DNA of 64,000 nt, from contig NZ_CP160849.1 of assembly GCF_040790665.1 (NCBI RefSeq), positions 1,389,501 to 1,453,500 on the forward strand. Direction: 5' to 3'. Below, one piece after another: positions 1 to 64,000 of the stretch. The stretch's first letter is position 1; each line of letters starts with the position of its first letter. The translations under genes and the position numbers were made by a program. Under the pieces are notes generated by a model, which did no database searches, was not told the origin of the DNA, and worked only from the letters and a program-made list of their open reading frames with translations. The DNA is from Sulfitobacter pontiacus. Lineage in GTDB: Bacteria; Pseudomonadota; Alphaproteobacteria; Rhodobacterales; Rhodobacteraceae.

Positions 1-2
1 AT

Positions 3-773
3 GCGGATGTGCTGCTGTCCGTGACGCCGCCACCGCAGATGCCTGCGACAATGGAAGCGGGGACGATATCGGGCTACGCCGTGGGTGAGCCTTGGAACCA
101 GCAGGCGGTTTTCAAAGGGATCGGCGTGCCGGTGATCACCGACTACGACATGTGGAAAAACAACCCCGAGAAGGTCTTTGGCATTACCGCCGAATTTGCC
201 GAGGAAAACCCCAACACGACGCTTGCATTGACCAAGGCACTGATCCGCGCGGCAATGTGGCTTGATGACAACGACAACGCCAACCGCGAGGAAGCGGTGG
301 AGATGCTGTCGCGCTCTGAATATGTGGGCGCGGATGCGGATGTGATCGCCAACTCCATGACCGGCTTTTTCGAGTTCGAAAAAGGGGATGTGCGCCCCGC
401 CCCCGACTTCAACGTCTTCTTCCGCTACAATGCGACCTATCCGTTCTATTCAGACGCGATCTGGTATCTGACCCAGATGCGCCGCTGGGGCCAGATCGAT
501 GAGACAAAGCCGGATGAATGGTATTTCGAGACGGCTGCAGACGTGTATCGCCCAGACATCTACCTGCAGGCCGCAAGGCTGCTGGTGGACGAGGGTATGG
601 CCGACGAAGCGGCGTTTCCTTGGGATAGCGACGGCTTCAAAGCACCGACACCGGCTGCCGATATCATCGACGGGATCAGCTACGACGGACGCGCGCCGAA
701 CGCCTATATCGACAGCCTGCCCATCGGTCTGAAGTCCGGTCAAACGGTCGTCGACAGCAAGGTCGAAGGCTAA
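3..773 (+). CDS. nrtA: Nitrate ABC transporter substrate-binding protein, C-terminal part
   Basis: This is the C-terminal 256 residues of a periplasmic NrtA/CmpA-type binding protein; the start and any signal peptide lie before the window. The reading frame is open from base 3 to the TAA at 771-773. The G-E-P-W-N segment near the start and the acidic, tryptophan-rich C-terminal half resemble the nitrate/bicarbonate binding family. The identification rests mainly on the next genes: an NrtB-like permease, a double ATPase, nitrite reductase and nitrate reductase in the same orientation. It would deliver nitrate (or nitrite) to the permease. Cyanate or bicarbonate binding is possible for this family but unlikely in this operon. 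Confidence 0.85.
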
Positions 774-785
774 ACCCCGCCCCCG

Positions 786-807
786 CGCTTTGCCACACCG
801 CAAAGCG
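786..807 (+). repeat. Hairpin between nrtA and nrtB
   Basis: A perfect 8-bp inverted repeat (CGCTTTGC, 786-793, and GCAAAGCG, 800-807) with a 6-base loop sits 12 bases after the nrtA stop. No T run follows. By inference it is a processing or stabilising stem that lets the binding protein be made in excess over the membrane components, as is common after ABC binding-protein genes. Confidence 0.5.
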
Positions 808-856
808 GAAGGGGGAGGGAGCCACTTTCATCAAAAGCAGCAATTGGACAGCCGAT

Positions 857-1930
857 ATGACCGCGATTGACACAAACACACTCGATATCGAAGCCCGCCG
901 CGCGCGGCGCTTTGCCCGGATCAACAAGGCCGACGCATGGTTCAGCGTCTTTGGCCTGTCTTGGATGACACCGATCCTGAAGGCCGCCGCGGGGGATAAT
1001 CCGCGCGCGCAGGCGGGCGAGATCTGGCGGCTTCTGGGCGTGCCGCTCTTGGCGATTGCGATCTTCCTGACCCTCTGGGCAAGCTTGGCCCCCAAGGTTC
1101 AAACCTCGCTCGGGGCTGTGCCCGGCCCTGCCCAAGTCTGGGAGCAGGTGGGCGAGTTGCATCAGGATGCCATCCGCGAGGGCGAACGCGAAGCCGCCTT
1201 CTATGAGCGGCAAGAGGCACGCAACGCCAAGCATATCGCAAGTGGCAACGCAGATCGAGTGCGTGATCGCGCCTATACAGGCAAGCCAACCTACTACGAC
1301 CAGATCTGGACCTCGATCAAAACCGTGCTTTTCGGTTTTCTCATTGCGTCGATCGTTGCGATCCCACTGGGCATCGCTGCGGGCCTGTCTGTAACAGCGA
1401 ATGCGGCGCTGAATCCGCTGATACAGATCTTCAAACCGGTCTCGCCACTGGCATGGCTGCCCATCGTGACCATGATCGTATCAGCCGTCTATAGCACCAA
1501 TGACGGTATGTTCTCCAAGTCATTCCTCATTTCGGCGATCACTGTTACGCTCTGCTCGCTCTGGCCCACGCTGATCAACACATCCCTTGGCGTCGCCAGC
1601 ATCGACAAGGATCTTGTCAGCGTCAGTCGCGTGCTGAAAATGAATACCTATACCAAGATCACCAAACTGGTGCTGCCCTCGGCGCTGCCATTGATCTTTA
1701 CCGGGCTGCGGCTGTCGCTTGGTGTGGGCTGGATGGTTTTGATCGCGGCGGAAATGCTGGCGCAGAACCCCGGGCTTGGAAAGTTCGTCTGGGATGAATT
1801 CCAGAACGGTAGCTCGCAAAGTCTGGCGCGGATCATGGTCGCGGTGCTGACCATCGGCATCATCGGCTTCCTTCTGGACCGTGTGATGTATGCGCTCCAG
1901 TCCATGTTCACCTTCTCAAATAACCGGTGA
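857..1930 (+). CDS. nrtB: Nitrate ABC transporter permease
   Basis: This 357-residue inner-membrane permease has the binding-protein-dependent transport fold. A first hydrophobic helix lies near residues 55-75, followed by a charged stretch (about 90-145) and then a cluster of helices. The cytoplasmic coupling (EAA-type) region is seen near residues 255-285, around the run S-R-V-L-K-M-N-T-Y followed by L-P-S-A-L-P. The ATG at 857 follows nrtA after 83 bases that include a hairpin. The stop overlaps the next gene region, so permease and ATPase are probably translationally coupled. The role is movement of nitrate/nitrite across the inner membrane. The family also contains taurine and sulfonate permeases; the operon decides for nitrate. 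Confidence 0.9.
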   Translation: MTAIDTNTLDIEARRARRFARINKADAWFSVFGLSWMTPILKAAAGDNPRAQAGEIWRLLGVPLLAIAIFLTLWASLAPKVQTSLGAVPGPAQVWEQVGELHQDAIREGEREAAFYERQEARNAKHIASGNADRVRDRAYTGKPTYYDQIWTSIKTVLFGFLIASIVAIPLGIAAGLSVTANAALNPLIQIFKPVSPLAWLPIVTMIVSAVYSTNDGMFSKSFLISAITVTLCSLWPTLINTSLGVASIDKDLVSVSRVLKMNTYTKITKLVLPSALPLIFTGLRLSLGVGWMVLIAAEMLAQNPGLGKFVWDEFQNGSSQSLARIMVAVLTIGIIGFLLDRVMYALQSMFTFSNNR

Positions 1931-1935
1931 TCGAT

Positions 1936-3621
1936 ATGGGTATCTTGAACTTCAACAATGTCACCAAAACCTATGGCATCCAACCCGTTCTCAAGGACAT
2001 CTCCCTTGACGTTGCCGAAGGTGAATTCGTCGTCATCCTCGGGTTCTCGGGCACCGGCAAGACCACGTTGATCAATCTGATGGCGGGGCTGGAACAGCCG
2101 ACCTCGGGCAGCGTGACCTACAAGGGAAAGCCCATCACCGAACCGGGCCGCGAACGCGGTGTGATCTTTCAGAACTATTCGCTGATGCCGTGGCTGACCG
2201 TGCAGGGCAATGTCAGGCTTGCTGTCGATACGATGTTCCCTGATCTCTCCAAACTCGAACGGGCGGCCAAGGTCGATCACTATGTCAACATGGTGGGCCT
2301 GTCCCATGCGGCCACGCGCCGCCCTGCTGAATTGTCCGGTGGGATGCGCCAGCGGGTCAATGTGGCACGCGCTCTGGCGATGGACCCCGAAATGCTGCTG
2401 CTGGATGAGCCGCTGTCGGCGCTCGACGCCCTGACCCGCGCCAATCTGGCGGATGAGATCGAGGCGATCTGGGACGAAGACAAGAAAACCTGCGTCCTGA
2501 TCACCAATGATGTGGATGAAGCGATCATTCTGGCGGATCGGATCATCGCCCTTAATCCGGACGGCACGCTTGGGGACGCATTCAAAGTCGACATTCCGCG
2601 ACCCCGCGACCGGATTGCGATGAACAATGACGCGGCATTCAAGGCGCTGCGTGGGCAGGTCACGACCTATCTGATGGACATCGGCATCGCCGCGAAAGTC
2701 GAAGAAACGCGTATGCTGCCCAATGTCACGCCGATCCACTCAGTGCCCGCGGCAGTCTCCAAGGCGCAGGAAGGTGCCATCCAGGAAAAATTCCTGAATT
2801 TCTCGCAGCTCGACAAGGTGTATCCGACGCCGAAAGGGCCGCTGACCGTGGTCGAGAACTTTGATCTTAAGATCAACAGGGGCGAATTTATCTCGCTGAT
2901 CGGGCATTCGGGCTGCGGTAAATCCACTGTGCTGACGATGGCTGCGGGGCTGAACCCGATCTCGAAAGGGGCGATCCGTCTGGACGGGTGGAACGTCCAA
3001 GGTGCAGACCCCGAACGCGCCGTCGTGTTCCAGTCGCCCAATCTGTTCCCGTGGCTCTCGGCCAAGGAAAACGTCGCGATCGGGGTGGATAAGGTCTACC
3101 CCCGCGCGTCGCAGGCCGAGCGTCAGGATGTGGTGGAATACTACCTTGAACGTGTCGGATTGGCCGACAGCATGGACAAGAATGCCGCCAGCCTGTCGAA
3201 CGGGATGAAACAGCGCGTCGGCATTGCCCGTGCCTTTGCCCTATCGCCCAAACTGCTGCTTCTGGATGAACCTTTCGGCATGCTCGACAGTCTGACCCGC
3301 TGGGAATTGCAGGAAGTGCTGATGGAAGTCTGGTCGCGCACCAAAGTGACGGCGATCTGCGTGACCCATGATGTGGATGAGGCGATTTTGTTGGCCGACC
3401 GCGTGGTGATGATGACCAACGGACCCCAAGCCACCATCGGCAAGATTACCGACGTGAACCTGCCGCGTCCCCGCACCCGCAAGGCGCTGCTCGAACACCC
3501 TGACTATTACAGCTACCGGCAAGAAGTGCTCGATTTCCTTGAGGAATACGAACACGGCAATGCGCCGAAATCACCTGCCTCCGGCGGGACACCGAAACCC
3601 AAAGCAATCGCGGCGGAGTGA
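1936..3621 (+). CDS. nrtCD: Nitrate ABC transporter ATPase, two ATP-binding domains in one chain
   Basis: A 561-residue protein with two complete nucleotide-binding domains in tandem. Domain 1 has Walker A G-F-S-G-T-G-K-T-T (residues 36-44), signature L-S-G-G-M-R-Q-R and a Walker B ending L-L-L-D-E-P. Domain 2 (from about residue 285) has Walker A G-H-S-G-C-G-K-S-T, an altered signature L-S-N-G-M-K-Q-R and the same Walker B. In the classic cyanobacterial system NrtC is an ATPase joined to a binding domain and NrtD is a separate ATPase; here the two ATPases are one polypeptide. A GTG at 1927 overlaps the nrtB stop (GTGA) and is an alternative start; I chose the in-frame ATG at 1936. It energises nitrate import. 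Confidence 0.88.
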   Translation: MGILNFNNVTKTYGIQPVLKDISLDVAEGEFVVILGFSGTGKTTLINLMAGLEQPTSGSVTYKGKPITEPGRERGVIFQNYSLMPWLTVQGNVRLAVDTMFPDLSKLERAAKVDHYVNMVGLSHAATRRPAELSGGMRQRVNVARALAMDPEMLLLDEPLSALDALTRANLADEIEAIWDEDKKTCVLITNDVDEAIILADRIIALNPDGTLGDAFKVDIPRPRDRIAMNNDAAFKALRGQVTTYLMDIGIAAKVEETRMLPNVTPIHSVPAAVSKAQEGAIQEKFLNFSQLDKVYPTPKGPLTVVENFDLKINRGEFISLIGHSGCGKSTVLTMAAGLNPISKGAIRLDGWNVQGADPERAVVFQSPNLFPWLSAKENVAIGVDKVYPRASQAERQDVVEYYLERVGLADSMDKNAASLSNGMKQRVGIARAFALSPKLLLLDEPFGMLDSLTRWELQEVLMEVWSRTKVTAICVTHDVDEAILLADRVVMMTNGPQATIGKITDVNLPRPRTRKALLEHPDYYSYRQEVLDFLEEYEHGNAPKSPASGGTPKPKAIAAE

Positions 3622-3625
3622 GACC

Positions 3626-6052
3626 ATGAAACAGAAACTTGTCGTTATCGGTGCCGGTATGGCCTCCGGTCGGGTGCTGGAGCACCTTCTGGAACAGGAC
3701 CGCGAAGCCTATGACATCACCCTTTTCAACGCAGAGGCACGGGGCAACTACAACCGCATCATGCTGTCCCCGGTCCTATCGGGAGAGAAGACCTATGCCG
3801 ACATCGTGACCCATGATGATGGATGGTACGCCGAAAATGACATCACCTGCCGTTTTGGCGAAAAGGTGCTGAATATCGACCGTGCGGCTAAGACGGTAAC
3901 GGGCGAGAACGGCACGGTGTCCTATGACAAGCTGGTTCTGGGCACCGGATCGAACCCCTTTATGATCCCATTGCCGGGTCACGATCTGGACGGCGTCATC
4001 GCCTACCGCGATCTGGAAGACACCGAACGGATGATGGGGCTGGGCGAAGGCAGTAAATGCGTCGTGATCGGCGGCGGGCTGCTGGGGTTGGAGGCGGCGG
4101 CAGGCATGGCGGCCCGCGGCGTCGACGTGACCGTTGTGCACATCATGGGGCATTTGATGGAGCGGCAATTGGACGAGGCCGCAGGATATCTGCTGCGCCG
4201 CGCCCTGACGGATAAGGGCATCACCGTCAAATGCGCCGCAAACTCCAAGGAGATCCTGGGCGAGAACGGAAAGGTCCGTGCCCTGCTGCTGGATGACGGG
4301 ACGGAACTGCCCTGCGATTTGCTGGTCATGGCCGTGGGCATCCGCCCCAACGTGGCACTCGGGCAGGGCGCAGGCTTGGCCGTTGGAAAGGGCATCCATG
4401 TGGATGACCAGATGGTGACCTCCGACGTCGATGTGCTGGCGGTCGGGGAATGCGTGGAACATAACGGCGCGCTTTTCGGTCTGGTGGCACCGCTGTACGA
4501 TCAGGCAAAGGTCGCGGCGCAGACCCTGCTGGGGCAGTCATCGACCTTTGTCCCGAAAGAGCTGTCGACCAAGCTCAAGGTGACGGGCTGCGATCTGTTC
4601 AGTGCGGGCGATTTTGCCGATGGCGAGGGGCGCGAGGATATCGTCTTTCGCGATCCGGCGCGGGGTGTCTATCGCCGTCTGGTGATCAAGAACAACGTGG
4701 TTATCGGGGCGGTGATGTATGGCGACACCGCCGACAGCAACTGGTTCTTTGGCCTGATACGCGACAAGACCGACATCGCGGACATGCGCGATACGCTGAT
4801 TTTCGGCCCGGCCTACCAAGGGGGGACCCCCCTGGACCCTTTAGCAGCTGTTGCAGCCTTACCGCGTGACGCGGAGATCTGTGGCTGCAACGGTATCTGC
4901 AAAGGACAAATTGAAGACGCCATCGCGGCGGGCGCCTCTGATCTGGGCGCGATCAAAGCGACGACCAAGGCCAGCGCATCCTGCGGGACGTGCACCGGGC
5001 TGGTCGAACAGGTATTGGCGGTCACGCTGGGGGATGATTTCGTCTTGCCTGCTGCGGCGTCGATCTGCGGCTGCACCGACATGACCCACGAAGACGTGCG
5101 GCGGATGATCAAGTCGCAGCGACTGACCTCGATGCCGGCGGTCTGGCAGGAATGCGGGTGGAAGACGCCCGACGGCTGCCATGTCTGCCGCCCCGCGTTG
5201 AACTTCTATCTGCTTGCCGATTGGCCGCTGGAATATCGCGACGATCCGCAATCGCGTTTCATCAACGAACGCAAACACGCCAACATCCAGAAGGACGGCA
5301 CCTACAGCGTCGTGCCCCGCATGTGGGGGGGGATCACCACGCCCGACGAACTGCGTGCCATTGCCGATGCGGCGGATAAATACAGGGTGCCAACGGTCAA
5401 GGTCACCGGCGGGCAGCGGATCGACCTATTGGGCGTAAAAAGCGAGGATCTCCCCGACATCTGGGCCGATCTGAACGCGGCCGGCATGGTGTCGGGACAT
5501 GCCTATTCCAAAGGGCTGCGCACGGTCAAAACCTGTGTCGGCACGGATCATTGCCGCTTTGGCACCCAGGACAGCACCGGACTGGGTATCCAGCTTGAGA
5601 AAGAGCTCTGGGGGGCCTGGACGCCGCATAAACTGAAGCTCGGGGTGTCGGGCTGCCCGCGCAATTGCGCCGAAGCGACCTGCAAGGACATCGGCGTCAT
5701 CTGTGTCGACAGCGGATACCAGATCAGCATCGGCGGGGCGGCCGGTATGGACGTCAGGGAAACCGAATTGCTGATCCAGGTGCCGACCGAGCAAGAGGCG
5801 ATCAATGTGATCAAGGCGGTGACCCAGCTGTATCGCGAGAATGCCAAATACCTTGATCGCATCTACAAATGGATGGCCAAGGTCGGTCTGGACTGGATCA
5901 AGGAACGGGTTGCTGCCGAAGGCGACGCTTTGGTTGATCGCTTCGAGCTGAGCCAGACGATTTACCGCAAAGACCCGTGGGCCGAACACGTGACCCAGCA
6001 GGCCGAGCGTTACAAACCCCTTGCAACCCTGTCACTGGAGGCTGCGGAATGA
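3626..6052 (+). CDS. nirB: Assimilatory nitrite reductase [NAD(P)H], large subunit
   Basis: An 808-residue cytoplasmic flavoprotein that reduces nitrite to ammonium. Domain order: FAD-binding fold (G-A-G-M-A-S-G near residue 8), NAD(P)H-binding fold (G-G-G-L-L-G-L-E), two BFD-like [2Fe-2S] regions (C-G-C-N-G-I-C with C-G-T-C, then C-G-C-T and C-H-V-C), then the sulfite/nitrite reductase domains. The siroheme/4Fe-4S ligands are visible as C-V-G-T-D-H-C and C-P-R-N-C. The ATG at 3626 lies 4 bases after the transporter stop and is preceded by GGCGGAG. The open frame extends upstream inside the transporter gene, but the flavin motif fixes this start. The stop overlaps nirD by ATGA. It needs siroheme from cysG at the end of the operon. 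Confidence 0.96.
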   Translation: MKQKLVVIGAGMASGRVLEHLLEQDREAYDITLFNAEARGNYNRIMLSPVLSGEKTYADIVTHDDGWYAENDITCRFGEKVLNIDRAAKTVTGENGTVSYDKLVLGTGSNPFMIPLPGHDLDGVIAYRDLEDTERMMGLGEGSKCVVIGGGLLGLEAAAGMAARGVDVTVVHIMGHLMERQLDEAAGYLLRRALTDKGITVKCAANSKEILGENGKVRALLLDDGTELPCDLLVMAVGIRPNVALGQGAGLAVGKGIHVDDQMVTSDVDVLAVGECVEHNGALFGLVAPLYDQAKVAAQTLLGQSSTFVPKELSTKLKVTGCDLFSAGDFADGEGREDIVFRDPARGVYRRLVIKNNVVIGAVMYGDTADSNWFFGLIRDKTDIADMRDTLIFGPAYQGGTPLDPLAAVAALPRDAEICGCNGICKGQIEDAIAAGASDLGAIKATTKASASCGTCTGLVEQVLAVTLGDDFVLPAAASICGCTDMTHEDVRRMIKSQRLTSMPAVWQECGWKTPDGCHVCRPALNFYLLADWPLEYRDDPQSRFINERKHANIQKDGTYSVVPRMWGGITTPDELRAIADAADKYRVPTVKVTGGQRIDLLGVKSEDLPDIWADLNAAGMVSGHAYSKGLRTVKTCVGTDHCRFGTQDSTGLGIQLEKELWGAWTPHKLKLGVSGCPRNCAEATCKDIGVICVDSGYQISIGGAAGMDVRETELLIQVPTEQEAINVIKAVTQLYRENAKYLDRIYKWMAKVGLDWIKERVAAEGDALVDRFELSQTIYRKDPWAEHVTQQAERYKPLATLSLEAAE

Positions 6053-6384
6053 CCAGCTGGATCGATATCGCAGCACTTGATGATGTGCCACAGCGCGGTG
6101 CGCGTATGATCAAGACCACGCTTGGCTGTGTCGCGGTGTTCCGCACCGCCGAGGATGAGGTCTTTGCGCTTGATAATGCCTGTCCGCACAAGGCGGGGCC
6201 GCTGGCCGAAGGCATCGTGCATGGCAAATCCGTAACCTGCCCGCTGCACAACTGGGTATTCTCTCTCGAGACCGGAGAGGCGCAGGGCGCGGACGCGGGC
6301 CGCGTCGCGACCTATCCGGCGCGGGTGGAAAGCGGGCGCATCCTGCTGGACCGGACGTTCCTGCACGCGCGGAGCGCCGCATGA
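6049..6384 (+). CDS. nirD: Nitrite reductase small subunit, Rieske type
   Basis: A 111-residue subunit of the NADH nitrite reductase. It keeps both halves of a Rieske [2Fe-2S] site, C45-P-H47 and C64-P-L-H67, so it is of the cluster-bearing type rather than the form without ligands found in some enterobacteria. It overlaps nirB by four bases at the start and nasA by four bases at the end, which suggests tight translational coupling and stoichiometric production. It is expected to pair with NirB in the cytoplasm. Confidence 0.93.
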   Translation: MTSWIDIAALDDVPQRGARMIKTTLGCVAVFRTAEDEVFALDNACPHKAGPLAEGIVHGKSVTCPLHNWVFSLETGEAQGADAGRVATYPARVESGRILLDRTFLHARSAA

Positions 6385-8957
6385 CCCTCACGCGCACCAC
6401 TTGCCCTTATTGCGGTGTAGGTTGCGGGATGCTGGCGGCCGCCGATGGTACAATCAAGGGGGATCCGGATCATCCGGCCAACTTCGGGCGGCTCTGCTCC
6501 AAAGGTGCTGCCTTGGGGGAAACCATTGATCTGAACGGGCGGCTTTTGCATCCGCAGATCAACGGGGTACGGGCAGAATGGGATACGGCGCTGGATATGG
6601 TGGCGCAGAGGTTCAGCGATGCCATCGCGCAGCATGGGCCGGAAAGCGTCGCCTTTTACGCCTCGGGCCAGATGCTGATCGAAGACTATTATGTCGCCAA
6701 CAAGCTGATGAAGGGGTTCATCGGGGCGGCCAATATCGACACGAATTCACGTCTGTGCATGGCGTCCTCTGTCGCGGGTCACAAGCGTGCCTTCGGCACC
6801 GATACCGTTCCCGGCACCTATGAAGATCTGGAGCAAGCCGATCTGGTTGTGCTTGTCGGGTCCAATCTGGCGTGGTGCCATCCGGTCCTGCACCAGCGTA
6901 TTGCCGCCGCAAAACAGGCCCGCCCCCATATGCGGATCGTCAATGTCGATCCGCGCCGGACGGCGACCACCGATCTGGCGGATGTGCATCTGAGGATAGC
7001 CCCGGACGGGGATGTTGCCTTGTTCAATGGGTTGCTGGCGTATCTGGCAGAGACTGGAAAACTCGACACGGCCTATACGGAAAACCATGTGAACGGGCTG
7101 GATGCGGCGCTGGCGGCGGCACAGGCCAGTGATCCGGCGGACAGCGGGTTGAACGCTCGGGAATTGGCTGATTTCTATGCGCTTTGGGCAAACACGCCCA
7201 AAGTCGTCACCGCGTACTCCCAAGGCGTCAACCAATCGGTCTGTGGCACGGATAAGGTAAACGCGATCCTGAATTGCCATCTTGCCACAGGGCGCATCGG
7301 CAATCCGGGGATGGGCCCTTTCTCATTGACCGGCCAGCCCAATGCCATGGGGGGACGCGAAGTTGGCGGTCTGGCCAATATGCTGGCAAACCACCTAGAG
7401 ATCGGGAATGAAGCGCACCGCAGCGCGGTGCAGAGTTTCTGGCAAAGCCCGACGATCTGCACAAAACCGGGACTGAAGGCTGTCGATCTGTTCGAGGCCT
7501 GTGCCGACGGGCAGATCAAGGCACTGTGGGTGATCTCGACCAACCCCGCGGTGTCGTTGCCCGATGCCGATGGCGTGGCGGCAGCAATTGCAAATGTGCC
7601 CTTTGTTGTTACGTCTGACATCATGGAGAAGACGGATACCAACGCTTTGGCTGACGTCCTGCTGCCCGCCACCGGTTGGGGTGAAAAAGACGGCACCGTG
7701 ACCAATTCCGAACGGCGCATTTCGCGCCAACGCGCCTTTCTGCCCGCCCCCGCTGAGGCGCGGCCCGACTGGAAGATCATCAGCGACGTAGCCACGCGTA
7801 TGGGGTTTTCGGGTGCCTTTTCCTATGGCTCATCCGCGGATGTCTTTGCCGAATATGTCGCGCTTGATCAGGCTGCTTCGGCTTTCCCGCGCGATCTTGA
7901 TCTGAGCATTTTTGCCGATGCGGATTACGCGAAAATGGTGCCGACCCAATGGCCGCGCAATGGGGCGCGTTTCTTTGCGGACGGGCAATATTATCACCCT
8001 GACGGCAAGGCGCAGATGGTTGCCGTGACATCGCCTGTGTCGCTGAATTCACGCTTTACGCTCAATACCGGACGGAATCGCGACCAGTGGCACACGATGA
8101 CGCGTACGGGCAAATCGGCGCGGCTTGGGGCACATCTGGCCGAACCTTATGTAGAGATGAACCCAGTTGATGCCGCCGCGTTGGGGGCGCTCCCCGGGGC
8201 GTTGATCGCGCTGCAAAACAGCCGTGGTCGTGTTTTGATGCGGGCGTTGATCACCCCGCGCGTGGCGCAAGGCGCGTTGTTCGCGCCAATGCACTGGACA
8301 CGTCAGCGCAGCACCGCGGGCACGGTCAATAGCGTCATGACACCGCTGACCGATCCGATTTCAGGTCAACCCGCCTTGAAGGCCAGCGCTGTCACTGCCG
8401 AGGTTTTCAAGGCGAAATGGTACGGCTTTCTGGCAAGCATCGCGGAACCCGCCCCGCGCACCACCTATGCCGCCGTGGCCCGCACCAATACCGGCTGGCA
8501 GGCAGAGCTGGCGGGCAGCAAAAACCCCGAGGATTGGGAGGCAGAGGCCCGCCTTCTGACGGGGCAGGCGGAGGGTGATCTTTCGCTCCAGTCCGACGCG
8601 GCGACCGGTGGCGTGCGGATTGCGATAACCCAAGGTGGGCGGATCACCGGGCTGCTTTTCGTATCCCCCAATCCGGTGGTCGTCTCGCGCAGTGCGATTA
8701 TCGCGCTGATCGGGACGGACACATCGGCGTTAGCGGCGCTCGCCGGGCGCAATGCCGCTGACCGGCCGGACCCGGGTGCTACGGTCTGTGCCTGTTTTGA
8801 TGTGGGGCGCAACACCTTGCTGGCCGCGATCGCCGGCGGGGCCTCTACCGTCGCGGCTTTGGGTGACGCCACCTGCGCGGGGACAAACTGCGGGTCGTGC
8901 AAACCCGAACTCGCCGCCTTGCTGGATCAGACCTTGCAACGGATGGCCGCAGAATGA
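6381..8957 (+). CDS. nasA: Assimilatory nitrate reductase, molybdopterin catalytic subunit
   Basis: An 858-residue molybdenum enzyme that reduces nitrate to nitrite in the cytoplasm. The N-terminus carries a 4Fe-4S motif (C8, C11, C15, C39), followed by the bis-MGD oxidoreductase core and the molydopterin dinucleotide-binding domain. The last 56 residues form a BFD-like [2Fe-2S] domain with cysteines at 803, 805, 837 and 840. No separate NasB-type flavoprotein reductase lies in the operon, so the electron donor is unclear; the C-terminal cluster may accept electrons from a ferredoxin, from NirB or from an unlinked reductase. The start overlaps the nirD stop and the end overlaps the next gene, both as ATGA. 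Confidence 0.94.
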   Translation: MTLTRTTCPYCGVGCGMLAAADGTIKGDPDHPANFGRLCSKGAALGETIDLNGRLLHPQINGVRAEWDTALDMVAQRFSDAIAQHGPESVAFYASGQMLIEDYYVANKLMKGFIGAANIDTNSRLCMASSVAGHKRAFGTDTVPGTYEDLEQADLVVLVGSNLAWCHPVLHQRIAAAKQARPHMRIVNVDPRRTATTDLADVHLRIAPDGDVALFNGLLAYLAETGKLDTAYTENHVNGLDAALAAAQASDPADSGLNARELADFYALWANTPKVVTAYSQGVNQSVCGTDKVNAILNCHLATGRIGNPGMGPFSLTGQPNAMGGREVGGLANMLANHLEIGNEAHRSAVQSFWQSPTICTKPGLKAVDLFEACADGQIKALWVISTNPAVSLPDADGVAAAIANVPFVVTSDIMEKTDTNALADVLLPATGWGEKDGTVTNSERRISRQRAFLPAPAEARPDWKIISDVATRMGFSGAFSYGSSADVFAEYVALDQAASAFPRDLDLSIFADADYAKMVPTQWPRNGARFFADGQYYHPDGKAQMVAVTSPVSLNSRFTLNTGRNRDQWHTMTRTGKSARLGAHLAEPYVEMNPVDAAALGALPGALIALQNSRGRVLMRALITPRVAQGALFAPMHWTRQRSTAGTVNSVMTPLTDPISGQPALKASAVTAEVFKAKWYGFLASIAEPAPRTTYAAVARTNTGWQAELAGSKNPEDWEAEARLLTGQAEGDLSLQSDAATGGVRIAITQGGRITGLLFVSPNPVVVSRSAIIALIGTDTSALAALAGRNAADRPDPGATVCACFDVGRNTLLAAIAGGASTVAALGDATCAGTNCGSCKPELAALLDQTLQRMAAE

Positions 8958-9889
8958 GCCTGGCCCCCTATGTCCGGATCGTCGCGCGCGGCAAGGGGCG
9001 TGCCCGCGCTATGACCTTGGCCGAAGCTCAGGACGCCATGGCGCTGATCCTACGCGGTGATGCTGCCCCCGAAGCGGTCGGCGCGCTGTTGATGGTCATG
9101 CGTCTGCGCGGCGAAACCCCCGAAGAGATTGCCGGTTTCACCGCGGCATTACGCGCACATGTGGTGGGCAAACTGCCCAAAGCGGATCTGGACTGGCCGT
9201 CCTACGCCGCAGGTCGCAGCCGGGGGGTGCCGCTGTTCCTGCTTGCAGCGCGGCTGGTGGGGCAGGCCGGTTACAGCATTTCGATGCACGGGTGGAATTC
9301 GCATCAATCGGCCAATGCATCGGTGCGCGAGGTCATTGATCTTGCCGGGCCGCAGGTGGCCTATACCCCGCTAGAAACCCTAAGCCCTGCGGCTTTCAGC
9401 ATCTTGAACCTGCGCGATACGCTCGGCCTCAGATCGTGTTTCAATACGGTATTGCGCATGTGGAACCCGTCCGAGGCCCCGGCGACGGTGCAAGGCGTGT
9501 TCCACCCGTCGTACCGCAGCCTACAGGCCCAAGCCGCGCAACTGTTGGGCCAGCAGGATCTGTGCATCATCAAGGGGGGTGGCGGCGAATTCGAGCGTCA
9601 TCCCTCCAAGGACATCGCCCTGTTCGGCCTGCGCGACGGGGCGCATATCCAGCAGACCGCCGCGCCAATCCTGGATGACACCCGGCGTTTGCATGAAACA
9701 GGCGATGTCATCGACCTGCAGGGCCTGTGGCAGGGTCGCGTGGACGACCCTTTCGCAATCGCCACGGTGACCGGCACTGCGGCACTTGCGCTGTGGACGC
9801 TGAAGGCGTCTCGGACACTTTCTCAGGCCGACCAAATGGCGCGCAGCCTTTGGGACCAGCGACACGAGACAAAGGAGCAATCCGCATGA
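8954..9889 (+). CDS. TrpD2-like (glycosyltransferase family 3 fold) protein
   Basis: A 311-residue protein related to anthranilate phosphoribosyltransferase (TrpD), of the divergent TrpD2/YbiB type. The N-terminal helical domain carries the family feature L-R-G-D-A-A-P-E-A-V-G-A-L-L-M-V-M-R, and a glycine-rich turn (K-G-G-G-G-E-F-E) lies in the second half. The family's E. coli member is known as a nucleic-acid-binding protein rather than a tryptophan enzyme. It sits between nasA and cysG with 4-base overlaps on both sides, so it is part of the nitrate assimilation unit, but its role there is unknown to me. A true trpD is unlikely, since no tryptophan gene is near. Confidence 0.75.
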   Translation: MSLAPYVRIVARGKGRARAMTLAEAQDAMALILRGDAAPEAVGALLMVMRLRGETPEEIAGFTAALRAHVVGKLPKADLDWPSYAAGRSRGVPLFLLAARLVGQAGYSISMHGWNSHQSANASVREVIDLAGPQVAYTPLETLSPAAFSILNLRDTLGLRSCFNTVLRMWNPSEAPATVQGVFHPSYRSLQAQAAQLLGQQDLCIIKGGGGEFERHPSKDIALFGLRDGAHIQQTAAPILDDTRRLHETGDVIDLQGLWQGRVDDPFAIATVTGTAALALWTLKASRTLSQADQMARSLWDQRHETKEQSA

Positions 9890-11304
9890 AGACATTCCCC
9901 ATGTTCCTGCAAATGGCGGGTCGCCGCGTTGTAATCATGGGCGGGGGCGAACAGGCCGCCCAGAAGGCGCGACTGATCCTGAAAACCGAAGCGACGGTCG
10001 AGATCTGGGCGGCCACATTCGATGCCGAACTGTCGGACCTTGCTGCATCGGGCCGTGTCACACTTCACGACGGTCCAATCACCCCGAACAGCTTTTCAGA
10101 CACCGCGCTGGCCTTTATCGCCACTGGCTGCCCTGGTGCGGACATGGCGCTGCATGTTTTGGCCAAAGAGGCCGGGGCGGTTGTGAACGTGGTCGACCAG
10201 CCACAGCTTTGCGACGCGATCACACCTTCGATCGTGGACCGTGATCCGGTGGTCGTGGCCATCGGCACCGAGGGGACAGCCCCGGTGCTGGCCCGCCAGA
10301 TCAAGACGAAAGTAGAGGAAATGCTCGAGCCGCGGCTGGGGGATCTTGCTGCTCTTGCGGGCCGGTTGCGGGGGAAAGCATCCGCGCGCCTTGATCCGCG
10401 CGCGCGTCGCGATCTGTGGCGTTGGGTTTTCAACGACAGCCCGCGCTGGATGTTTGCCGCCGGTGCCGAACGCGCGGCGGCCAAGCGTATCAAGTCGGCC
10501 ATCGAAACGGGTGATTTCGGCACCGCTGCGGGCGGCAGTGTCAGCCTTGTTGGCGCAGGGCCGGGGGCGAAGGATCTGATCACCCTGCGCGGCGTGCAGC
10601 GCCTGCAAGAAGCCGATGTGATCTATTATGACCGGTTGCTTGACCCTGATATCCTTGAATTGGCCCGTCGTGACGCCGAGCGCATTTACGTTGGGAAGGC
10701 TCCGGGCTGTCACAGCTGGCCGCAAGAGAAAATCACACAGACCCTGGTGATGGCTGCCAAACGCGGCCAGCGCGTCGTGCGCCTGAAATGTGGTGATCCG
10801 GGGGTGTTCGGGCGCAGCACAGAAGAAGTCGATGCGCTGAAAGCCAGCGGTATCGCTTTCGAGATCATCCCCGGCATCACCGCGGCCTGCGCCGCGGCCG
10901 CGAGCATCGGTGAAAGCCTGACGGATCGGGGCAAGATCGATACCGTGGTGCTGACCACCGGCCATCGCCAAGATGGATATGCGGTGCCCGAACCGATCAA
11001 GGATATCAGACCCGGCACATGCGTGGCGCTTTACATGGCCGTGGGGGCCGCGCCACAGATTGTAGATCACCTAAAGACAGCGCATCCGGGGGTTCAGTTC
11101 GACCTGCAAATCGCCGCGAAAGCGCAGCGCAAGGATCAGAAGATTTTGCGGTGCTCCCTTCAAGATCTGGAAGCGACGCTGAGCGTCAATAAGATCGCAG
11201 GCGAGGCCATGCTGTTCATCCGGTGGCCTCGGGAGGCACAACAGGCTCATATGCCCATGACGCAAAGCGCAGTTGGGCGCGTCGTATCGATGGTGCAAGA
11301 CTGA
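9886..11304 (+). CDS. cysG: Siroheme synthase (fused CysG)
   Basis: A 472-residue bifunctional enzyme making siroheme for NirB. The N-terminal third is the precorrin-2 dehydrogenase/ferrochelatase part (NAD-binding glycine-rich run G-G-G-E-Q-A-A near residue 19). From about residue 220 it is uroporphyrinogen-III C-methyltransferase, with G-A-G-P-G-A-K-D-L-I-T-L-R, the C-G-D-P-G-V-F-G-R motif and P-G-I-T-A-A. The length fits the fused E. coli enzyme. The start at 9886 overlaps the upstream stop by ATGA and is preceded by AAAGGAG. It is the last gene of the nitrate operon and ensures cofactor supply. Confidence 0.95.
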   Translation: MKTFPMFLQMAGRRVVIMGGGEQAAQKARLILKTEATVEIWAATFDAELSDLAASGRVTLHDGPITPNSFSDTALAFIATGCPGADMALHVLAKEAGAVVNVVDQPQLCDAITPSIVDRDPVVVAIGTEGTAPVLARQIKTKVEEMLEPRLGDLAALAGRLRGKASARLDPRARRDLWRWVFNDSPRWMFAAGAERAAAKRIKSAIETGDFGTAAGGSVSLVGAGPGAKDLITLRGVQRLQEADVIYYDRLLDPDILELARRDAERIYVGKAPGCHSWPQEKITQTLVMAAKRGQRVVRLKCGDPGVFGRSTEEVDALKASGIAFEIIPGITAACAAAASIGESLTDRGKIDTVVLTTGHRQDGYAVPEPIKDIRPGTCVALYMAVGAAPQIVDHLKTAHPGVQFDLQIAAKAQRKDQKILRCSLQDLEATLSVNKIAGEAMLFIRWPREAQQAHMPMTQSAVGRVVSMVQD

Positions 11305-11316
11305 CCCTTGGTGACG

Positions 11317-11330
11317 ATCCCCGCGGGGAT
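11317..11330. promoter_or_regulatory. 14-bp perfect palindrome upstream of the AraC-type gene
   Basis: ATCCCCGCGGGGAT reads the same on both strands and starts 13 bases after the cysG stop. A TTGACT hexamer follows at 11340-11345. It could be a small terminator stem for the nitrate operon, although no T run follows, or an operator. Function is inferred only. Confidence 0.35.
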
Positions 11331-11406
11331 GTTGCGGAATTGACTTATCCGAGTAAATTTGTCAGAAAATGGTTTCAGAATTCTGGAGCTGTCTCAGCGC
11401 GTCGTC

Positions 11407-12309
11407 ATGTCATCCGCCCCTCTATCAAAATCCTATGTGCCACAGGTTTTTGTCCCTCGTATGGAGGCGCAGACCCGGAACCTGCGCACGATCAAGCCCT
11501 TGCGGTTTCGGCCCTTGTCGGGGGCTATCGCAGATGTCTGGCACGTCGACGGGGATCAAGGGGGCGGCGGGTATTACACCGCGCCGGATCCGCGCCTTGT
11601 CGTCTTTCTGGATGACACCCCGCCGCTGATCGCGCTTCGAACGGGCGAGGGTGCGACGGCCCAATTCGGAACGCGCGCTTTCTTTGTACCGGCAGGCACC
11701 CCGTTGTGGAGCAAGCTGGGCAAGGCCCAAAGGCTCAGCCATATCGATTTCCATTTTGACGCAGCTGCATTGCAGACACGGCTTGGTGCGATCGGTATAT
11801 CAGAGCTGCCCCGCCGCGTGATGTTTGCGCCGGAGGATAGCGTGCTGCTGACCCTTGGCCGTCTTGCGGCCAGCGAAGTGGAGACCCCTCAACGCGGGAC
11901 GATGGTCTTGGAAGGCCTGCTGCAATCGCTTTTGGGCGCAGTGATGGACCCGGCGTCGCAAAACGCCCTGCCTGCGTCCGGCGGGCTGTCGCCTCAGCAT
12001 ATGACGGCCGTGCGGCAGTACATGGCGCAGAATATATTTCGCCCCGTCGGTGTGGGTGAATTGGCCGATTTGGCGGGGCTCTCCGAAAGCTGGTTCAGCC
12101 GCGCGTTCAAGCAAACCTCGGGTCTGTCGCCCCAACGCTGGATAGCTGAATGCCGCGTCGTCGCCGCCAAGGAGATGATGGCCGACCCCGGACGCCCCCT
12201 TGCCGACATCGCCGCGGCAACCGGTTTTTCCGATCAGGCCCATCTGTCACGGGTCTTTCGCCGGTCTGTCGGGGTGCCGCCATCGCAGTGGCGACGCGAT
12301 ATTCAGTGA
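11407..12309 (+). CDS. AraC-family transcriptional regulator, siderophore type
   Basis: A 300-residue regulator. The C-terminal 100 residues hold the double helix-turn-helix of the AraC family, with G-L-S-E-S-W-F-S-R-A-F-K and then a second helix set ending F-S-D-Q-A-H-L-S-R-V-F-R. The N-terminal part has no clear cupin signature but is the place for a ligand such as a ferric siderophore. Family members next to TonB receptors (PchR/FoxR types) activate uptake genes when the siderophore arrives. It lies 102 bases upstream of the receptor and in the same direction. The start is uncertain: the frame is open from TTG at 11359, and ATGs occur at 11407 and 11461. Confidence 0.85.
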   Translation: MSSAPLSKSYVPQVFVPRMEAQTRNLRTIKPLRFRPLSGAIADVWHVDGDQGGGGYYTAPDPRLVVFLDDTPPLIALRTGEGATAQFGTRAFFVPAGTPLWSKLGKAQRLSHIDFHFDAAALQTRLGAIGISELPRRVMFAPEDSVLLTLGRLAASEVETPQRGTMVLEGLLQSLLGAVMDPASQNALPASGGLSPQHMTAVRQYMAQNIFRPVGVGELADLAGLSESWFSRAFKQTSGLSPQRWIAECRVVAAKEMMADPGRPLADIAAATGFSDQAHLSRVFRRSVGVPPSQWRRDIQ

Positions 12310-12370
12310 TACGTTTACAGCGGATTGGGACAAATGACGGCGGATGCGTTCAAGACGTCGCCTTATAGCT

Positions 12371-12383
12371 GAGTTAAATACTC
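12371..12383. promoter_or_regulatory. Short inverted repeat upstream of the TonB receptor
   Basis: GAGT-TAAAT-ACTC lies 29 bases upstream of the receptor start in an AT-rich patch within GC-rich DNA. It is placed where an AraC-type activator or an iron repressor could act. It does not match a full Fur box that I can recognise. Confidence 0.3.
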
Positions 12384-12411
12384 GGAAAAATAAACAGCGG
12401 GACGTATATCC

Positions 12412-14550
12412 ATGAAGTTCACCTTTTTCTTGATGCTGGGGACCAGCGCGCTGGCCCTGTCTGCCGGTGTGGCGACGGCGCAGGACGCCGTTGATCTGGG
12501 CGAGATCATCATCCAGTCCGAAGAAGACCCGACCGGCCCGGTGGTGGGCTATGCCGCGGGCACCACGGCGTCGACCAAAAGCGGGCGGTCCTTGCTGGAA
12601 ACGCCGTCTTCCATCACGGTGGTCACCACCGACCAGATCGAGGATACGGCCGCCAACAATCTGTCAGAGGCGCTTGGCTATGCGGCGGGTGTCGTGACCG
12701 AAGCCTATGGGGCGGACCCGCGGTTTGATTCAATTTCGGTCCGCGGGGCTGACCTGCAAAACCAGATCTACCTCAACGGGTTGCAATTCAGCCGCTCTAC
12801 GCGCCCGAACTATGGCGCGCCCTCGCTTGATCTTTACGGCATGGAACGGGTGGAGCTTCTGCGCGGCCCAAATTCGGTGCTATACGGGGCAGGGTCGCCC
12901 GCCGGGCTGGTGAACCTGATCCAGAAACGCGCGCAATTTGATGGCGACACGACCGAGCTAGGCCTCCATGCGGATGGCAACGGGTCCTATTATGTCTTTG
13001 GTGATGCCAACCGCGTGGTCGATGACCGCTTTGCTTACCGCATCGTCGGCAAGGCGGGCAATCGTGTTTTGGGGATCGATGAATACGACAACCCCGGAGC
13101 CTATCTGGGCTTTGCCGCGAAATACCAGGCGACCGATGCAACGACGGTGGAATTCCTGCTGTCCTATCAGGATGACGACCCGGATTCCCCCTCGGGCGTG
13201 CCAAACGGGCTGATCGGCACCCGTTCCGACGAAGACCTGCGCGACTTCTACTTTGGCAATGAGGCATTGGAATACGGCGACCGCAAAGTGCTTAATCTGG
13301 GCGCGCAGGTCACCCACACGTTCGATAATGGCTGGCGGCTGGTCAGCAACACGGGCGTGACGAAATTCGACTGGTCCTATTCCAACCTTTCTGTCGGCGG
13401 CGTGACCGGCAACGATGTGGCGCGCACACAGCTGTTGCAAGACGAAGATGTGACGTCCTATGCCACGGACCTGCGGCTTGAAGGCTCGGCGCTGACCGGC
13501 GATGTGCTGCATAATCTCGCCTTTGGTATCGATGCCAGCCGGTTCGAAGAATCTGCGCTCAGCGTGTTTTACTATGGTCAGGACAGCATTGATTTTGCCG
13601 CGCCAGACTACAGCCCGATCACGCCGGTGCGCGACGGGGCAAGCTGGTATGCGAACAAGAATGTGACCGTGGAACAGGTCGGCATCTACGCCAGCGACGA
13701 AATCGAATATGGCCATTGGCGCGCGGGTCTGGCCCTGCGCCATGATCGCAACAAATCCGAAGGGCAGTCCAACACGCTCTACACCGTTCCGGGCTCTGGC
13801 GGCACGCCCGGCACCGTTGATCTGACACGCGACGACAGCGCCACCACCGGTCAGGCAAGCCTTGGCTATGTCTGGGACAATGGCGTGTCGGCCTATCTGT
13901 CCTATGGCACCTCGTTCCAAAGCTTTGCAGAACCGGGCGACACGGGCACAGCGCTTGACCCGACCACGGGCGAGCAATGGGAAGTTGGCGCGAAATACCT
14001 GCCCGCCACCCTTGATGCCTATCTGTCGGCCTCGGTCTATCAGCTCGAAGAAAAGAACCGCCCCGTCTATGTGCAGAATGGGGCCGGGGTGCGGGCCTAT
14101 GATCAGGTCGGCAAATCCCGCATCCGCGGGCTAGAGCTGGAAGGCCGTGCCAATCTGGCCGACGGCTGGAGCGTGACGGGCGGCTATTCCTATACCGATA
14201 GCGAGATCATCGGCGGTGACAACAATGGCAACGAACTGGGGCTGACCCCGAAACATACCTTCAAGCTGTGGGCATCGAAAGAGATCCAGGGCGGACCGCT
14301 TGCCGGGCTGACCGTGGGCGCAGGCGCGCGGTTCATCGGGGAACGCTATGCGTTTAACGCCAATGCCAATCATCTCGACTCTGTGACGCTGCTGGATGCG
14401 GCTGTGTCCTATGACTTTGACGACGGCACGGAACTGCAGGTCAATGTGACCAACCTGACAGACGAGGCCTATGTGTCGTCGGTGGGCTATTTCTCGACCT
14501 ACTATGGCGACGGGCGCACGATCTCTGCGACGCTGTCCAAGAAGTGGTAA
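12412..14550 (+). CDS. TonB-dependent siderophore receptor
   Basis: A 712-residue outer-membrane receptor for a ferric siderophore. Residues 1-23 are a signal peptide ending A-T-A. The plug domain follows, with S-S-I-T-V-V-T-T-D-Q-I, the R-G-A-D segment and E-R-V-E-L-L-R-G-P-N-S-V-L-Y-G at about residue 145. The remainder is a beta-barrel with alternating aromatic strands, ending in the typical C-terminal tryptophan (S-K-K-W). The length and the plug place it in the FhuA/ferrichrome-type subgroup, consistent with the FhuBCD-type genes next to it. The exact siderophore cannot be told from sequence; a hydroxamate is the likeliest. Confidence 0.93.
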   Translation: MKFTFFLMLGTSALALSAGVATAQDAVDLGEIIIQSEEDPTGPVVGYAAGTTASTKSGRSLLETPSSITVVTTDQIEDTAANNLSEALGYAAGVVTEAYGADPRFDSISVRGADLQNQIYLNGLQFSRSTRPNYGAPSLDLYGMERVELLRGPNSVLYGAGSPAGLVNLIQKRAQFDGDTTELGLHADGNGSYYVFGDANRVVDDRFAYRIVGKAGNRVLGIDEYDNPGAYLGFAAKYQATDATTVEFLLSYQDDDPDSPSGVPNGLIGTRSDEDLRDFYFGNEALEYGDRKVLNLGAQVTHTFDNGWRLVSNTGVTKFDWSYSNLSVGGVTGNDVARTQLLQDEDVTSYATDLRLEGSALTGDVLHNLAFGIDASRFEESALSVFYYGQDSIDFAAPDYSPITPVRDGASWYANKNVTVEQVGIYASDEIEYGHWRAGLALRHDRNKSEGQSNTLYTVPGSGGTPGTVDLTRDDSATTGQASLGYVWDNGVSAYLSYGTSFQSFAEPGDTGTALDPTTGEQWEVGAKYLPATLDAYLSASVYQLEEKNRPVYVQNGAGVRAYDQVGKSRIRGLELEGRANLADGWSVTGGYSYTDSEIIGGDNNGNELGLTPKHTFKLWASKEIQGGPLAGLTVGAGARFIGERYAFNANANHLDSVTLLDAAVSYDFDDGTELQVNVTNLTDEAYVSSVGYFSTYYGDGRTISATLSKKW

Positions 14551-15425
14551 AGCGCCTCGCCCTCACGCGCCGCGCGATCATTGCCACAGGAGCCTGCACT
14601 CTTGTGGCATCTCGCGCGCGCGGCGCACGCGGTTGGGGGGGATCGCGCCTCGCCGCGATTGACTGGGCGATGGCGGAAACCGCTGCCGCGCTCGACCTGC
14701 CGCTGGTTGCCGTGGCAGAGAAACGTCAGTTCTTGCGCGGTACGGCGGTGACGCTGCCCCCGGGCTGTGCGGATATCGGGTTGCGCGGCAGCCCCAACCT
14801 CGAAGCGCTGAGCCTTGTCGCCCCTGACCTGATCCTGTCGTCGAATTTCTACAGTTTCGTTGAACCGCAGTTGGGACGTATCGCACCGGTGTTCACGCAA
14901 AATATGTTCATCCCGACCGAACCGGCGCTGCCTAAAGCGCTGTCGGCGCTGGAGACGTTGGCAATACAGCTGGACCGCGGAGAGGTGGGCCACCGGGTGC
15001 GTCAGGACTTTGAGACCGCTTTCGATGCGCTGCGCGCACGGGTGACAGGCTTTGCCGCGCGCCCCTTTGTGGTGATGACGGTGGGGGATGCGCGTCATGT
15101 GCAGATCTATGGCACCGACAGCCTGTATGGCGGGGCGCTTGGCCGAGTCGGCCTGACGAATGCCTGGCGCGGCGATACTGAATTCGGATTCAATGCCCCG
15201 GTCCCTCTGTCCAGATTGATCGATTTTCCGCAGGCGCATCTGGTCATCGCGGGCGCTTTGCCGGTGACTGCTCGGCGCGCGATTGGCCAAAGCGCGCTTT
15301 GGTCCGCGCTGCCGCCCGTGCGAGCGGGGCGCGTGTCCTATCTGCCCGATCAGATGCCCTTTGGCGGCGCGCCTTCCGGGCTGCGTTTTGCGTCCCATCT
15401 TGTGACCGCGCTGGAAGCCGCATGA
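14544..15425 (+). CDS. Ferric siderophore periplasmic binding protein, FhuD-like
   Basis: A 293-residue binding protein starting with GTG at 14544, overlapping the receptor stop by seven bases. The N-terminus R-R-A-I-I-A-T-G-A looks like a Tat signal (twin arginine plus hydrophobic stretch), as in E. coli FhuD. The body matches the class III (helical backbone) metal-siderophore binding fold, with L-E-A-L-S-L-V-A-P-D-L-I-L near residues 90-102. It would carry the ferric siderophore from the receptor to the FhuB-like permease, whose start overlaps its stop by ATGA. Confidence 0.86.
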   Translation: MVKRLALTRRAIIATGACTLVASRARGARGWGGSRLAAIDWAMAETAAALDLPLVAVAEKRQFLRGTAVTLPPGCADIGLRGSPNLEALSLVAPDLILSSNFYSFVEPQLGRIAPVFTQNMFIPTEPALPKALSALETLAIQLDRGEVGHRVRQDFETAFDALRARVTGFAARPFVVMTVGDARHVQIYGTDSLYGGALGRVGLTNAWRGDTEFGFNAPVPLSRLIDFPQAHLVIAGALPVTARRAIGQSALWSALPPVRAGRVSYLPDQMPFGGAPSGLRFASHLVTALEAA

Positions 15426-17404
15426 TCCGTCCGCCCTTTTTGACGCTGCCCCTTGTGGCCGCCCTCGGCGCGGCGTGCCTATGGACCATCGCAGCGCTTG
15501 CCGCCCTGCCCGCGGCGCAATGGGTGCTGCCCGGCGCAGGGCTGCAAGACCTGTCGCCCGAACAGATCCTCTTTGCCTTCGGGTTGATGCCGAGGGCGGT
15601 GATTGCCCTGCTGATCGGGGCGCTTCTGGGGTTGTCGGGCGCCTTGATGCAGGCGGTGCTGCGCAATCCGCTGGCCGATCCGACGACCCTTGGCGTGGCC
15701 TCGGGTGCACAGCTGGCGCTGGTCTGCGCCACGCTGCTATGGCCGAATATGCTCGCCCTTGGTCCCGGCCCTGTCGCAGTGGTCGGAGGCGGGCTTGCAG
15801 CGCTGATTGTCATGGCGCTTGGCGCGCGGCGTGGCTTTGCGCCTGTTACGGTCACCATCGCGGGGATGCTGGTGGGCATGCTTGCTTCCGCCATCTCTAC
15901 CGCGCTCACACTGGGGCAGGGGCATTACCTGCTGTCGCTGGTGATCTGGAACGGCGGGGCGCTTTCACAAGACAGCTGGCACGGGGTGATCCGACTGGCT
16001 GTGGTGCTGGTGCTGGGGGCGGCAGGAGCCGCCTTGCTGGTGCGGCCACTGGTGGTCCTAAGCCTTGGCGGGGCCACGGCCAAGGCGCTTGGGGCGCAGG
16101 TCGGGGCGATACGGGTCGCGGCGCTGGCGTTGGCGGTGTTCGTCTCGGCTATGGTCTCTGCCGAGGTGGGGCTGGTCGGGTTTGTCGGGCTGGCGGCACC
16201 GGCCTTGGCACGGCGTTTGGGCGCGCGCAGCGTGGCGCAAGTCCTGCTGGCCGCGCCACTGGCGGGCGCGCTGCTGCTGTGGCTGGTGGACAGCGCGCTG
16301 CTGGCGCTTGCCGCCTTCGGGCTGCCAGAACTGCCGACGGGCGCGTTGACCGGGCTGATCGGCGGGCCGCTTTTGATCGCTTTGCTCCCGCGATTGCGCA
16401 ACATTGTCCCGCCCGAGGCTGAACGTAACGACACCCTGCCACCGCGCGCGCCGCACCCGTGGCGGCGGGTTGCTCTGCTGGCCTGCGCGGCGGTCGCCTT
16501 TGCCGTGCTGAGCCTGTTTGGCACCCGCGGACCCGAGGGCTGGGGCGTGATATCGGGCGCGATTGCGGCGAGTTTCGTGCCATTGAGGGCCACGGCCATT
16601 CTGGCGGCTGCCGCTGCCGGAGCGCTGCTGGCGCTTTCGGGCGCCGCATTGCAGCGGGTGACGGCAAACCCGATGGCCGCGCCCGAGGTTCTGGGCGTGA
16701 CCGGTGGTGCTGCGCTTGGCTATGCGGCAACGCTGTTCCTGCTGCCTGCCCCGTCGCCATTGACGCTGGCGCTCGGGTCTTCTGGCGGGGCGGCGGCGAC
16801 GCTGATCATCCTGTCCGCCTATGCGGCGCGCAGTGATATGGCACCGGCGCGGCTGTTGCTGGCGGGGCTGGCGATCGGAGCCTTCGCTTCGGCCCTGCTG
16901 GCAGCGATCATGGCGTCAGGTGATCCCAGAGCATGGTCCCTGCTGGGGTGGCTTGCGGGAAGTGCGACACGGGTCACGGTCGCAGGGGCGATGGCGCTTG
17001 CCGCAATGGCGGTGGCGGCGCTTGGCGCGGCGCTGTTGCTGTCGCGCTGGTTCGACATCCTGCCGCTGGGATCGGGTGTCGCGCAGGGTCTGGGGGTGCC
17101 GCTTGGCACCGTGCGGCTTGGCGTTGTGCTGGCGGTAGGGCTGGCCACTGGCGCGGCAAGCGTGCTGGTCGGCCCGGTCAGTTTCGTCGGCCTGATGGCC
17201 CCCCATATCGCCCGCAGCCTTGGCCTGCTGCGCCCTGCGCCGTTTCTGGCTGCCAGCTGGTGTCTGGGTGCGTTGCTCATGAGCCTCGCGGCCTTTGGCG
17301 CGCGCACCGCCAGCTACCCATATGACCTGCCGCTGGGGCTTTTCGCGACGCTGATCGGCACGCCCTGGCTTTTCATTGCCCTGCTCGGACGGAGACACGC
17401 ATGA
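15422..17404 (+). CDS. fhuB: Ferric siderophore ABC permease, fused double FecCD domain
   Basis: A 660-residue inner-membrane protein made of two homologous FecCD halves, each with about ten hydrophobic segments. The repeated halves show as L-S-G-A-L-M-Q-A-V-L-R-N-P-L-A-D-P-T (first) and L-S-G-A-A-L-Q-R-V-T-A-N-P-M-A-A-P (second), and as G-L-V-G-F-V-G-L-A-A-P and P-V-S-F-V-G-L-M-A-P-H. The length equals E. coli FhuB, which is also a fused permease. The ATG at 15422 was chosen because it overlaps the binding-protein stop; the frame continues upstream only as shadow. The stop overlaps the ATPase gene by ATGA. Confidence 0.92.
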   Translation: MIRPPFLTLPLVAALGAACLWTIAALAALPAAQWVLPGAGLQDLSPEQILFAFGLMPRAVIALLIGALLGLSGALMQAVLRNPLADPTTLGVASGAQLALVCATLLWPNMLALGPGPVAVVGGGLAALIVMALGARRGFAPVTVTIAGMLVGMLASAISTALTLGQGHYLLSLVIWNGGALSQDSWHGVIRLAVVLVLGAAGAALLVRPLVVLSLGGATAKALGAQVGAIRVAALALAVFVSAMVSAEVGLVGFVGLAAPALARRLGARSVAQVLLAAPLAGALLLWLVDSALLALAAFGLPELPTGALTGLIGGPLLIALLPRLRNIVPPEAERNDTLPPRAPHPWRRVALLACAAVAFAVLSLFGTRGPEGWGVISGAIAASFVPLRATAILAAAAAGALLALSGAALQRVTANPMAAPEVLGVTGGAALGYAATLFLLPAPSPLTLALGSSGGAAATLIILSAYAARSDMAPARLLLAGLAIGAFASALLAAIMASGDPRAWSLLGWLAGSATRVTVAGAMALAAMAVAALGAALLLSRWFDILPLGSGVAQGLGVPLGTVRLGVVLAVGLATGAASVLVGPVSFVGLMAPHIARSLGLLRPAPFLAASWCLGALLMSLAAFGARTASYPYDLPLGLFATLIGTPWLFIALLGRRHA

Positions 17405-18165
17405 CCCTCTTTATGCTCGAAAATGTCTGCTTCGACGTGCCCAAGCGGCGGCTGGTCGATCACCTTTCCTTGGCGATCAAGCCGGGGATCACGGCGCTTG
17501 TCGGGCGCAACGGGTCGGGCAAATCAACGCTGTTGAAAATGCTCGCCGCGCAAACCAGGCCGAGCGCCGGAACCATCCAATATGGCGGCCAGGACCTGAG
17601 GGACTGGAAGCCGCGGGATTTTGCCCGCGATCTGGCATTTCTGCCGCAGGTAACCCCCCCGACCGAAGGGCTATGGCTGGAGGAGCTGGTCGCGCTTGGC
17701 CGATACCCGTGGCGCGGAGCCTTGGGTCGATTGGGCCCCGAGGATCGCTTTATGATTAATACGGCGATTGCGCAATGTGGGCTAGAGCACAAGCGCGGCC
17801 AGATGGTCGACACCATGTCAGGTGGGGAAAAACAACGGTCGTGGATCGCGATGATGCTGGCGCAGGGGGCGCGTAGCTTGCTGCTGGATGAACCGATTTC
17901 GGCGCTGGATGTGGCCCATCAGATCGAAGTGCTGGGGCTGCTGCGTGAAACGGTCAACGCCGGTGCGCTTTCTGCCGTGGTGGTGCTGCATGACGTGAAT
18001 ATGGCGGTGCGCTTTTGCGATCATGTTATCGCGCTGGATGCCGGGCGCGTGGCGCTTGAGGGCGCTGCGCACTCCTTGCTCGACCCGGACGCGCTTCAGC
18101 GGATCTACGGATTGCCCATGCAGGTCATCGACACAAAGCCCAGCCCGGTCGTTCATCCGATTTGA
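17401..18165 (+). CDS. fhuC: Ferric siderophore ABC transporter ATPase, FhuC-like
   Basis: A 254-residue ATPase with Walker A G-R-N-G-S-G-K-S-T (about residues 36-44), signature M-S-G-G-E-K-Q-R and Walker B L-L-L-D-E-P-I-S-A-L-D, followed by the switch histidine in V-L-H-D-V-N-M-A. It belongs to the iron/B12 importer group. It overlaps the permease gene by four bases and completes a binding protein-permease-ATPase importer for ferric siderophore. Confidence 0.92.
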   Translation: MTLFMLENVCFDVPKRRLVDHLSLAIKPGITALVGRNGSGKSTLLKMLAAQTRPSAGTIQYGGQDLRDWKPRDFARDLAFLPQVTPPTEGLWLEELVALGRYPWRGALGRLGPEDRFMINTAIAQCGLEHKRGQMVDTMSGGEKQRSWIAMMLAQGARSLLLDEPISALDVAHQIEVLGLLRETVNAGALSAVVVLHDVNMAVRFCDHVIALDAGRVALEGAAHSLLDPDALQRIYGLPMQVIDTKPSPVVHPI

Positions 18166-18196
18166 CCCCGACCATATTCATCCGAAAGCCAGCCTA

Positions 18197-19894
18197 ATGC
18201 TCCGCCAATTTTTCGAATACTATCGTCCCCACACGCGCCTGTTCTGGGTGGACTTCGGCTCTGCCGTGTTGTCCGGCTTGCTGGAGCTTGCCTTCCCGCT
18301 CGCCATCACCGCCTTTATCGACCACCTGCTGCCGCTTGGCGATCTGAGGCTGACCATACTGGCCGCGATTGGGCTGCTCTTGGTGTATCTGGTCAATACC
18401 GCCCTGATGGGGGTGGTGATCTATTGGGGCCACCGTCTGGGGATCGAGATCGAAACCGAGATGCGCCGCCGCGCTTTTTCGCATCTGACCCGGCTGTCTT
18501 GGCGCTGGTATGACCGGGCGCGTACCGGCAAGCTTGTCGCCCGCGTGACCCGCGACCTTGAAGAAATAGGCGAGGTCGCGCACCACGGCCCCGAAGACCT
18601 GTTTATCGCGGTGGTCACCTTCGTCGGTGCCTTTGCGTTGATGATCAATCTGCATGTCACGCTCGCGCTGATTACGGTCGTGATCGTGCCGCTGATGGTC
18701 TGGGTCGTGGCCGTTTACGGGGCGCGCATGACACGGTCTTGGCGCGATATCTATGCGCGTGTGGGGGCCTTCAACGTGCGCCTGGAGGAAGCCATTAGCG
18801 GCATCCGGGTCGTGCAGGCCTTTGCCAATGAAGGTCACGAAGAAACGTTGTTCGCGCGTGACAACGCAGCCTATCGCAGGACCAAACTGTCGGCCTATGC
18901 GATCATGGCGAAGGCCAGTGCGATCCACTACATGGGCCTGCGTTTCGTGCAGGTTGTGGTGATGGTGGCGGGTGCGGGTTTTGTGCTGGAAGGGTCGCTG
19001 ACCACGGGCGGCTTTGTCGGCTTCCTGCTGCTGGTCAGCGTCTTTTTCCGCCCGCTGGAGAAAATTGCTGCTGTGATCGAAACCTATCCCCGCGGTATCG
19101 CCGGTTTCCAACGCTACACCGAATTGTTGCAGACCGACCGCGATGTCAGCGATCGGCCGGATGCCGTCGCAGTGACCGTCACGCAAGGCGAGGTCGCTTT
19201 TGACGATGTGTCATTTGCCTATGACAGCCCGTTGCCCATTCTGCACAACGTCACCTTGACCGCCAAAGCCGGTGAGACAGTGGCTTTCGTCGGGCCGTCG
19301 GGTGCAGGCAAGACAACGCTTTTGGCATTGCTCCCGCGGTTTTACGACCCTTCCGGCGGGCGGATTACGATTGATGAGATCGACATTGCGGATATGACCC
19401 TGAACAGTCTGCGCTCTCAGATCGGGTTGGTCTCTCAGGATGTGTTCCTATTCGGGTCCACCCTGCGCGAGAATATCCTGTACGGAAAACTCGATGCCAC
19501 GGCGGCGGAACTGGATGCCGCGGTCGAGAATGCCCAGTTGGGCGCGCTCGTCTCCGCACTGCCCGAGGGGCTGGAAACCGTCGTGGGCGAGCGGGGTGTC
19601 ATGCTGTCGGGCGGGCAGAAACAGCGCGTCGCCATCGCCCGCGCTTTCCTGAAAAACCCGCCGATCCTGATCCTGGACGAGGCAACATCGGCGCTGGATC
19701 GCGAGACGGAGCGCGACATCCAGCAGGCGTTGGAGCGGCTTTCAAAGGGCCGCACCACGCTCATTATCGCGCATCGGCTTGAGACGGTGAAACATGCCGA
19801 CCAGATCATCGTCATGGAGGCAGGGCGCAAGGTCGAAGCCGGAACGCACGACAGCTTGCGCGCGCGCAATGGCCTTTACGCGCGGCTGACCTGA
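18197..19894 (+). CDS. ABC half-transporter with fused membrane and ATPase domains
   Basis: A 565-residue protein of the exporter fold. About six hydrophobic segments occupy residues 15-300, and the ATPase follows, with Walker A G-P-S-G-A-G-K-T-T, signature L-S-G-G-Q-K-Q-R, Walker B I-L-I-L-D-E-A-T-S-A-L-D and H-loop I-I-A-H-R. It starts 31 bases after the FhuC-like gene in the same direction, so it is likely in the iron operon. Such proteins in siderophore loci either export siderophore or, as in IrtAB and YbtPQ, import it; which applies here is not decided by sequence. There is only one half, so it would act as a homodimer. No siderophore synthesis gene is nearby. Confidence 0.85.
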   Translation: MLRQFFEYYRPHTRLFWVDFGSAVLSGLLELAFPLAITAFIDHLLPLGDLRLTILAAIGLLLVYLVNTALMGVVIYWGHRLGIEIETEMRRRAFSHLTRLSWRWYDRARTGKLVARVTRDLEEIGEVAHHGPEDLFIAVVTFVGAFALMINLHVTLALITVVIVPLMVWVVAVYGARMTRSWRDIYARVGAFNVRLEEAISGIRVVQAFANEGHEETLFARDNAAYRRTKLSAYAIMAKASAIHYMGLRFVQVVVMVAGAGFVLEGSLTTGGFVGFLLLVSVFFRPLEKIAAVIETYPRGIAGFQRYTELLQTDRDVSDRPDAVAVTVTQGEVAFDDVSFAYDSPLPILHNVTLTAKAGETVAFVGPSGAGKTTLLALLPRFYDPSGGRITIDEIDIADMTLNSLRSQIGLVSQDVFLFGSTLRENILYGKLDATAAELDAAVENAQLGALVSALPEGLETVVGERGVMLSGGQKQRVAIARAFLKNPPILILDEATSALDRETERDIQQALERLSKGRTTLIIAHRLETVKHADQIIVMEAGRKVEAGTHDSLRARNGLYARLT

Positions 19895-19952
19895 CACGCA
19901 TTTTACAACGCTTGGTGCTGCTTGGGCGTGCTTCCGGAACTGTTGGGGAAAG

Positions 19953-21311
19953 TCACCTTGGGACGTTCGTCGTCTTGGGCAGGCGCAAGACGGCGGCAAA
20001 ACCGCGCGGGCTCAGTTCTCGGGGTACGTAAATTTCAAGTTGGCATCCGGACTGGGCGCATAGATCTTGTATGATCGACAGTCCCAGCCCGTATCCATCT
20101 GACAGCGCGCCACGTCGGTTGAACCGCTGCTTTATGCGGTCGAGGTCCGCGGGTGAGAGAGGGGCGCAATCGTTCACGACGGCAACTCTCCCCGATTGGC
20201 TGGCGTCTACAACCGTGGGCAAAGGGCCGCTAGCGTGCTTCAGGGCGTTGTCGAACATATTGTTCAGGATGATCCCAAGGGCATCCGGATCAACGCGCGT
20301 TGAAAAATGAGTTTCGGGAAACTTCAATTCGATCTTTTCCGGGGCGCGGCTTCGGCTGCGCATCTCGGACATCAAAAGCGTGATCACCGGGGAAACATCC
20401 GTCGCGACCGCATTGAGGCCCAGTCCTGATTGCGCCCTTGATAATTGCAATAGGCGCTCGATCAAGCGCTCAAGCCGCTTCAGACCTGTTTCGATTTCGA
20501 CGATATTGTCGATCTTTGCGGGGTCGCTCAGCTTTGCCCGCAGCCGCTGCGCCTGCGCCAGACAAATGGCAACGGGGGTGCGCAATTCATGCGCGGCATT
20601 CGTGGCAAAGGCACGTTCTGCGGTGATGGCGCGGTCAAGTCGCCCCATGAGCCCGTCAAGCGTATCAATCGCCGGGGTTATTTCGGAAAAGACATTCTCG
20701 CGTTCAATCGGGGAAAGGTTGTGTTCGTTCTTTTCTGCGATGTTCCGGCTGAGCTCGGCAATCATCGCGACTGATCGTCGAACCGCCCAGAAGGAGGATA
20801 ACGCAAATAGCGCCCCCAACAGGCCAAAACCGATCGCCACAGCGATCACCACATCGGTTATCGCCTCATTGCGTTCCACCATCGGCTCGGCCACCACGAC
20901 GCTGCCCGTCTCGGGCTGATCTGAACGGAGCATGATAAAGCGATGCCCGGCGGCGGTGCTTAGCCCGGTGGCCAATGGCGTGGGAAGCGCAAAAGTACCA
21001 ACGCTTTTTGACTGCGCGTAGACCTGACCATCCGGATCCAGATACCACATCAACGCGCGTTCATCCGGCTTACGCAGTTTGCTTTCAAAATCCAGCAAGC
21101 CGCCCACGTCAAAGCCCGCGTCGCCTTGGGCCGTTTCGATGAACTCCACCAAGAGATGCGCCTTGCCAATCAGGCTGGCATCAAGCAGCTCGTCATACTC
21201 GTCCTTGAAGATATGCTGGACGATCAAAACGCCAATCACCATCACCGCCAGCCCGGGCACAAGCAGCGACCCAAGCAGCGATTGAACCAGACTTTTGTGG
21301 CGGCGTGTCAT
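19953..21311 (-). CDS. Sensor histidine kinase, PmrB/QseC-like
   Basis: A 452-residue membrane kinase. Helices lie near residues 10-32 and 152-175, with a periplasmic domain of about 120 residues between them, then a HAMP-like linker. The phosphoacceptor is H241 in A-A-H-E-L-R-T-P; the N box is N-N-M-F-D-N-A (350-356) and the G box G-Y-G-L-G-L-S. Its start overlaps the stop of the response regulator by four bases. The genetic setting (eptA and dgkA just upstream on the same strand) suggests it senses envelope stress such as cationic peptides or metal ions, like PmrB. The stimulus is inferred only. Confidence 0.88.
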   Translation of the reverse strand: MTRRHKSLVQSLLGSLLVPGLAVMVIGVLIVQHIFKDEYDELLDASLIGKAHLLVEFIETAQGDAGFDVGGLLDFESKLRKPDERALMWYLDPDGQVYAQSKSVGTFALPTPLATGLSTAAGHRFIMLRSDQPETGSVVVAEPMVERNEAITDVVIAVAIGFGLLGALFALSSFWAVRRSVAMIAELSRNIAEKNEHNLSPIERENVFSEITPAIDTLDGLMGRLDRAITAERAFATNAAHELRTPVAICLAQAQRLRAKLSDPAKIDNIVEIETGLKRLERLIERLLQLSRAQSGLGLNAVATDVSPVITLLMSEMRSRSRAPEKIELKFPETHFSTRVDPDALGIILNNMFDNALKHASGPLPTVVDASQSGRVAVVNDCAPLSPADLDRIKQRFNRRGALSDGYGLGLSIIQDLCAQSGCQLEIYVPRELSPRGFAAVLRLPKTTNVPR

Positions 21312-21964
21312 GACGTCAAGGCGTAGCCTAAACCACGGTGCGTGGCGATAAGGTCTTTGCCTAATTTCGTGCGCAAACGGCTGATATGTGCCTCGATCGC
21401 GTTGCTTTCGACTTCTTCGCCGTAGTCATAGATGGCAGCTTCAAGGCTCTCCTTCGGCACGATCTGGGGTTTGCGGCGCAGTAGCGTTTCGAAGACGCCC
21501 CATTCCTTAGCGGTCAGACGTACGGGCTGTTCAGCGCGCATGACGGTGTGATCGGACAGATTGACCACCACATCGTGCAGCTGAACCGTTTGGGCAAACT
21601 GGTTGGCGCTGCGTCGACAGACGGTATGGATGCGCGCTTTGACCTCATCAAGGTCAAAAGGCTTGATCACATAGTCATCAGCCCCCCTGTTCAACCCCTC
21701 TATCCGGTCCGACACCTTGTCGCGGGCAGTGAGAATGAGGATCGGCGTGCGTATGGCCTTTGCCCGCAGTTTGCTTAAAAAATCCAACCCGTCGCCATCA
21801 GGCAACTGCAGGTCCAGAAGTACCACATCATAGGATAGCGTACGCAGCGCGGCGTCTGCCTCGTCCAGGGTGCAGAACCATTCGACAATGTGACGATCCG
21901 CCTCCAGATGCTCTTTCAGCGGCCGCGCCAAAGCTTTTTCATCCTCGATCAAGAGTATGCGCAT
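21308..21964 (-). CDS. OmpR/PhoB-family response regulator, PmrA-like
   Basis: A 218-residue regulator. The receiver domain has the acidic pair E7-D8, the phosphoacceptor D51 (V-V-L-L-D-L-Q-L-P-D-G), T79 and K101. The C-terminal part (about 125-218) is a winged helix typical of OmpR/PhoB, ending H-R-G-L-G-Y. The next gene, its kinase, overlaps by ATGA. It follows dgkA by 112 bases, so it may be transcribed with eptA-dgkA or from its own promoter. The direct repeat at 24184-24203 is a candidate binding site. Confidence 0.9.
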   Translation of the reverse strand: MRILLIEDEKALARPLKEHLEADRHIVEWFCTLDEADAALRTLSYDVVLLDLQLPDGDGLDFLSKLRAKAIRTPILILTARDKVSDRIEGLNRGADDYVIKPFDLDEVKARIHTVCRRSANQFAQTVQLHDVVVNLSDHTVMRAEQPVRLTAKEWGVFETLLRRKPQIVPKESLEAAIYDYGEEVESNAIEAHISRLRTKLGKDLIATHRGLGYALTS

Positions 21965-22076
21965 AATGTTACTGTCCAGTTCCGAGACGCGGCTTAGCCA
22001 ATTCGGCTGATGCTGACATGATCATAGTTTCAGGCTTAGGGCATTCTATTTTCTGCGACCGGTTCATCGGCATATC

Positions 22077-22478
22077 TCAGGCCATCCCGAAATAGCGCAA
22101 AGCGACCACAGCCATGAAAAAACCGTTCGCGAAAAGCAAACACATGGTCGCGAGCGAACCAAGGTCCTTGGCGTCACGAGCGAAAACCTCCCACTGTGGA
22201 GCGAGGTGGTCGACGATACATTCGATCGCCGTATTCAGAGCCTCGACCGCGACAAGCGCCGAAAAGAGGACCAGAAAGACCAGAAAATCAGCGACACCCG
22301 CATCCATGATGTAGAGCAGAACACTACCGATTGGCAGCGCCACAATGATATGCCTGAACGCGGTTTCCATCCAAAGACGTCGCAGCCCGCCAATCGAATA
22401 GCCCGCAGCGGCAAACAGATGGGCGACCCCCGTAACGCGTTCGGGTTTCTCAAGCGGTTTGATAATTTCCGGCTTCAT
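22077..22478 (-). CDS. dgkA: Diacylglycerol kinase, DgkA family
   Basis: A 133-residue inner-membrane enzyme that phosphorylates diacylglycerol to phosphatidate. It has the three hydrophobic helices of prokaryotic DgkA and the conserved E-A-L-N-T-A-I-E run that holds catalytic residues. Its start overlaps the eptA stop by four bases. The pairing is chemically sensible: the phosphoethanolamine transferase takes its head group from phosphatidylethanolamine and leaves diacylglycerol, which DgkA returns to phospholipid synthesis. It is slightly longer than E. coli DgkA (about 122 residues). Confidence 0.93.
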   Translation of the reverse strand: MKPEIIKPLEKPERVTGVAHLFAAAGYSIGGLRRLWMETAFRHIIVALPIGSVLLYIMDAGVADFLVFLVLFSALVAVEALNTAIECIVDHLAPQWEVFARDAKDLGSLATMCLLFANGFFMAVVALRYFGMA

Positions 22479-24139
22479 ATCTTGGCCACCTCAGTATTTG
22501 TTTTGCAGGAAGCGAAGATATCCAGATCGGGGTTACGCTCTGCAGTGTTGATGTCGAGCATCCCAATTAGGGAATGGAACAGATTGTCGTGTGACAGCGG
22601 CTTGTCCTTCTGTTCCGCCACACAGCTTTCATCGATGCCAAAGCGGGTTCGGAATGCGTCTGACATCCATAGGAGCATCGGGACATGGGTCTGCGTGTCC
22701 GGGGCCATGAAATAGGGTGCCCCGTGCAAATACAGCCCGCGTTCGCCAAGCGATTCACCGTGGTCGGACACATAAAGCAGTGACGTGGCCAAAGCTTCAT
22801 TCGCGGCAAGCATTTTTATCGTCTGGGCAAGTATCTGATCTGTATAGGCGATGGTGTTATCATAGGCATTGGTGATCTCCTGCGGGGTGCATTTCTTGAA
22901 CTCCGCCGTACGGCATGCGGGTGTGAAGCGTTCAAATGCCGCGGGATAGCGCTGATAATAGGTCGGCCCGTGACTGCCGATCTGGTGCAGAACCAGGACC
23001 GTGTCCTGCTTGATCGATGCGATGTAGTCTTTCAACGGCTCAAGGAATATGCCGTCGATACATTCTCCCGTTGCACAGAACTCCGGGTCGGTCAGATCGT
23101 TGAACCTGCGCGTCTTGAACCGTGCGGCAATCGCTTTGTCGCCGGTGTTATTGTCCCACCATTCGACCTGCAGCCCGGCATGCCCGAAGACATCTAGCAC
23201 ATTCTCGGTCGAGGTGCTTTTTTCAAAGCTGTAGTCATCTCGGCTGTATTTTGAGAACATACAAGGCAGTGACACCGCCGTGGCAGTGCCACAGGACTGG
23301 GTATTGCTGAAGTTGATAATTGGCAGCTTGGACAGCTCTGGGTTCGTGTCGACGCCGTATCCGTTCAAGCTGAAATTCTGGGCCCGCGCGGTTTCCCCCG
23401 CAACGACAACGGTCAGCATAGGCTTTTGCGGCGCGTCATAGGCAGAACCGCCCCTTGCATTCGTTCCGGTGCTGGTGAGGACCAGATTGGCCGAACGCGA
23501 CATCATCTTGGCGTAACGGATCGCGCCTACCAACGGGGCACCGGGCTGGTAGCTGCTCATGAAATCCTTCCGCTCGCGCAGGATCGACGCATAGGATTTC
23601 AGGTCTGACATCAGCAATCCTGCGGCCAATGCAAGGCTGACAACAAAGGTCACTATCGGCGTTACAGCCGCCCTGATCCGCGTCTGGGGTCGAATGGGCA
23701 CCCACATCACGATGAGCGCGGGCAACACGCCGAAGACAATAATATGGGTGATGTAGCCAGGTGTTATCAGATGCCGGGATTCCGCGACGGTGGTCACCAT
23801 GACATTTTGGATCATGTCGCGGTCAACGATAACGCCAAGTGTATCGACGTAATAAGACGTCATGGCGGCCAGTATGAGCATCGAGATCAGAAACGGTTTA
23901 ACCGTCCACGGATATGCGAACAGGCTGAAGGCGGCCAACGTCAAACAGAACACAGCCCCCATAAAGCCCGCGAGCGACAATAGGTGGCCCGAGAAGACAT
24001 CCCTTGAGATGTCCCAGAATGTGCTATTATCGACACTGAACACGAATGCGATGGAAAGAACGGTCAGCAGCACGGGGGAGATGCTTATCCGTTCACGCAG
24101 AACGGCTAGCCGGGATAAAAGGGTCTTCACAGAGGCCAT
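22475..24139 (-). CDS. eptA: Lipid A phosphoethanolamine transferase, EptA/MCR family
   Basis: A 554-residue inner-membrane enzyme that adds phosphoethanolamine to lipid A. Five hydrophobic helices lie in residues 22-175, followed by a periplasmic alkaline-phosphatase-like domain. The catalytic motif is V-V-A-G-E-T, with metal ligand E249 and nucleophile T250; D459-H460 and H485 (T-H-V-P) match further metal-site positions. Several cysteines in the periplasmic domain fit the disulfides of the family. The family is known to confer polymyxin resistance. It is the first gene of an operon with dgkA and a two-component system. It is chromosomal here, with no mobile element nearby. Confidence 0.94.
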   Translation of the reverse strand: MASVKTLLSRLAVLRERISISPVLLTVLSIAFVFSVDNSTFWDISRDVFSGHLLSLAGFMGAVFCLTLAAFSLFAYPWTVKPFLISMLILAAMTSYYVDTLGVIVDRDMIQNVMVTTVAESRHLITPGYITHIIVFGVLPALIVMWVPIRPQTRIRAAVTPIVTFVVSLALAAGLLMSDLKSYASILRERKDFMSSYQPGAPLVGAIRYAKMMSRSANLVLTSTGTNARGGSAYDAPQKPMLTVVVAGETARAQNFSLNGYGVDTNPELSKLPIINFSNTQSCGTATAVSLPCMFSKYSRDDYSFEKSTSTENVLDVFGHAGLQVEWWDNNTGDKAIAARFKTRRFNDLTDPEFCATGECIDGIFLEPLKDYIASIKQDTVLVLHQIGSHGPTYYQRYPAAFERFTPACRTAEFKKCTPQEITNAYDNTIAYTDQILAQTIKMLAANEALATSLLYVSDHGESLGERGLYLHGAPYFMAPDTQTHVPMLLWMSDAFRTRFGIDESCVAEQKDKPLSHDNLFHSLIGMLDINTAERNPDLDIFASCKTNTEVAKI

Positions 24140-24179
24140 AATAGAGCTTTCGCAGATTTAGATGCGTGCTCATGACCAG

Positions 24180-24203
24180 CGTAAGCTTACGAAAAGCTTA
24201 CGA
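24180..24203. promoter_or_regulatory. PmrA-box-like direct repeat between eptA and the DUF998 gene
   Basis: AGCTTACGA occurs at 24184-24192 and again at 24195-24203, an exact 9-base direct repeat with an 11-base period; the core reads CTTACG-N5-CTTACG. The first copy is also part of the 12-bp palindrome CGTAAGCTTACG (24180-24191). OmpR-type regulators of the PmrA group are known to bind two direct hexamers (CTTAAT-like) spaced by 5. The site lies 41 bases from the eptA start and 35 bases from the DUF998 gene start, so it could serve both divergent genes. Confidence 0.6.
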
Positions 24204-24237
24204 TCGGAATTTTTCATTTTTAAAAGGTAATTTGTAC

Positions 24238-24870
24238 ATGGAGAACGAAATCGGCGACGCAGCAGTTCGAGAAAGGCCCGGGCTCGTGCGCCTCCTTGCG
24301 TGGTACGCGATATTTGGCTGCATCTTGTTTTCGGGGATGATCCTGATCGCGGATTTTGTTGTTCCGGACCACGACTGGATCGCCGACACCATCAGCGATC
24401 TTGGCGCGGGTGAATATGAATATATTGTCGATATCGGCATCTATGGGTTTTCGGCTTCACTGATATCTGTCGCTTTACTTGCCGCGCATATTCATCTGGG
24501 CAATTGGCGCTGGAGCGTCGGGATCGTGGGCTTCACCGTCTTGGGGCTGATTGTCTTCCTTGTTGGCGCGCGGAATGAATACGGCGACAACGACAGCGAT
24601 GGCGTCGTGATCCATAGCTACCTGGTCTATGCTCTTGGCCTTCTTATGGCGATCTTGCCGTGGTCCATGTCAGAAGGGGCGCGCTGCTGCGGTGCGATAT
24701 ACGGCAGAATTCTTGTCGGTCTCTCCGCGCTCTGGACCGTCTCGGCCCCGGTCTTTTTCATGCTACCCACCGATGTCGACGGTCTTTACGAACGGTATCT
24801 TGGTGTGATTGCGATGGCGACGGTGATCACTCTGGCGACGTTGTTTCTGCGCCGGCAGGGGCGCGGATAG
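24238..24870 (+). CDS. DUF998-type membrane protein
   Basis: A 210-residue integral membrane protein with about six hydrophobic segments. The segment H-D-W-I-A-D-T-I-S-D-L-G-A-G near residue 45 fits the DUF998 group, for which I know no proven reaction. The frame is open upstream to 24166, but the ATG at 24238 follows an AAAAGGTAA ribosome-binding-like stretch and places the repeat at 24184-24203 in the promoter. It diverges from the lipid A modifying operon, so it may be a further envelope gene of the same regulon; that is inference. Confidence 0.7.
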   Translation: MENEIGDAAVRERPGLVRLLAWYAIFGCILFSGMILIADFVVPDHDWIADTISDLGAGEYEYIVDIGIYGFSASLISVALLAAHIHLGNWRWSVGIVGFTVLGLIVFLVGARNEYGDNDSDGVVIHSYLVYALGLLMAILPWSMSEGARCCGAIYGRILVGLSALWTVSAPVFFMLPTDVDGLYERYLGVIAMATVITLATLFLRRQGRG

Positions 24871-24952
24871 GGTCACGGCTGCTGCATTCGCTTATGGCCG
24901 CTTCAACGGACGTGGCTGCGGCATGCGGCAACGTCTGATGCGTCCGGCGAAA

Positions 24953-24993
24953 GCAAAGCAGCCCCGCCGGTCATCCGGCAGGGCTGCGCTTTA
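24953..24993 (-). terminator. Terminator after leuB
   Basis: Stem arms 24958-24970 and 24975-24987 pair over 13 bases with a 4-base loop. The single imperfect pair is a G-U wobble when read on the minus strand. A T-rich run (CTTTGCTTTC) follows on the minus strand. It ends leuB transcription, and the stem may also stop the converging DUF998 gene. Confidence 0.75.
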
Positions 24994-24997
24994 TGTC

Positions 24998-26104
24998 TTA
25001 CAGGCTCGCGTCCAGCGCGGCGAGGATTGCGTCACCCATTTCGGAGGTCGAGATGGGTGAGCCGCCTTCGGGGCCCATCAGATCCGCGGTGCGTGCCCCA
25101 TCGGCGAGCACTTTTTCAACGGCTTTTTCCAGACGCGCGGCCTCATCGCCCTGGTCGAAGGAATAGCGCAGCGCCATTGCAAAGCTGAGGATACAGGCGA
25201 TGGGGTTCGCCTTCCCTTGACCCGCGATATCGGGAGCAGAGCCGTGGACGGGCTCGTACAGCGCTTTGGGGCGGCCATCGGCATTGGGCGCACCCAACGA
25301 GGCAGAGGGCAGCATCCCCAGCGAGCCTGTCAGCATCGCGGCACAATCGGACAGGATATCGCCGAACAGGTTGTCGGTGACGATCACGTCGAACTGCTTG
25401 GGCGCGCGCACCAGTTGCATCGCGCCGTTGTCGGCGTACATGTGGGACAGCTCGACATCGGGGTAGTCTTCGTCATGCACCTTCTGCACGACTTCGCGCC
25501 ACAGGATGCCGCTTTCCATGACGTTGGCTTTCTCCATCGAGCAGACTTTGTTGCCCCGACGACGCGCCAGTTCAAAGGCTGACCGTGCGACACGGTCGAT
25601 CTCGGATTCGGTGTAGCGCTGTGTATTGATGCCGACGCGTTCGTTGCCTTCCTCGAAAATACCGCGGGGTTCGCCAAAGTAGACACCCGATGTCAGTTCG
25701 CGCACGATCATGATGTCGAGCCCGGCAACGAGGTCTTTCTTCAGCGAGGAGAAATCCGCCAGCGCGTCAAAACACTGTGCCGGACGTAGGTTCGAAAACA
25801 GGTCCATTTCCTTGCGCAGGCGCAGCAGGCCGCGTTCGGGTTTCACGCTGAAATCAAGCGCGTCGTATTTCGGCCCGCCAACGGCACCCAGCAGAACAGC
25901 ATCCGCCGCCAGCGCTTTGGCCATCGTGTCGTCATGCAGGGGGGTGCCGTGTTTGTCATAGGCGGCGCCGCCGACCAGATCGTGATCCACGTCAAAGGCC
26001 AGATCGCGCTTGTCGCCAAACCAGTCGATGATGCGAACAACCTGGCCCATGACCTCGGGGCCGATGCCGTCACCGGCGAGGATTAGCAATGTGGGGTTGG
26101 CCAT
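24998..26104 (-). CDS. leuB: 3-isopropylmalate dehydrogenase
   Basis: A 368-residue NAD-dependent enzyme of leucine synthesis that oxidises and decarboxylates 3-isopropylmalate. The family signature N-L-F-G-D-I-L-S-D is present, and L-L-R-L-R-K-E near residue 93 fits the substrate-binding segment of LeuB rather than isocitrate dehydrogenase. The length is normal. It is transcribed in the same direction as leuD and leuC upstream, but two unrelated genes separate them. Confidence 0.97.
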
Positions 26105-26169
26105 GCGGTGTCTCCTGAAAAATACGTTGATAGCGGGGTAGCGCGGGGAGCCAGAGGGGTCAAGAACGG

Positions 26170-27150
26170 CTAGCGGTCAAGATCGACCCAGACTACGCCA
26201 TGACGGCTGGCAGCAGGGTCGCGGGCCACGCCAGCGGCGACGACGCGCCAGTCGGTTGAGGGCAGTAGATAATCGACACGCATATCGCCCAAACCGTCGA
26301 AGGTGACGGTGGGCTGACCCGCCAGCGGGTCGTGGAGCGCGGGGTGATCCAACAGCGTCTGGATCGCGGCGCGCAGCCCTTCGCCTTTCGCCGGATCAAG
26401 ATTTGCATCCCCCAGCAGGATAAAACGGTCTGTTGGCGGCGGGCCGAAGCTGCCCGCCAGATAGTGATCCCAGAACAGGACTTCATCATGGTTGCGTTTG
26501 CCGTTGCGGTCCTCTGGTCCGTCGAACACAGGGGGCGTGGCATAGAAGGTCAGCAGGGTCAGGGGCGCTTGATCTGGGATGTCGATCGGCACGACCCATG
26601 CCCCGTGCGAGGCAAGCCGCTGCACCTCTTGCGCCGCGGCAGAGGGGATGGGGGCACCGTCCGTCTGCGGCAGCAGCGCATCGGGCAGGTCGCGCCACAG
26701 GAAATCGCTGTAATCCTGAACGTCGGTGCGCAGCACGGGATAGCGCGACAGGATCGACATCGCACCCGCGCCGAAGAAGCGGCCATAGCCCTGACCATCG
26801 CGCGCGCCGCCCGCTTTTCCGTCGCCGTCCATATCCAGACCCGTAGGCCGTCCCGCATTCGGGGGCAGCGCGAAACGGTAGGGGTAGCTGGGGCCAGCCT
26901 CGCCAAGCCTGTCCGCCAAAGCGCCAAGCGTTGTGCCGCCAAGATCGTAATCCACCCCCTGCAGCACGATGATATCGGCAGCAACATTTTCCAGCAGGCG
27001 CGTCACAGCGGTAACCTGCGGGTCCGCCCCTTTGGCAATGTCGCGCAGCAGCAGACCCGGTCCGGCCCGCGATAATTCGGTGTTGAAGGTGGCGATGCGC
27101 AGGGGCTCTGCCACCGCGGGGGATGCGGCCAGCAGAACGCCTGCGATCAG
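26170..27150 (-). CDS. Secreted endonuclease/exonuclease/phosphatase-family protein
   Basis: About 326 residues. After a short hydrophobic leader ending A-S-P-A-V-A-E comes [10 protein letters not shown], the start of the EEP (DNase I-like) fold. Later come L-G-D-A-N-L-D-P and D-Y-L-L-P-S, which fit the metal and catalytic loops of the family. Substrate is not known; a nuclease or a phosphodiesterase are possible. The start is problematic: no ATG, GTG or TTG lies in frame between 27279 and the leader. A CTG at 27150 overlaps the upstream stop as CTGA and would give a coupled start, a GTG at 27114 would remove the leader, and an ATG at 27279 would overlap the upstream gene by 133 bases. Confidence 0.75.
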
Positions 27151-27992
27151 GCTGGCTGCAAGCCGTGGTCTTTCTCCGCCTCGTCGGCATAGGCGCGACG
27201 GCGTTTTTCTTCGATCATCTCGGCGATCTTGCCCATGGCAATGCCGCGCATGATGATGCTGGCAGGAAGGAAGGCCCATGCGGCGACTGTCCAGATCTGG
27301 GTATGCGGGTTTTGCAGTGTAATCGGGTCTAGCAGATCGGCCGCCGCTTTGACTACTGCGGGGATCAGGAAGGGCAGAAGGAAGCCAAGCGCGATATTGA
27401 TCCGTGCGTCCCGTTGCAGACGATAGATGACATCGCCGCCCGCGGTCGGGTCGAAGAGCGGCAGGTTCACCCAGACGTTAAAGGCCCCCTGACGCACTGG
27501 CCAATTCATGATGCGCACCAGCACCAGAAACGCCCCCATCGAGATCAGCGAGATCAGATAGGCCATGCCCGCGGACGTACGGACCGATGTCACCAGTGCG
27601 TCGCTGGCGCTTTCGGGCAGCATCAGGACAATCATGCGCACCGGCGAAAAGGGGAAATCCATCGCATTACCAAGGATCGTCCCGATAGAGGTCATGGCAC
27701 CGCCCAGAACCGAGGGGCTGACCTTTTGCTTCAGGATCAACGTCAGCAGGATGATCGTGACCAGCAAGCAGACATAGCGCAGCCGGTTGAAGGGGGCCGC
27801 GTCGCGGAATTCGATGATGCTGGGGAAGTTCGAGTTGTATTCGATAAACGTGAGGAAACAGGCGATCAGCGCCACCAGCATTGTGATCTGGCTGGAATCG
27901 TTCAACGCATCGGGTAACATGAGGGCGGGCGTTGCAATCAACAATGCCACCAGAATGCCACGCGCTGCCGCGCCGGATATACGTGCAATCAC
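27147..27992 (-). CDS. Uncharacterised multi-pass membrane protein
   Basis: A 281-residue protein that I cannot place in a family. It has about six hydrophobic segments (near residues 10-27, 36-54, 70-90, 145-165, 200-220 and 235-256) and a basic C-terminal tail with E-E-K-R-R-R. It lies between leuD and the EEP-family gene on the same strand; its stop overlaps the likely start of that gene, so the two are probably made together. No catalytic motif is apparent. Confidence 0.7.
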   Translation of the reverse strand: MIARISGAAARGILVALLIATPALMLPDALNDSSQITMLVALIACFLTFIEYNSNFPSIIEFRDAAPFNRLRYVCLLVTIILLTLILKQKVSPSVLGGAMTSIGTILGNAMDFPFSPVRMIVLMLPESASDALVTSVRTSAGMAYLISLISMGAFLVLVRIMNWPVRQGAFNVWVNLPLFDPTAGGDVIYRLQRDARINIALGFLLPFLIPAVVKAAADLLDPITLQNPHTQIWTVAAWAFLPASIIMRGIAMGKIAEMIEEKRRRAYADEAEKDHGLQPA

Positions 27993-28314
27993 AAAACTAC
28001 CCTTCCAAACTGGCCAGCCACGATTCTTTGCCGCGTGCTTGTTCCAACTTGATGCCCTCGGGTGTCGAAGGCCTGCCTCAGAATTGCCTCAATTGTGTCT
28101 TCTTTCGCCACATTCCTCAAGCCCGTTCCTGACGATGCGCGCGGATCTGAGACATTTTGAGCGCAGGTGTGGTGCGATATTGCATCATGGCTGCGGCGAA
28201 AATGACGCAACCCGCGGCCTGTTGTGGGCAACAAAGCGGTGCCCACAACCATGTATAGAACTCAACCCGTGGTTAGGTCAAGCGCGCCAGCCCGTCGGGC
28301 CGGGCCCGTGGGGA
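27993..28314. other. Gene-free stretch between leuD and the membrane protein gene
   Basis: No convincing gene is seen in these 322 bases. A short minus-strand open frame (to 28252) has no family features. The stretch holds the 28221-28249 inverted repeat and, on the minus strand, should contain the end of the leuD transcript and the promoter of the membrane protein gene. Confidence 0.6.
28221..28249. repeat. Perfect 10-bp inverted repeat downstream of leuD
   Basis: GTTGTGGGCA (28221-28230) and TGCCCACAAC (28240-28249) are exact inverse copies with a 9-base loop. It lies 65 bases past the leuD stop. No T run follows on either strand, so it is either a rho-dependent or processed 3' end, or an operator for the downstream membrane protein gene. 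Confidence 0.5.
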
Positions 28315-28920
28315 TCAGACCCAGGGGCGTGCCTGTGCAGCGGCAGATTCGAAGCTGTCGATAGAGGCCGCTTTTTCCAGCGTCAGACCAATATCGTCGA
28401 GCCCGTTCATCAGGCAGTGCTTCTTGAACGCGTCAACCTGGAAGCTGATGACTTCGCCGTCAGAGCTGGTGATCGTCTGCGCCTCAAGATCCACTTCGAT
28501 CCGCGCGTTAGAGCCTTTTTCAGCGTCTTTCATCAACAGGTCCACCTGCTCTTGCGGCAGGGCGATCGGCAGGATGCCGTTCTTGAAGCAGTTGTTGTAG
28601 AAGATGTCCGCAAAGCTGGGCGCGATGACACAGGTGATGCCGAAATCGGCGATGGCCCAAGGCGCGTGTTCCCGCGAAGAACCACAACCGAAGTTATCGC
28701 CCGCTACAAGAATCTGCGCGTCACGGTATTGCGGTTTGTTGAGCACGAAATCCGGTACTTCGTTGCCGTCGCGGTCATAGCGCATCTCGTCAAACAGGTT
28801 CACGCCAAGGCCCGACCGTTTGATCGTTTTCAGGAACTGCTTGGGGATGATCATATCGGTGTCGATATTCACCATCGGCATGGGGGCCGCGATCCCGGAA
28901 AGCTTGTCGAATTTGTTCAT
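28315..28920 (-). CDS. leuD: 3-isopropylmalate dehydratase small subunit
   Basis: A 201-residue small (swivel) subunit of isopropylmalate isomerase. It shows [12 protein letters not shown] near the N-terminus and [13 protein letters not shown] near residue 75, both hallmarks of LeuD. It lies 30 bases downstream of leuC and is surely cotranscribed. With LeuC it converts 2-isopropylmalate to 3-isopropylmalate in the cytoplasm. Confidence 0.97.
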
Positions 28921-28950
28921 GGTTTTGTTGTCCTTTGATCTGCTGGCCGC

Positions 28951-30360
28951 TTACGCGTCGAGCTTGCGGATATCGGTCAAACGTCCGGTAAGAGCGGCAG
29001 CGGCAGCCATCGCGGGGGACATCAAATGGGTGCGCCCCTTGAAGCCCTGACGGCCTTCGAAGTTGCGGTTCGATGTCGATGCGCAGCGTTCGCCCGGTGC
29101 CAGTTGGTCGGGGTTCATCGCCAGACACATGGAGCACCCCGCAAGGCGCCATTCGAAACCGGCATCCTTGAAGATATCGGCAAGCCCTTCTTCCTCAGCC
29201 TGCGCCCGCACAAGGCCAGAGCCCGGAACGATCATGGCGCGCATGCCTTCCTTGATCTTTTTGCCTTTCAGAACCGCCGCCGCAGCGCGCAGGTCTTCGA
29301 TGCGGCCGTTGGTGCAAGACCCGATGAACACGGTGTCGATCTCGATATCGGTCAGCGCCATGCCTTCGGTCAGGCCCATGTATTCGATCGCGCGTTTCGC
29401 CGCGTCGACCTTGCCGCCGGTGTAGTCCGAAGCTGCCGGTACGGTGGCGGTGATCGGCAGAACGTCTTCGGGCGAGGTGCCCCAAGTCACGGCAGGTGCG
29501 ATGTCTTCGCCCTTGATGGTGATGACCTTGTCCCAATGGGCGTCGTCATCGGAGTACAGCGTTTTCCACCAATCCATCGCGGCTTCCCACTGGGCACCCT
29601 TGGGCGCGTGGGGGCGGCCTTTGCAATATTCGAACGTTTTGTCGTCCGGCGCGATCAGGCCAGCGCGCGCGCCGCCTTCGATGGCCATGTTGCAGACGGT
29701 CATGCGGCCTTCCATCGACAGGTCACGGATCGCCTCGCCGCAATATTCGATGACATAGCCGGTGCCGCCCGCCGTGCCGGTTTCACCGATCACGGTCATG
29801 GTGATGTCCTTGGCGGTCACACCGGGGGCAAGCTTGCCGGTGATCTCGACCTTCATGTTCTTGGATTTCTTCTGGATCAGCGTCTGCGTCGCCAGCACGT
29901 GTTCCACCTCCGAGGTGCCGATCCCGTGGGCCAGCGACCCAAAGGCCCCATGTGTCGCGGTGTGGCTGTCACCGCAGACAACGGTCATGCCGGGCAGGGT
30001 CCAGCCCTGCTCGGGGCCGACGATATGCACGATGCCCTGACGCACGTCGGACACGGGGTAGTAGTGCAGGCCGAATTCCTTGGCGTTTGTATCAAGGGCG
30101 GCCACCTGAACGCGGCTGTCTTCGGTCATCGTCGCGGCGTTGGCGCGGTCCAGCGTGGTCGGCACGTTGTGATCGGGCACAGCGATGGTCTGGTCAGGGC
30201 GGCGCACGGTGCGGCCCGTTATCCGCAGCCCTTCAAAGGCTTGCGGGCTGGTCACTTCGTGGACGAGGTGACGGTCGATGTACAGAAGGCAGGTGCCATC
30301 GTCGGCCTCGTGCGCGACATGGGCATCCCAGATTTTATCATAGAGCGTTTTGGGGGACAT
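28951..30360 (-). CDS. leuC: 3-isopropylmalate dehydratase large subunit
   Basis: A 469-residue aconitase-family enzyme. The three 4Fe-4S cysteines are present as I-G-S-C-T-N-G-R (one) and C-S-M-C-L-A-M-N (two). [12 protein letters not shown] is the conserved substrate-side motif. The ATG at 30360 is preceded by GGGAGAGG on the minus strand. It forms the isomerase with leuD. Confidence 0.97.
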
Positions 30361-30709
30361 GTGGTCCTCTCCCGTATGTTATGTAAGCGAAGAATAGGGG
30401 TGTACGAAAGACGAGCGCCAAGGCGCGGGCGGGCGTTTATAGTCGCGCCAGCACGGTGTGGGTTGCCCCGAAAAAGCGTTCGCGCAAGCGGGCGCGGTCG
30501 CAAATGTTGAACAGATCGTCTGAAACATGTGTCATAGCGGCTTAGCTAGACGCTTTCGGCCATGTGATCAAGGATTCTGACGGTGCGCGGTGGTGGCGCG
30601 GCTGCATCGGATCGCGTGGTTGTGCGTGGGCGCGGGTATCCCTTCTTGCGCGGTGCGCGGGATTGTCCCACCATTAAAGCCCTGTACAAGTTTCTTGCCT
30701 TGAAAGTTC
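30361..30709. other. Gene-free divergent region between leuC and the MscS gene
   Basis: No supportable gene is seen in these 349 bases. It must hold the promoters of leuC (minus) and the MscS channel gene (plus). An AT-richer stretch close to leuC (minus strand TTACATAACAT) could be a -10 region. I see no leucine-rich leader peptide that would indicate attenuation. Confidence 0.5.
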
Positions 30710-32065
30710 ATGATGACCCCAGACCCCTTTGCCCATTTCCTTGAGAGTATCCAGGCGTTGATCGCAGGGGGGATCGGATTGGCAGAAAGCCTGATGCAGC
30801 CCGGCTGGCGTCAGTACCAGATGTTCATCCTGCTCGGGCTTGCGCTGATATCATGGGGGCTGCATCACGCCACGGGCAACTGGCTGCAAAACTGGGTCCG
30901 CTCGCGCGAGGGGTGGTCCAAGTGGCAGCTGCGCATGGTGGTGCAGGTCAAGCGGCGTCTGGGGCTGATGTGGTTCGCCCTGCTGGCAGGGACGGTCTAT
31001 CTGGTGATGCAGAACATCACCTGGCCGTCGCGGTCCTATCTGATCGGCATATTCGCAACGCTGGTGGCGGTGTGGGTCTGTATCGCCTTTGCAGCGCGGC
31101 TGGTGCGCAACCGCCCCATGCGGCGTCTGGTGACATGGGGGCTGTGGATCTACGCCACGCTCTATGCGCTGAACGTGGTTGATGATGTCTCGGCGTTTCT
31201 GGATTCGGTCGCGCTGTCGATCGGGGATTTCCGGCTGTCGCTGCTGACGGTGATCACCGCGCTGGTGGTGATCGGCCTGTTCTTCTCTGTGGCGCGGATC
31301 ATCAGCCAGACCAGCGCTGCCACGATCCGCAAGAACGAAGACATCAGCCCCTCTATGCAGGTGCTGGCGGTGAAGGGCGTACAGCTGACGCTTTATGGCA
31401 TCGCGTTCTTTATGGGGGTCAAGGCCGTCGGGATTGACCTGACCGGGCTTGCGGTCCTGTCGGGGGCGATTGGTGTGGGCCTTGGTTTCGGCCTGCAAAA
31501 GGTCGTGTCGAACCTTGTGTCGGGGATCATCATCCTCATCGACAAGTCGATCAAGCCGGGGGATGTGATTAGCCTTGGCGATACCTTTGGCTGGATCCAG
31601 ACCTTGGGCGCGCGCTATGCCTCTGTCGTGACGCGGGACGGGAAGGAATATCTGATCCCGAACGAGGACCTGATCACCGGTCAGGTGGTGAACTGGTCCC
31701 ACTCCAACGATTTTGTGCGGCTCGATATCTATTTCGGCACGGCTTACGGGGATGATCCCCATGTGGTGCGCAAGCTTGCGGTAGAGGCCGCAAGCGGGGT
31801 CGAGAGGGTGCTGAGCTTCAAGGCGCCGGTCTGTCATATCGTGGGCTTTGGTGACAGCAGCGTCGATTACATCCTGCGCTTCTGGATCAAGGACCCGACA
31901 GGCGGCCTGACCAATATCAGGGGCAATGTTTATCTGGCGCTTTGGGATGCGTTCAAAGAGCATGGCATTTCGATCCCCTTCCCGCAGCGCGAGGTCAAGG
32001 TTCTGGACGACAGCAAGCTCGCCCTGTCCCGCGCCGGTGTAGGTACTGGATCAACACAGGAATGA
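30710..32065 (+). CDS. MscS-family mechanosensitive ion channel
   Basis: A 451-residue inner-membrane channel. About five hydrophobic segments occupy the first 245 residues. The pore helix and beta-domain region follow, seen as G-A-I-G-V-G-L-G-F-G-L-Q-K-V-V-S-N near residue 257 and D-K-S-I-K-P-G-D-V-I after it. Such channels release osmolytes on hypo-osmotic shock. The gene starts ATGATG; either ATG (30710 or 30713) may be used. It is longer than E. coli MscS because of extra N-terminal helices. Confidence 0.92.
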   Translation: MMTPDPFAHFLESIQALIAGGIGLAESLMQPGWRQYQMFILLGLALISWGLHHATGNWLQNWVRSREGWSKWQLRMVVQVKRRLGLMWFALLAGTVYLVMQNITWPSRSYLIGIFATLVAVWVCIAFAARLVRNRPMRRLVTWGLWIYATLYALNVVDDVSAFLDSVALSIGDFRLSLLTVITALVVIGLFFSVARIISQTSAATIRKNEDISPSMQVLAVKGVQLTLYGIAFFMGVKAVGIDLTGLAVLSGAIGVGLGFGLQKVVSNLVSGIIILIDKSIKPGDVISLGDTFGWIQTLGARYASVVTRDGKEYLIPNEDLITGQVVNWSHSNDFVRLDIYFGTAYGDDPHVVRKLAVEAASGVERVLSFKAPVCHIVGFGDSSVDYILRFWIKDPTGGLTNIRGNVYLALWDAFKEHGISIPFPQREVKVLDDSKLALSRAGVGTGSTQE

Positions 32066-32421
32066 GCGGCGGGAATCAGCGGGGCCGTGAACCGGTCGTG
32101 ACTGCGCCCGAACCCCCATATCCCCCTGTCGCGGGCGCATGGCAGCTTTGCGACGCTGTGGCACGACTGCCAACCCGAGCCGGACAGATGGCATATGCGC
32201 CTATCGGCCAGACCTTCATGGCGCTGCGAGGAGGGTGGTCGTCGTACCCCCTGACAACGCCAGTGCCGTCGGCAAAAATGCACAGCGGACAAGAGTTTGC
32301 CCGTCAGGGCGTGCCATTCTCTCGCCGTGTAACGGGCGGTCGGTCAAAGCGGTGGTGTCGCGGCTCTCGGAGCGGCCCCGACCAGCGCGCGCCGGTAAAT
32401 GCCGGTCATGGCCGCTTGTCA
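32066..32421. other. Gene-free stretch between the MscS gene and the rsfS promoter
   Basis: An open frame covers the region on the plus strand, starting with an ATG that overlaps the channel-gene stop (32062), but its composition (many arginine, cysteine, proline and glycine residues, no domain) and its overlap into rsfS argue against a gene. I see no RNA gene or clear terminator here. Confidence 0.5.
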
Positions 32422-32450
32422 TTGAAATTTCACTTCGGCGTGCCTATTCT
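32422..32450 (+). promoter_or_regulatory. Sigma-70-type promoter of rsfS-rlmH
   Basis: TTGAAA (32422-32427) and TATTCT (32445-32450) are separated by exactly 17 bases, close to the housekeeping consensus. Transcription would begin near 32457. The leader then includes the strong ribosome-binding sequence AAAGGAGG at 32488-32495. Confidence 0.65.
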
Positions 32451-32498
32451 AGGACATCCCCAGCGCCGGGGGACTGTCGGCGCGTCTAAAGGAGGACA

Positions 32499-32555
32499 AT
32501 GTCCTGTCAACGCTTTCAAATGCAGTTCCGACTGCTACCCCGCAGGCAGCCCTGA
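32499..32555 (+). CDS. Possible 18-codon leader peptide coupled to rsfS
   Basis: ATG at 32499 opens an 18-residue frame rich in Q, R and P, ending TGA at 32553-32555, where TGATG joins it to the rsfS ATG. AAAGGAGG precedes it, but only 3 bases separate GGAGG from this ATG, which is tight. The alternative is that the same ribosome-binding site serves an in-frame CTG of rsfS at 32504, at the usual 8-base distance. Confidence 0.3.
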   Translation: MSCQRFQMQFRLLPRRQP

Positions 32556-32923
32556 TGACTGCTGAACAAAACACAGCCACAAGCGACGCTCTGCTGGCTT
32601 CAATCCTTTCCCAACTTGACGACGACAAAGCCGAAGAAGTTGTGCAGATCGATCTGCGCGGCAAAACGGCGATTGGCGACTATATGGTTGTTTGCTCCGG
32701 CCGGTCTTCGCGTCAGGTTTCGGCAATCGCCGAAAAGCTGGCCCAGATGGTCAAGGACGACTATGGCCGTTCGCCCAAGGTCGAAGGCAAGGAAACCGGC
32801 GACTGGGTGCTGATCGACACAGGCGATGTGATCGTTCACGTGTTCCGTCCCGAAGTCCGCGAATTCTACCAGCTGGAGAAGATGTGGATGACCACAGAAG
32901 CCCCAGCCGTGATGCCGCATTAA
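32555..32923 (+). CDS. rsfS: Ribosomal silencing factor RsfS
   Basis: A 122-residue DUF143 protein that binds ribosomal protein uL14 and blocks subunit joining when nutrients are short. It shows the conserved core K-A-E-E-V-V-Q-I-D-L-R-G-K and V-C-S-G-R-S-S-R-Q, then G-D-W-V-L-I-D-T-G-D-V-I-V-H-V-F, and ends R-E-F-Y-Q-L-E-K-M-W. The ATG at 32555 has no ribosome-binding site directly before it; the good one (32488-32495) is 59 bases upstream. The frame upstream stays open to a CTG at 32504, which would add 17 residues. The gene pairs with rlmH, as is usual in bacteria. Confidence 0.92.
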   Translation: MTAEQNTATSDALLASILSQLDDDKAEEVVQIDLRGKTAIGDYMVVCSGRSSRQVSAIAEKLAQMVKDDYGRSPKVEGKETGDWVLIDTGDVIVHVFRPEVREFYQLEKMWMTTEAPAVMPH

Positions 32924-32944
32924 GCTGCCTTTCAGGCAGGAATC

Positions 32945-33415
32945 ATGCGTGTTCACATCTGTGCGGTCGGGCGTTTGCGCGCCGGACCGGAAAAAGACCT
33001 CATTGATGATTATCTGAATCGGTTCGATCGAACCGGTCGCGCGCTGGGCCTTGGGCCCGCGCGCGTGATCGAGGTTGAGGATAAGAAAAATGGCGGTATG
33101 CCCGCCGAAGCCGCGTTGCTGCGCCGTGCCATTCCTGCGGGGTCGTTGATCTGCGTGATGGACGAACGGGGGAAGGTCGAAACCTCGCCGTATTTCGCCA
33201 ACCGTCTAGGGGGCTGGCGCGATCAGGGGCGGGGGGATCTGTGCTTTGTCATCGGCGGCGCGGATGGCATCGACAAAGAGCTACGCCGCGAGGCGGATCA
33301 TGCGCTGTCATTCGGCAGGATGGTTTGGCCGCACATGCTGGTGCGCGTCATGCTGGCAGAACAGCTGTATCGCGCCGCCTCGATCCTGTCGGGCGGCCCA
33401 TACCACCGCGAATAA
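32945..33415 (+). CDS. rlmH: 23S rRNA (pseudouridine1915-N3)-methyltransferase
   Basis: A 156-residue SPOUT-family methyltransferase that modifies 23S rRNA helix 69. The cofactor knot is visible as V-I-G-G-A-D-G-I and [14 protein letters not shown], ending with the conserved [15 protein letters not shown] tail. It starts 21 bases after rsfS in the same operon. Confidence 0.95.
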
Positions 33416-33450
33416 ATCCGCCAGCTCTGGCGTCGAGCCACGCCCAAACC

Positions 33451-33807
33451 TTACTTGATCTGGACCTTCTTGATCTCTTTCCCCCAACCGGCCTGCGTAT
33501 CGCGGGCCTGAATGCCGACCTCTGTCGTGCCCGCGGGCAGCTCAACGCCGGACAGGGAACGGGTCAGCGGTTGTTCGTCCACGTGGGGGTGGATCAATTC
33601 GCGGATCGCCAGCTGGTTGCCATCGGCATCCAGAATGCGCCACGCGTCCGAAAAGTGGTCCCAGCCGGTATCATTATGACTGATCGTCACGTCGAACTTA
33701 TAAAGGCCGCCCTCTTTCGACACGCGCACCGAGTTGATGGAGGTCGGGTCCGCCGCAGCGACCTGTGCTGCAACCAACAGCGGAATGGAAAGGATCAATT
33801 TGTACAT
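33451..33807 (-). CDS. Small secreted protein of unknown function
   Basis: A 118-residue protein with a signal peptide (K-L-I-L-S-I-P-L-L-V-A-A, cleavage near A-A-A-D). The mature part reads like a single beta-sandwich domain with D-V-T-I-S-H-N-D-T-G-W-D-H-F-S-D-A-W. I do not recognise a named family. It converges with rlmH and lies after the DUF599 gene on the same strand. Confidence 0.7.
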   Translation of the reverse strand: MYKLILSIPLLVAAQVAAADPTSINSVRVSKEGGLYKFDVTISHNDTGWDHFSDAWRILDADGNQLAIRELIHPHVDEQPLTRSLSGVELPAGTTEVGIQARDTQAGWGKEIKKVQIK

Positions 33808-33840
33808 GAATACACCAATGTCTGAAAACAGACATATAGA

Positions 33841-34554
33841 CTAGCCTTGCTCATTTTCCAATAGAATGCGCCGTGACAGTGACGTGAACTCGCGCCGCCA
33901 GATGATGATGACGGTGACCATAGCGGCGACGGTGAGGGGGATCGGGCCGACGATCCAGCCCAGACTGGCCAGCGCAAAATAAAGCGACCGCAACCCCCGA
34001 TTGAAACTGCGTGCGGCGGTGATGTTGATCTCTGCCGCCTTGGACGCCAACGGGGGTGCGCGGCGGTCTTCGGGGTCATTTGGGACGGCGGCCATAAGCA
34101 CCGAACAATAGCCAAACAGCCGGTTTGACCAGACGAATTTCAGAAAGCCGTTGGTCAGAAAGAATAGTGGCAGCAGCATTTTGAATTCCCACACCACGGT
34201 GGGCAGCTCGGTCAGGGCAAGGTCTTCGACCACCGTAGACAGACGCTCGCTGTTGCCCAAAAGCGCCAATGTCCCACCCAAAGCGATCATGCTGGTAGAG
34301 GCGAAGAAAGCTGTGCTTTGCCGCAGGGTGCTGATCATCTGCGAATCAAAGATACGCGGCTGACGGGTGATCATCTGGGTCATCCATTCGCGCCGGTATT
34401 GCGCCATGATCAGCGACACAGAGGGCTTTGCGGGGTTCGGGTGTTCGATGCGCCAGCCAATGGCCAGCCAGGCGCAAAAGATTATCGCCAAAGCGGCATA
34501 ATCCAGCGGTTGAAACAGGGCGATGCGATCCATCCAAGTCATGCTAAGCTGCAT
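33841..34554 (-). CDS. DUF599 membrane protein
   Basis: A 237-residue inner-membrane protein with helices near residues 15-35, 85-105, 125-150 and 195-220. The segment R-R-E-W-M-T-Q-M-I-T-R-Q-P-R-I-F-D is characteristic of the DUF599 family, whose function is unknown. An ATG 12 bases further in (M-T-W-M-D-R) is an equally good start; neither has a clear ribosome-binding site. It diverges from glcD with 69 bases between. Confidence 0.8.
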   Translation of the reverse strand: MQLSMTWMDRIALFQPLDYAALAIIFCAWLAIGWRIEHPNPAKPSVSLIMAQYRREWMTQMITRQPRIFDSQMISTLRQSTAFFASTSMIALGGTLALLGNSERLSTVVEDLALTELPTVVWEFKMLLPLFFLTNGFLKFVWSNRLFGYCSVLMAAVPNDPEDRRAPPLASKAAEINITAARSFNRGLRSLYFALASLGWIVGPIPLTVAAMVTVIIIWRREFTSLSRRILLENEQG

Positions 34555-34623
34555 ACGCCGACTGGTTCTGTGTTGCCAATGTCTTTAATTGGTCATATTA
34601 TTTTACCAAATTGGAGGTTCGCC

Positions 34624-36072
34624 ATGGAAATGCCTATTCCCAGCCAAGCCGTGATCGCGCACAAGACGCGTGTGGTTGACCGGCTGCGTCAGGTTCTGCC
34701 GGCTGATGCTGTCATCTCGGATGAACGCGAGACGCGGGCCTATGAATGTGATGCGCTGACCGCCTATAAATGCGCGCCGATGGTGGCGGTGTTGCCCTAT
34801 ACCACACAGCAGGTGTCGGACGTGTTGCGCATCTGCCACGAAGAAGGCGTGCCCGTCGTGCCGCGCGGGTCCGGTACGTCGCTGGCGGGGGGCGCGCTGC
34901 CCACGGCGGACTGCGTGATCCTTGGCGTGGCGCGTATGAACGAGGTGATCGAAACCGATTACCCCAACCGCATCATCAAGGTGCAAACCGGGCGTACCAA
35001 CCTAAGCGTCACAGGCGCGGTCGAGGAAGACGGCTTCTTTTACGCGCCCGATCCTTCAAGCCAGCTGGCCTGTGCCATCGCGGGCAATATCGCGATGAAT
35101 TCGGGCGGGGCGCATTGTCTGAAATACGGGGTGACGACCAACAACCTCATGGGCGTTACGATGGTCTTGATGGATGGCGAGGTGATCGAGGTCGGCGGCG
35201 CGCATCTGGATGCGGGCGGGCTGGACCTGCTGGGGCTGATCTGCGGCTCTGAAGGGCAGCTGGGGGTCGTCACCGAAGCCACGCTGCGCATCTTGCACAA
35301 ACCCGAAGGCGCGCGGCCCGTGTTGATCGGGTTCGACGATAACGAGGTCGCGGGGGAATGTGTCTCTGACATCATCAAGGCGGGTGTCTTGCCCGTCGCC
35401 ATCGAATTCATGGACCGCCCCTGTATCGAAGCGACGGAAGCCTTCGCCAAGGCTGGGTATCCCATGTGCGAGGCATTGCTGATCATTGAGGTCGAAGGCT
35501 CTGACGCGGAGATCGACCACCAGTTGGGTCTGATTTCCGACATCGCGCAGCGGCACAATCCGGTGGAGCTGCGGCAATCCAAATCCGCAGAGGAAAGCGC
35601 CAAGATCTGGCTGGGTCGGAAATCGGCCTTTGGCGCGATGGGGCAGATCAACGACTACATGTGTCTGGATGGCACCATCCCTGTGTCCTCGCTGCCCTTC
35701 GTGCTCAAACGTATCAAGGAACTCAGCGATCAGTTCGGGCTGAAGGTCGGCAATGTGTTCCATGCGGGCGACGGAAATATGCACCCGTTGATCCTGTTTG
35801 ATGCCAACAAACCGGGCGATCTGGAGCTGTGCGAGGCATTCGGGGCCGAGATCCTCAAGCTCTGCGTCGAGGTGGGCGGCTGTCTGACCGGCGAACATGG
35901 CGTCGGGATCGAGAAACGCGATCTGATGCATGTGCAATACGCCCCCGACGATCTGGAGGCGCAGATGGCGGTGAAGGATGTGTTCGACCCCGCATGGCTG
36001 CTGAACCCCGCCAAGGTCTTTCCGCTGGACGCGTCAGAGACACGCCGCGCCGTGGCGCTCGCGGCGGAATAA
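34624..36072 (+). CDS. glcD: Glycolate oxidase FAD-linked subunit GlcD
   Basis: A 482-residue FAD enzyme that oxidises glycolate to glyoxylate, with GlcE and GlcF, at the membrane. The FAD-binding motif is P-R-G-S-G-T-S-L-A-G-G near residue 80; the C-terminal signature is G-E-H-G-V-G-I-E-K-R. The ATG at 34624 is preceded by TTGGAGG; the frame is open further upstream across the divergent gene, but that part is shadow. The usual length of GlcD is about 480-500. D-lactate dehydrogenases are related; the neighbouring glcE and glcF decide. Confidence 0.94.
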   Translation: MEMPIPSQAVIAHKTRVVDRLRQVLPADAVISDERETRAYECDALTAYKCAPMVAVLPYTTQQVSDVLRICHEEGVPVVPRGSGTSLAGGALPTADCVILGVARMNEVIETDYPNRIIKVQTGRTNLSVTGAVEEDGFFYAPDPSSQLACAIAGNIAMNSGGAHCLKYGVTTNNLMGVTMVLMDGEVIEVGGAHLDAGGLDLLGLICGSEGQLGVVTEATLRILHKPEGARPVLIGFDDNEVAGECVSDIIKAGVLPVAIEFMDRPCIEATEAFAKAGYPMCEALLIIEVEGSDAEIDHQLGLISDIAQRHNPVELRQSKSAEESAKIWLGRKSAFGAMGQINDYMCLDGTIPVSSLPFVLKRIKELSDQFGLKVGNVFHAGDGNMHPLILFDANKPGDLELCEAFGAEILKLCVEVGGCLTGEHGVGIEKRDLMHVQYAPDDLEAQMAVKDVFDPAWLLNPAKVFPLDASETRRAVALAAE

Positions 36073-36132
36073 CCCGCGCCTGATTAACTGCTGATCTTCA
36101 ACAGATCACACGCACGACGAAGGAGCCGAGCT

Positions 36133-37251
36133 ATGGCCATCACATCCGAAGAGGCGCTGGTCGATGCGGTCAAAGGCGCCGCTGGCCCGATCTCGGTTCA
36201 GGGGGGCGGCACGCGCGGCCTGCCCGCGACGGGTCAGATCATGCGCGTTGCGGGGCTGCAGGGGATCACGCTGTATGAACCCGGTGCGCTGACGCTGGTC
36301 GCGAAACCCGGCACTCCCGTGGCCGAGATCGAAGAGGCGCTGGCCGCCGAAAACCAGCGTCTCGCGTTCGAACCGATGGACCATCGCGGACTGTTAGGCA
36401 CCAGCGGCACGCCGACGATCGGTGGGGTGATGGCAGGCAATATCAGCGGGCCGCGGCGGATCTCGGTCGGGGCGGCGCGGGACTTTCTGCTGGGGGTGCG
36501 CTTTGTCGACGGGCGCGGTGCCGTGGTCAAGAACGGCGGGCGCGTGATGAAGAATGTCACCGGCTATGATCTGGTCAAGCTGATGGCGGGGTCTTACGGC
36601 ACTTTGGGTGTGCTGAGCGAGGTATCGATGAAGGTGCTGCCACGCCCTGAAACGCAGGCGACCTTGGTGTTGCACGGGCTGGACGATGGGGCCGCTGTGG
36701 CCGCGATGGCCCGCGCCCTTGGCAGCCCGTTCGAGGTGACAGGTGCCGCCCATGACCCTGCCACCCGCGAAACCGCACTGCGCATCGAAGGGTTCGAGGC
36801 ATCGGTCAGCTACCGTCTGAGCCAGCTTCAATCGTTGCTCGCCGGCGCGGGGGCAGAGATTGAGCAACGCGACGCAGCGGCGACGCAGGCGCTTTGGTCC
36901 GGCATCCGTGATGTGGCGGCGTTTCACGACGGGCAGGGTGATGTGTGGCGCGTGTCGTGCAAACCCTCTGACGCGCCGGGAATCGCGGCGCGGTCGGGGG
37001 CAGAGCGCTGGACCTATGACTGGGCGGGCGGGCTGATCTGGCTGCGCAGCGCCGCGGGCCATGATCTGCGCGCGGCCATCGGGCCGATGGATGGGCATGC
37101 AACGCTGGTGCGGGCTGATGCGCAGACCAAGGCGCGCTTGGGCGTGTTCCACCCCGAACCCGCCGGTGTGGCGCGGCTGACAGCGGCCCTGCGGGCGCAA
37201 TTCGATCCCAAGGGCGTTTTTAACGCGGGCCAGCTGGACCGTGCGGCATGA
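36133..37251 (+). CDS. glcE: Glycolate oxidase FAD-binding subunit GlcE
   Basis: A 372-residue protein with a short FAD-binding-4 domain: G-G-G-T-R-G-L-P near residue 17 and G-T-P-T-I-G-G-V-M-A-G-N-I-S-G-P near residue 95. It is the second flavin subunit of glycolate oxidase. It follows glcD by 60 bases, with an AGGAG ribosome-binding sequence, and its stop overlaps the following small membrane gene by ATGA. Confidence 0.94.
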   Translation: MAITSEEALVDAVKGAAGPISVQGGGTRGLPATGQIMRVAGLQGITLYEPGALTLVAKPGTPVAEIEEALAAENQRLAFEPMDHRGLLGTSGTPTIGGVMAGNISGPRRISVGAARDFLLGVRFVDGRGAVVKNGGRVMKNVTGYDLVKLMAGSYGTLGVLSEVSMKVLPRPETQATLVLHGLDDGAAVAAMARALGSPFEVTGAAHDPATRETALRIEGFEASVSYRLSQLQSLLAGAGAEIEQRDAAATQALWSGIRDVAAFHDGQGDVWRVSCKPSDAPGIAARSGAERWTYDWAGGLIWLRSAAGHDLRAAIGPMDGHATLVRADAQTKARLGVFHPEPAGVARLTAALRAQFDPKGVFNAGQLDRAA

Positions 37252-37613
37252 GCTTGCTTGCGGTCTTCCTTGTCGTCTTTATCGGCGGGCCGTTGGTGTT
37301 CCGCCTCTTGACCCGTGGCAAGCCTGACCGGCGCAGCCTGCGTGCGCTGGTGCTCTTGGCTTTTCTCTGTGCCGTGGCGGGGATGGCGATACGCTATGGC
37401 GTGGCGCAGTATTGGGGCGAAAACCTGCTGGCGTCGACGGGGGCGATTGCCTGTACCTGGCTGGGCTGGATCGCCGTTCTGGCCTTTGTCGCGCAGGTGT
37501 TGCGCCGCGCCTATCCCGGCTCCGTCACGCAGCGCTGGACCAATGTGCTGGGGATCTTGGCCACCACGCTGCCCTGGTTCGGCCTGATCTGGGCCAGCAC
37601 CGTCGCCGCTTAA
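37248..37613 (+). CDS. Small membrane protein between glcE and glcF
   Basis: A 121-residue protein with about four hydrophobic segments (residues 1-20, 32-50, 60-85 and 100-120). It begins inside the stop of glcE (ATGA) and ends 45 bases before glcF, so it is made with the glycolate oxidase subunits. I do not know the family. It could anchor the soluble subunits to the membrane, but that is inference from position. Confidence 0.75.
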   Translation: MSLLAVFLVVFIGGPLVFRLLTRGKPDRRSLRALVLLAFLCAVAGMAIRYGVAQYWGENLLASTGAIACTWLGWIAVLAFVAQVLRRAYPGSVTQRWTNVLGILATTLPWFGLIWASTVAA

Positions 37614-37658
37614 CTCTTTACCTCGTCAGGGTCTCGTGCCCGCAACGCCGGAGCTTTC

Positions 37659-39050
37659 ATGCAAACCACATTCACCGCAGAACAGTTGAAAAACCCCGCG
37701 ACGGCGCGCAGCAACGAGATCCTGCGCGCCTGTGTGCATTGCGGCTTTTGCACCGCCACATGCCCCACGTATCAGGTGTTGGGTGACGAATTGGATAGCC
37801 CGCGCGGGCGTATCTATCTGATCAAGGACATGCTCGAGAACGACCGCGATCCGGATGAAAATACGGTCAAACACATCGACCGCTGCCTGTCCTGTCTGGC
37901 GTGTATGACGACCTGCCCCTCGGGCGTGCACTATATGCATCTGGTGGATCACGCCCGCGATTACATCGAAAAACGCTACAAACGGCCCTTCAGCGACCGT
38001 GCCCTGCGGTGGATTCTGGCGCGTATCCTGCCCTATCCGACGCGGTTCCGGTTGGCGCTTCTGGGGGCGAAGATCGGGCGGCCCTTTGCGCGGTTGATGC
38101 CCGACGCGCGGTTGCGTGCGATGATCGAGATGGCCCCCAAGACGATCCCGCCGGTCAGCCGCAACGACGACCCGCAAAGCTTCCCCGCGCAGGGGGCACC
38201 GCGTAAACGGGTGGCGCTGATGACGGGCTGTGCGCAAAAGGCGCTGAACACCGACATCAACGACGCCACCATCCGCCTGCTGACACGGCAGGGCTGCGAA
38301 GTGGTCGTCGCCGAAGGCGCGGGCTGCTGCGGGGCGCTGACCCATCACATGGGCAAAACCAGCGAAAGCCACGCCACCGCGGCGCGCAACATCAAGGCAT
38401 GGTGCGCCGAGATGGACGGGCAGGGGTTGGACGCCATCGTCATCAACACCTCGGGCTGTGGCACCACGGTGAAAGACTACGGCCATATGTTCCGCAATGA
38501 CCCGCTGGCGGCGGATGCGGCGCGGGTGTCGGCGATCGCCAAGGATGTGTCCGAGGTGCTGCACGACCTTGCGGGGGACGCAGACCCAGACGCCATGCCC
38601 AACCCCGCCAAGGGGGATATCGCGGGCATCGATGCGCCAACGGCCCCCACGCCTGCCCATCACGGCCTGACCGTGGCCTATCATGCGGCCTGTTCCCTGC
38701 AACACGGCCAGCAGATCAAAAGCTACCCCAAGGATTTGCTGAAACGCGCAGGCTTTACCGTGGTCGAGCCTGCGGATTCACATCTGTGCTGCGGGTCGGC
38801 GGGGACGTATAACCTGATGCAGCCCGAAATCTCTAAGCAGTTGAAAGAACGCAAGGTCAGAACCCTGCAGGCCAAGAACCCCGACGTGATCGCGGCAGGC
38901 AATATCGGCTGCATGATGCAGATCGGATCGGCGGCGGGCGTGCCCGTGGTGCACACGGTAGAGTTGCTGGATTGGGCGTCGGGCGGGCCGAAGCCTCCGG
39001 CGTTGTCGCAAGAAAAAGGCGCAAATTTGCAGATTCCTCGCCTCCGCTAA
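37659..39050 (+). CDS. glcF: Glycolate oxidase iron-sulfur subunit GlcF
   Basis: A 463-residue electron-transfer subunit with two 4Fe-4S sites, C-V-H-C-G-F-C-T-A-T-C-P near residue 30 and C-L-S-C-L-A-C-M-T-T-C-P near residue 80, and two CCG-type domains (G-C-C-G-A-L and L-C-C-G-S-A-G-T-Y). It passes electrons from the flavin subunits to the quinone pool. A long antisense open frame across the first two thirds is a codon shadow. Confidence 0.95.
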   Translation: MQTTFTAEQLKNPATARSNEILRACVHCGFCTATCPTYQVLGDELDSPRGRIYLIKDMLENDRDPDENTVKHIDRCLSCLACMTTCPSGVHYMHLVDHARDYIEKRYKRPFSDRALRWILARILPYPTRFRLALLGAKIGRPFARLMPDARLRAMIEMAPKTIPPVSRNDDPQSFPAQGAPRKRVALMTGCAQKALNTDINDATIRLLTRQGCEVVVAEGAGCCGALTHHMGKTSESHATAARNIKAWCAEMDGQGLDAIVINTSGCGTTVKDYGHMFRNDPLAADAARVSAIAKDVSEVLHDLAGDADPDAMPNPAKGDIAGIDAPTAPTPAHHGLTVAYHAACSLQHGQQIKSYPKDLLKRAGFTVVEPADSHLCCGSAGTYNLMQPEISKQLKERKVRTLQAKNPDVIAAGNIGCMMQIGSAAGVPVVHTVELLDWASGGPKPPALSQEKGANLQIPRLR

Positions 39051-39129
39051 GGTTTTCGCCGCATTTTCGCCTTATCTCGCGGCTAGGAAAGGCTAAAGAC
39101 CAGACCTCACCGAAGTAGGAGCGATATCC

Positions 39130-39945
39130 GTGCGCCGTTGGGTAGCCATCTCTATCATGTGCCTGACCGTCGCGACGGCCGGGCTTGCTCAGGATGCGCG
39201 GCTGCGCAGGCTGGACACGGGGGTGGATGCCGGCGCGTGGGAGGCCGTGGGCCGTCTGGATATCGGCGGTAAAGGGTTTTGCACCGGCGCGTTGATCGCG
39301 CCCCGTCTTGTGCTGACAGCTGCGCATTGTCTGTACGACAAGGAAAGCAAGCAGCGCATTGATCATGGCGAGGTAGAATTCCTTGCCGGTTGGCGCAACG
39401 GGCGGGCGGGGGCCTATCGCAATGTGCGCCGTGCGGTGGTGCATCCCGATTATGTCTACGACGGCGTCGTATCCTCGGACCGTGTGCGCAACGATCTGGC
39501 CCTGCTCGAACTTGACCGGCCGATCCGCAATACCACGATCAAACCCTTCGACACCGCCCGCCGTCCGCGCCGCGGCGACCAGTTGGGGGTGGTGAGCTAT
39601 GCCAAGGACCGGTCAGAGGCACCGTCCCTGCAAGAGGTCTGCAGCGTGCTGGCCCGCCAAGAAGGCGTGCTGGTGACCACATGCTCCGTCGATTTCGGGG
39701 CCAGTGGTGCGCCGATCTTTACCTTTGAAAACGGGGTGCCGCAGATCGTGTCTGTCGTGTCCGCCAAGGCCCATGTCGAGGACAAGGAAGTGTCCCTTGG
39801 TACCGCGCTTGGTGCGCCGCTGGCCCGGCTTCAGGCGGATCTGGTGGCGGGCAAGGGTGTTTTCCAAGGCGGAGGTGTTGTCAGCAAGCGCATCACGTCA
39901 GAGGATCGCCGCCGCACCACCGGCGCGAAATTCGTCAAACCCTGA
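39130..39945 (+). CDS. Secreted trypsin-like serine protease
   Basis: A 271-residue protease starting with GTG. Residues 1-20 are a signal peptide (cleavage near G-L-A-Q). The triad is visible: H66 in L-T-A-A-H-C, D122 in N-D-L-A-L-L, S192 in G-A-S-G-A-P. There is no PDZ domain, so it is not a Deg/HtrA protein; the small chymotrypsin-like V8/trypsin group is closest. The role may be periplasmic or extracellular; the substrate is unknown. Confidence 0.88.
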   Translation: MRRWVAISIMCLTVATAGLAQDARLRRLDTGVDAGAWEAVGRLDIGGKGFCTGALIAPRLVLTAAHCLYDKESKQRIDHGEVEFLAGWRNGRAGAYRNVRRAVVHPDYVYDGVVSSDRVRNDLALLELDRPIRNTTIKPFDTARRPRRGDQLGVVSYAKDRSEAPSLQEVCSVLARQEGVLVTTCSVDFGASGAPIFTFENGVPQIVSVVSAKAHVEDKEVSLGTALGAPLARLQADLVAGKGVFQGGGVVSKRITSEDRRRTTGAKFVKP

Positions 39946-39972
39946 CCTTGTCATCAGGGGTGATTTTGTCCC

Positions 39973-40001
39973 CTTGAAACGCGATTTACCCATCCCCACA
40001 T
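39973..40001 (+). promoter_or_regulatory. Heat-shock (RpoH-type) promoter of hsp20
   Basis: CTTGAAA (39973-39979) and CCCCACAT (39994-40001) are separated by 14 bases, close to the known sigma-32 consensus CTTGAAA-N(11-16)-CCCCATNT. It sits 101 bases upstream of the small heat-shock gene, which supports the call. Confidence 0.72.
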
Positions 40002-40008
40002 GCATGTC

Positions 40009-40035
40009 ACCGGAACGCCTGTTGAGGGTTCCGGT
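40009..40035 (+). promoter_or_regulatory. Hairpin in the hsp20 leader
   Basis: ACCGGAAC (40009-40016) and GTTCCGGT (40028-40035) form a perfect 8-bp stem with an 11-base loop at the start of the predicted 5' untranslated leader. It does not cover the ribosome-binding site itself (near 40090), so a thermosensor role is only a possibility. Confidence 0.45.
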
Positions 40036-40101
40036 AGACAACCCAAGGTCTGTCCATGGTGGAAGGCCTGAATGATTATCGCTCAAACGAGGATGAATAC
40101 T

Positions 40102-40572
40102 ATGCGTAGTTTTGATTTTGCACCGCTGCACCGTTCGACTGTCGGCTTTGACCAGATTGCCAATCTGATGGATCGCGTGATGGCCAACGACGCACCGCAG
40201 CCAAGCTATCCCCCTTACAACATCGAAAAACTGGACGATGATTCCTATCGTATCAGCATCGCCGTCGCCGGCTTTACCGAAGGCGACCTGAGCGTTGAAG
40301 TCCGTGAAAAATCGCTGATCGTCTCGGCGCGCAAAGCTGATGAAGATACGGACAAGACCTATCTGCATCGTGGCATCGCGACCCGCGCGTTCGAACGCCG
40401 CTTCCATCTGGCGGATCACGTGCAAGTGACCGGCGCGGCCCATGCCGACGGTATGCTGCACATCGATCTGGAGCGTCAGGTGCCCGAAGCGCTGAAGCCG
40501 CGCCAGATCCAGATCGCGCGTGCGACAAAGGCGATTGAAAAGGATGTAGTTGACGCGAACACCGTCAACTAA
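40102..40572 (+). CDS. Small heat-shock protein, Hsp20/IbpA class
   Basis: A 156-residue chaperone holdase. The N-terminus M-R-S-F-D-F-A-P-L-H-R-S-T-V-G-F-D is typical of the IbpA group. The alpha-crystallin domain runs from about residue 35 to 125 (Y-N-I-E-K through L-E-R-Q-V-P-E). The ATG at 40102 is preceded by CGAGGA; two earlier in-frame ATGs (40072, 40093) are less well placed. Regulation is likely by RpoH from the promoter above, and a strong terminator follows. Confidence 0.93.
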   Translation: MRSFDFAPLHRSTVGFDQIANLMDRVMANDAPQPSYPPYNIEKLDDDSYRISIAVAGFTEGDLSVEVREKSLIVSARKADEDTDKTYLHRGIATRAFERRFHLADHVQVTGAAHADGMLHIDLERQVPEALKPRQIQIARATKAIEKDVVDANTVN

Positions 40573-40593
40573 GCGACACCTCTGTGACAGACG

Positions 40594-40623
40594 AAGCCCG
40601 GTGCATTTGCGCCGGGCTTTTTT
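40594..40623 (+). terminator. Intrinsic terminator after hsp20
   Basis: AAGCCCGG (40594-40601) pairs with CCGGGCTT (40612-40619) and runs into six T's (40618-40623), a classic rho-independent terminator. Confidence 0.9.
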
Positions 40624-40711
40624 GTGCGCGCATGGGGGCTAGGTCACAGTTGTTGACTTAAAATAGCGCAGTGGGCACAGTGCCCCGATCCAGTCGGGGG
40701 AGGAACGCCGG

Positions 40712-41932
40712 ATGTCACTGCAGGAAATATTTGCCACACGCGCCAATCGCATGAAGGCGTCGGAAATTCGCGAGCTGCTCAAGCTGTTGGACCAGCCGGA
40801 TATCATCTCTTTCGCGGGTGGTATCCCTGACCCTGATTTGTTTCCAAAAACGGCGTTTCAGGACGCTTTTGCCGAGGTGCTGAACGGGCCGATGGCGGCG
40901 CAGGGGTTGCAGTATTCCACCAGCGAGGGGCACAAACCGCTGCGTGTCTGGATTGCCGCGCAGATGCAGGCGATCGGTATTCCCGCGACGCCGGACAACA
41001 TCCTGATCACCTCGGGCTCGCAGCAGGCGCTGGATTATCTGGGCAAGCTGTTCCTGTCGCCGGGGGATACCGCGCTGGTGGGCTGGCCGACCTATCTGGG
41101 GGCGTTGGGCGCCTTTAACGCCTACGAGCCGCGCTATGACAAGCTGGACCCGCTGAGCAACCGCAGTGGCGCGGATTATATCGCCGCCGCGAAAGAGGCA
41201 GGCGGCGCGGCCAAGTTCGCCTATCTTTCCGTTGATTTTGCCAATCCGACAGGGGCCACCGTCAGCCGCGCCGCGCGCGAGCGGGTGATTGATCTGGCCG
41301 AGGAAATGGACATCGCCGTGATCGAAGACGCGGCCTATCAGTCGCTGCGCTTTGACGGCGACGCGATCCCGCCGATCCTCGCGCTTGAGGCCGAACGCCG
41401 GAATGGTGATCTGGAAGCCTGCCGGACGATCTATTGCGGCAGCTTTTCGAAAACATTGTCGCCCGGGCTGCGTGTGGGCTGGGTCTGCGCCGCGATGCCG
41501 GTGATCTCGCAACTCGTGTTGATGAAACAGGCGGCGGATCTGCACAGTGCCACATTGAACCAGATTGCCGTGGCCTCGGTCGCGGAACAGCATTTCGACA
41601 GCCACATCGACACGATCCGAAGCGCCTACCGTGCACGTCGCGATGCTATGCTGGAAGCGCTGCAGGCCCATATGCCCGATGGGGTGAGCTGGACCAAACC
41701 CGAAGGTGGCATGTTCATCTGGGTGACACTGCCCGACACGCTGGACGGGGCCGATCTGCTGAAACAATCGCTGGAAAGCGAACGGGTCGCCTTTGTACCG
41801 GGGCACGCGTTTTTCGCGGACGGGTCGGGGCGCAATACATTGCGGCTCAGCTATTCCACCTCGACCGAAGGCAAGATCGCGGAAGGGATCGAACGCTTGG
41901 GCCAGTTGATCACCCGCGCGCTGAACGGCTGA
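40712..41932 (+). CDS. PLP-dependent aminotransferase, class I/II
   Basis: A 406-residue fold-type I aminotransferase. The PLP lysine is K247 in G-S-F-S-K-T-L-S-P-G-L-R, and the substrate-side motif D-F-A-N-P-T-G lies near residue 175. The N-terminus F-A-G-G-I-P-D-P matches the subgroup of 2-aminoadipate/valine-pyruvate type aminotransferases related to MocR regulators, but there is no GntR DNA-binding domain. The exact amino donor is not clear. It converges on gabD with a shared terminator. Confidence 0.88.
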   Translation: MSLQEIFATRANRMKASEIRELLKLLDQPDIISFAGGIPDPDLFPKTAFQDAFAEVLNGPMAAQGLQYSTSEGHKPLRVWIAAQMQAIGIPATPDNILITSGSQQALDYLGKLFLSPGDTALVGWPTYLGALGAFNAYEPRYDKLDPLSNRSGADYIAAAKEAGGAAKFAYLSVDFANPTGATVSRAARERVIDLAEEMDIAVIEDAAYQSLRFDGDAIPPILALEAERRNGDLEACRTIYCGSFSKTLSPGLRVGWVCAAMPVISQLVLMKQAADLHSATLNQIAVASVAEQHFDSHIDTIRSAYRARRDAMLEALQAHMPDGVSWTKPEGGMFIWVTLPDTLDGADLLKQSLESERVAFVPGHAFFADGSGRNTLRLSYSTSTEGKIAEGIERLGQLITRALNG

Positions 41933-41937
41933 TACGA

Positions 41938-41970
41938 AAACGGGCGGCAGGATGATCCCGCCGCCCGTTT
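41938..41970. terminator. Bidirectional terminator between convergent genes
   Basis: AAACGGGCGGC (41938-41948) and GCCGCCCGTTT (41960-41970) form an 11-bp perfect stem flanked by A's and T's. It can end both the aminotransferase transcript and the gabD transcript. Confidence 0.8.
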
Positions 41971-41992
41971 CTAATACCGGATGATCTGCAGG

Positions 41993-43468
41993 TCAGACCG
42001 ACATGCAGATGTATTTCATCTCCAGGTAATCCTCGATCCCGTGGTGGCTGCCTTCGCGGCCCAGACCGGACTGCTTGACGCCGCCAAACGGCGCGACCTC
42101 GGTCGAGATGATGCCGGTGTTCACACCCACGATGCCATATTCCAGCGCCTCTGCGACCTTGTACACGCGGCTTAGGTCTTTGGCGTAGAAGTAGGATGCG
42201 AGGCCAAAGATCGTGTCATTCGCCATCTCGATCACGTCGTCTTCGTTGTCGAACTTGAACAGCGGGGCGAGCGGGCCGAAGGTTTCCTCTTTCGAGACTT
42301 TCATATCCTGCGTCACACCGGTGATGATGGTCGGCGCGAGGAAGTTGCCCTCCATCTTCTCTTCTTTGCTGCCCAGCAGGATTTCGGCACCTTTCGACAC
42401 CGCGTCCTCGACATGTTCTTTCACCTTCTCGGAGGCATCGCCGTTGATCAGCGGCCCCAGCTCTACGCCGTCTTCAAAGCCGTCGCCGACCTTCATCTTT
42501 TCAACGCGCGCTTTCAGCTTTTCAGCGAAGGCGTCATAGACACCGGCTTGCACATAGATGCGGTTCGCGCAAACACAGGTCTGGCCGTTGTTGCGGAACT
42601 TGCACAGGATCGCGCCTTCGACAGCGGCGTCCAGATCGGCGTCGTCAAAGACGATGAACGGCGCGTTGCCCCCCAGTTCCATCGAGCATTTCATGACCTG
42701 ATCGGCAGCCTGTTTCAGCAGGATGCGGCCCACTTCGGTCGAACCGGTAAAGGTCAGTTTGCGCACGGCGGGGTTTTCGCAGAATTCCTTGCCCACGGCA
42801 GAGGAAGAGGACGACGGCAGCACGTTGAACACGCCTGCGGGGATGCCCGCGCGTTCGGCCAGCACACCCATCACGATTGCCGACAGCGGTGTTTCCGCAG
42901 CGGGGCGCGCCACAAAGGCGCAGCCAGCGGCCAGCGCGGGCGCGGCCTTGCGGGTGATCATCGCGTTGGGGAAGTTCCAGGGCGTGATCGACGCGGCCAC
43001 GCCGATGGGCTGCTTGATTACGGTGATCCGCTTGTCGCGCTGGTGGCCGGGGATGGTCTCACCGTAGACGCGTTTGGCCTCTTCGCCGAAGAATTCGATA
43101 AAGGACGCGCCATAGGCGATTTCGCCTTTGGCCTCGCCCAGAGGCTTGCCCTGTTCAGCGGTCAGGATGGCCCCCAGATCGTCTTGGTTTTCCATCATCA
43201 GGTCGAACCATTTGCGCATGACGCCGGCCCGTTCCTTGCCAGTCCAGCTGGCCCATTCCTTCTGTGCCTTTTCCGCCTGGGCGATGGCACCGGCCACCTG
43301 CGCACGGCTGAGGTTGGCGACCTTGGCAATCACATCGCCGCGGGCGGGGTTCACCACATCAAAGGTGCCATCGTCGCCATCCACCCATTCGCCACCGATA
43401 TAGGCGCGGGTCTCTAGCAGGCTTGGATCCTTGAGCATTGATTTCAGGTCAGTCTTTGCGTCAGTCAT
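41993..43468 (-). CDS. gabD: NAD(P)-dependent succinate-semialdehyde dehydrogenase
   Basis: A 491-residue aldehyde dehydrogenase. The catalytic glutamate is in M-E-L-G-G-N-A-P-F and the nucleophile cysteine in N-G-Q-T-C-V-C-A-N-R, the double-cysteine form seen in GabD proteins; T-P-W-N-F-P and G-S-T-E-V-G-R fit the cofactor sites. The ATG at 43468 follows GGAGAG; the frame is open further to 43510 but without a ribosome-binding site. It would oxidise succinic semialdehyde to succinate in 4-aminobutyrate breakdown; no gabT sits in the window next to it unless the aminotransferase above serves. Confidence 0.88.
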   Translation of the reverse strand: MTDAKTDLKSMLKDPSLLETRAYIGGEWVDGDDGTFDVVNPARGDVIAKVANLSRAQVAGAIAQAEKAQKEWASWTGKERAGVMRKWFDLMMENQDDLGAILTAEQGKPLGEAKGEIAYGASFIEFFGEEAKRVYGETIPGHQRDKRITVIKQPIGVAASITPWNFPNAMITRKAAPALAAGCAFVARPAAETPLSAIVMGVLAERAGIPAGVFNVLPSSSSSAVGKEFCENPAVRKLTFTGSTEVGRILLKQAADQVMKCSMELGGNAPFIVFDDADLDAAVEGAILCKFRNNGQTCVCANRIYVQAGVYDAFAEKLKARVEKMKVGDGFEDGVELGPLINGDASEKVKEHVEDAVSKGAEILLGSKEEKMEGNFLAPTIITGVTQDMKVSKEETFGPLAPLFKFDNEDDVIEMANDTIFGLASYFYAKDLSRVYKVAEALEYGIVGVNTGIISTEVAPFGGVKQSGLGREGSHHGIEDYLEMKYICMSV

Positions 43469-43562
43469 TTTGATCTCTCCGCTTTTGTCTGTGGTTACCC
43501 AAAGCAACAAACGCTATGATTGTCTAGTTCCAGTTCGTATCGGGACGCTGACGGAGGACCAC

Positions 43563-44354
43563 ATGCAGCTAGACGACGCCTATGCCAACGCCGCTTATAT
43601 CGATAACGCAGAGGCATATCCGCCCCGCTGGAAAGACGCCGCAGCGGCATTCCGCAAGAAGCTGGGGTTTCGTGCGCAAAAGAATATCTCTTACGGGCCG
43701 ACCGACCGCGAAATCTATGATCTGTTTGAACCCGAAGGCGTGTCGCGGGGCACGGTGATCTTTGTCCACGGTGGCTATTGGAAAGCGTTTGCCCCTGCCG
43801 ATTGGTCCCATCTGGCGGCTGGTCCCCTGGCGCGCGGCTATGCGGTTGCGATGGTCGGCTATGACCTGTGCCCCGATGTGCGGATCAGCCAGATCACCGG
43901 ACAGGTCGCTCGCGCCATTTCCGAGATCGCCAAACGCACCCAGGGTGCGCTGGCGCTTGTCGGCCATTCCGCAGGGGGGCAGCAGGTTGCCCGCATGACC
44001 GACCCGCTGATCCTGTCCGGCGATGTCCGCGACCGGATCGAGAATATCGTGTCCATCTCGCCTGTGGCAGACCTGATGCCGCTGTTGCAGACCTCTATGA
44101 ACGACATCCTTCAGCTGGACGAAGCCGAAGCGACGGCGGAAAGCCCCGTGAACATGACGCCGCCCCATGGGGTGAACGTCACGATCTGGGTCGGGGCCGA
44201 TGAGCGCCCCGCCTTTCTGGAGCAGGCCGAACAATTCTCGCGCGTGTGGGGGGCCAAGCAGTTCGTCGTCGAGGGGCGGCACCACTTTGACATTATCGAC
44301 CTGCTGGAAGACCCCGACAGCGATATGGTGAAAGCGCTGCTTGGCATAAAGTGA
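43563..44354 (+). CDS. Alpha/beta hydrolase, KynB/formamidase-like
   Basis: A 263-residue esterase-fold protein. The oxyanion motif is H-G-G-Y-W-K near residue 70, the nucleophile elbow G-H-S-A-G-G near residue 135 and the catalytic histidine probably in G-R-H-H-F-D near residue 245. The HGGYW motif is typical of kynurenine formamidase-like esterases. No tryptophan catabolism gene is adjacent, so the substrate remains open. It diverges from gabD. Confidence 0.8.
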   Translation: MQLDDAYANAAYIDNAEAYPPRWKDAAAAFRKKLGFRAQKNISYGPTDREIYDLFEPEGVSRGTVIFVHGGYWKAFAPADWSHLAAGPLARGYAVAMVGYDLCPDVRISQITGQVARAISEIAKRTQGALALVGHSAGGQQVARMTDPLILSGDVRDRIENIVSISPVADLMPLLQTSMNDILQLDEAEATAESPVNMTPPHGVNVTIWVGADERPAFLEQAEQFSRVWGAKQFVVEGRHHFDIIDLLEDPDSDMVKALLGIK

Positions 44355-44474
44355 GCCTTGATCGGGCCGCGCAAATCGGCGAGACAGGGGGCGGGTTGGG
44401 ACGATGGCGTCGTCCTGCATTTCACGGCCCTTGCGTCCTGCACGCCGGGACCTTTCTGAGAAGGAGGGTCTGAT

Positions 44475-45698
44475 ATGACCAATACATCCAAAACCGCCCG
44501 TCCCGATATGTACCGTTTCCATAACGGCACGAAGTCTCCGCTGCCGTTTGACACCGCTGAATACGAAGCGCGTCTGGAAGAGCTGCGCGAACGGATGGAT
44601 GCGGCCGGAGCGACGGCGGCGGTCTTCACGTCGATGCACAATATCGCCTACTATTCGGGCTTTCTCTATTGCGCCTTTGGCCGCCCCTATGGGCTGGTGG
44701 TGACCGAGACAGACTGTGTGACGATTTCCGCAGGCATCGACGCCGGTCAGCCGTGGCGCCGCAGCTTTTGCGATAACATCACCTATACCGACTGGCAGCG
44801 CGACAATTACTGGCGCGCCGTCGCCTCGGTTACGGGCAAGGGCGCGGTGATCGGCTATGAAGGGGACCACTTGACGCTAATGCAGCGCGACAAGCTGGAA
44901 GATTTCCTTGAGCCGGTGGTGATGATCGACCTGTTCGAGACGACCATGCGCCAGCGGATGCACAAGTCTCCGGCAGAGATTGCGTTGATCCGTCAGGCCG
45001 CTCAGGTTGCTGATGTGGGCGGCTATGCGATCCGCGATGCGGTCAAGATCGGCGCGCGCGAGATCGACATCGCAATGGCAGGCCGCGATGCGATGGAGCT
45101 TGAGATTGCCAAGCGGTTCCCCGACGCCGAATACCGCGACACCTGGGTGTGGTTCCAATCCGGCATCAACACCGATGGTGCGCATAATCCGGTTACCGCA
45201 CGGCAACTGCAACGCGGCGATATCCTGTCGCTGAACACCTTCCCGATGATCTCGGCCTATTACGTGGCGCTGGAACGCACCATGTTCGCCGGAGAGGTGG
45301 ACCCCGCAAGCCTGAAAATCTGGGAGGCCAATGTCGCTGCCCATGAATACGGGATGAGCCTGCTGAAGCCCGGTATCAGCTGCGCCGACGTGACCCACAA
45401 TATCAACGCCTTCCTCGAAGAGCGTGACCTGCTGCAATACCGCACCTTTGGCTATGGCCATTCGTTCGGGGTGCTGTCGCATTTCTATGGCCGCGAAGCA
45501 GGACTGGAACTGCGCGAGGACATCGACACGGTGCTTGAACCCGGCATGGTCATCTCGATGGAGCCGATGCTGACCCTTCCCGAAGGTCAACCCGGCGCGG
45601 GCGGCTACCGCGAACACGATATTCTGGTGATCACAGAAGACGGCAACGACAATATCACCGGCTATCCTTATGGCCCTGATTTCAACGTCGTAGGCTGA
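44475..45698 (+). CDS. Creatinase (creatine amidinohydrolase)
   Basis: A 407-residue M24-family (pita-bread) enzyme. The whole sequence closely follows the known Pseudomonas creatinase: S-M-H-N-I-A-Y-Y-S-G-F-L-Y-C, Q-P-W-R-R, Y-T-D-W-Q-R-D-N-Y and F-Q-S-G-I-N-T-D-G-A-H-N-P-V. H237 corresponds to its catalytic histidine. The metal ligands of the aminopeptidase relatives are not kept, as expected for creatinase. It hydrolyses creatine to sarcosine and urea. No sarcosine oxidase or urease gene is in the window. GAAGGAGGG precedes the ATG. Confidence 0.92.
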   Translation: MTNTSKTARPDMYRFHNGTKSPLPFDTAEYEARLEELRERMDAAGATAAVFTSMHNIAYYSGFLYCAFGRPYGLVVTETDCVTISAGIDAGQPWRRSFCDNITYTDWQRDNYWRAVASVTGKGAVIGYEGDHLTLMQRDKLEDFLEPVVMIDLFETTMRQRMHKSPAEIALIRQAAQVADVGGYAIRDAVKIGAREIDIAMAGRDAMELEIAKRFPDAEYRDTWVWFQSGINTDGAHNPVTARQLQRGDILSLNTFPMISAYYVALERTMFAGEVDPASLKIWEANVAAHEYGMSLLKPGISCADVTHNINAFLEERDLLQYRTFGYGHSFGVLSHFYGREAGLELREDIDTVLEPGMVISMEPMLTLPEGQPGAGGYREHDILVITEDGNDNITGYPYGPDFNVVG

Positions 45699-45914
45699 TC
45701 GCGCTGCCCCCTTTACGGGGGGGCAAACGCCCTTTTGGCGGTTGGGGGTGACCGCGAGTACAAACAGGGAATATGGCTTGACGTACCCTGTCACGTCGAT
45801 ATCTTTACGCATCGCTGTCGCGGGATGGGGGTGTCAGGCCATATCCGTGCCTATCGCCTGCATCCTTAGTCTTGTTAAAAGTGCTTTCCGCACGCTGTTT
45901 CGTGAGTGTTCCCG

Positions 45915-47000
45915 ATGAAAGCATCTTTGATAGAGCAAGAAGAAATGCGCCTCGCGTTGCTGCGGGGATATAATATTCTGGATACCGCCCCCGAAGAAGG
46001 GTTCGACGACATTACGCGCCTCGCGGCAGAGATTTGCGAGGTGCCGATCGCGCTGATCTCTTTGGTGGATGAAGACCGCCAGTGGTTCAAATCCAAGGTC
46101 GGGCTTGAAATTGACGGCAGCGACATCACCGACAGTATTTGCGCCCATGCCATCGCGGGCGATGACTACCTGGAGGTGACCGACACCACCGCCGATCCGC
46201 GCACCGCTGACAATAATTTCGTCACTGGCGAGGATTCGATCCGGTTCTATGCCGGTGCCTTGCTGGAGGATGACAAGAATCTGCCGCTCGGGACGCTCTG
46301 CGTGCTGGATAAGAAACCGCATCAGCTGAATGATTTTCAGCGCCGTGCGCTCAAGGTGCTGGCGGGACAGGCGATGCGGCAGATCGAGCTGCGCAAGGCA
46401 CTGGCCGATGCCGAGGTGCTGCGCAAAGAGGTCGACCACCGCGTGAAAAACTCGCTCCAGTCCCTAGAGGCATTGATCCGCATCCAGATCCGCAGCGAAA
46501 AATCCCCCGAAGCCCGCGCCGCGCTGGACACCATTCAGGGCCGCCTGTCGACCATCAGTAGCCTGCATGAAGCGTTGTACCTGACTGAAACCGGTGCCGC
46601 GGTGGATATCGCAGCCTTCCTGAAGAAGGTCGCCCATTCCACCAGTGAACAATTGCCCGACGGGGTGCAGGTGAACATAGAGGTCGATCAGGCGCATCTG
46701 TCGTCCCGCTCTGCGTCATCCGTGGGGATGATCGTGAACGAGGCGATGACCAACGCTGCGAAATACGCCTATGAGGGCCGCAAACGCGGGACACTCGACC
46801 TGCGCGGCGAACGCAAGGGCGGCTTCTACCACCTCAGCTGCATTGACGACGGCCCCGGTATTCCCAAAGATCGGACCACGGGCACGGGGCTCGGCATGCG
46901 CATCCTGCTTGCCGCCGCGCAGCAATTGGGCGGAGAGCTGGAAACGCCAGAGCGTGAAAGCGGCGGCGAGATCAAGATCGTCTGGCCCGTCACCGACTGA
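45915..47000 (+). CDS. GAF-domain sensor histidine kinase, HisKA_2 type
   Basis: A 361-residue soluble kinase with no membrane segment. Residues 15-160 form a GAF domain (I-L-D-T-A-P-E-E-G-F-D-D-I-T-R and W-F-K-S-K-V-G-L). The phosphoacceptor is in V-D-H-R-V-K-N-S-L-Q near residue 180, the HisKA_2/HWE style often linked to general stress response in alphaproteobacteria. The ATPase region has N-E-A-M-T-N-A-A-K-Y-A and D-D-G-P-G-I-P. A GTG at 45906 could add three residues. No partner regulator is adjacent, so it is an orphan kinase. Confidence 0.87.
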   Translation: MKASLIEQEEMRLALLRGYNILDTAPEEGFDDITRLAAEICEVPIALISLVDEDRQWFKSKVGLEIDGSDITDSICAHAIAGDDYLEVTDTTADPRTADNNFVTGEDSIRFYAGALLEDDKNLPLGTLCVLDKKPHQLNDFQRRALKVLAGQAMRQIELRKALADAEVLRKEVDHRVKNSLQSLEALIRIQIRSEKSPEARAALDTIQGRLSTISSLHEALYLTETGAAVDIAAFLKKVAHSTSEQLPDGVQVNIEVDQAHLSSRSASSVGMIVNEAMTNAAKYAYEGRKRGTLDLRGERKGGFYHLSCIDDGPGIPKDRTTGTGLGMRILLAAAQQLGGELETPERESGGEIKIVWPVTD

Positions 47001-47035
47001 CACCCGGCCCGGGACACAAGAGAGGCGCAGGGATT

Positions 47036-47302
47036 ATGCTGGCTTTGTTAAGGTTGATCGTCATCGGGTTCGTCGTTCTAACGATCATCTATATCGCCCT
47101 GTCGATCTATTCGCGTCGGGTGCGGCGCGGCAAGCTGTACCAGAAGTGGGCGGACGGGCCGCGTCTTGTGGATCGCGACATTTTCGTGCAACGAGGGCTC
47201 AAACGATATGACGGGTCGATCCGTCGCAAGTTGATCCTTGGGGTCTATATTGTCCCGGTGGGGCTGGTCATCCTGACCGTCTACCTCACCAACTTTAACT
47301 AA
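47036..47302 (+). CDS. Small membrane protein
   Basis: An 88-residue protein with a hydrophobic helix at residues 3-24 and another at 66-86, and a basic, polar loop between (S-R-R-V-R-R-G-K). It starts 35 bases after the kinase and ends 12 bases before the DUF1523-like gene, so the three form a likely operon. The family is not known to me. Confidence 0.75.
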   Translation: MLALLRLIVIGFVVLTIIYIALSIYSRRVRRGKLYQKWADGPRLVDRDIFVQRGLKRYDGSIRRKLILGVYIVPVGLVILTVYLTNFN

Positions 47303-47314
47303 GGGGTAACGCCG

Positions 47315-47941
47315 ATGGCGATCATCAAATGGACCTTCTGGGGTGTGATCTGGCTGATCATTGCCGCGTTCTTTCACTATACGCTGCCTCAGGTCGATAT
47401 CGTGCGGATCACCGACACCTATGAAAAGCGCATCGACTTTGGCGAGAACTCGATCTTCTGGTCGCATGCGGATGTGGGCAACAGCACCGCCTTGGGCAAC
47501 CGCGATGTTTTCTTTATCCAGACGCGTCGGGCCAAAGGCGATGTCATGGTCTACCGCAACGAGGATACCGGCTGGGGCTGGCCGCCGTATTTCAAGTTCG
47601 ACACGACCAACCTGCAGGCCGAGGCATCTGATCTGAAGTCCGCCGCCGGTACGCCGCAGTATGTCGCGGTCAAGCATTACGGCTGGCGCAACGAGTTCCT
47701 GTCGATCTTCCCCAACGCGGTGTCCGTGCGCGTGGTGGACGGGCCGGATGCGAGCAAAGGCATCCCGTTCCTGAATATCATCATCCTGATCCTGTTTGCC
47801 GCGGTGGTCTATGCGATCTGGGTCCGCTGGCGTCGGTTCAAACGCGCGCGCATCGATCCGACGTTAGAGCGGCTGGAAGATGACATCGCCGAAAAGCAGG
47901 GCCGTTTCGCGCGCTGGCGGGCGGGTCGTAAAAACAAATAA
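47315..47941 (+). CDS. DUF1523-type membrane protein
   Basis: A 208-residue protein with an N-terminal helix (residues 4-24) and a second near 150-170, and an extracytoplasmic domain of about 120 residues between them. The segment Y-T-L-P-Q-V-D-I-V-R-I-T-D-T-Y-E-K-R fits the DUF1523 family, which to my knowledge is common in Rhodobacterales and has no known function. The C-terminal tail is strongly basic (R-A-G-R-K-N-K). Confidence 0.75.
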   Translation: MAIIKWTFWGVIWLIIAAFFHYTLPQVDIVRITDTYEKRIDFGENSIFWSHADVGNSTALGNRDVFFIQTRRAKGDVMVYRNEDTGWGWPPYFKFDTTNLQAEASDLKSAAGTPQYVAVKHYGWRNEFLSIFPNAVSVRVVDGPDASKGIPFLNIIILILFAAVVYAIWVRWRRFKRARIDPTLERLEDDIAEKQGRFARWRAGRKNK

Positions 47942-47995
47942 GCGCGGCGCAAGATCACGCCGCGTCTTTTGCGCACTGATTGATGTCGTGACGGG

Positions 47996-48376
47996 TTAGC
48001 TGGGGCGCGCCACCATGCGCCCCATGGGCCGACCGCCCAGAATATGCACATGCAGGTGCGGGACTTCCTGAACCCCATGCGCGCCGGCATTGGCGATCAT
48101 GCGAAACCCTTCGCCCGCGTCCAATGTGACCCCTTCGGCTTTGCAGACTTCCGAGATGGCGCGCACATAGCCCACGATTTCGGCATCGCTTGCCTCTGCC
48201 GCGAAGTGGTCAAAGCTGATGTAAGGGCCCTTGGGGATCACCAGCACATGCGTCGGCGCTTGGGGTTCGATATCGCGAAAGGCAAGCGCGTGGTCGGATT
48301 CATATACCGTGTTGTTCGGGATTTCGCCGCGCAGGATTTTGGCAAAGATGTTTTGGTCGTCGTAGCTGTAAGCCAT
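47996..48376 (-). CDS. HIT-family (histidine triad) nucleotide hydrolase
   Basis: A 126-residue protein of the HINT group. The triad is visible as H-L-H-V-H near residue 105, followed by I-L-G-G-R-P-M-G, and the N-terminal D-Q-N-I-F-A-K-I-L-R-G-E-I is typical. Such enzymes hydrolyse purine nucleoside phosphoramidates. It starts 9 bases after the glycosyltransferase stop and is likely cotranscribed. Confidence 0.92.
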   Translation of the reverse strand: MAYSYDDQNIFAKILRGEIPNNTVYESDHALAFRDIEPQAPTHVLVIPKGPYISFDHFAAEASDAEIVGYVRAISEVCKAEGVTLDAGEGFRMIANAGAHGVQEVPHLHVHILGGRPMGRMVARPS

Positions 48377-48385
48377 GAGATGTCC

Positions 48386-49963
48386 TTAATCGGTGAAAAG
48401 ATAATGTGTGTCGGCAATGGGCTGCGCCTGTTCCGGAGAGATGCGCAGGAAAGCGGCCAGCGCCTCGGCATTGTCCTGCGCCGAGGCTGTTTCGCGCATC
48501 CGGGCGTAGTTTTCAAACTGCGCGTCGCGGATGCGGTCGGATTCAAGGGTCAGGTCGTTCCGGATGGTGGGCAGCAGCCGTTCCAGCGTGTCGGCCGAGG
48601 TGCGTTCGCCCGCCAGCCCCACGCGCATGGCGTGGCCGATCAGGTAGTCATCCGAGAACTGGCATTCGATCTCGAGGACCCGTGTCATCGACCGGTCAGA
48701 GGCAAAGTCGTTCAGCAGGTCGATATCGCCGGGGTCCATGCAGACGATCAGCCGGTCGGCCTCGTAATAGTCGAACAGCATCCGCATCAGGGACCGCCGG
48801 TGGCGGGTGCGCTTGCCCAGACTGTTCTGGATGCCGCCAAGATCGGGCAGGGGGGTGTCCTGTTCGCTGAAAAGATATTCGATCGCGGGCAGATTGGTGA
48901 CCTGACGCATCTGCTCTAGCACGCGTTTGGCGACATGCCACTTTTTGCACACGACAATCAGCAGCTCGCGCTCGCGCCCCAGCGTGCTCTCCGTCTCCCA
49001 GAAACGGGTAGAGAACCGCCGCCCGATCCGGCCCCGACCGGTCAGGAACTTGAACAGGTTACGCCCTTCGTTGCTGATCTGCAGTTCGACATCCTTGGCC
49101 GAATAGAGCAACCCCAACCGGCGCTTGAGGTCCGTCGCCTCGCTGCTGATCTTGCGTGCGAACAGATAGTCTTGGGCCAGCAGCAGATCGTAGTGGTCGT
49201 TATAGAAGGTCACCGGCATGCCGTAGTCGGTAAACATCAGGAACGTCAGCGTGCGCGCACGAATTTCGTTGTCGGGCACGATATGGCGCACGATGGTCTG
49301 AAAAAACGTCTCGTCCGGAATCCAGGTGGTCCTGAAAAACCGCATCACGTCTTTGCGCTTGCGGGTGAAGGCCATCACCGCCTCTATGGTCTGGCGGCGC
49401 AGGCACCACCACTGGCTGCCGATCTGGATTTGCAGGTCCGCAGGAATGTCGCGCGTCAGGCCAAGGCGTTTCTGCAGTTCGAACATGCCGTAGAACCGCT
49501 TTTTCTGGGTGCGCTCGTTGAACCAGTGACGGTAGATCAGCCGCTCTTCCTTCCAGCCGGTCTTGATCCAGTCGCTTTCGAAGTAGTCAAAGCTTTCGAT
49601 GAAATCGACGTCGTTATCATCAAGGTAGTCGTGGATGTATTCGGCGGATTTGATTGCCATGCAATCGCCCGACAGCATGTAGAAGTGTGTGGCACGCGGA
49701 AAGGCATCAATCGCGCTTTCGACGGCGTTCAGCGTCGCCTGTACCAGCGACCATTCTCCCCAACCGCAGCGGATGCGTTTGCTTGCGAAGGTCACATTGG
49801 GGTTCTTGCCAAGCGCTTGGGTGATCTGTGCGAAATCGGTCGGGCTGGCCGAGGCGTCAAAGTGGATCGACATGTAATCGCCAGACGCCGTCAATCTCTC
49901 CGCCTGCTTGATGATCGCAACGGGGTCTTTGTGACACAAAAGGATATAGGCAATTCTGGCCAT
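48386..49963 (-). CDS. GT14-like (core-2/I-branching) glycosyltransferase
   Basis: A 525-residue protein. The N-terminal 240 residues match the branch/GT14 beta-1,6-N-acetylglucosaminyltransferase family (I-L-L-C-H-K-D-P, F-Y-M-L-S-G-D-C-M, W-I-P-D-E-T-F-F-Q). The second half is a conserved domain of the DUF5927/5928 kind, as I recall, found with this transferase in Rhodobacterales. There is no signal peptide or membrane helix, so it acts in the cytoplasm. The likely role is in making a surface polysaccharide or glycan; the acceptor is not known. A sulfotransferase gene diverges from it. Confidence 0.78.
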   Translation of the reverse strand: MARIAYILLCHKDPVAIIKQAERLTASGDYMSIHFDASASPTDFAQITQALGKNPNVTFASKRIRCGWGEWSLVQATLNAVESAIDAFPRATHFYMLSGDCMAIKSAEYIHDYLDDNDVDFIESFDYFESDWIKTGWKEERLIYRHWFNERTQKKRFYGMFELQKRLGLTRDIPADLQIQIGSQWWCLRRQTIEAVMAFTRKRKDVMRFFRTTWIPDETFFQTIVRHIVPDNEIRARTLTFLMFTDYGMPVTFYNDHYDLLLAQDYLFARKISSEATDLKRRLGLLYSAKDVELQISNEGRNLFKFLTGRGRIGRRFSTRFWETESTLGRERELLIVVCKKWHVAKRVLEQMRQVTNLPAIEYLFSEQDTPLPDLGGIQNSLGKRTRHRRSLMRMLFDYYEADRLIVCMDPGDIDLLNDFASDRSMTRVLEIECQFSDDYLIGHAMRVGLAGERTSADTLERLLPTIRNDLTLESDRIRDAQFENYARMRETASAQDNAEALAAFLRISPEQAQPIADTHYLFTD

Positions 49964-50121
49964 CGCGAAACACGCATCCCCTCTGCTCTGGACGAGTTTG
50001 TTAGATAAAGGCGAACAGCGATTGAATAAACCGCGAATATTTGCTTTTTCTATATTTCAGGCCATTCTGTCGCCATAAATGGCAGCATAAGTGCGAAAAA
50101 ATTTAGGAGGCAGAGCCGATT

Positions 50122-50940
50122 ATGGGTTTCCCAGGGACATGGATGACAGAAAGCGAAAGCGTGGTCTACCGCGTGGTGCCCAAATGCGCCTGTTCGACCA
50201 TCGGGCAGATCATGTTCTATTCGGACCATGGCGAATTCTTTGACGGCGACATCCATGACGCGAAATCGGGCATGCACAAATGGGCGCATGACGACTCTCA
50301 GCCGTTGATCACGCGCAATGTGGAAAACCACAAATCCTACGCTTTCACCTGCGTGCGCAATCCATATACCCGCATCCTCAGCTCTTTCTTCGACAAGATC
50401 TGCGGCATCCAGCGCAATGGCCGGCGGTATCGCGGCAATCTGGTGCCGCTGCTCGTGCAGAAATACGGGATCGAGGTCGGCGGCGATGACGGTAAGCAAG
50501 AGTTTGACCAGATCGCCAGCTTCCGCCGCTTCCTGCTGTTTGCCCGCGACACCATCCGCTGGCGTCGCCCGATGGACCCGGACATCCACTGGTCCGCGCA
50601 ATCGGGGCATGTCAGCACGTTCATCGTGAACGGCGGCACCTATGACAAGATCATCTGGACAGAGAAGTTCAACGACGGCATGCAAAGCGTGCTGGATGCC
50701 ATCGACACGCCCCATGCGGTGAACCTGTCCGAAATTCCGCGGTTTAACGAATCCGAAGGCCACGGCCCCAAGCGCGCCCACCCGGTTGAGGATTACTTCG
50801 ACGATCTGTCGATGCATCTGATGCGCGAGATCTTCAAAAAGGATTTCGAGCTGTTTAAATACGATTTCGACAATCCGGCAAACAAGATGCCCACGGCCGA
50901 GATCGACCTTGCCGAGGTGCACGCCAAGCTGGGCGACTAA
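50122..50940 (+). CDS. Sulfotransferase-family protein
   Basis: A 272-residue protein of the carbohydrate sulfotransferase type (Sulfotransfer_2-like). The PAPS-binding 5' loop is seen as V-V-P-K-C-A-C-S-T near residue 16 and the 3'-phosphate site as C-V-R-N-P-Y-T-R near residue 75. AGGAGG precedes the ATG. It lies divergent to the glycosyltransferase with 158 bases between, which suggests that they modify the same surface glycan. The acceptor is inferred, not shown. Confidence 0.83.
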   Translation: MGFPGTWMTESESVVYRVVPKCACSTIGQIMFYSDHGEFFDGDIHDAKSGMHKWAHDDSQPLITRNVENHKSYAFTCVRNPYTRILSSFFDKICGIQRNGRRYRGNLVPLLVQKYGIEVGGDDGKQEFDQIASFRRFLLFARDTIRWRRPMDPDIHWSAQSGHVSTFIVNGGTYDKIIWTEKFNDGMQSVLDAIDTPHAVNLSEIPRFNESEGHGPKRAHPVEDYFDDLSMHLMREIFKKDFELFKYDFDNPANKMPTAEIDLAEVHAKLGD

Positions 50941-51034
50941 GCGGGCAGGGCCGGCGCGCCCCGCCTGACGGTCCATGCGGTTATGCCCGCTGCGGCATCT
51001 TGCGCGCAGGGCCGCAACGCCCTACATCCTTGGC

Positions 51035-51523
51035 ATGTCACAGGTTAAATCATCTTCCAAATCCGACCCGAACTACAAGGTCATCGCCGAAAACCGCCGC
51101 GCGCGGTTCGATTACGCGATCGACGATGATGTCGAATGCGGCATCATCCTTGAAGGGTCCGAGGTCAAATCCCTGCGCAACGGCGGTGCCAATATCGCCG
51201 AAAGCTATGCCGCCGTGGAAGATGGCGAGCTGTGGTTGGTGAACTCCTACGTCGCGCCTTACACGCAGGCCAAGACCTTCACCCACGAGGAACGCCGCCG
51301 CCGCAAGCTCTTGGTGTCCAAAAAGGAACTGTCGAACCTGTGGAATGAAACCCAACGCAAAGGCATGACGCTGGTCCCGATGGTGATGTATTTCAATCAC
51401 CGCGGCATGGCCAAAATCAAGATCGGCATCGCCAAGGGTAAAAAGCTGCACGATAAACGGGAAACCGCCGCCAAGCGCGACTGGTCCCGCCAAAAGCAGC
51501 GTCTGCTGAAAGACCACGGCTGA
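51035..51523 (+). CDS. smpB: SsrA-binding protein SmpB
   Basis: A 162-residue tmRNA partner in ribosome rescue. The core is [15 protein letters not shown] and the family C-terminal basic tail [10 protein letters not shown]. The ATG at 51035 fits the usual length; the frame continues upstream without a start context. The tmRNA gene itself is not in this window. Confidence 0.96.
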
Positions 51524-51666
51524 CGCCCCGTCCCGCTCTCGGGGTCTGAACGGAACACAATATGCCCATTTCCGGCCTGTGCTGCATGTGCACAGTCGCG
51601 GGCTCTTGCTTGCGGGGGCCGTCGCGGGTAGGCATTGAAAAACCTGTTCTAGAAGGGGGTGGACCC

Positions 51667-52521
51667 ATGGCTGACAACCCGAAAACGCTTGTTTCAACCG
51701 ATTGGCTGGCGCAGCACCTCAAGGATCCCGACCTGCGTCTGCTGGACGCGTCATGGTATCTGCCCGATGCAGGACGCGACCCCAAAGCCGAATACAATCA
51801 GGCGCATATCCCCGGCGCCCGCTTTTTCGACATCGACGAAATCTCGGATGGGCGGTCGGATATGCCGCATATGGCCCCGCCTGCTGAAAAGTTCATGTCG
51901 CGGATGCGCGCTATGGGTGTGGGCGACGGGCATCAGGTGGTGGTCTATGACGGGGCCGGCCTGCTGTCGGCTGCACGTGTGTGGTGGCTGTTCCGTCTGA
52001 TGGGGCAGGAAAATGTCGCCGTGCTGGATGGGGGCCTGCCCAAATGGGTCGCCGAAGGTCGCCCCACCGAAGACATGCCCCCGATCCCCCGCGACCGCCA
52101 CATGACCGTGCGGTTCCAGAACCAACTGGTGCGTGATGTGACGCAGGTCGCTCAGGCGTCCAAGCTCAAGGCACCGCAGATCGTGGATGCCCGCGCAGCA
52201 GCCCGCTTTCGCGGCGACGCGCCCGAACCCCGCGAAGGCCTGCGCGCTGGCCACATCCCCGGGTCGCGCAACCTGCCCTACACAGAGCTGTTGAACGACG
52301 ACAAAACACTGAAATCCGTAGCCGAGACCAAAGCGGCTTTTGAAGCGGCGGGCATTGACTTGTCGCACCCTGTGATCACGACCTGCGGGTCCGGCATCAC
52401 CGCGGCGATACTCGCGCTGGCACTGGAACGGATGGGCCATACCGATTGGTCCCTTTACGATGGATCTTGGGCAGAATGGGGGATGTTCCCCACCGTGCCC
52501 GTTGCGACCGGAGACGCATAA
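51667..52521 (+). CDS. sseA: 3-mercaptopyruvate sulfurtransferase
   Basis: A 284-residue enzyme with two rhodanese domains. The first domain is inactive, and the second carries catalytic C240 in C-G-S-G-I-T-A, the loop type of mercaptopyruvate (not thiosulfate) sulfurtransferases. GGGGGTGG precedes the ATG. The stop overlaps the following aminotransferase start (TAATG), so the two are coupled; the pairing makes sense because aromatic/cysteine aminotransferases can produce mercaptopyruvate. Confidence 0.93.
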   Translation: MADNPKTLVSTDWLAQHLKDPDLRLLDASWYLPDAGRDPKAEYNQAHIPGARFFDIDEISDGRSDMPHMAPPAEKFMSRMRAMGVGDGHQVVVYDGAGLLSAARVWWLFRLMGQENVAVLDGGLPKWVAEGRPTEDMPPIPRDRHMTVRFQNQLVRDVTQVAQASKLKAPQIVDARAAARFRGDAPEPREGLRAGHIPGSRNLPYTELLNDDKTLKSVAETKAAFEAAGIDLSHPVITTCGSGITAAILALALERMGHTDWSLYDGSWAEWGMFPTVPVATGDA

Positions 52522-53705
52522 TGTTCGAAACCCTACAGGCGCAGCCCGCCGATAAAATCCTTGCCTTGATGCAGATGTACAAGGATGATCCCCGCGAGAC
52601 CAAGATCGACCTTGGCGTGGGCGTGTACAAGGATGCCACGGGGCTGACGCCCGTCATGCGCGCGGTCAAGGCGGCTGAACACCAACTGTGGGAAGCTCAG
52701 ACCAGCAAAGCCTATACCGGTCTGGCGGGCGATCCTGCCTTTGGCGATGCGATGGTGCAGATGGTGCTTGGTGATGCGGTCCCCCGCGCACAGGTCGCCG
52801 CGGCGGCAACCCCGGGCGGGACCGGCGCGATTCGTCAAGCGTTCGAGCTGATCCAGATGGCCCGTCCTCAGGCGCGGGTGTTTGTGTCGAACCCGACATG
52901 GCCGAACCATCTGTCGATCCTGAAATATCTGGGGATGGAGATGGTCCCCTACCGCTATTTCGACGATGAAACCCGTGGCGTTGATTTTGACGGCATGATC
53001 GCCGACCTCAAGACCGCGCAAAAAGGCGATGTGGTCCTGCTGCACGGCTGCTGCCACAACCCGACAGGGGCCAACCTGAACGCCGCCGAATGGGACGCGG
53101 TGATCAAAGTGTTGCAAGACACCGGTGCCACCCCGATGATCGATATCGCCTACCAGGGCTTTGGCGACGGGCTTGACGCGGATGCGGCGGCCACGCGCAA
53201 GGTCGCGGCGGCGGTGCCTGAATGTCTGATCGCGGCAAGCTGCTCCAAGAACTTCGGGATTTACCGCGAACGCACCGGTATCCTGATGGCGCTATCGGCA
53301 GACACCTCGGCGCAAAAGCTGAACCAGGGCACGCTGGCCTTTCTCAACCGCCAGAACTTCAGCTTCCCGCCCGATCACGGGGCCCGCATCGTCACCACCA
53401 TCCTGAACGATGACGCCTTGCGCAGCGACTGGATGGCCGAACTCGAAGACATCCGCAACACCATGCTGGGCCTGCGCAGCCAGCTCGCGGGCGAACTTCA
53501 GCGTCTCTCCGGCTCTGACCGCTTCGGTTTCCTTGCCGAACACCGCGGCATGTTCTCGCGCCTCGGAACCTCGTCTGACATGGTCGACAAGCTGCGCGAA
53601 GACCACGGCATCTATATGGTGGGTGACAGCCGCATGAACATCGCGGGGCTGAACGCCGAAACCGTGCCGATCCTCGCCAAGGCGATCATCGAGGTCGGCA
53701 TCTAA
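52521..53705 (+). CDS. Aromatic/aspartate aminotransferase, class I
   Basis: A 394-residue PLP enzyme of the AspC/TyrB type. The PLP lysine is K243 in S-C-S-K-N-F-G-I-Y; the substrate and cofactor motif C-H-N-P-T-G lies at 178-183, and G-V-G-V-Y-K-D near residue 32. The family accepts aspartate and aromatic amino acids; which is preferred is not decided here. It is followed by a strong terminator. Confidence 0.92.
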   Translation: MFETLQAQPADKILALMQMYKDDPRETKIDLGVGVYKDATGLTPVMRAVKAAEHQLWEAQTSKAYTGLAGDPAFGDAMVQMVLGDAVPRAQVAAAATPGGTGAIRQAFELIQMARPQARVFVSNPTWPNHLSILKYLGMEMVPYRYFDDETRGVDFDGMIADLKTAQKGDVVLLHGCCHNPTGANLNAAEWDAVIKVLQDTGATPMIDIAYQGFGDGLDADAAATRKVAAAVPECLIAASCSKNFGIYRERTGILMALSADTSAQKLNQGTLAFLNRQNFSFPPDHGARIVTTILNDDALRSDWMAELEDIRNTMLGLRSQLAGELQRLSGSDRFGFLAEHRGMFSRLGTSSDMVDKLREDHGIYMVGDSRMNIAGLNAETVPILAKAIIEVGI

Positions 53706-53734
53706 CCCGCCGCTTCACCCTTTCAAAAATACTC

Positions 53735-53769
53735 AAACCGCCGCGCTGGCATCTGGCGCGGCGGTTTTT
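53735..53769 (+). terminator. Intrinsic terminator after the aminotransferase
   Basis: AAACCGCCGCGC (53735-53746) pairs with GCGCGGCGGTTT (53756-53767), a 12-bp perfect stem with a 9-base loop followed by T's to 53769. Confidence 0.9.
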
Positions 53770-53813
53770 GTTTGGGCGCATTGTCAGCCCTGCCCAGCAT
53801 AACACGCGCGCAG

Positions 53814-53841
53814 CAAAAAGCCCGGGCGCGAACGCCCGGGC
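53814..53841 (-). terminator. Intrinsic terminator after amtB
   Basis: On the minus strand GCCCGGGCG (53841-53833) and CGCCCGGGC (53828-53820) form a 9-bp stem with a TTCG loop, followed by TTTTTG. It lies 28 bases after the amtB stop. Confidence 0.88.
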
Positions 53842-53868
53842 CTCTGCCTGCCTGCAGGAGTTTAGACC

Positions 53869-55170
53869 TTAGCTCTTGGAGAACTCAGGGTAGGCTTCCA
53901 TGCCCAGTTCGGACACGTCCAGACCAGCGATCTCGGCTTCTTCGCTGACGCGGATGCCGGTGGTGGCTTTCAGGATCATCCACACGATTAGCGACACGAT
54001 GAAGACAAAGGCACCAATAGAGGCAAAACCGATGATCTGTGTCACAAAGGATGTGCCGTCGGTGTAGACGGGAACAACCAGTGTGCCCCAGAAGCCTGCG
54101 ATCAGGTGAACCGGGATCGCACCGACCACGTCATCGATCTTGAGCTTGTCGAGGAAGGGCACCGCGAAGACCACGATCGCACCGCCCACAGCACCGATCC
54201 AAAGCGCACCGAAGAGCGTCGGGTCAAGCGGGCCAGCTGTGATAGAGACCAGACCGGCCAGCGCGCCGTTCAGCACCATTGTCAGGTCGGGCTTTTTGTA
54301 CAGCATCTGGGTCAGGACCAGCGCGGCGATGGCACCGGCAGCAGCAGCCATGTTGGTGTTGGCAAAGATCTGCGCAACAGCATCAGCGTCGATCATCGAC
54401 CCCATGGCCAATTGCGAGCCGCCGTTGAAGCCGAACCAACCCAGCCACAGGATGAACGTGCCCAAAGTGGCGAGCGGCAGGTTCGAGCCCTGCATCGGGA
54501 TCACACGACCGTCTTTGTATTTGCCGATACGGGGGCCAAGCACCAGCGCACCTGCCAGAGCCGCAAAGCCGCCCGCGGCGTGGACCAGAGTGGAGCCCGC
54601 GAAGTCGCTGAAGCCCGCGTCAGACAACCAGCCTGCGCCCCACTGCCAGCTTGCTTCGATCGGATAGATAAAGCCGGTCAGCACGATGGTGAAGATCAGG
54701 AAGGGCCACAGTTTGATACGCTCGGCCAATGTGCCCGAAACGATGGATGCGGTGGTCGCGCAGAACATCAGCTGGAAGAAGAAATCCGACGCGTTGGAAT
54801 AGCCGCCCGCGTCAATCGCCGTCTTGATGTCCTTGGTTGCAAAAGTGCCGAACACGCCGGGGATGATCCACGCGTCGCCGGGGTACATGATGTTATAGCC
54901 GACCAGCCAGTAGAGGATGGCGGCCAGTGCGAAAAGCGCGATGTTCTTGGTCAGCTGGGTGGTCACGTTCTTGGACCGCACCAGGCCGGCTTCGAGCATG
55001 GCAAAACCCGCCGCCATCCAGAACACCAGAAAGCCGCCGATCAGGAACAGGATCGTGTTGAAAATGAAAGCAGTGTCAGCCGCGGTTGCATACTCGGCCT
55101 CCTGCGCGAAACCCAAGGACGGCAGCAGCGTCGCTGCGGCGGCAAGGGGAATAAGAAGTCGTGATGTCAT
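53869..55170 (-). CDS. amtB: Ammonium transporter AmtB
   Basis: A 433-residue inner-membrane ammonium channel. A signal-like leader (residues 1-22, ending G-F-A-Q) is followed by eleven hydrophobic helices. Family motifs are seen: D-F-A-G-S-T-L-V-H-A-A-G-G, with the first pore histidine, and H-L-I-A-G-F-W-G-T-L-V. The ATG at 55170 lies 25 bases after glnK; the frame runs on upstream through glnK as shadow. It works with GlnK, which plugs the channel when nitrogen is plentiful. Confidence 0.95.
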   Translation of the reverse strand: MTSRLLIPLAAAATLLPSLGFAQEAEYATAADTAFIFNTILFLIGGFLVFWMAAGFAMLEAGLVRSKNVTTQLTKNIALFALAAILYWLVGYNIMYPGDAWIIPGVFGTFATKDIKTAIDAGGYSNASDFFFQLMFCATTASIVSGTLAERIKLWPFLIFTIVLTGFIYPIEASWQWGAGWLSDAGFSDFAGSTLVHAAGGFAALAGALVLGPRIGKYKDGRVIPMQGSNLPLATLGTFILWLGWFGFNGGSQLAMGSMIDADAVAQIFANTNMAAAAGAIAALVLTQMLYKKPDLTMVLNGALAGLVSITAGPLDPTLFGALWIGAVGGAIVVFAVPFLDKLKIDDVVGAIPVHLIAGFWGTLVVPVYTDGTSFVTQIIGFASIGAFVFIVSLIVWMILKATTGIRVSEEAEIAGLDVSELGMEAYPEFSKS

Positions 55171-55195
55171 GTCGTCAATTCCTCGGACGTGGGGG

Positions 55196-55534
<339 letters not shown>

Positions 55535-55630
55535 CTATAATCCCTCTTCCAGATGGCAGGTACTTCCTGCGTTATGCCTTGGATAAAAGAGCGGCCGGTG
55601 CCCCTTGAAGGAAGGGCGCATCGCGCTTAG

Positions 55631-55698
55631 TGCCTCTCTGGGCGAGCGTGTTTGCCTTATTATTGGGCGCTGTGGGGAATGTGCCTAATTATTGGGCG
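55631..55698. promoter_or_regulatory. Tandem TGCC-N9-GGCG repeats upstream of glnK
   Basis: TGCCTTATTATTGGGCG (55653-55669) and TGCCTAATTATTGGGCG (55682-55698) differ at one base and start 29 bases apart. A shorter relative TGCCTCTCTGGGCG lies at 55631-55644. Each is an imperfect dyad (TGCC/GGCG). They stand 97-164 bases upstream of glnK and, on the other side, 93 bases before the PBP1A gene. The dyad shape and tandem layout suit NtrC; this is inference. Confidence 0.55.
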
Positions 55699-55790
55699 TT
55701 AATTAGACGGCGCAGCGGGGCGTCTGCGCTAAACAAACCGCGCTGTGCAGGATAGAGTGCGAAAAAAAAGAATGGTTCAGCGAGCAGCAT

Positions 55791-57962
55791 ATGAGTGATT
55801 CATCCAAACGGAAGCGGCCCTTGGTTGCCGATAAACGCACCGCGGGCAAAGGCGGCAAACCGCCCCGCAAGCCGGTCGCGAAAAAGGCTCCGGCCAAGCG
55901 CAAGCCTGCACGTCGTGCGCCTGCGCGCCCCAAGGGGCCTATTGGCTGGCTGGCCGCGCTGGTGCGGTGGGTCTTCCGTTTGATCTGGACGATCGTCTGG
56001 CGGGTGACTGCCGTGGCGGTGCTGATGGTTGCCTTGGCCGTCGGCTATTTCTACACCACGCTGCCGCCGCTCGAGGCGCTGCTGGATGGGCGTGCGCGAG
56101 GGTCTGTCACGCTCAAGGATCGCTATGGTGATGTCTTTGCATGGCGCGGGGATCAGTTCGGCGGCGTCGTCACCGCAGACAGCGTATCCCCCGCCCTGAA
56201 GAACGCGGTGATCGCGACAGAGGATAAACGCTTTTATCGTCACTTTGGTGTCAGCCCGCGCGGCATCGCTTCGGCGGTCAAGATCAACCTGAGCGAGGGC
56301 CGCGGACCCTTGTCCGGTCACGGGGGGTCGACGATCACGCAGCAGGTGGCCAAGCTGCTGTGTCTGGGTGAACCCTATGATGCGTCGTCGGGGCAGACGG
56401 AAAAGGAATACGAAGCCGAATGTCGCCGGTCCTCGCTGTCGCGCAAGGGCAAGGAAGCGCTGTTCTCCATGGCGATGGAAGCCAAGTATTCCAAGGATGA
56501 TATCCTGTCGATCTACCTCAACCGCGCCTATATGGGCGGCGGTGCCTTTGGGGCCGAAGCCGCGGCGCAGCGCTTTTTTGGCAAACCGGCCGCCGCGTTG
56601 AAGCCTGCGGAGGGCGCGATGCTGGCGGGTCTGTTGACCGCACCGACCACCCTGTCACCGACCAATAATCTTGATCGGTCGCAAAGCCGTGCGGCAACCG
56701 TGATCCGCCTGATGGAGGATCAGGGCTATCTGTCAAAGGCAGAAGCGGATAACGCCATTGCCAATCCCGCAGAGCTGTCAGAAGCCGCAGAGGCCGAGGC
56801 GGGTGGCTATTTCGCGGATTGGGTGATGTCGTCGGGGCCGGAGTTCTTTACCCGCAACACGACCGAGGATGTGGTGATCAAGACCACCCTTGACCAAAAG
56901 ATCCAGCGCGCCGCCGAGGAAGGTCTGAGTTGGGTGTTCGAAAACAAGGTCCGCGAAGGTTCCAAAGCGCAGGCGGCTGTGGTGATCATGTCTGCTGACG
57001 GGGCCGTGCGTGGCATGGTCGGTGGGCGCAAGACCAAGGTCGCGGGGGCCTTTAACCGCGCGACACAAGCGATGCGCCAGACTGGCTCTGCCTTCAAACC
57101 GTTTATCTATGCAGCGGCGCTGGATCTGGGGTATTCGCCCAACGACCTGATCGAAGACGCGCCCTATTGTCTGAACGTGCCGGGGTCGGGCCAATGGTGC
57201 CCGAAGAACTATACCAACAGCTTCAAGGGCAACGTGACGCTTACGACCGCGCTCAAGGATTCGCTGAACATTCCGGCGGTCAAAGTCTCGGAGAGTGTCG
57301 GCCGCGATGTGGTCAGCCAAGTGGCCGAACAGTTCGGTATCAAAAGCGATCTGGCCGCTGGTCCGGCGCTGGCGCTTGGGGCGTCCGAAAGCACGTTGCT
57401 TGAAATGACAGGCGCCTATGCCGGCATCCTGAACGGCGGGTCATCCGTTAAACCCTATGGGCTGATTGATCTGACGTTGCAGGGCGACACTGATCCGGTG
57501 ATGGGCACCGGCGGCGGTATCGGCGAGCGGGTCATTCAGGAAGATGCCGCGCTGCAACTGGTCTATATGATGGAAAAGGTCGTGTCCGAAGGCACGGGGC
57601 AGCGGGCGCAATTTGGTGGTCGTGAACTGGCCGGTAAAACGGGCACGACACAGGCCAACCGCGACGCGTGGTTCATCGGTTTCTCTGCCGACTACGTGGC
57701 CGGTGTCTGGATGGGCTATGACGACAACACGCCGTTGACCGGTGTATCGGGGGGCGGGTTGCCCACCGAGATCTGGCAGCAGGTCATGATGCGCGTTCAC
57801 GAAGGGCTGCCGAATACGCCGCTGCCGATGATCGTGCCGGAACCGCCAGTGGTGCAAGCCCCGCCGCAGCCTCAGCAACCGGCGCAGCCGCAGCGGGTGC
57901 CGCGTCAGGACAACCCGCTGGGCGTCATCGACAGGGTGCTGCGCGATATCTTTGGCGGGTAA
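55791..57962 (+). CDS. Penicillin-binding protein 1A-type transglycosylase/transpeptidase
   Basis: A 723-residue bifunctional peptidoglycan synthase. The N-terminal 50 residues are strongly basic and proline/alanine rich, then a membrane helix lies near residues 62-88. The GT51 domain has the catalytic glutamate in A-T-E-D-K-R-F-Y-R-H and G-G-S-T-I-T-Q-Q. The transpeptidase has the active serine in G-S-A-F-K-P, then D-S-L-N and K-T-G-T-T. The C-terminus is a proline/glutamine-rich tail ending near I-F-G-G. The class is PBP1A/1C-like; PBP1A fits best. Confidence 0.93.
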   Translation: MSDSSKRKRPLVADKRTAGKGGKPPRKPVAKKAPAKRKPARRAPARPKGPIGWLAALVRWVFRLIWTIVWRVTAVAVLMVALAVGYFYTTLPPLEALLDGRARGSVTLKDRYGDVFAWRGDQFGGVVTADSVSPALKNAVIATEDKRFYRHFGVSPRGIASAVKINLSEGRGPLSGHGGSTITQQVAKLLCLGEPYDASSGQTEKEYEAECRRSSLSRKGKEALFSMAMEAKYSKDDILSIYLNRAYMGGGAFGAEAAAQRFFGKPAAALKPAEGAMLAGLLTAPTTLSPTNNLDRSQSRAATVIRLMEDQGYLSKAEADNAIANPAELSEAAEAEAGGYFADWVMSSGPEFFTRNTTEDVVIKTTLDQKIQRAAEEGLSWVFENKVREGSKAQAAVVIMSADGAVRGMVGGRKTKVAGAFNRATQAMRQTGSAFKPFIYAAALDLGYSPNDLIEDAPYCLNVPGSGQWCPKNYTNSFKGNVTLTTALKDSLNIPAVKVSESVGRDVVSQVAEQFGIKSDLAAGPALALGASESTLLEMTGAYAGILNGGSSVKPYGLIDLTLQGDTDPVMGTGGGIGERVIQEDAALQLVYMMEKVVSEGTGQRAQFGGRELAGKTGTTQANRDAWFIGFSADYVAGVWMGYDDNTPLTGVSGGGLPTEIWQQVMMRVHEGLPNTPLPMIVPEPPVVQAPPQPQQPAQPQRVPRQDNPLGVIDRVLRDIFGG

Positions 57963-58004
57963 AGACCCTGTCTCTGCCGCAGCACATTGCTTTGGAAACG
58001 AAAG

Positions 58005-58041
58005 AAGGGAGGCCGGGATATTCCGGCCTCCCTTCCTTTTG
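58005..58041. terminator. Terminator between the PBP gene and the DUF481 gene
   Basis: GAAGGGAGGCCGG (58005-58017) and CCGGCCTCCCTTC (58024-58036) form a 13-bp perfect stem with a 6-base loop, followed by TTTT on the plus strand and, on the minus strand, by TTTC. It can end both convergent transcripts. Confidence 0.88.
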
Positions 58042-58097
58042 TCGCGTCCCCGAAGGCGGTACGAGGAGACCCGCCCCCGGGGGTTTGACGGTCTGGC

Positions 58098-58952
58098 TTA
58101 GAAGCCCAGAACCAGCGACACACCCAGGGTGTTGTCAGTGGATTTCAGGCCCGCAACCGGATCGGTGTTGTAGTCGGTACGGTAGCTTACGCGTGTCGAC
58201 AGGTTGTCGGACATCTTGTAGTTGATGCCAGCGTCGTTCGACACGATGGTGTTCACGTCAGAGCCGACAATGTCGGTGTCCATGGTGAAGGATACGATGT
58301 CGTTGAACGCGTAGAAGTAGCGCGACGAGGCGATGAAGCCGACTTCGGTTTCGGAGGTGCCGGTTGCGTCTTTAAAGTAGCGTACACCGGGGCCCGCTTG
58401 AACGCGCCATGTGTTGTCTTCTTTATTGATCGCGCGGTAACCCGGACCAAAGCCCAAGAATGCGTCTGTTTCGGAACCGTCAACGGCTGCACCGGATGTA
58501 TCGGTCAGGTAACCGTCATATTGGTAACGGGCCAGGCCGAACGCATAGAACTCGGGTGTGAAGTAGCGGCTACCTTCATAGGTACCAAAGAACTTCTCTT
58601 CGCTCTTGGTGCCGTTTGCTTCGCCGTATTCTACCGCAAAACCAACCAGGTGGTTCCAGTCGCCGACACCGTATGTCAGGCGGCCAGCGCCCGATACTTC
58701 GCCGTTGTCTGTGTTGCCGCTGGTGCCCGATGCGGACAGGGCGAAAGACCCGCGCCAGCCTTGGGCAACGCCATTGGCGCCATAACGTTCTGCGTCGGTG
58801 CCGCGGGCCAGGTCGGTGTTCACGTCATCGGTGATGTCTTCGATCTGGTCGTTCAGCGTTTCAATGCCAAGCGCACGTTGCTGCGCGAAAACTGGAGCAG
58901 CAGCCAAGAGTGCGATTACGGAAACCGCGGACGCTTTAAGTACTGTATTCAT
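58098..58952 (-). CDS. DUF481-type outer-membrane beta-barrel protein
   Basis: A 284-residue protein with a signal peptide (residues 1-22, cleavage near V-F-A-Q). The rest is made of alternating amphipathic strands with many aromatic and glycine residues, ending V-S-L-V-L-G-F with the C-terminal phenylalanine of outer-membrane barrels. W-R-G-S-F-A-L-S-A-S-G-T-S-G-N-T is typical of the DUF481/YdiY family. The codon usage suggests high expression. The ATG at 58952 was chosen for the signal peptide and the AAAGG upstream. Confidence 0.82.
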   Translation of the reverse strand: MNTVLKASAVSVIALLAAAPVFAQQRALGIETLNDQIEDITDDVNTDLARGTDAERYGANGVAQGWRGSFALSASGTSGNTDNGEVSGAGRLTYGVGDWNHLVGFAVEYGEANGTKSEEKFFGTYEGSRYFTPEFYAFGLARYQYDGYLTDTSGAAVDGSETDAFLGFGPGYRAINKEDNTWRVQAGPGVRYFKDATGTSETEVGFIASSRYFYAFNDIVSFTMDTDIVGSDVNTIVSNDAGINYKMSDNLSTRVSYRTDYNTDPVAGLKSTDNTLGVSLVLGF

Positions 58953-59108
58953 TGGGGAATCCTTTCCCTTAGAAGTGACCCGCCTCGTTGATTGAGGCGA
59001 GAGCATCTCTGCTGAGAATGGATTTAAGATAGGGGGTCAGATAAGTGAAATTCGAATAAATCGTGCATGAAGCAAGTATTACTTGTTTTAACTGCCCTTG
59101 AAGCGGAA

Positions 59109-60008
59109 TTAAGGCGTCTTTTGCCCGTTGTCCAAGCTCTCGATCAGGATATTCTGTTGATTTTCAGCCGCTTGAGCGAGGTCCATCAAACTACGCCGTG
59201 CGATCGACAGCATCTCGGGGTCCAGATCTTCGCGCCAGACCACCCATGCGGGGTACGCAAAGCGTGGGGAATTTGCCACAACATGCAGTTTTCCAACGTC
59301 GAGATACCGTTGCACTGCCCGTGCGGGCAGGTAGGCAGCGGCGCGACGGTTGACGATATAGTCGGCCGCAAGCCCGCCAAGGGCCAATGATCGCCCCGAA
59401 TTGGTCAGATGGGGCAGGGCGCTGGCGTGCATATGCGTAAACTCCGGCCCCCAGTCGACCGCGACATATTCTTTGCCAAGGTCTTTGACGTCCGTTTCAA
59501 AGGACGCGACGAGAATCAGTTCTTCTTCCAGCACGGGTTCGACGCGCAAACCGGGGCGCAGCTGCGGGGTGTAAAGCAAGGCGGCCTGAATAACCCCTTC
59601 GACCAGAAACCGCGTCAGCCGGTCGGACATGCCCATTTCGGCGTGAATACTAAGTTCGGGCATCATCGCTTGCATCGCGTCGATCCAGCGAAAGCCAAGC
59701 TTGTGCCAAAGGGCGTGCTGCGCGCCGAAGGAAAAGCTGCGGCTGTATCCTTCGGGGATCGCGATCTGCTGCCGGGCTTCTTCCCATATCTTAAGAAGGC
59801 TCAGCGCATATGAGGTGAATTGTTCGCCTTCCGAGGTCAGCACCGCCCCCGCTTTTGATCGTTTGAACAGCGGGTGGCCTAGGCTGTCCTCAAGCCGTTG
59901 CACGCGCAGGCTGACAGCGGATTGGGTGACAAACAGCCGTTCGGAAGCAGCGACAAAAGAGCCGGTGTTGGCGACTTCGATAAAGGTTTTGATCAGGGTG
60001 ATATCCAT
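59109..60008 (-). CDS. LysR-family transcriptional regulator
   Basis: A 299-residue regulator. The N-terminal helix-turn-helix is F-I-E-V-A-N-T-G-S-F-V-A-A-S-E-R-L-F-V-T-Q-style (residues 9-28), followed by S-L-R-V-Q-R-L-E and a C-terminal inducer-binding domain from about residue 90. No target gene is obvious: it lies between the DUF481 gene and the MlaA gene, all on the minus strand. The inducer is unknown. Confidence 0.9.
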   Translation of the reverse strand: MDITLIKTFIEVANTGSFVAASERLFVTQSAVSLRVQRLEDSLGHPLFKRSKAGAVLTSEGEQFTSYALSLLKIWEEARQQIAIPEGYSRSFSFGAQHALWHKLGFRWIDAMQAMMPELSIHAEMGMSDRLTRFLVEGVIQAALLYTPQLRPGLRVEPVLEEELILVASFETDVKDLGKEYVAVDWGPEFTHMHASALPHLTNSGRSLALGGLAADYIVNRRAAAYLPARAVQRYLDVGKLHVVANSPRFAYPAWVVWREDLDPEMLSIARRSLMDLAQAAENQQNILIESLDNGQKTP

Positions 60009-60112
60009 GCCCTGATAATGATCCTCCGCAGGTCCGTTGCCAAGCTGCCCTGACCTGAATCGCGCGCCCCTATCCGAAAGAGACCGGAAGGGAGGCGCGA
60101 GTTATTTAATGC

Positions 60113-60862
60113 TTAGTCAACCATGCGCGGGCCGGTGGTGGCGGCGATGCTGGTGGGGCGCGCCAGATCGGCACGGCGCTTTTGCAGATAGTCCTGACGT
60201 GCCTGGGCATAGCTGTCGCCCGATGCGGACATCGGCACTTGCTTGCCATTCACAATGCGGCGGTTTTTCTCGAATGCGCTATCGGCATAACCGGTGACGG
60301 TGCCGACATAGCTTTCGGGGCTATCAAGCGTATAGGACAGCGGGTTGGTGAACAGGTCCACGACGCGGCCGGTGGTGTCGCGACGGGTGGACGGGCCGAT
60401 CAGGGGAAGTTCGATATACGGGCCTTCGCCCACACCCCAGACATACAGCGTTTCGCCAAAGTCGGTATCATGCTCGGGCACTTTGAATTCGCTCGCGACG
60501 TCGAACAGGCCGCCCATCCCAAGCGTGCTGTTTACCAAGAAGCGGTAGGTCGACAGGCCAAAGCCCGCAAGATCCGCCTGCAAGGCGCTGTTAACGGCAG
60601 CTTGCGGCATCGACAGGTTCTCGGAGACGTTATGCACGACCGTCTGGAATTCGATCGGCACCGCCCCCAGCACGCGGTTGGGTTTGCCCGATCCGCCGAT
60701 CTTCTGATTGAAGGCGTGGACCTTGCGGTTACCGGCCTCGTGCGGGTCATTGACCCCTGCGGGCTGGGGGCGCGATGCACCGCTACAGGCGGCAAGACCT
60801 GCAACCAAAGTGACACCCACAAGGGCGCGCAGCGATGTGGAGAGGGTCGTGGCCTTGAACAT
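60113..60862 (-). CDS. mlaA: MlaA/VacJ-family outer-membrane lipoprotein
   Basis: A 249-residue lipoprotein. The lipobox is L-A-A-C in the signal sequence (cysteine near residue 26). N-D-P-H-E-A-G-N-R-K-V-H-A-F-N is the typical start of the MlaA domain, and F-G-E-T-L-Y-V-W-G-V-G-E-G-P-Y-I-E-L-P near residue 150 is its hallmark. It helps remove phospholipids from the outer leaflet of the outer membrane. No other mla gene is in the window. The ATG at 60862 was chosen for the signal peptide; the frame runs far upstream as shadow. Confidence 0.93.
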   Translation of the reverse strand: MFKATTLSTSLRALVGVTLVAGLAACSGASRPQPAGVNDPHEAGNRKVHAFNQKIGGSGKPNRVLGAVPIEFQTVVHNVSENLSMPQAAVNSALQADLAGFGLSTYRFLVNSTLGMGGLFDVASEFKVPEHDTDFGETLYVWGVGEGPYIELPLIGPSTRRDTTGRVVDLFTNPLSYTLDSPESYVGTVTGYADSAFEKNRRIVNGKQVPMSASGDSYAQARQDYLQKRRADLARPTSIAATTGPRMVD

Positions 60863-61051
60863 GGTATAAATCCCGAAAACGCGTGAAAAACATGGTTTGT
60901 TATGCGCAGCGTCCCCGAAATACGCAACATGAGTTTCCTTGGGCATCTCGCGTTGGTGGCAGGTGTTGCAGTTCCTCCCTCTTGGGTCTTTTCGTTTCGG
61001 CATCGCATCGCTATCGTCCCGCCAAAGCCATTCATTCCAAGGAAGTCCCCC

Positions 61052-61510
61052 ATGAGCATCACCAGCCGTCTGAACGATCTTGGCGTCACCCTGCCTGACG
61101 CACCTGCCCCTGCGGCGAACTATGTGCCCTTCGTGAAAACCGGCAACACGATCTATGTTTCGGGCCAGATCTCGAACGGGCCGGACGGGTTCATCACCGG
61201 AAAACTGGGCGCGGATATGGATGTCGCCGCGGGTGCCGAAGCCGCCAAGACCTGCGCGATCAGCTTGCTGGCGCAGGTCAAAGCCGCATGTGACGGCGAT
61301 ATCGAACGGCTCAAGCGGGTGGTGAAGCTGACGGCCTTTGTGAACTCCACCGCCGACTTCACCGACCAGCCCAAAGTGGTTAACGGAGCCTCTGACTTCC
61401 TTGTCGAAGCTTTGGGGGATGCGGGGCGTCACGCGCGCTCGGCCGTTTCTGCCGCCTCCTTGCCGCTGGGTGTCGCGGTCGAGATCGAAGGCATCTTCGA
61501 AATCGAATGA
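61052..61510 (+). CDS. RidA/YjgF-family enamine/imine deaminase
   Basis: A 152-residue protein of the longer RidA-like subgroup. Recognisable parts are Y-V-S-G-Q-I-S-N-G-P-D-G near residue 37 and R-H-A-R-S-A-V-S-A-A-S-L-P-L-G-V-A-V-E-I-E near the end, with the arginine that binds the substrate carboxylate. It detoxifies reactive enamines from PLP enzymes. The ATG at 61052 follows AAGGAAG. Its stop overlaps the GDPD gene by ATGA. Confidence 0.9.
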   Translation: MSITSRLNDLGVTLPDAPAPAANYVPFVKTGNTIYVSGQISNGPDGFITGKLGADMDVAAGAEAAKTCAISLLAQVKAACDGDIERLKRVVKLTAFVNSTADFTDQPKVVNGASDFLVEALGDAGRHARSAVSAASLPLGVAVEIEGIFEIE

Positions 61511-62268
61511 CCCTACCACAGGCGTTTTATACGACCCCTATTGCGCATCGCGGTTTTCATCACCGCGATGCCGGTCGGCCCGAAAACAGCTTTGCCGCCT
61601 TTCAGGCCGCGATTGATCGGGGCTATGGCATCGAGCTTGATGTGCAGCTGTCACGCGATTGTGTGGCGCTGGTGTTCCACGACTATGCGCTGGATCGGCT
61701 GACGGGGCAGACCGGTGCCATCCGGCAACGCGATGCGGATGACCTGTGCCAGATTACGCTCACCGGCGGCAGCGACACTATTCCAACCCTGCCGCAGGTG
61801 CTGGAACTGATCGCAGGACGCGTGCCGCTGCTGGTCGAGATCAAGGATCAGGACGGTGCAATGGGTACGGATATCGGACCGCTGGAAGATGCGGTGGCAG
61901 AAGCCCTGCGCGACTATGTGGGCGATGTGGCTATCATGTCGTTCAACCCCAACAGCGTCGCGCGGATGGCAGAGCTGTCGCCGGATGTGCCGCGTGGATT
62001 GGTGACCAGCGCCTATCGCTATGTCGAATGGCCGCTGCCCAAAGCCACCTGCGACCGCCTGCGCGAGATCCCCGATTACGACCGCACCGGCGCATGCTTC
62101 ATCAGCCACGAGGTCGACGATCTGCCCCGCCCCCGCGTGGCAGAGCTGCGCGAGGCAGGCGCGATGATCTGCTGCTGGACCGTGCGCAGTCTTTCAGTTG
62201 AAAACGGCGCACGCGAATTTGCGCATAATATCACCTTCGAAGGCTATGACGCGCCGCTGCAAGGTTGA
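61507..62268 (+). CDS. Glycerophosphodiester phosphodiesterase
   Basis: A 253-residue enzyme of the GDPD TIM-barrel family without signal peptide, thus cytoplasmic. The active-site start is A-H-R-G-F-H-H-R-D and P-E-N-S-F-A-A-F, followed by I-E-L-D-V-Q-L-S-R-D and V-F-H-D-Y-A-L-D-R-L-T. It hydrolyses glycerophosphodiesters to glycerol-3-phosphate and an alcohol. It is coupled by overlap to the RidA-like gene. Confidence 0.93.
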   Translation: MTLPQAFYTTPIAHRGFHHRDAGRPENSFAAFQAAIDRGYGIELDVQLSRDCVALVFHDYALDRLTGQTGAIRQRDADDLCQITLTGGSDTIPTLPQVLELIAGRVPLLVEIKDQDGAMGTDIGPLEDAVAEALRDYVGDVAIMSFNPNSVARMAELSPDVPRGLVTSAYRYVEWPLPKATCDRLREIPDYDRTGACFISHEVDDLPRPRVAELREAGAMICCWTVRSLSVENGAREFAHNITFEGYDAPLQG

Positions 62269-62318
62269 ACCGTCCGGCTTCGGCCACAGATAAGGCCTAT
62301 GACAACGGGACATCCAGT

Positions 62319-63506
62319 ATGAACGCGCGCGACGTCGAAATCAGAATTGCCTCGCGCATCGCGCACATCGGTCAGGCGGAATGGGATGCCTGTGCCTGTC
62401 CCGAAGCCGCCGGGGGCGCGCGCCCCGCGGACCCTTTCACCACCTTTCGTTTCCTTTCAGCACTAGAGGAAAGCGGCAGCGTCGGCCCCGGTACGGGGTG
62501 GCAGCCGCAATACCTCAGCGCTGCCATTGACGGTCAGATCATCGCGGTTGCGCCGATGTACGCCAAGTCACACAGTCAGGGTGAATACATCTTTGACCAC
62601 AGCTGGGCCCATGCGTTTGAACGGGCGGGCGGGCGCTATTACCCCAAGCTGCAGATCGCCGTGCCCCATACCCCTGCCACGGGCCGCCGTTTCCTGACCC
62701 GTCCGAGGTTTGAAGAGACAGGCACCGCGGCCCTCATCCAGGGGGCGGTACAGCTGACCGATTCAAACGGGCTGTCGTCCTTGCACATTACCTTTTGTAC
62801 CCAGGACGAGGCCGCCGCCGCAGAGCAACTGGGCATGCTTTCCCGCAAAAGCCAGCAGTTCCACTGGCACAACGCGGGCTTTAAGGACTTCGACGGGTTT
62901 CTTGCCACGCTCAGCTCGCGCAAGCGCAAGAACATCCGCAAGGAACGCCAGCAGGCACAGGCCTTTGGCGGAGAGATAGAGGTGTTCACCGGCGACGATC
63001 TGCAGCCCGAACATTGGAATGCGTTCTGGCAATTCTATCAGGACACAGGTGCGCGCAAATGGGGCACGCCCTATCTGACACGCGCATTCTTCGACATCGC
63101 CCAGGACCAGCTACGCGACGACATGGCACTGGTGCTGGCCAAGCGGGATGGTGCATGGGTGGCGGGGGCGCTGAACTTTATCGGCGCAGATGCGCTTTAT
63201 GGGCGCTATTGGGGCTGCACTGAACATCATCCGTTCTTGCACTTTGAATTGTGCTATTATCAGGCCATCGATATCGCGATCAAACTGGGCCTCTCTACCG
63301 TCGAGGCAGGTGCGCAGGGGGAACACAAGCTCGCGCGCGGTTACCTGCCACAGGCGACGTGGTCGCTGCATTGGATGCGGGACGAGGGTTTTATGCGCGC
63401 TGTTGAAGACTATCTTGTACAGGAACGGGCAGCCGTTGACGAAGAGATAGACATTTTGACAGATTACGGCCCATTCAAAAGGGTCGAGGTTGAGGAACAG
63501 GAATGA
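62319..63506 (+). CDS. GNAT-type/FemAB-like acyltransferase (COG3146 group)
   Basis: A 395-residue protein. [21 protein letters not shown] near residue 95 and [17 protein letters not shown] near residue 310 are marks of the DUF482/COG3146 family of the GNAT/FemAB superfamily. Its substrate is not established. The ATG at 62319 gives the normal length; a TTG at 62265 overlapping the GDPD stop would add 18 residues. The stop overlaps the next gene by ATGA. Confidence 0.85.
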
Positions 63507-63814
63507 GCGAAAAATTAAGCGAAGAGACGCGCAAAACCGTATTGGCCCCCTTGTTCAGCACAGGCTGGGCTATGGTGGAGGACCGGGATGCGATCGTCAA
63601 AACCTTCAAGTTCAATGATTTCGCGGATGCTTTCGGCTGGATGACCCGCGCGGCGATCTGGGCCGAGAAATGGAACCACCATCCAGAGTGGGAGAACGTC
63701 TATAACAAGGTGATCGTCACCCTGACGACCCATGACGTGGATGGCCTAAGCTCGCTTGATGCCAAGCTGGCGCGCAAGATGGATGGATTGATGGGCGAGG
63801 TCAAAGCGGGCTAA
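63503..63814 (+). CDS. 4a-hydroxytetrahydrobiopterin dehydratase
   Basis: A 103-residue pterin-4a-carbinolamine dehydratase. The active-site motif E-K-W-N-H-H-P-E-W near residue 53 and the T-T-H-D-V-D-G-L-S segment are as in the family. It recycles the pterin cofactor of aromatic amino acid hydroxylases; none of those is in the window. It overlaps the previous gene by four bases and a terminator follows. Confidence 0.95.
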
Positions 63815-63841
63815 GGCACCATTAACCGTTGCATTATCCAA

Positions 63842-63880
63842 GAAAAACGCAGCCCCGGTGCCACCGCGGCTGCGTTTTTC
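63842..63880. terminator. Bidirectional terminator
   Basis: GAAAAACGCAGCC (63842-63854) pairs with GGCTGCGTTTTTC (63868-63880), a 13-bp perfect stem with A's and T's on the outer sides, between two convergent genes. Confidence 0.9.
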
Positions 63881-63900
63881 TTCTTCAGGGTCGTGCAGGA

Positions 63901-63999
63901 TTACATGTTGTCCAGCAGTGCTTCACCGCCCGACATATCGCAGACGCCGGGTTGGACCTCGGCCTGGAATAGCGTGACCTTGCCGTCATCCACCAGCAT
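63901..63999 (-). CDS. Peroxiredoxin, C-terminal end (partial)
   Basis: The last 32 residues of a gene entering from the right. The tail reads D-D-G-K-V-T-L-F-Q-A-E, then P-G-V-C-D-M-S-G-G-E, then L-L-D-N-M, which resembles the C-terminus of Prx5-type (glutaredoxin-dependent) peroxiredoxins. The active cysteine would lie outside the window, so the call rests on this short end only. Confidence 0.6.
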   Translation of the reverse strand: MLVDDGKVTLFQAEVQPGVCDMSGGEALLDNM

Positions 64000-64000
64000 C

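Follow-up and report, generated by a model that had tools for sequence, protein, structure and literature searches.

A conserved direct repeat upstream of the eptA operon of Sulfitobacter pontiacus as a putative variant of the PmrA-type operator

The 64,000-nt stretch of the Sulfitobacter pontiacus genome analysed in this work (hereafter, the window) contains four genes on the minus strand in the order eptA, dgkA, a response regulator and a sensor histidine kinase. The eptA gene (22475–24139) encodes a lipid A phosphoethanolamine transferase with the EptA_B_N and Sulfatase domains (567 bits against NF028537, cut-off 500), and its end is overlapped by 4 nt by dgkA (22077–22478), which encodes a diacylglycerol kinase (PF01219, E-value 5.5e-16). 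After a gap of 112 nt, dgkA is followed by the gene for an OmpR/PhoB-type response regulator (21308–21964; hereafter RR), whose nearest models are PmrA and QseB, and by an overlapping gene for a QseC/PmrB-like histidine kinase (19953–21311; HK). On the opposite strand, a divergent gene (24238–24870) encodes a membrane protein of the Pfam family DUF998 with six long predicted helices. The start of eptA at 24139 and that of the DUF998 gene at 24238 are separated by a gap of 98 nt, where scans for sigma-70 promoters and terminators gave no match and no clear -35 or -10 elements are seen.

Within this gap, the segment at 24180–24203 (CGTAAGCTTACGAAAAGCTTACGA) contains the repeat core CTTACG-N5-CTTACG at 24186–24202. 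A previous sequence-only reading described an exact 9-base direct repeat with an 11-base period, overlapping a 12-bp palindrome. The repeat, its core and its period are indeed present, as is the palindrome (CGTAAGCTTACG, 24180–24191), whereas the exact repeat is 10 nt rather than 9 nt long (AAGCTTACGA, copies at 24183–24192 and 24194–24203); the segment also contains a 9-bp inverted repeat with arms at 24180–24188 and 24194–24202. By its own sequence alone, the repeat is mildly unusual, and its significance comes from its conservation. The bare repeat is unconvincing because an exact 10-mer repeat arises in 0.9% of 20,000 dinucleotide shuffles of the 98-nt gap; any hexamer repeated at a period of 11 is found in 2.4% of the shuffles. 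Whole-genome pattern matching revealed a single exact occurrence of the 20-nt form CGTAAGSTTNNCGTAAGSTT in the 3.55-Mb genome, at this locus, and no second site within two mismatches. The only other exact CTTACG-N5-CTTACG (C2:95019) satisfies the extended pattern only with four mismatches and overlaps an ORF of 425 aa in L184, and was rejected as a candidate.

A close eptA gene is present in 23 of the 62 genomes compared within the genus. Several of these genomes encode DUF998 proteins identical to those of named Sulfitobacter species, which points to Sulfitobacter as the probable genus. The 12-letter box core, CGTAAG twice, is exact in 17 of these 23 eptA promoters, and the other six are degenerate to a varying degree. 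Across the 23 aligned upstream regions, TAAG(G/C)TT occurs twice with an 11-nt period and both units are invariant or nearly so, giving the element CGTAAGgTT-N2-CGTAAGgTT as read on the eptA strand. The end of the box lies 44–47 nt from the eptA start in almost all of the 23 genomes (three deviate or have a less certain start). Such fixed-position conservation across many genomes can be taken to exclude a chance origin. For eptA, the absence of the repeat from orthologous intergenic regions, which would have counted against the sequence-only reading, is thus not observed: the repeat is present at a fixed distance both in the genus and in other genera (see below). Outside eptA promoters, matches within two mismatches in the 62 genomes are about as numerous as those of a reversed control pattern, so we claim no wider regulon; it seems to comprise just one operon, in a simpler arrangement than that of the enteric regulon.

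In the window, the candidate operator of the eptA operon, CGTAAGCTT-TT-CGTAAGCTT, occupies 24183–24202 of the minus strand at a conserved distance of 46 nt from the eptA start, and its core half-sites CGTAAG (24202–24197 and 24191–24186) are separated by 5 nt. The sequence-only reading took the core to point toward the DUF998 gene. This orientation is probably reversed, because the genus consensus agrees with the E. coli eptA box at 13 of 17 positions, compared with 9 of 17 when read the other way round. The hexamer alone is not decisive, and the conservation outside the repeat is all on the eptA side: the information content is close to zero upstream of the box, i.e., on the DUF998 side in the window, and high over about 20 nt downstream, toward eptA. 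This conserved flank includes TG(G/A)T(C/G)A directly downstream of the box (TGGTCA at 24173–24178, minus strand), with T, G and A invariant in the 23 promoters, which may be a promoter part or a third contact. A candidate eptA -10 region, TCTAAA (24157–24162, minus strand), falls in the A-rich alignment columns +40 to +44, is weak and is not firmly assigned. The 12-bp palindrome is shared by only two of the 23 promoters (the window and L091) and is not a conserved feature; it arises secondarily, from the second half-site of this particular genome.

The enteric PmrA (BasR) box of eptA and arn promoters has the consensus (C/T)TTAA(G/T)-N5-(C/T)TTAA(G/T), and the E. coli K-12 eptA box, CTTAAG-GTTGG-CTTAAT, ends 46 nt from the eptA start, the same distance as in the window. 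Both elements are composed of two direct half-sites of the TTAAG/GTAAG type with an 11-nt period and an inner GTT upstream of eptA, and in both systems eptA shares an operon with the regulator. The geometry of two direct hexamers 5 nt apart is found in the window and most of its relatives, as is the location upstream of eptA with conserved orthologous sites. However, only 10 of the 12 half-site positions fit the PmrA consensus: the second base of CGTAAG is G instead of T in both halves and throughout the genus. Other differences from the enteric system are the presence of dgkA in the operon and the number of sites: each genome has only one that is strong, while PmrA additionally controls arn/pbgP and further genes.

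A similar mixture of likeness and difference is observed for the regulator. RR combines the OmpR/PhoB receiver and winged-helix domains, and its gene shares an operon with eptA and the gene for a PmrB-like kinase. Its top match among 96 models is the NCBIfam PmrA model NF007928 (213 bits, under the cut-off of 330), followed by QseB, and the nearest solved structure, by best PDB match, is E. coli BasR. The base-reading residues in the recognition helix of Klebsiella pneumoniae PmrA are His193, His195 and Asn196 (PMC3973317). The corresponding helix of RR, EAHISRLR, retains His193, while His195 is replaced by Ser and Asn196 by Arg in all genus orthologues; two of the three residues compared also differ from BasR. 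Since the half-site consensus, the score cut-off of the PmrA equivalog model and two recognition-helix residues are not matched, we classify the box as a probable variant of the PmrA-type eptA operator. Among other known systems, CarRS of Vibrio vulnificus is likewise a two-component system controlling a dgkA and eptA operon and its own genes (PMC10433830), but the reported CarR motif is GACA-N6-TACA and carRS form a separate operon. The QseB and QseC models are the second-best for RR and the best for HK, respectively, but the reported QseB site, G(C/T)(G/A)ACAAT(A/T)A-N4-TT, is unlike the window box.

The profile built on the genus was then applied to 26 eptA upstream regions from other genera of the family, giving a combined p-value of 5e-12 and 12 regions with p <=0.02. 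Ten of these 12 contain eptA-strand sites located 35–56 nt from the start; another eptA-strand site lies 93 nt from the start (L217), and one at 130 nt (L211) is probably due to chance. The sites in other genera drift to TCAG/TAAG halves, and among the more distant eptA genes, roughly one in two lacks a recognizable box. In one genome of another genus (G198), the box was found 43 nt upstream of an RR-HK gene pair. In another genome (G152; L191, G152:C1:155691), it lies between an RR-HK pair and a divergently oriented gene for an ArnT-like protein with the PMT_2 glycosyltransferase domain, a possible second type of target. Four eptA upstream regions of other genera (L207, L208, L211 and L221) contain, in place of the direct repeat, an inverted repeat of the GTAAGC-N-GCTTAC type, possibly the site of another regulator.

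The presence of the box correlates with that of the operon regulator. An RR orthologue is encoded in 18 of the 62 genus genomes, all of them among the 23 with eptA, and 16 of these 18 have an exact box core, vs one of the five eptA genomes without RR (Fisher p 0.008, ignoring shared ancestry). One genome (G056) has RR and a degenerate box. The link of a PmrA-box-like operator to eptA and to the same-strand OmpR-type regulator, proposed in the sequence-only reading, is to this extent upheld by conservation and co-occurrence. The one exact case among the five is G028 (L178, G028:C46:800000-815000), which combines an exact box with an internally deleted eptA and a truncated RR; its eptA operon appears to have been caught in decay. 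It is nevertheless conceivable, albeit improbable, that the box serves as an eptA operator but for a different regulator of the OmpR family, encoded elsewhere. Four of the five eptA genomes without an orthologous RR retain eptA together with a degraded box, whose first half-site is GATAAG or TATAAG (L073, L074, L085 and L077 in G033, G027, G036 and G042), and hold only an RR paralogue of 48–50% identity elsewhere in the genome. However, the core decays in exactly these four genomes and is retained where the operon RR is present, and in other genera the box is found upstream of the RR-HK genes themselves. Both observations favour the RR of the operon as the proposed ligand of the box.

The sequence-only reading also proposed that the box is common to eptA and the DUF998 gene, which would place the latter in the polymyxin-response regulon. 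The two divergent genes do share the 98-nt gap, and, owing to the palindrome, the window genome also has an imperfect box in mirrored orientation, directed toward the DUF998 gene, CGTAAG-CTTAC-GAAAAG (24180–24196, plus strand), which is located 41 nt from its ATG, fits the 20-nt pattern with three mismatches and agrees with the PmrA consensus at 8 of 12 positions. This mirrored box is the sole remaining sequence basis for DUF998 control. Against it, DUF998 genes occur in 33 of the 62 genus genomes and adjoin eptA only in the window genome; eptA was seen neither beside the other genus copies (1.5-kb flanks, where fetched) nor around 69 DUF998 relatives from named genomes (6 kb on either side, where the contig allows). 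The genus-built box profile gave no signal in the upstream regions of 98 other DUF998 genes (combined p 0.70); the repeat is absent there, in disagreement with the sequence-only reading, and eptA promoters show no conservation in the part of the gap facing DUF998. In a tree of 99 proteins, the window DUF998 groups with copies from Paracoccus, a Sulfitobacter MAG and Pseudosulfitobacter (support 100/99) and belongs to a lineage other than that of the copies from G031 and G012, the closest eptA relatives; therefore, it seems to have been relocated or acquired separately. Given this pattern, a single PmrA-type box serving both genes is unlikely, and the window DUF998 gene appears to be a recent chance neighbour of eptA, a bystander whose membership in the regulon is not demonstrated. 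We assign a still lower probability to a scenario confined to one species, in which the relocated DUF998 gene has been captured by an eptA operator turned bidirectional, the second half-site having given rise to the 12-bp palindrome and hence to the mirrored box at 41 nt.

The DUF998 family has features of its own. The predicted structure of the window protein is a confident six-helix bundle (pLDDT 87) with no fold match among solved structures at E <=0.001, and many charged residues are invariant (e.g., R112, N113, E114 and D117), suggesting an active or binding site. Of the 98 DUF998 upstream regions, 22 (e.g., L020, L021, L029 and L030) contain the motif GGAAC-N15-18-CGTT, which resembles a general stress promoter of the EcfG type, vs 0.35 expected from shuffles, a comparison that ignores relatedness. 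The motif suggests that DUF998 genes normally belong to a stress-sigma regulon. The window copy lacks this motif.

Finally, it is extremely improbable that the repeat is a chance occurrence, given its fixed-position conservation in many genomes, or a hairpin or terminator-like element formed by the 9-bp inverted repeat. Single-stranded folding of the gap scores well in the window (z -4.2), but the relatives retain the direct repeat and not the inverted one. Of six relatives folded, not one reaches beyond z -2, and the values of four lie close to zero or above it. The terminator scan of the gap gave no match.

Altogether, the repeat is very probably a PmrA-type operator of the eptA-dgkA-RR-HK operon with a shifted half-site, bound by the RR of this operon, and the DUF998 gene is probably not its evolved target. 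In the proposed mechanism, HK would phosphorylate RR, and the phosphorylated RR would bind as a head-to-tail (tandem) dimer to the two CGTAAG(G/C)TT half-sites, which are spaced by one helical turn, by analogy with PmrA, for which tandem-dimer binding and the half-site geometry are known (PMC3973317; for the geometry, also PMC10729948). The half-sites would lie upstream of the eptA -35 region or overlap it, and the binding of RR would activate eptA-dgkA and, via read-through, the RR and HK genes. Lipid A would then receive phosphoethanolamine, and the diacylglycerol released in this reaction would be recycled by DgkA. The role of dgkA is cited in PMC10285318, and a PmrAB-like system in an operon with eptA is already well known (PMC10285318). 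The DUF998 gene would have come to the operator separately.

We found no description of a PmrA-type box in Rhodobacterales among the top search results in the open-access literature. The DUF998 gene can be dropped from the candidate polymyxin-response genes, and the conserved box provides a testable operator sequence for the control of eptA in marine Rhodobacterales. Comparison with the enteric box suggests that the half-site has changed together with the recognition helix of RR, while the period, the inner GTT and the distance to the promoter have remained unchanged.
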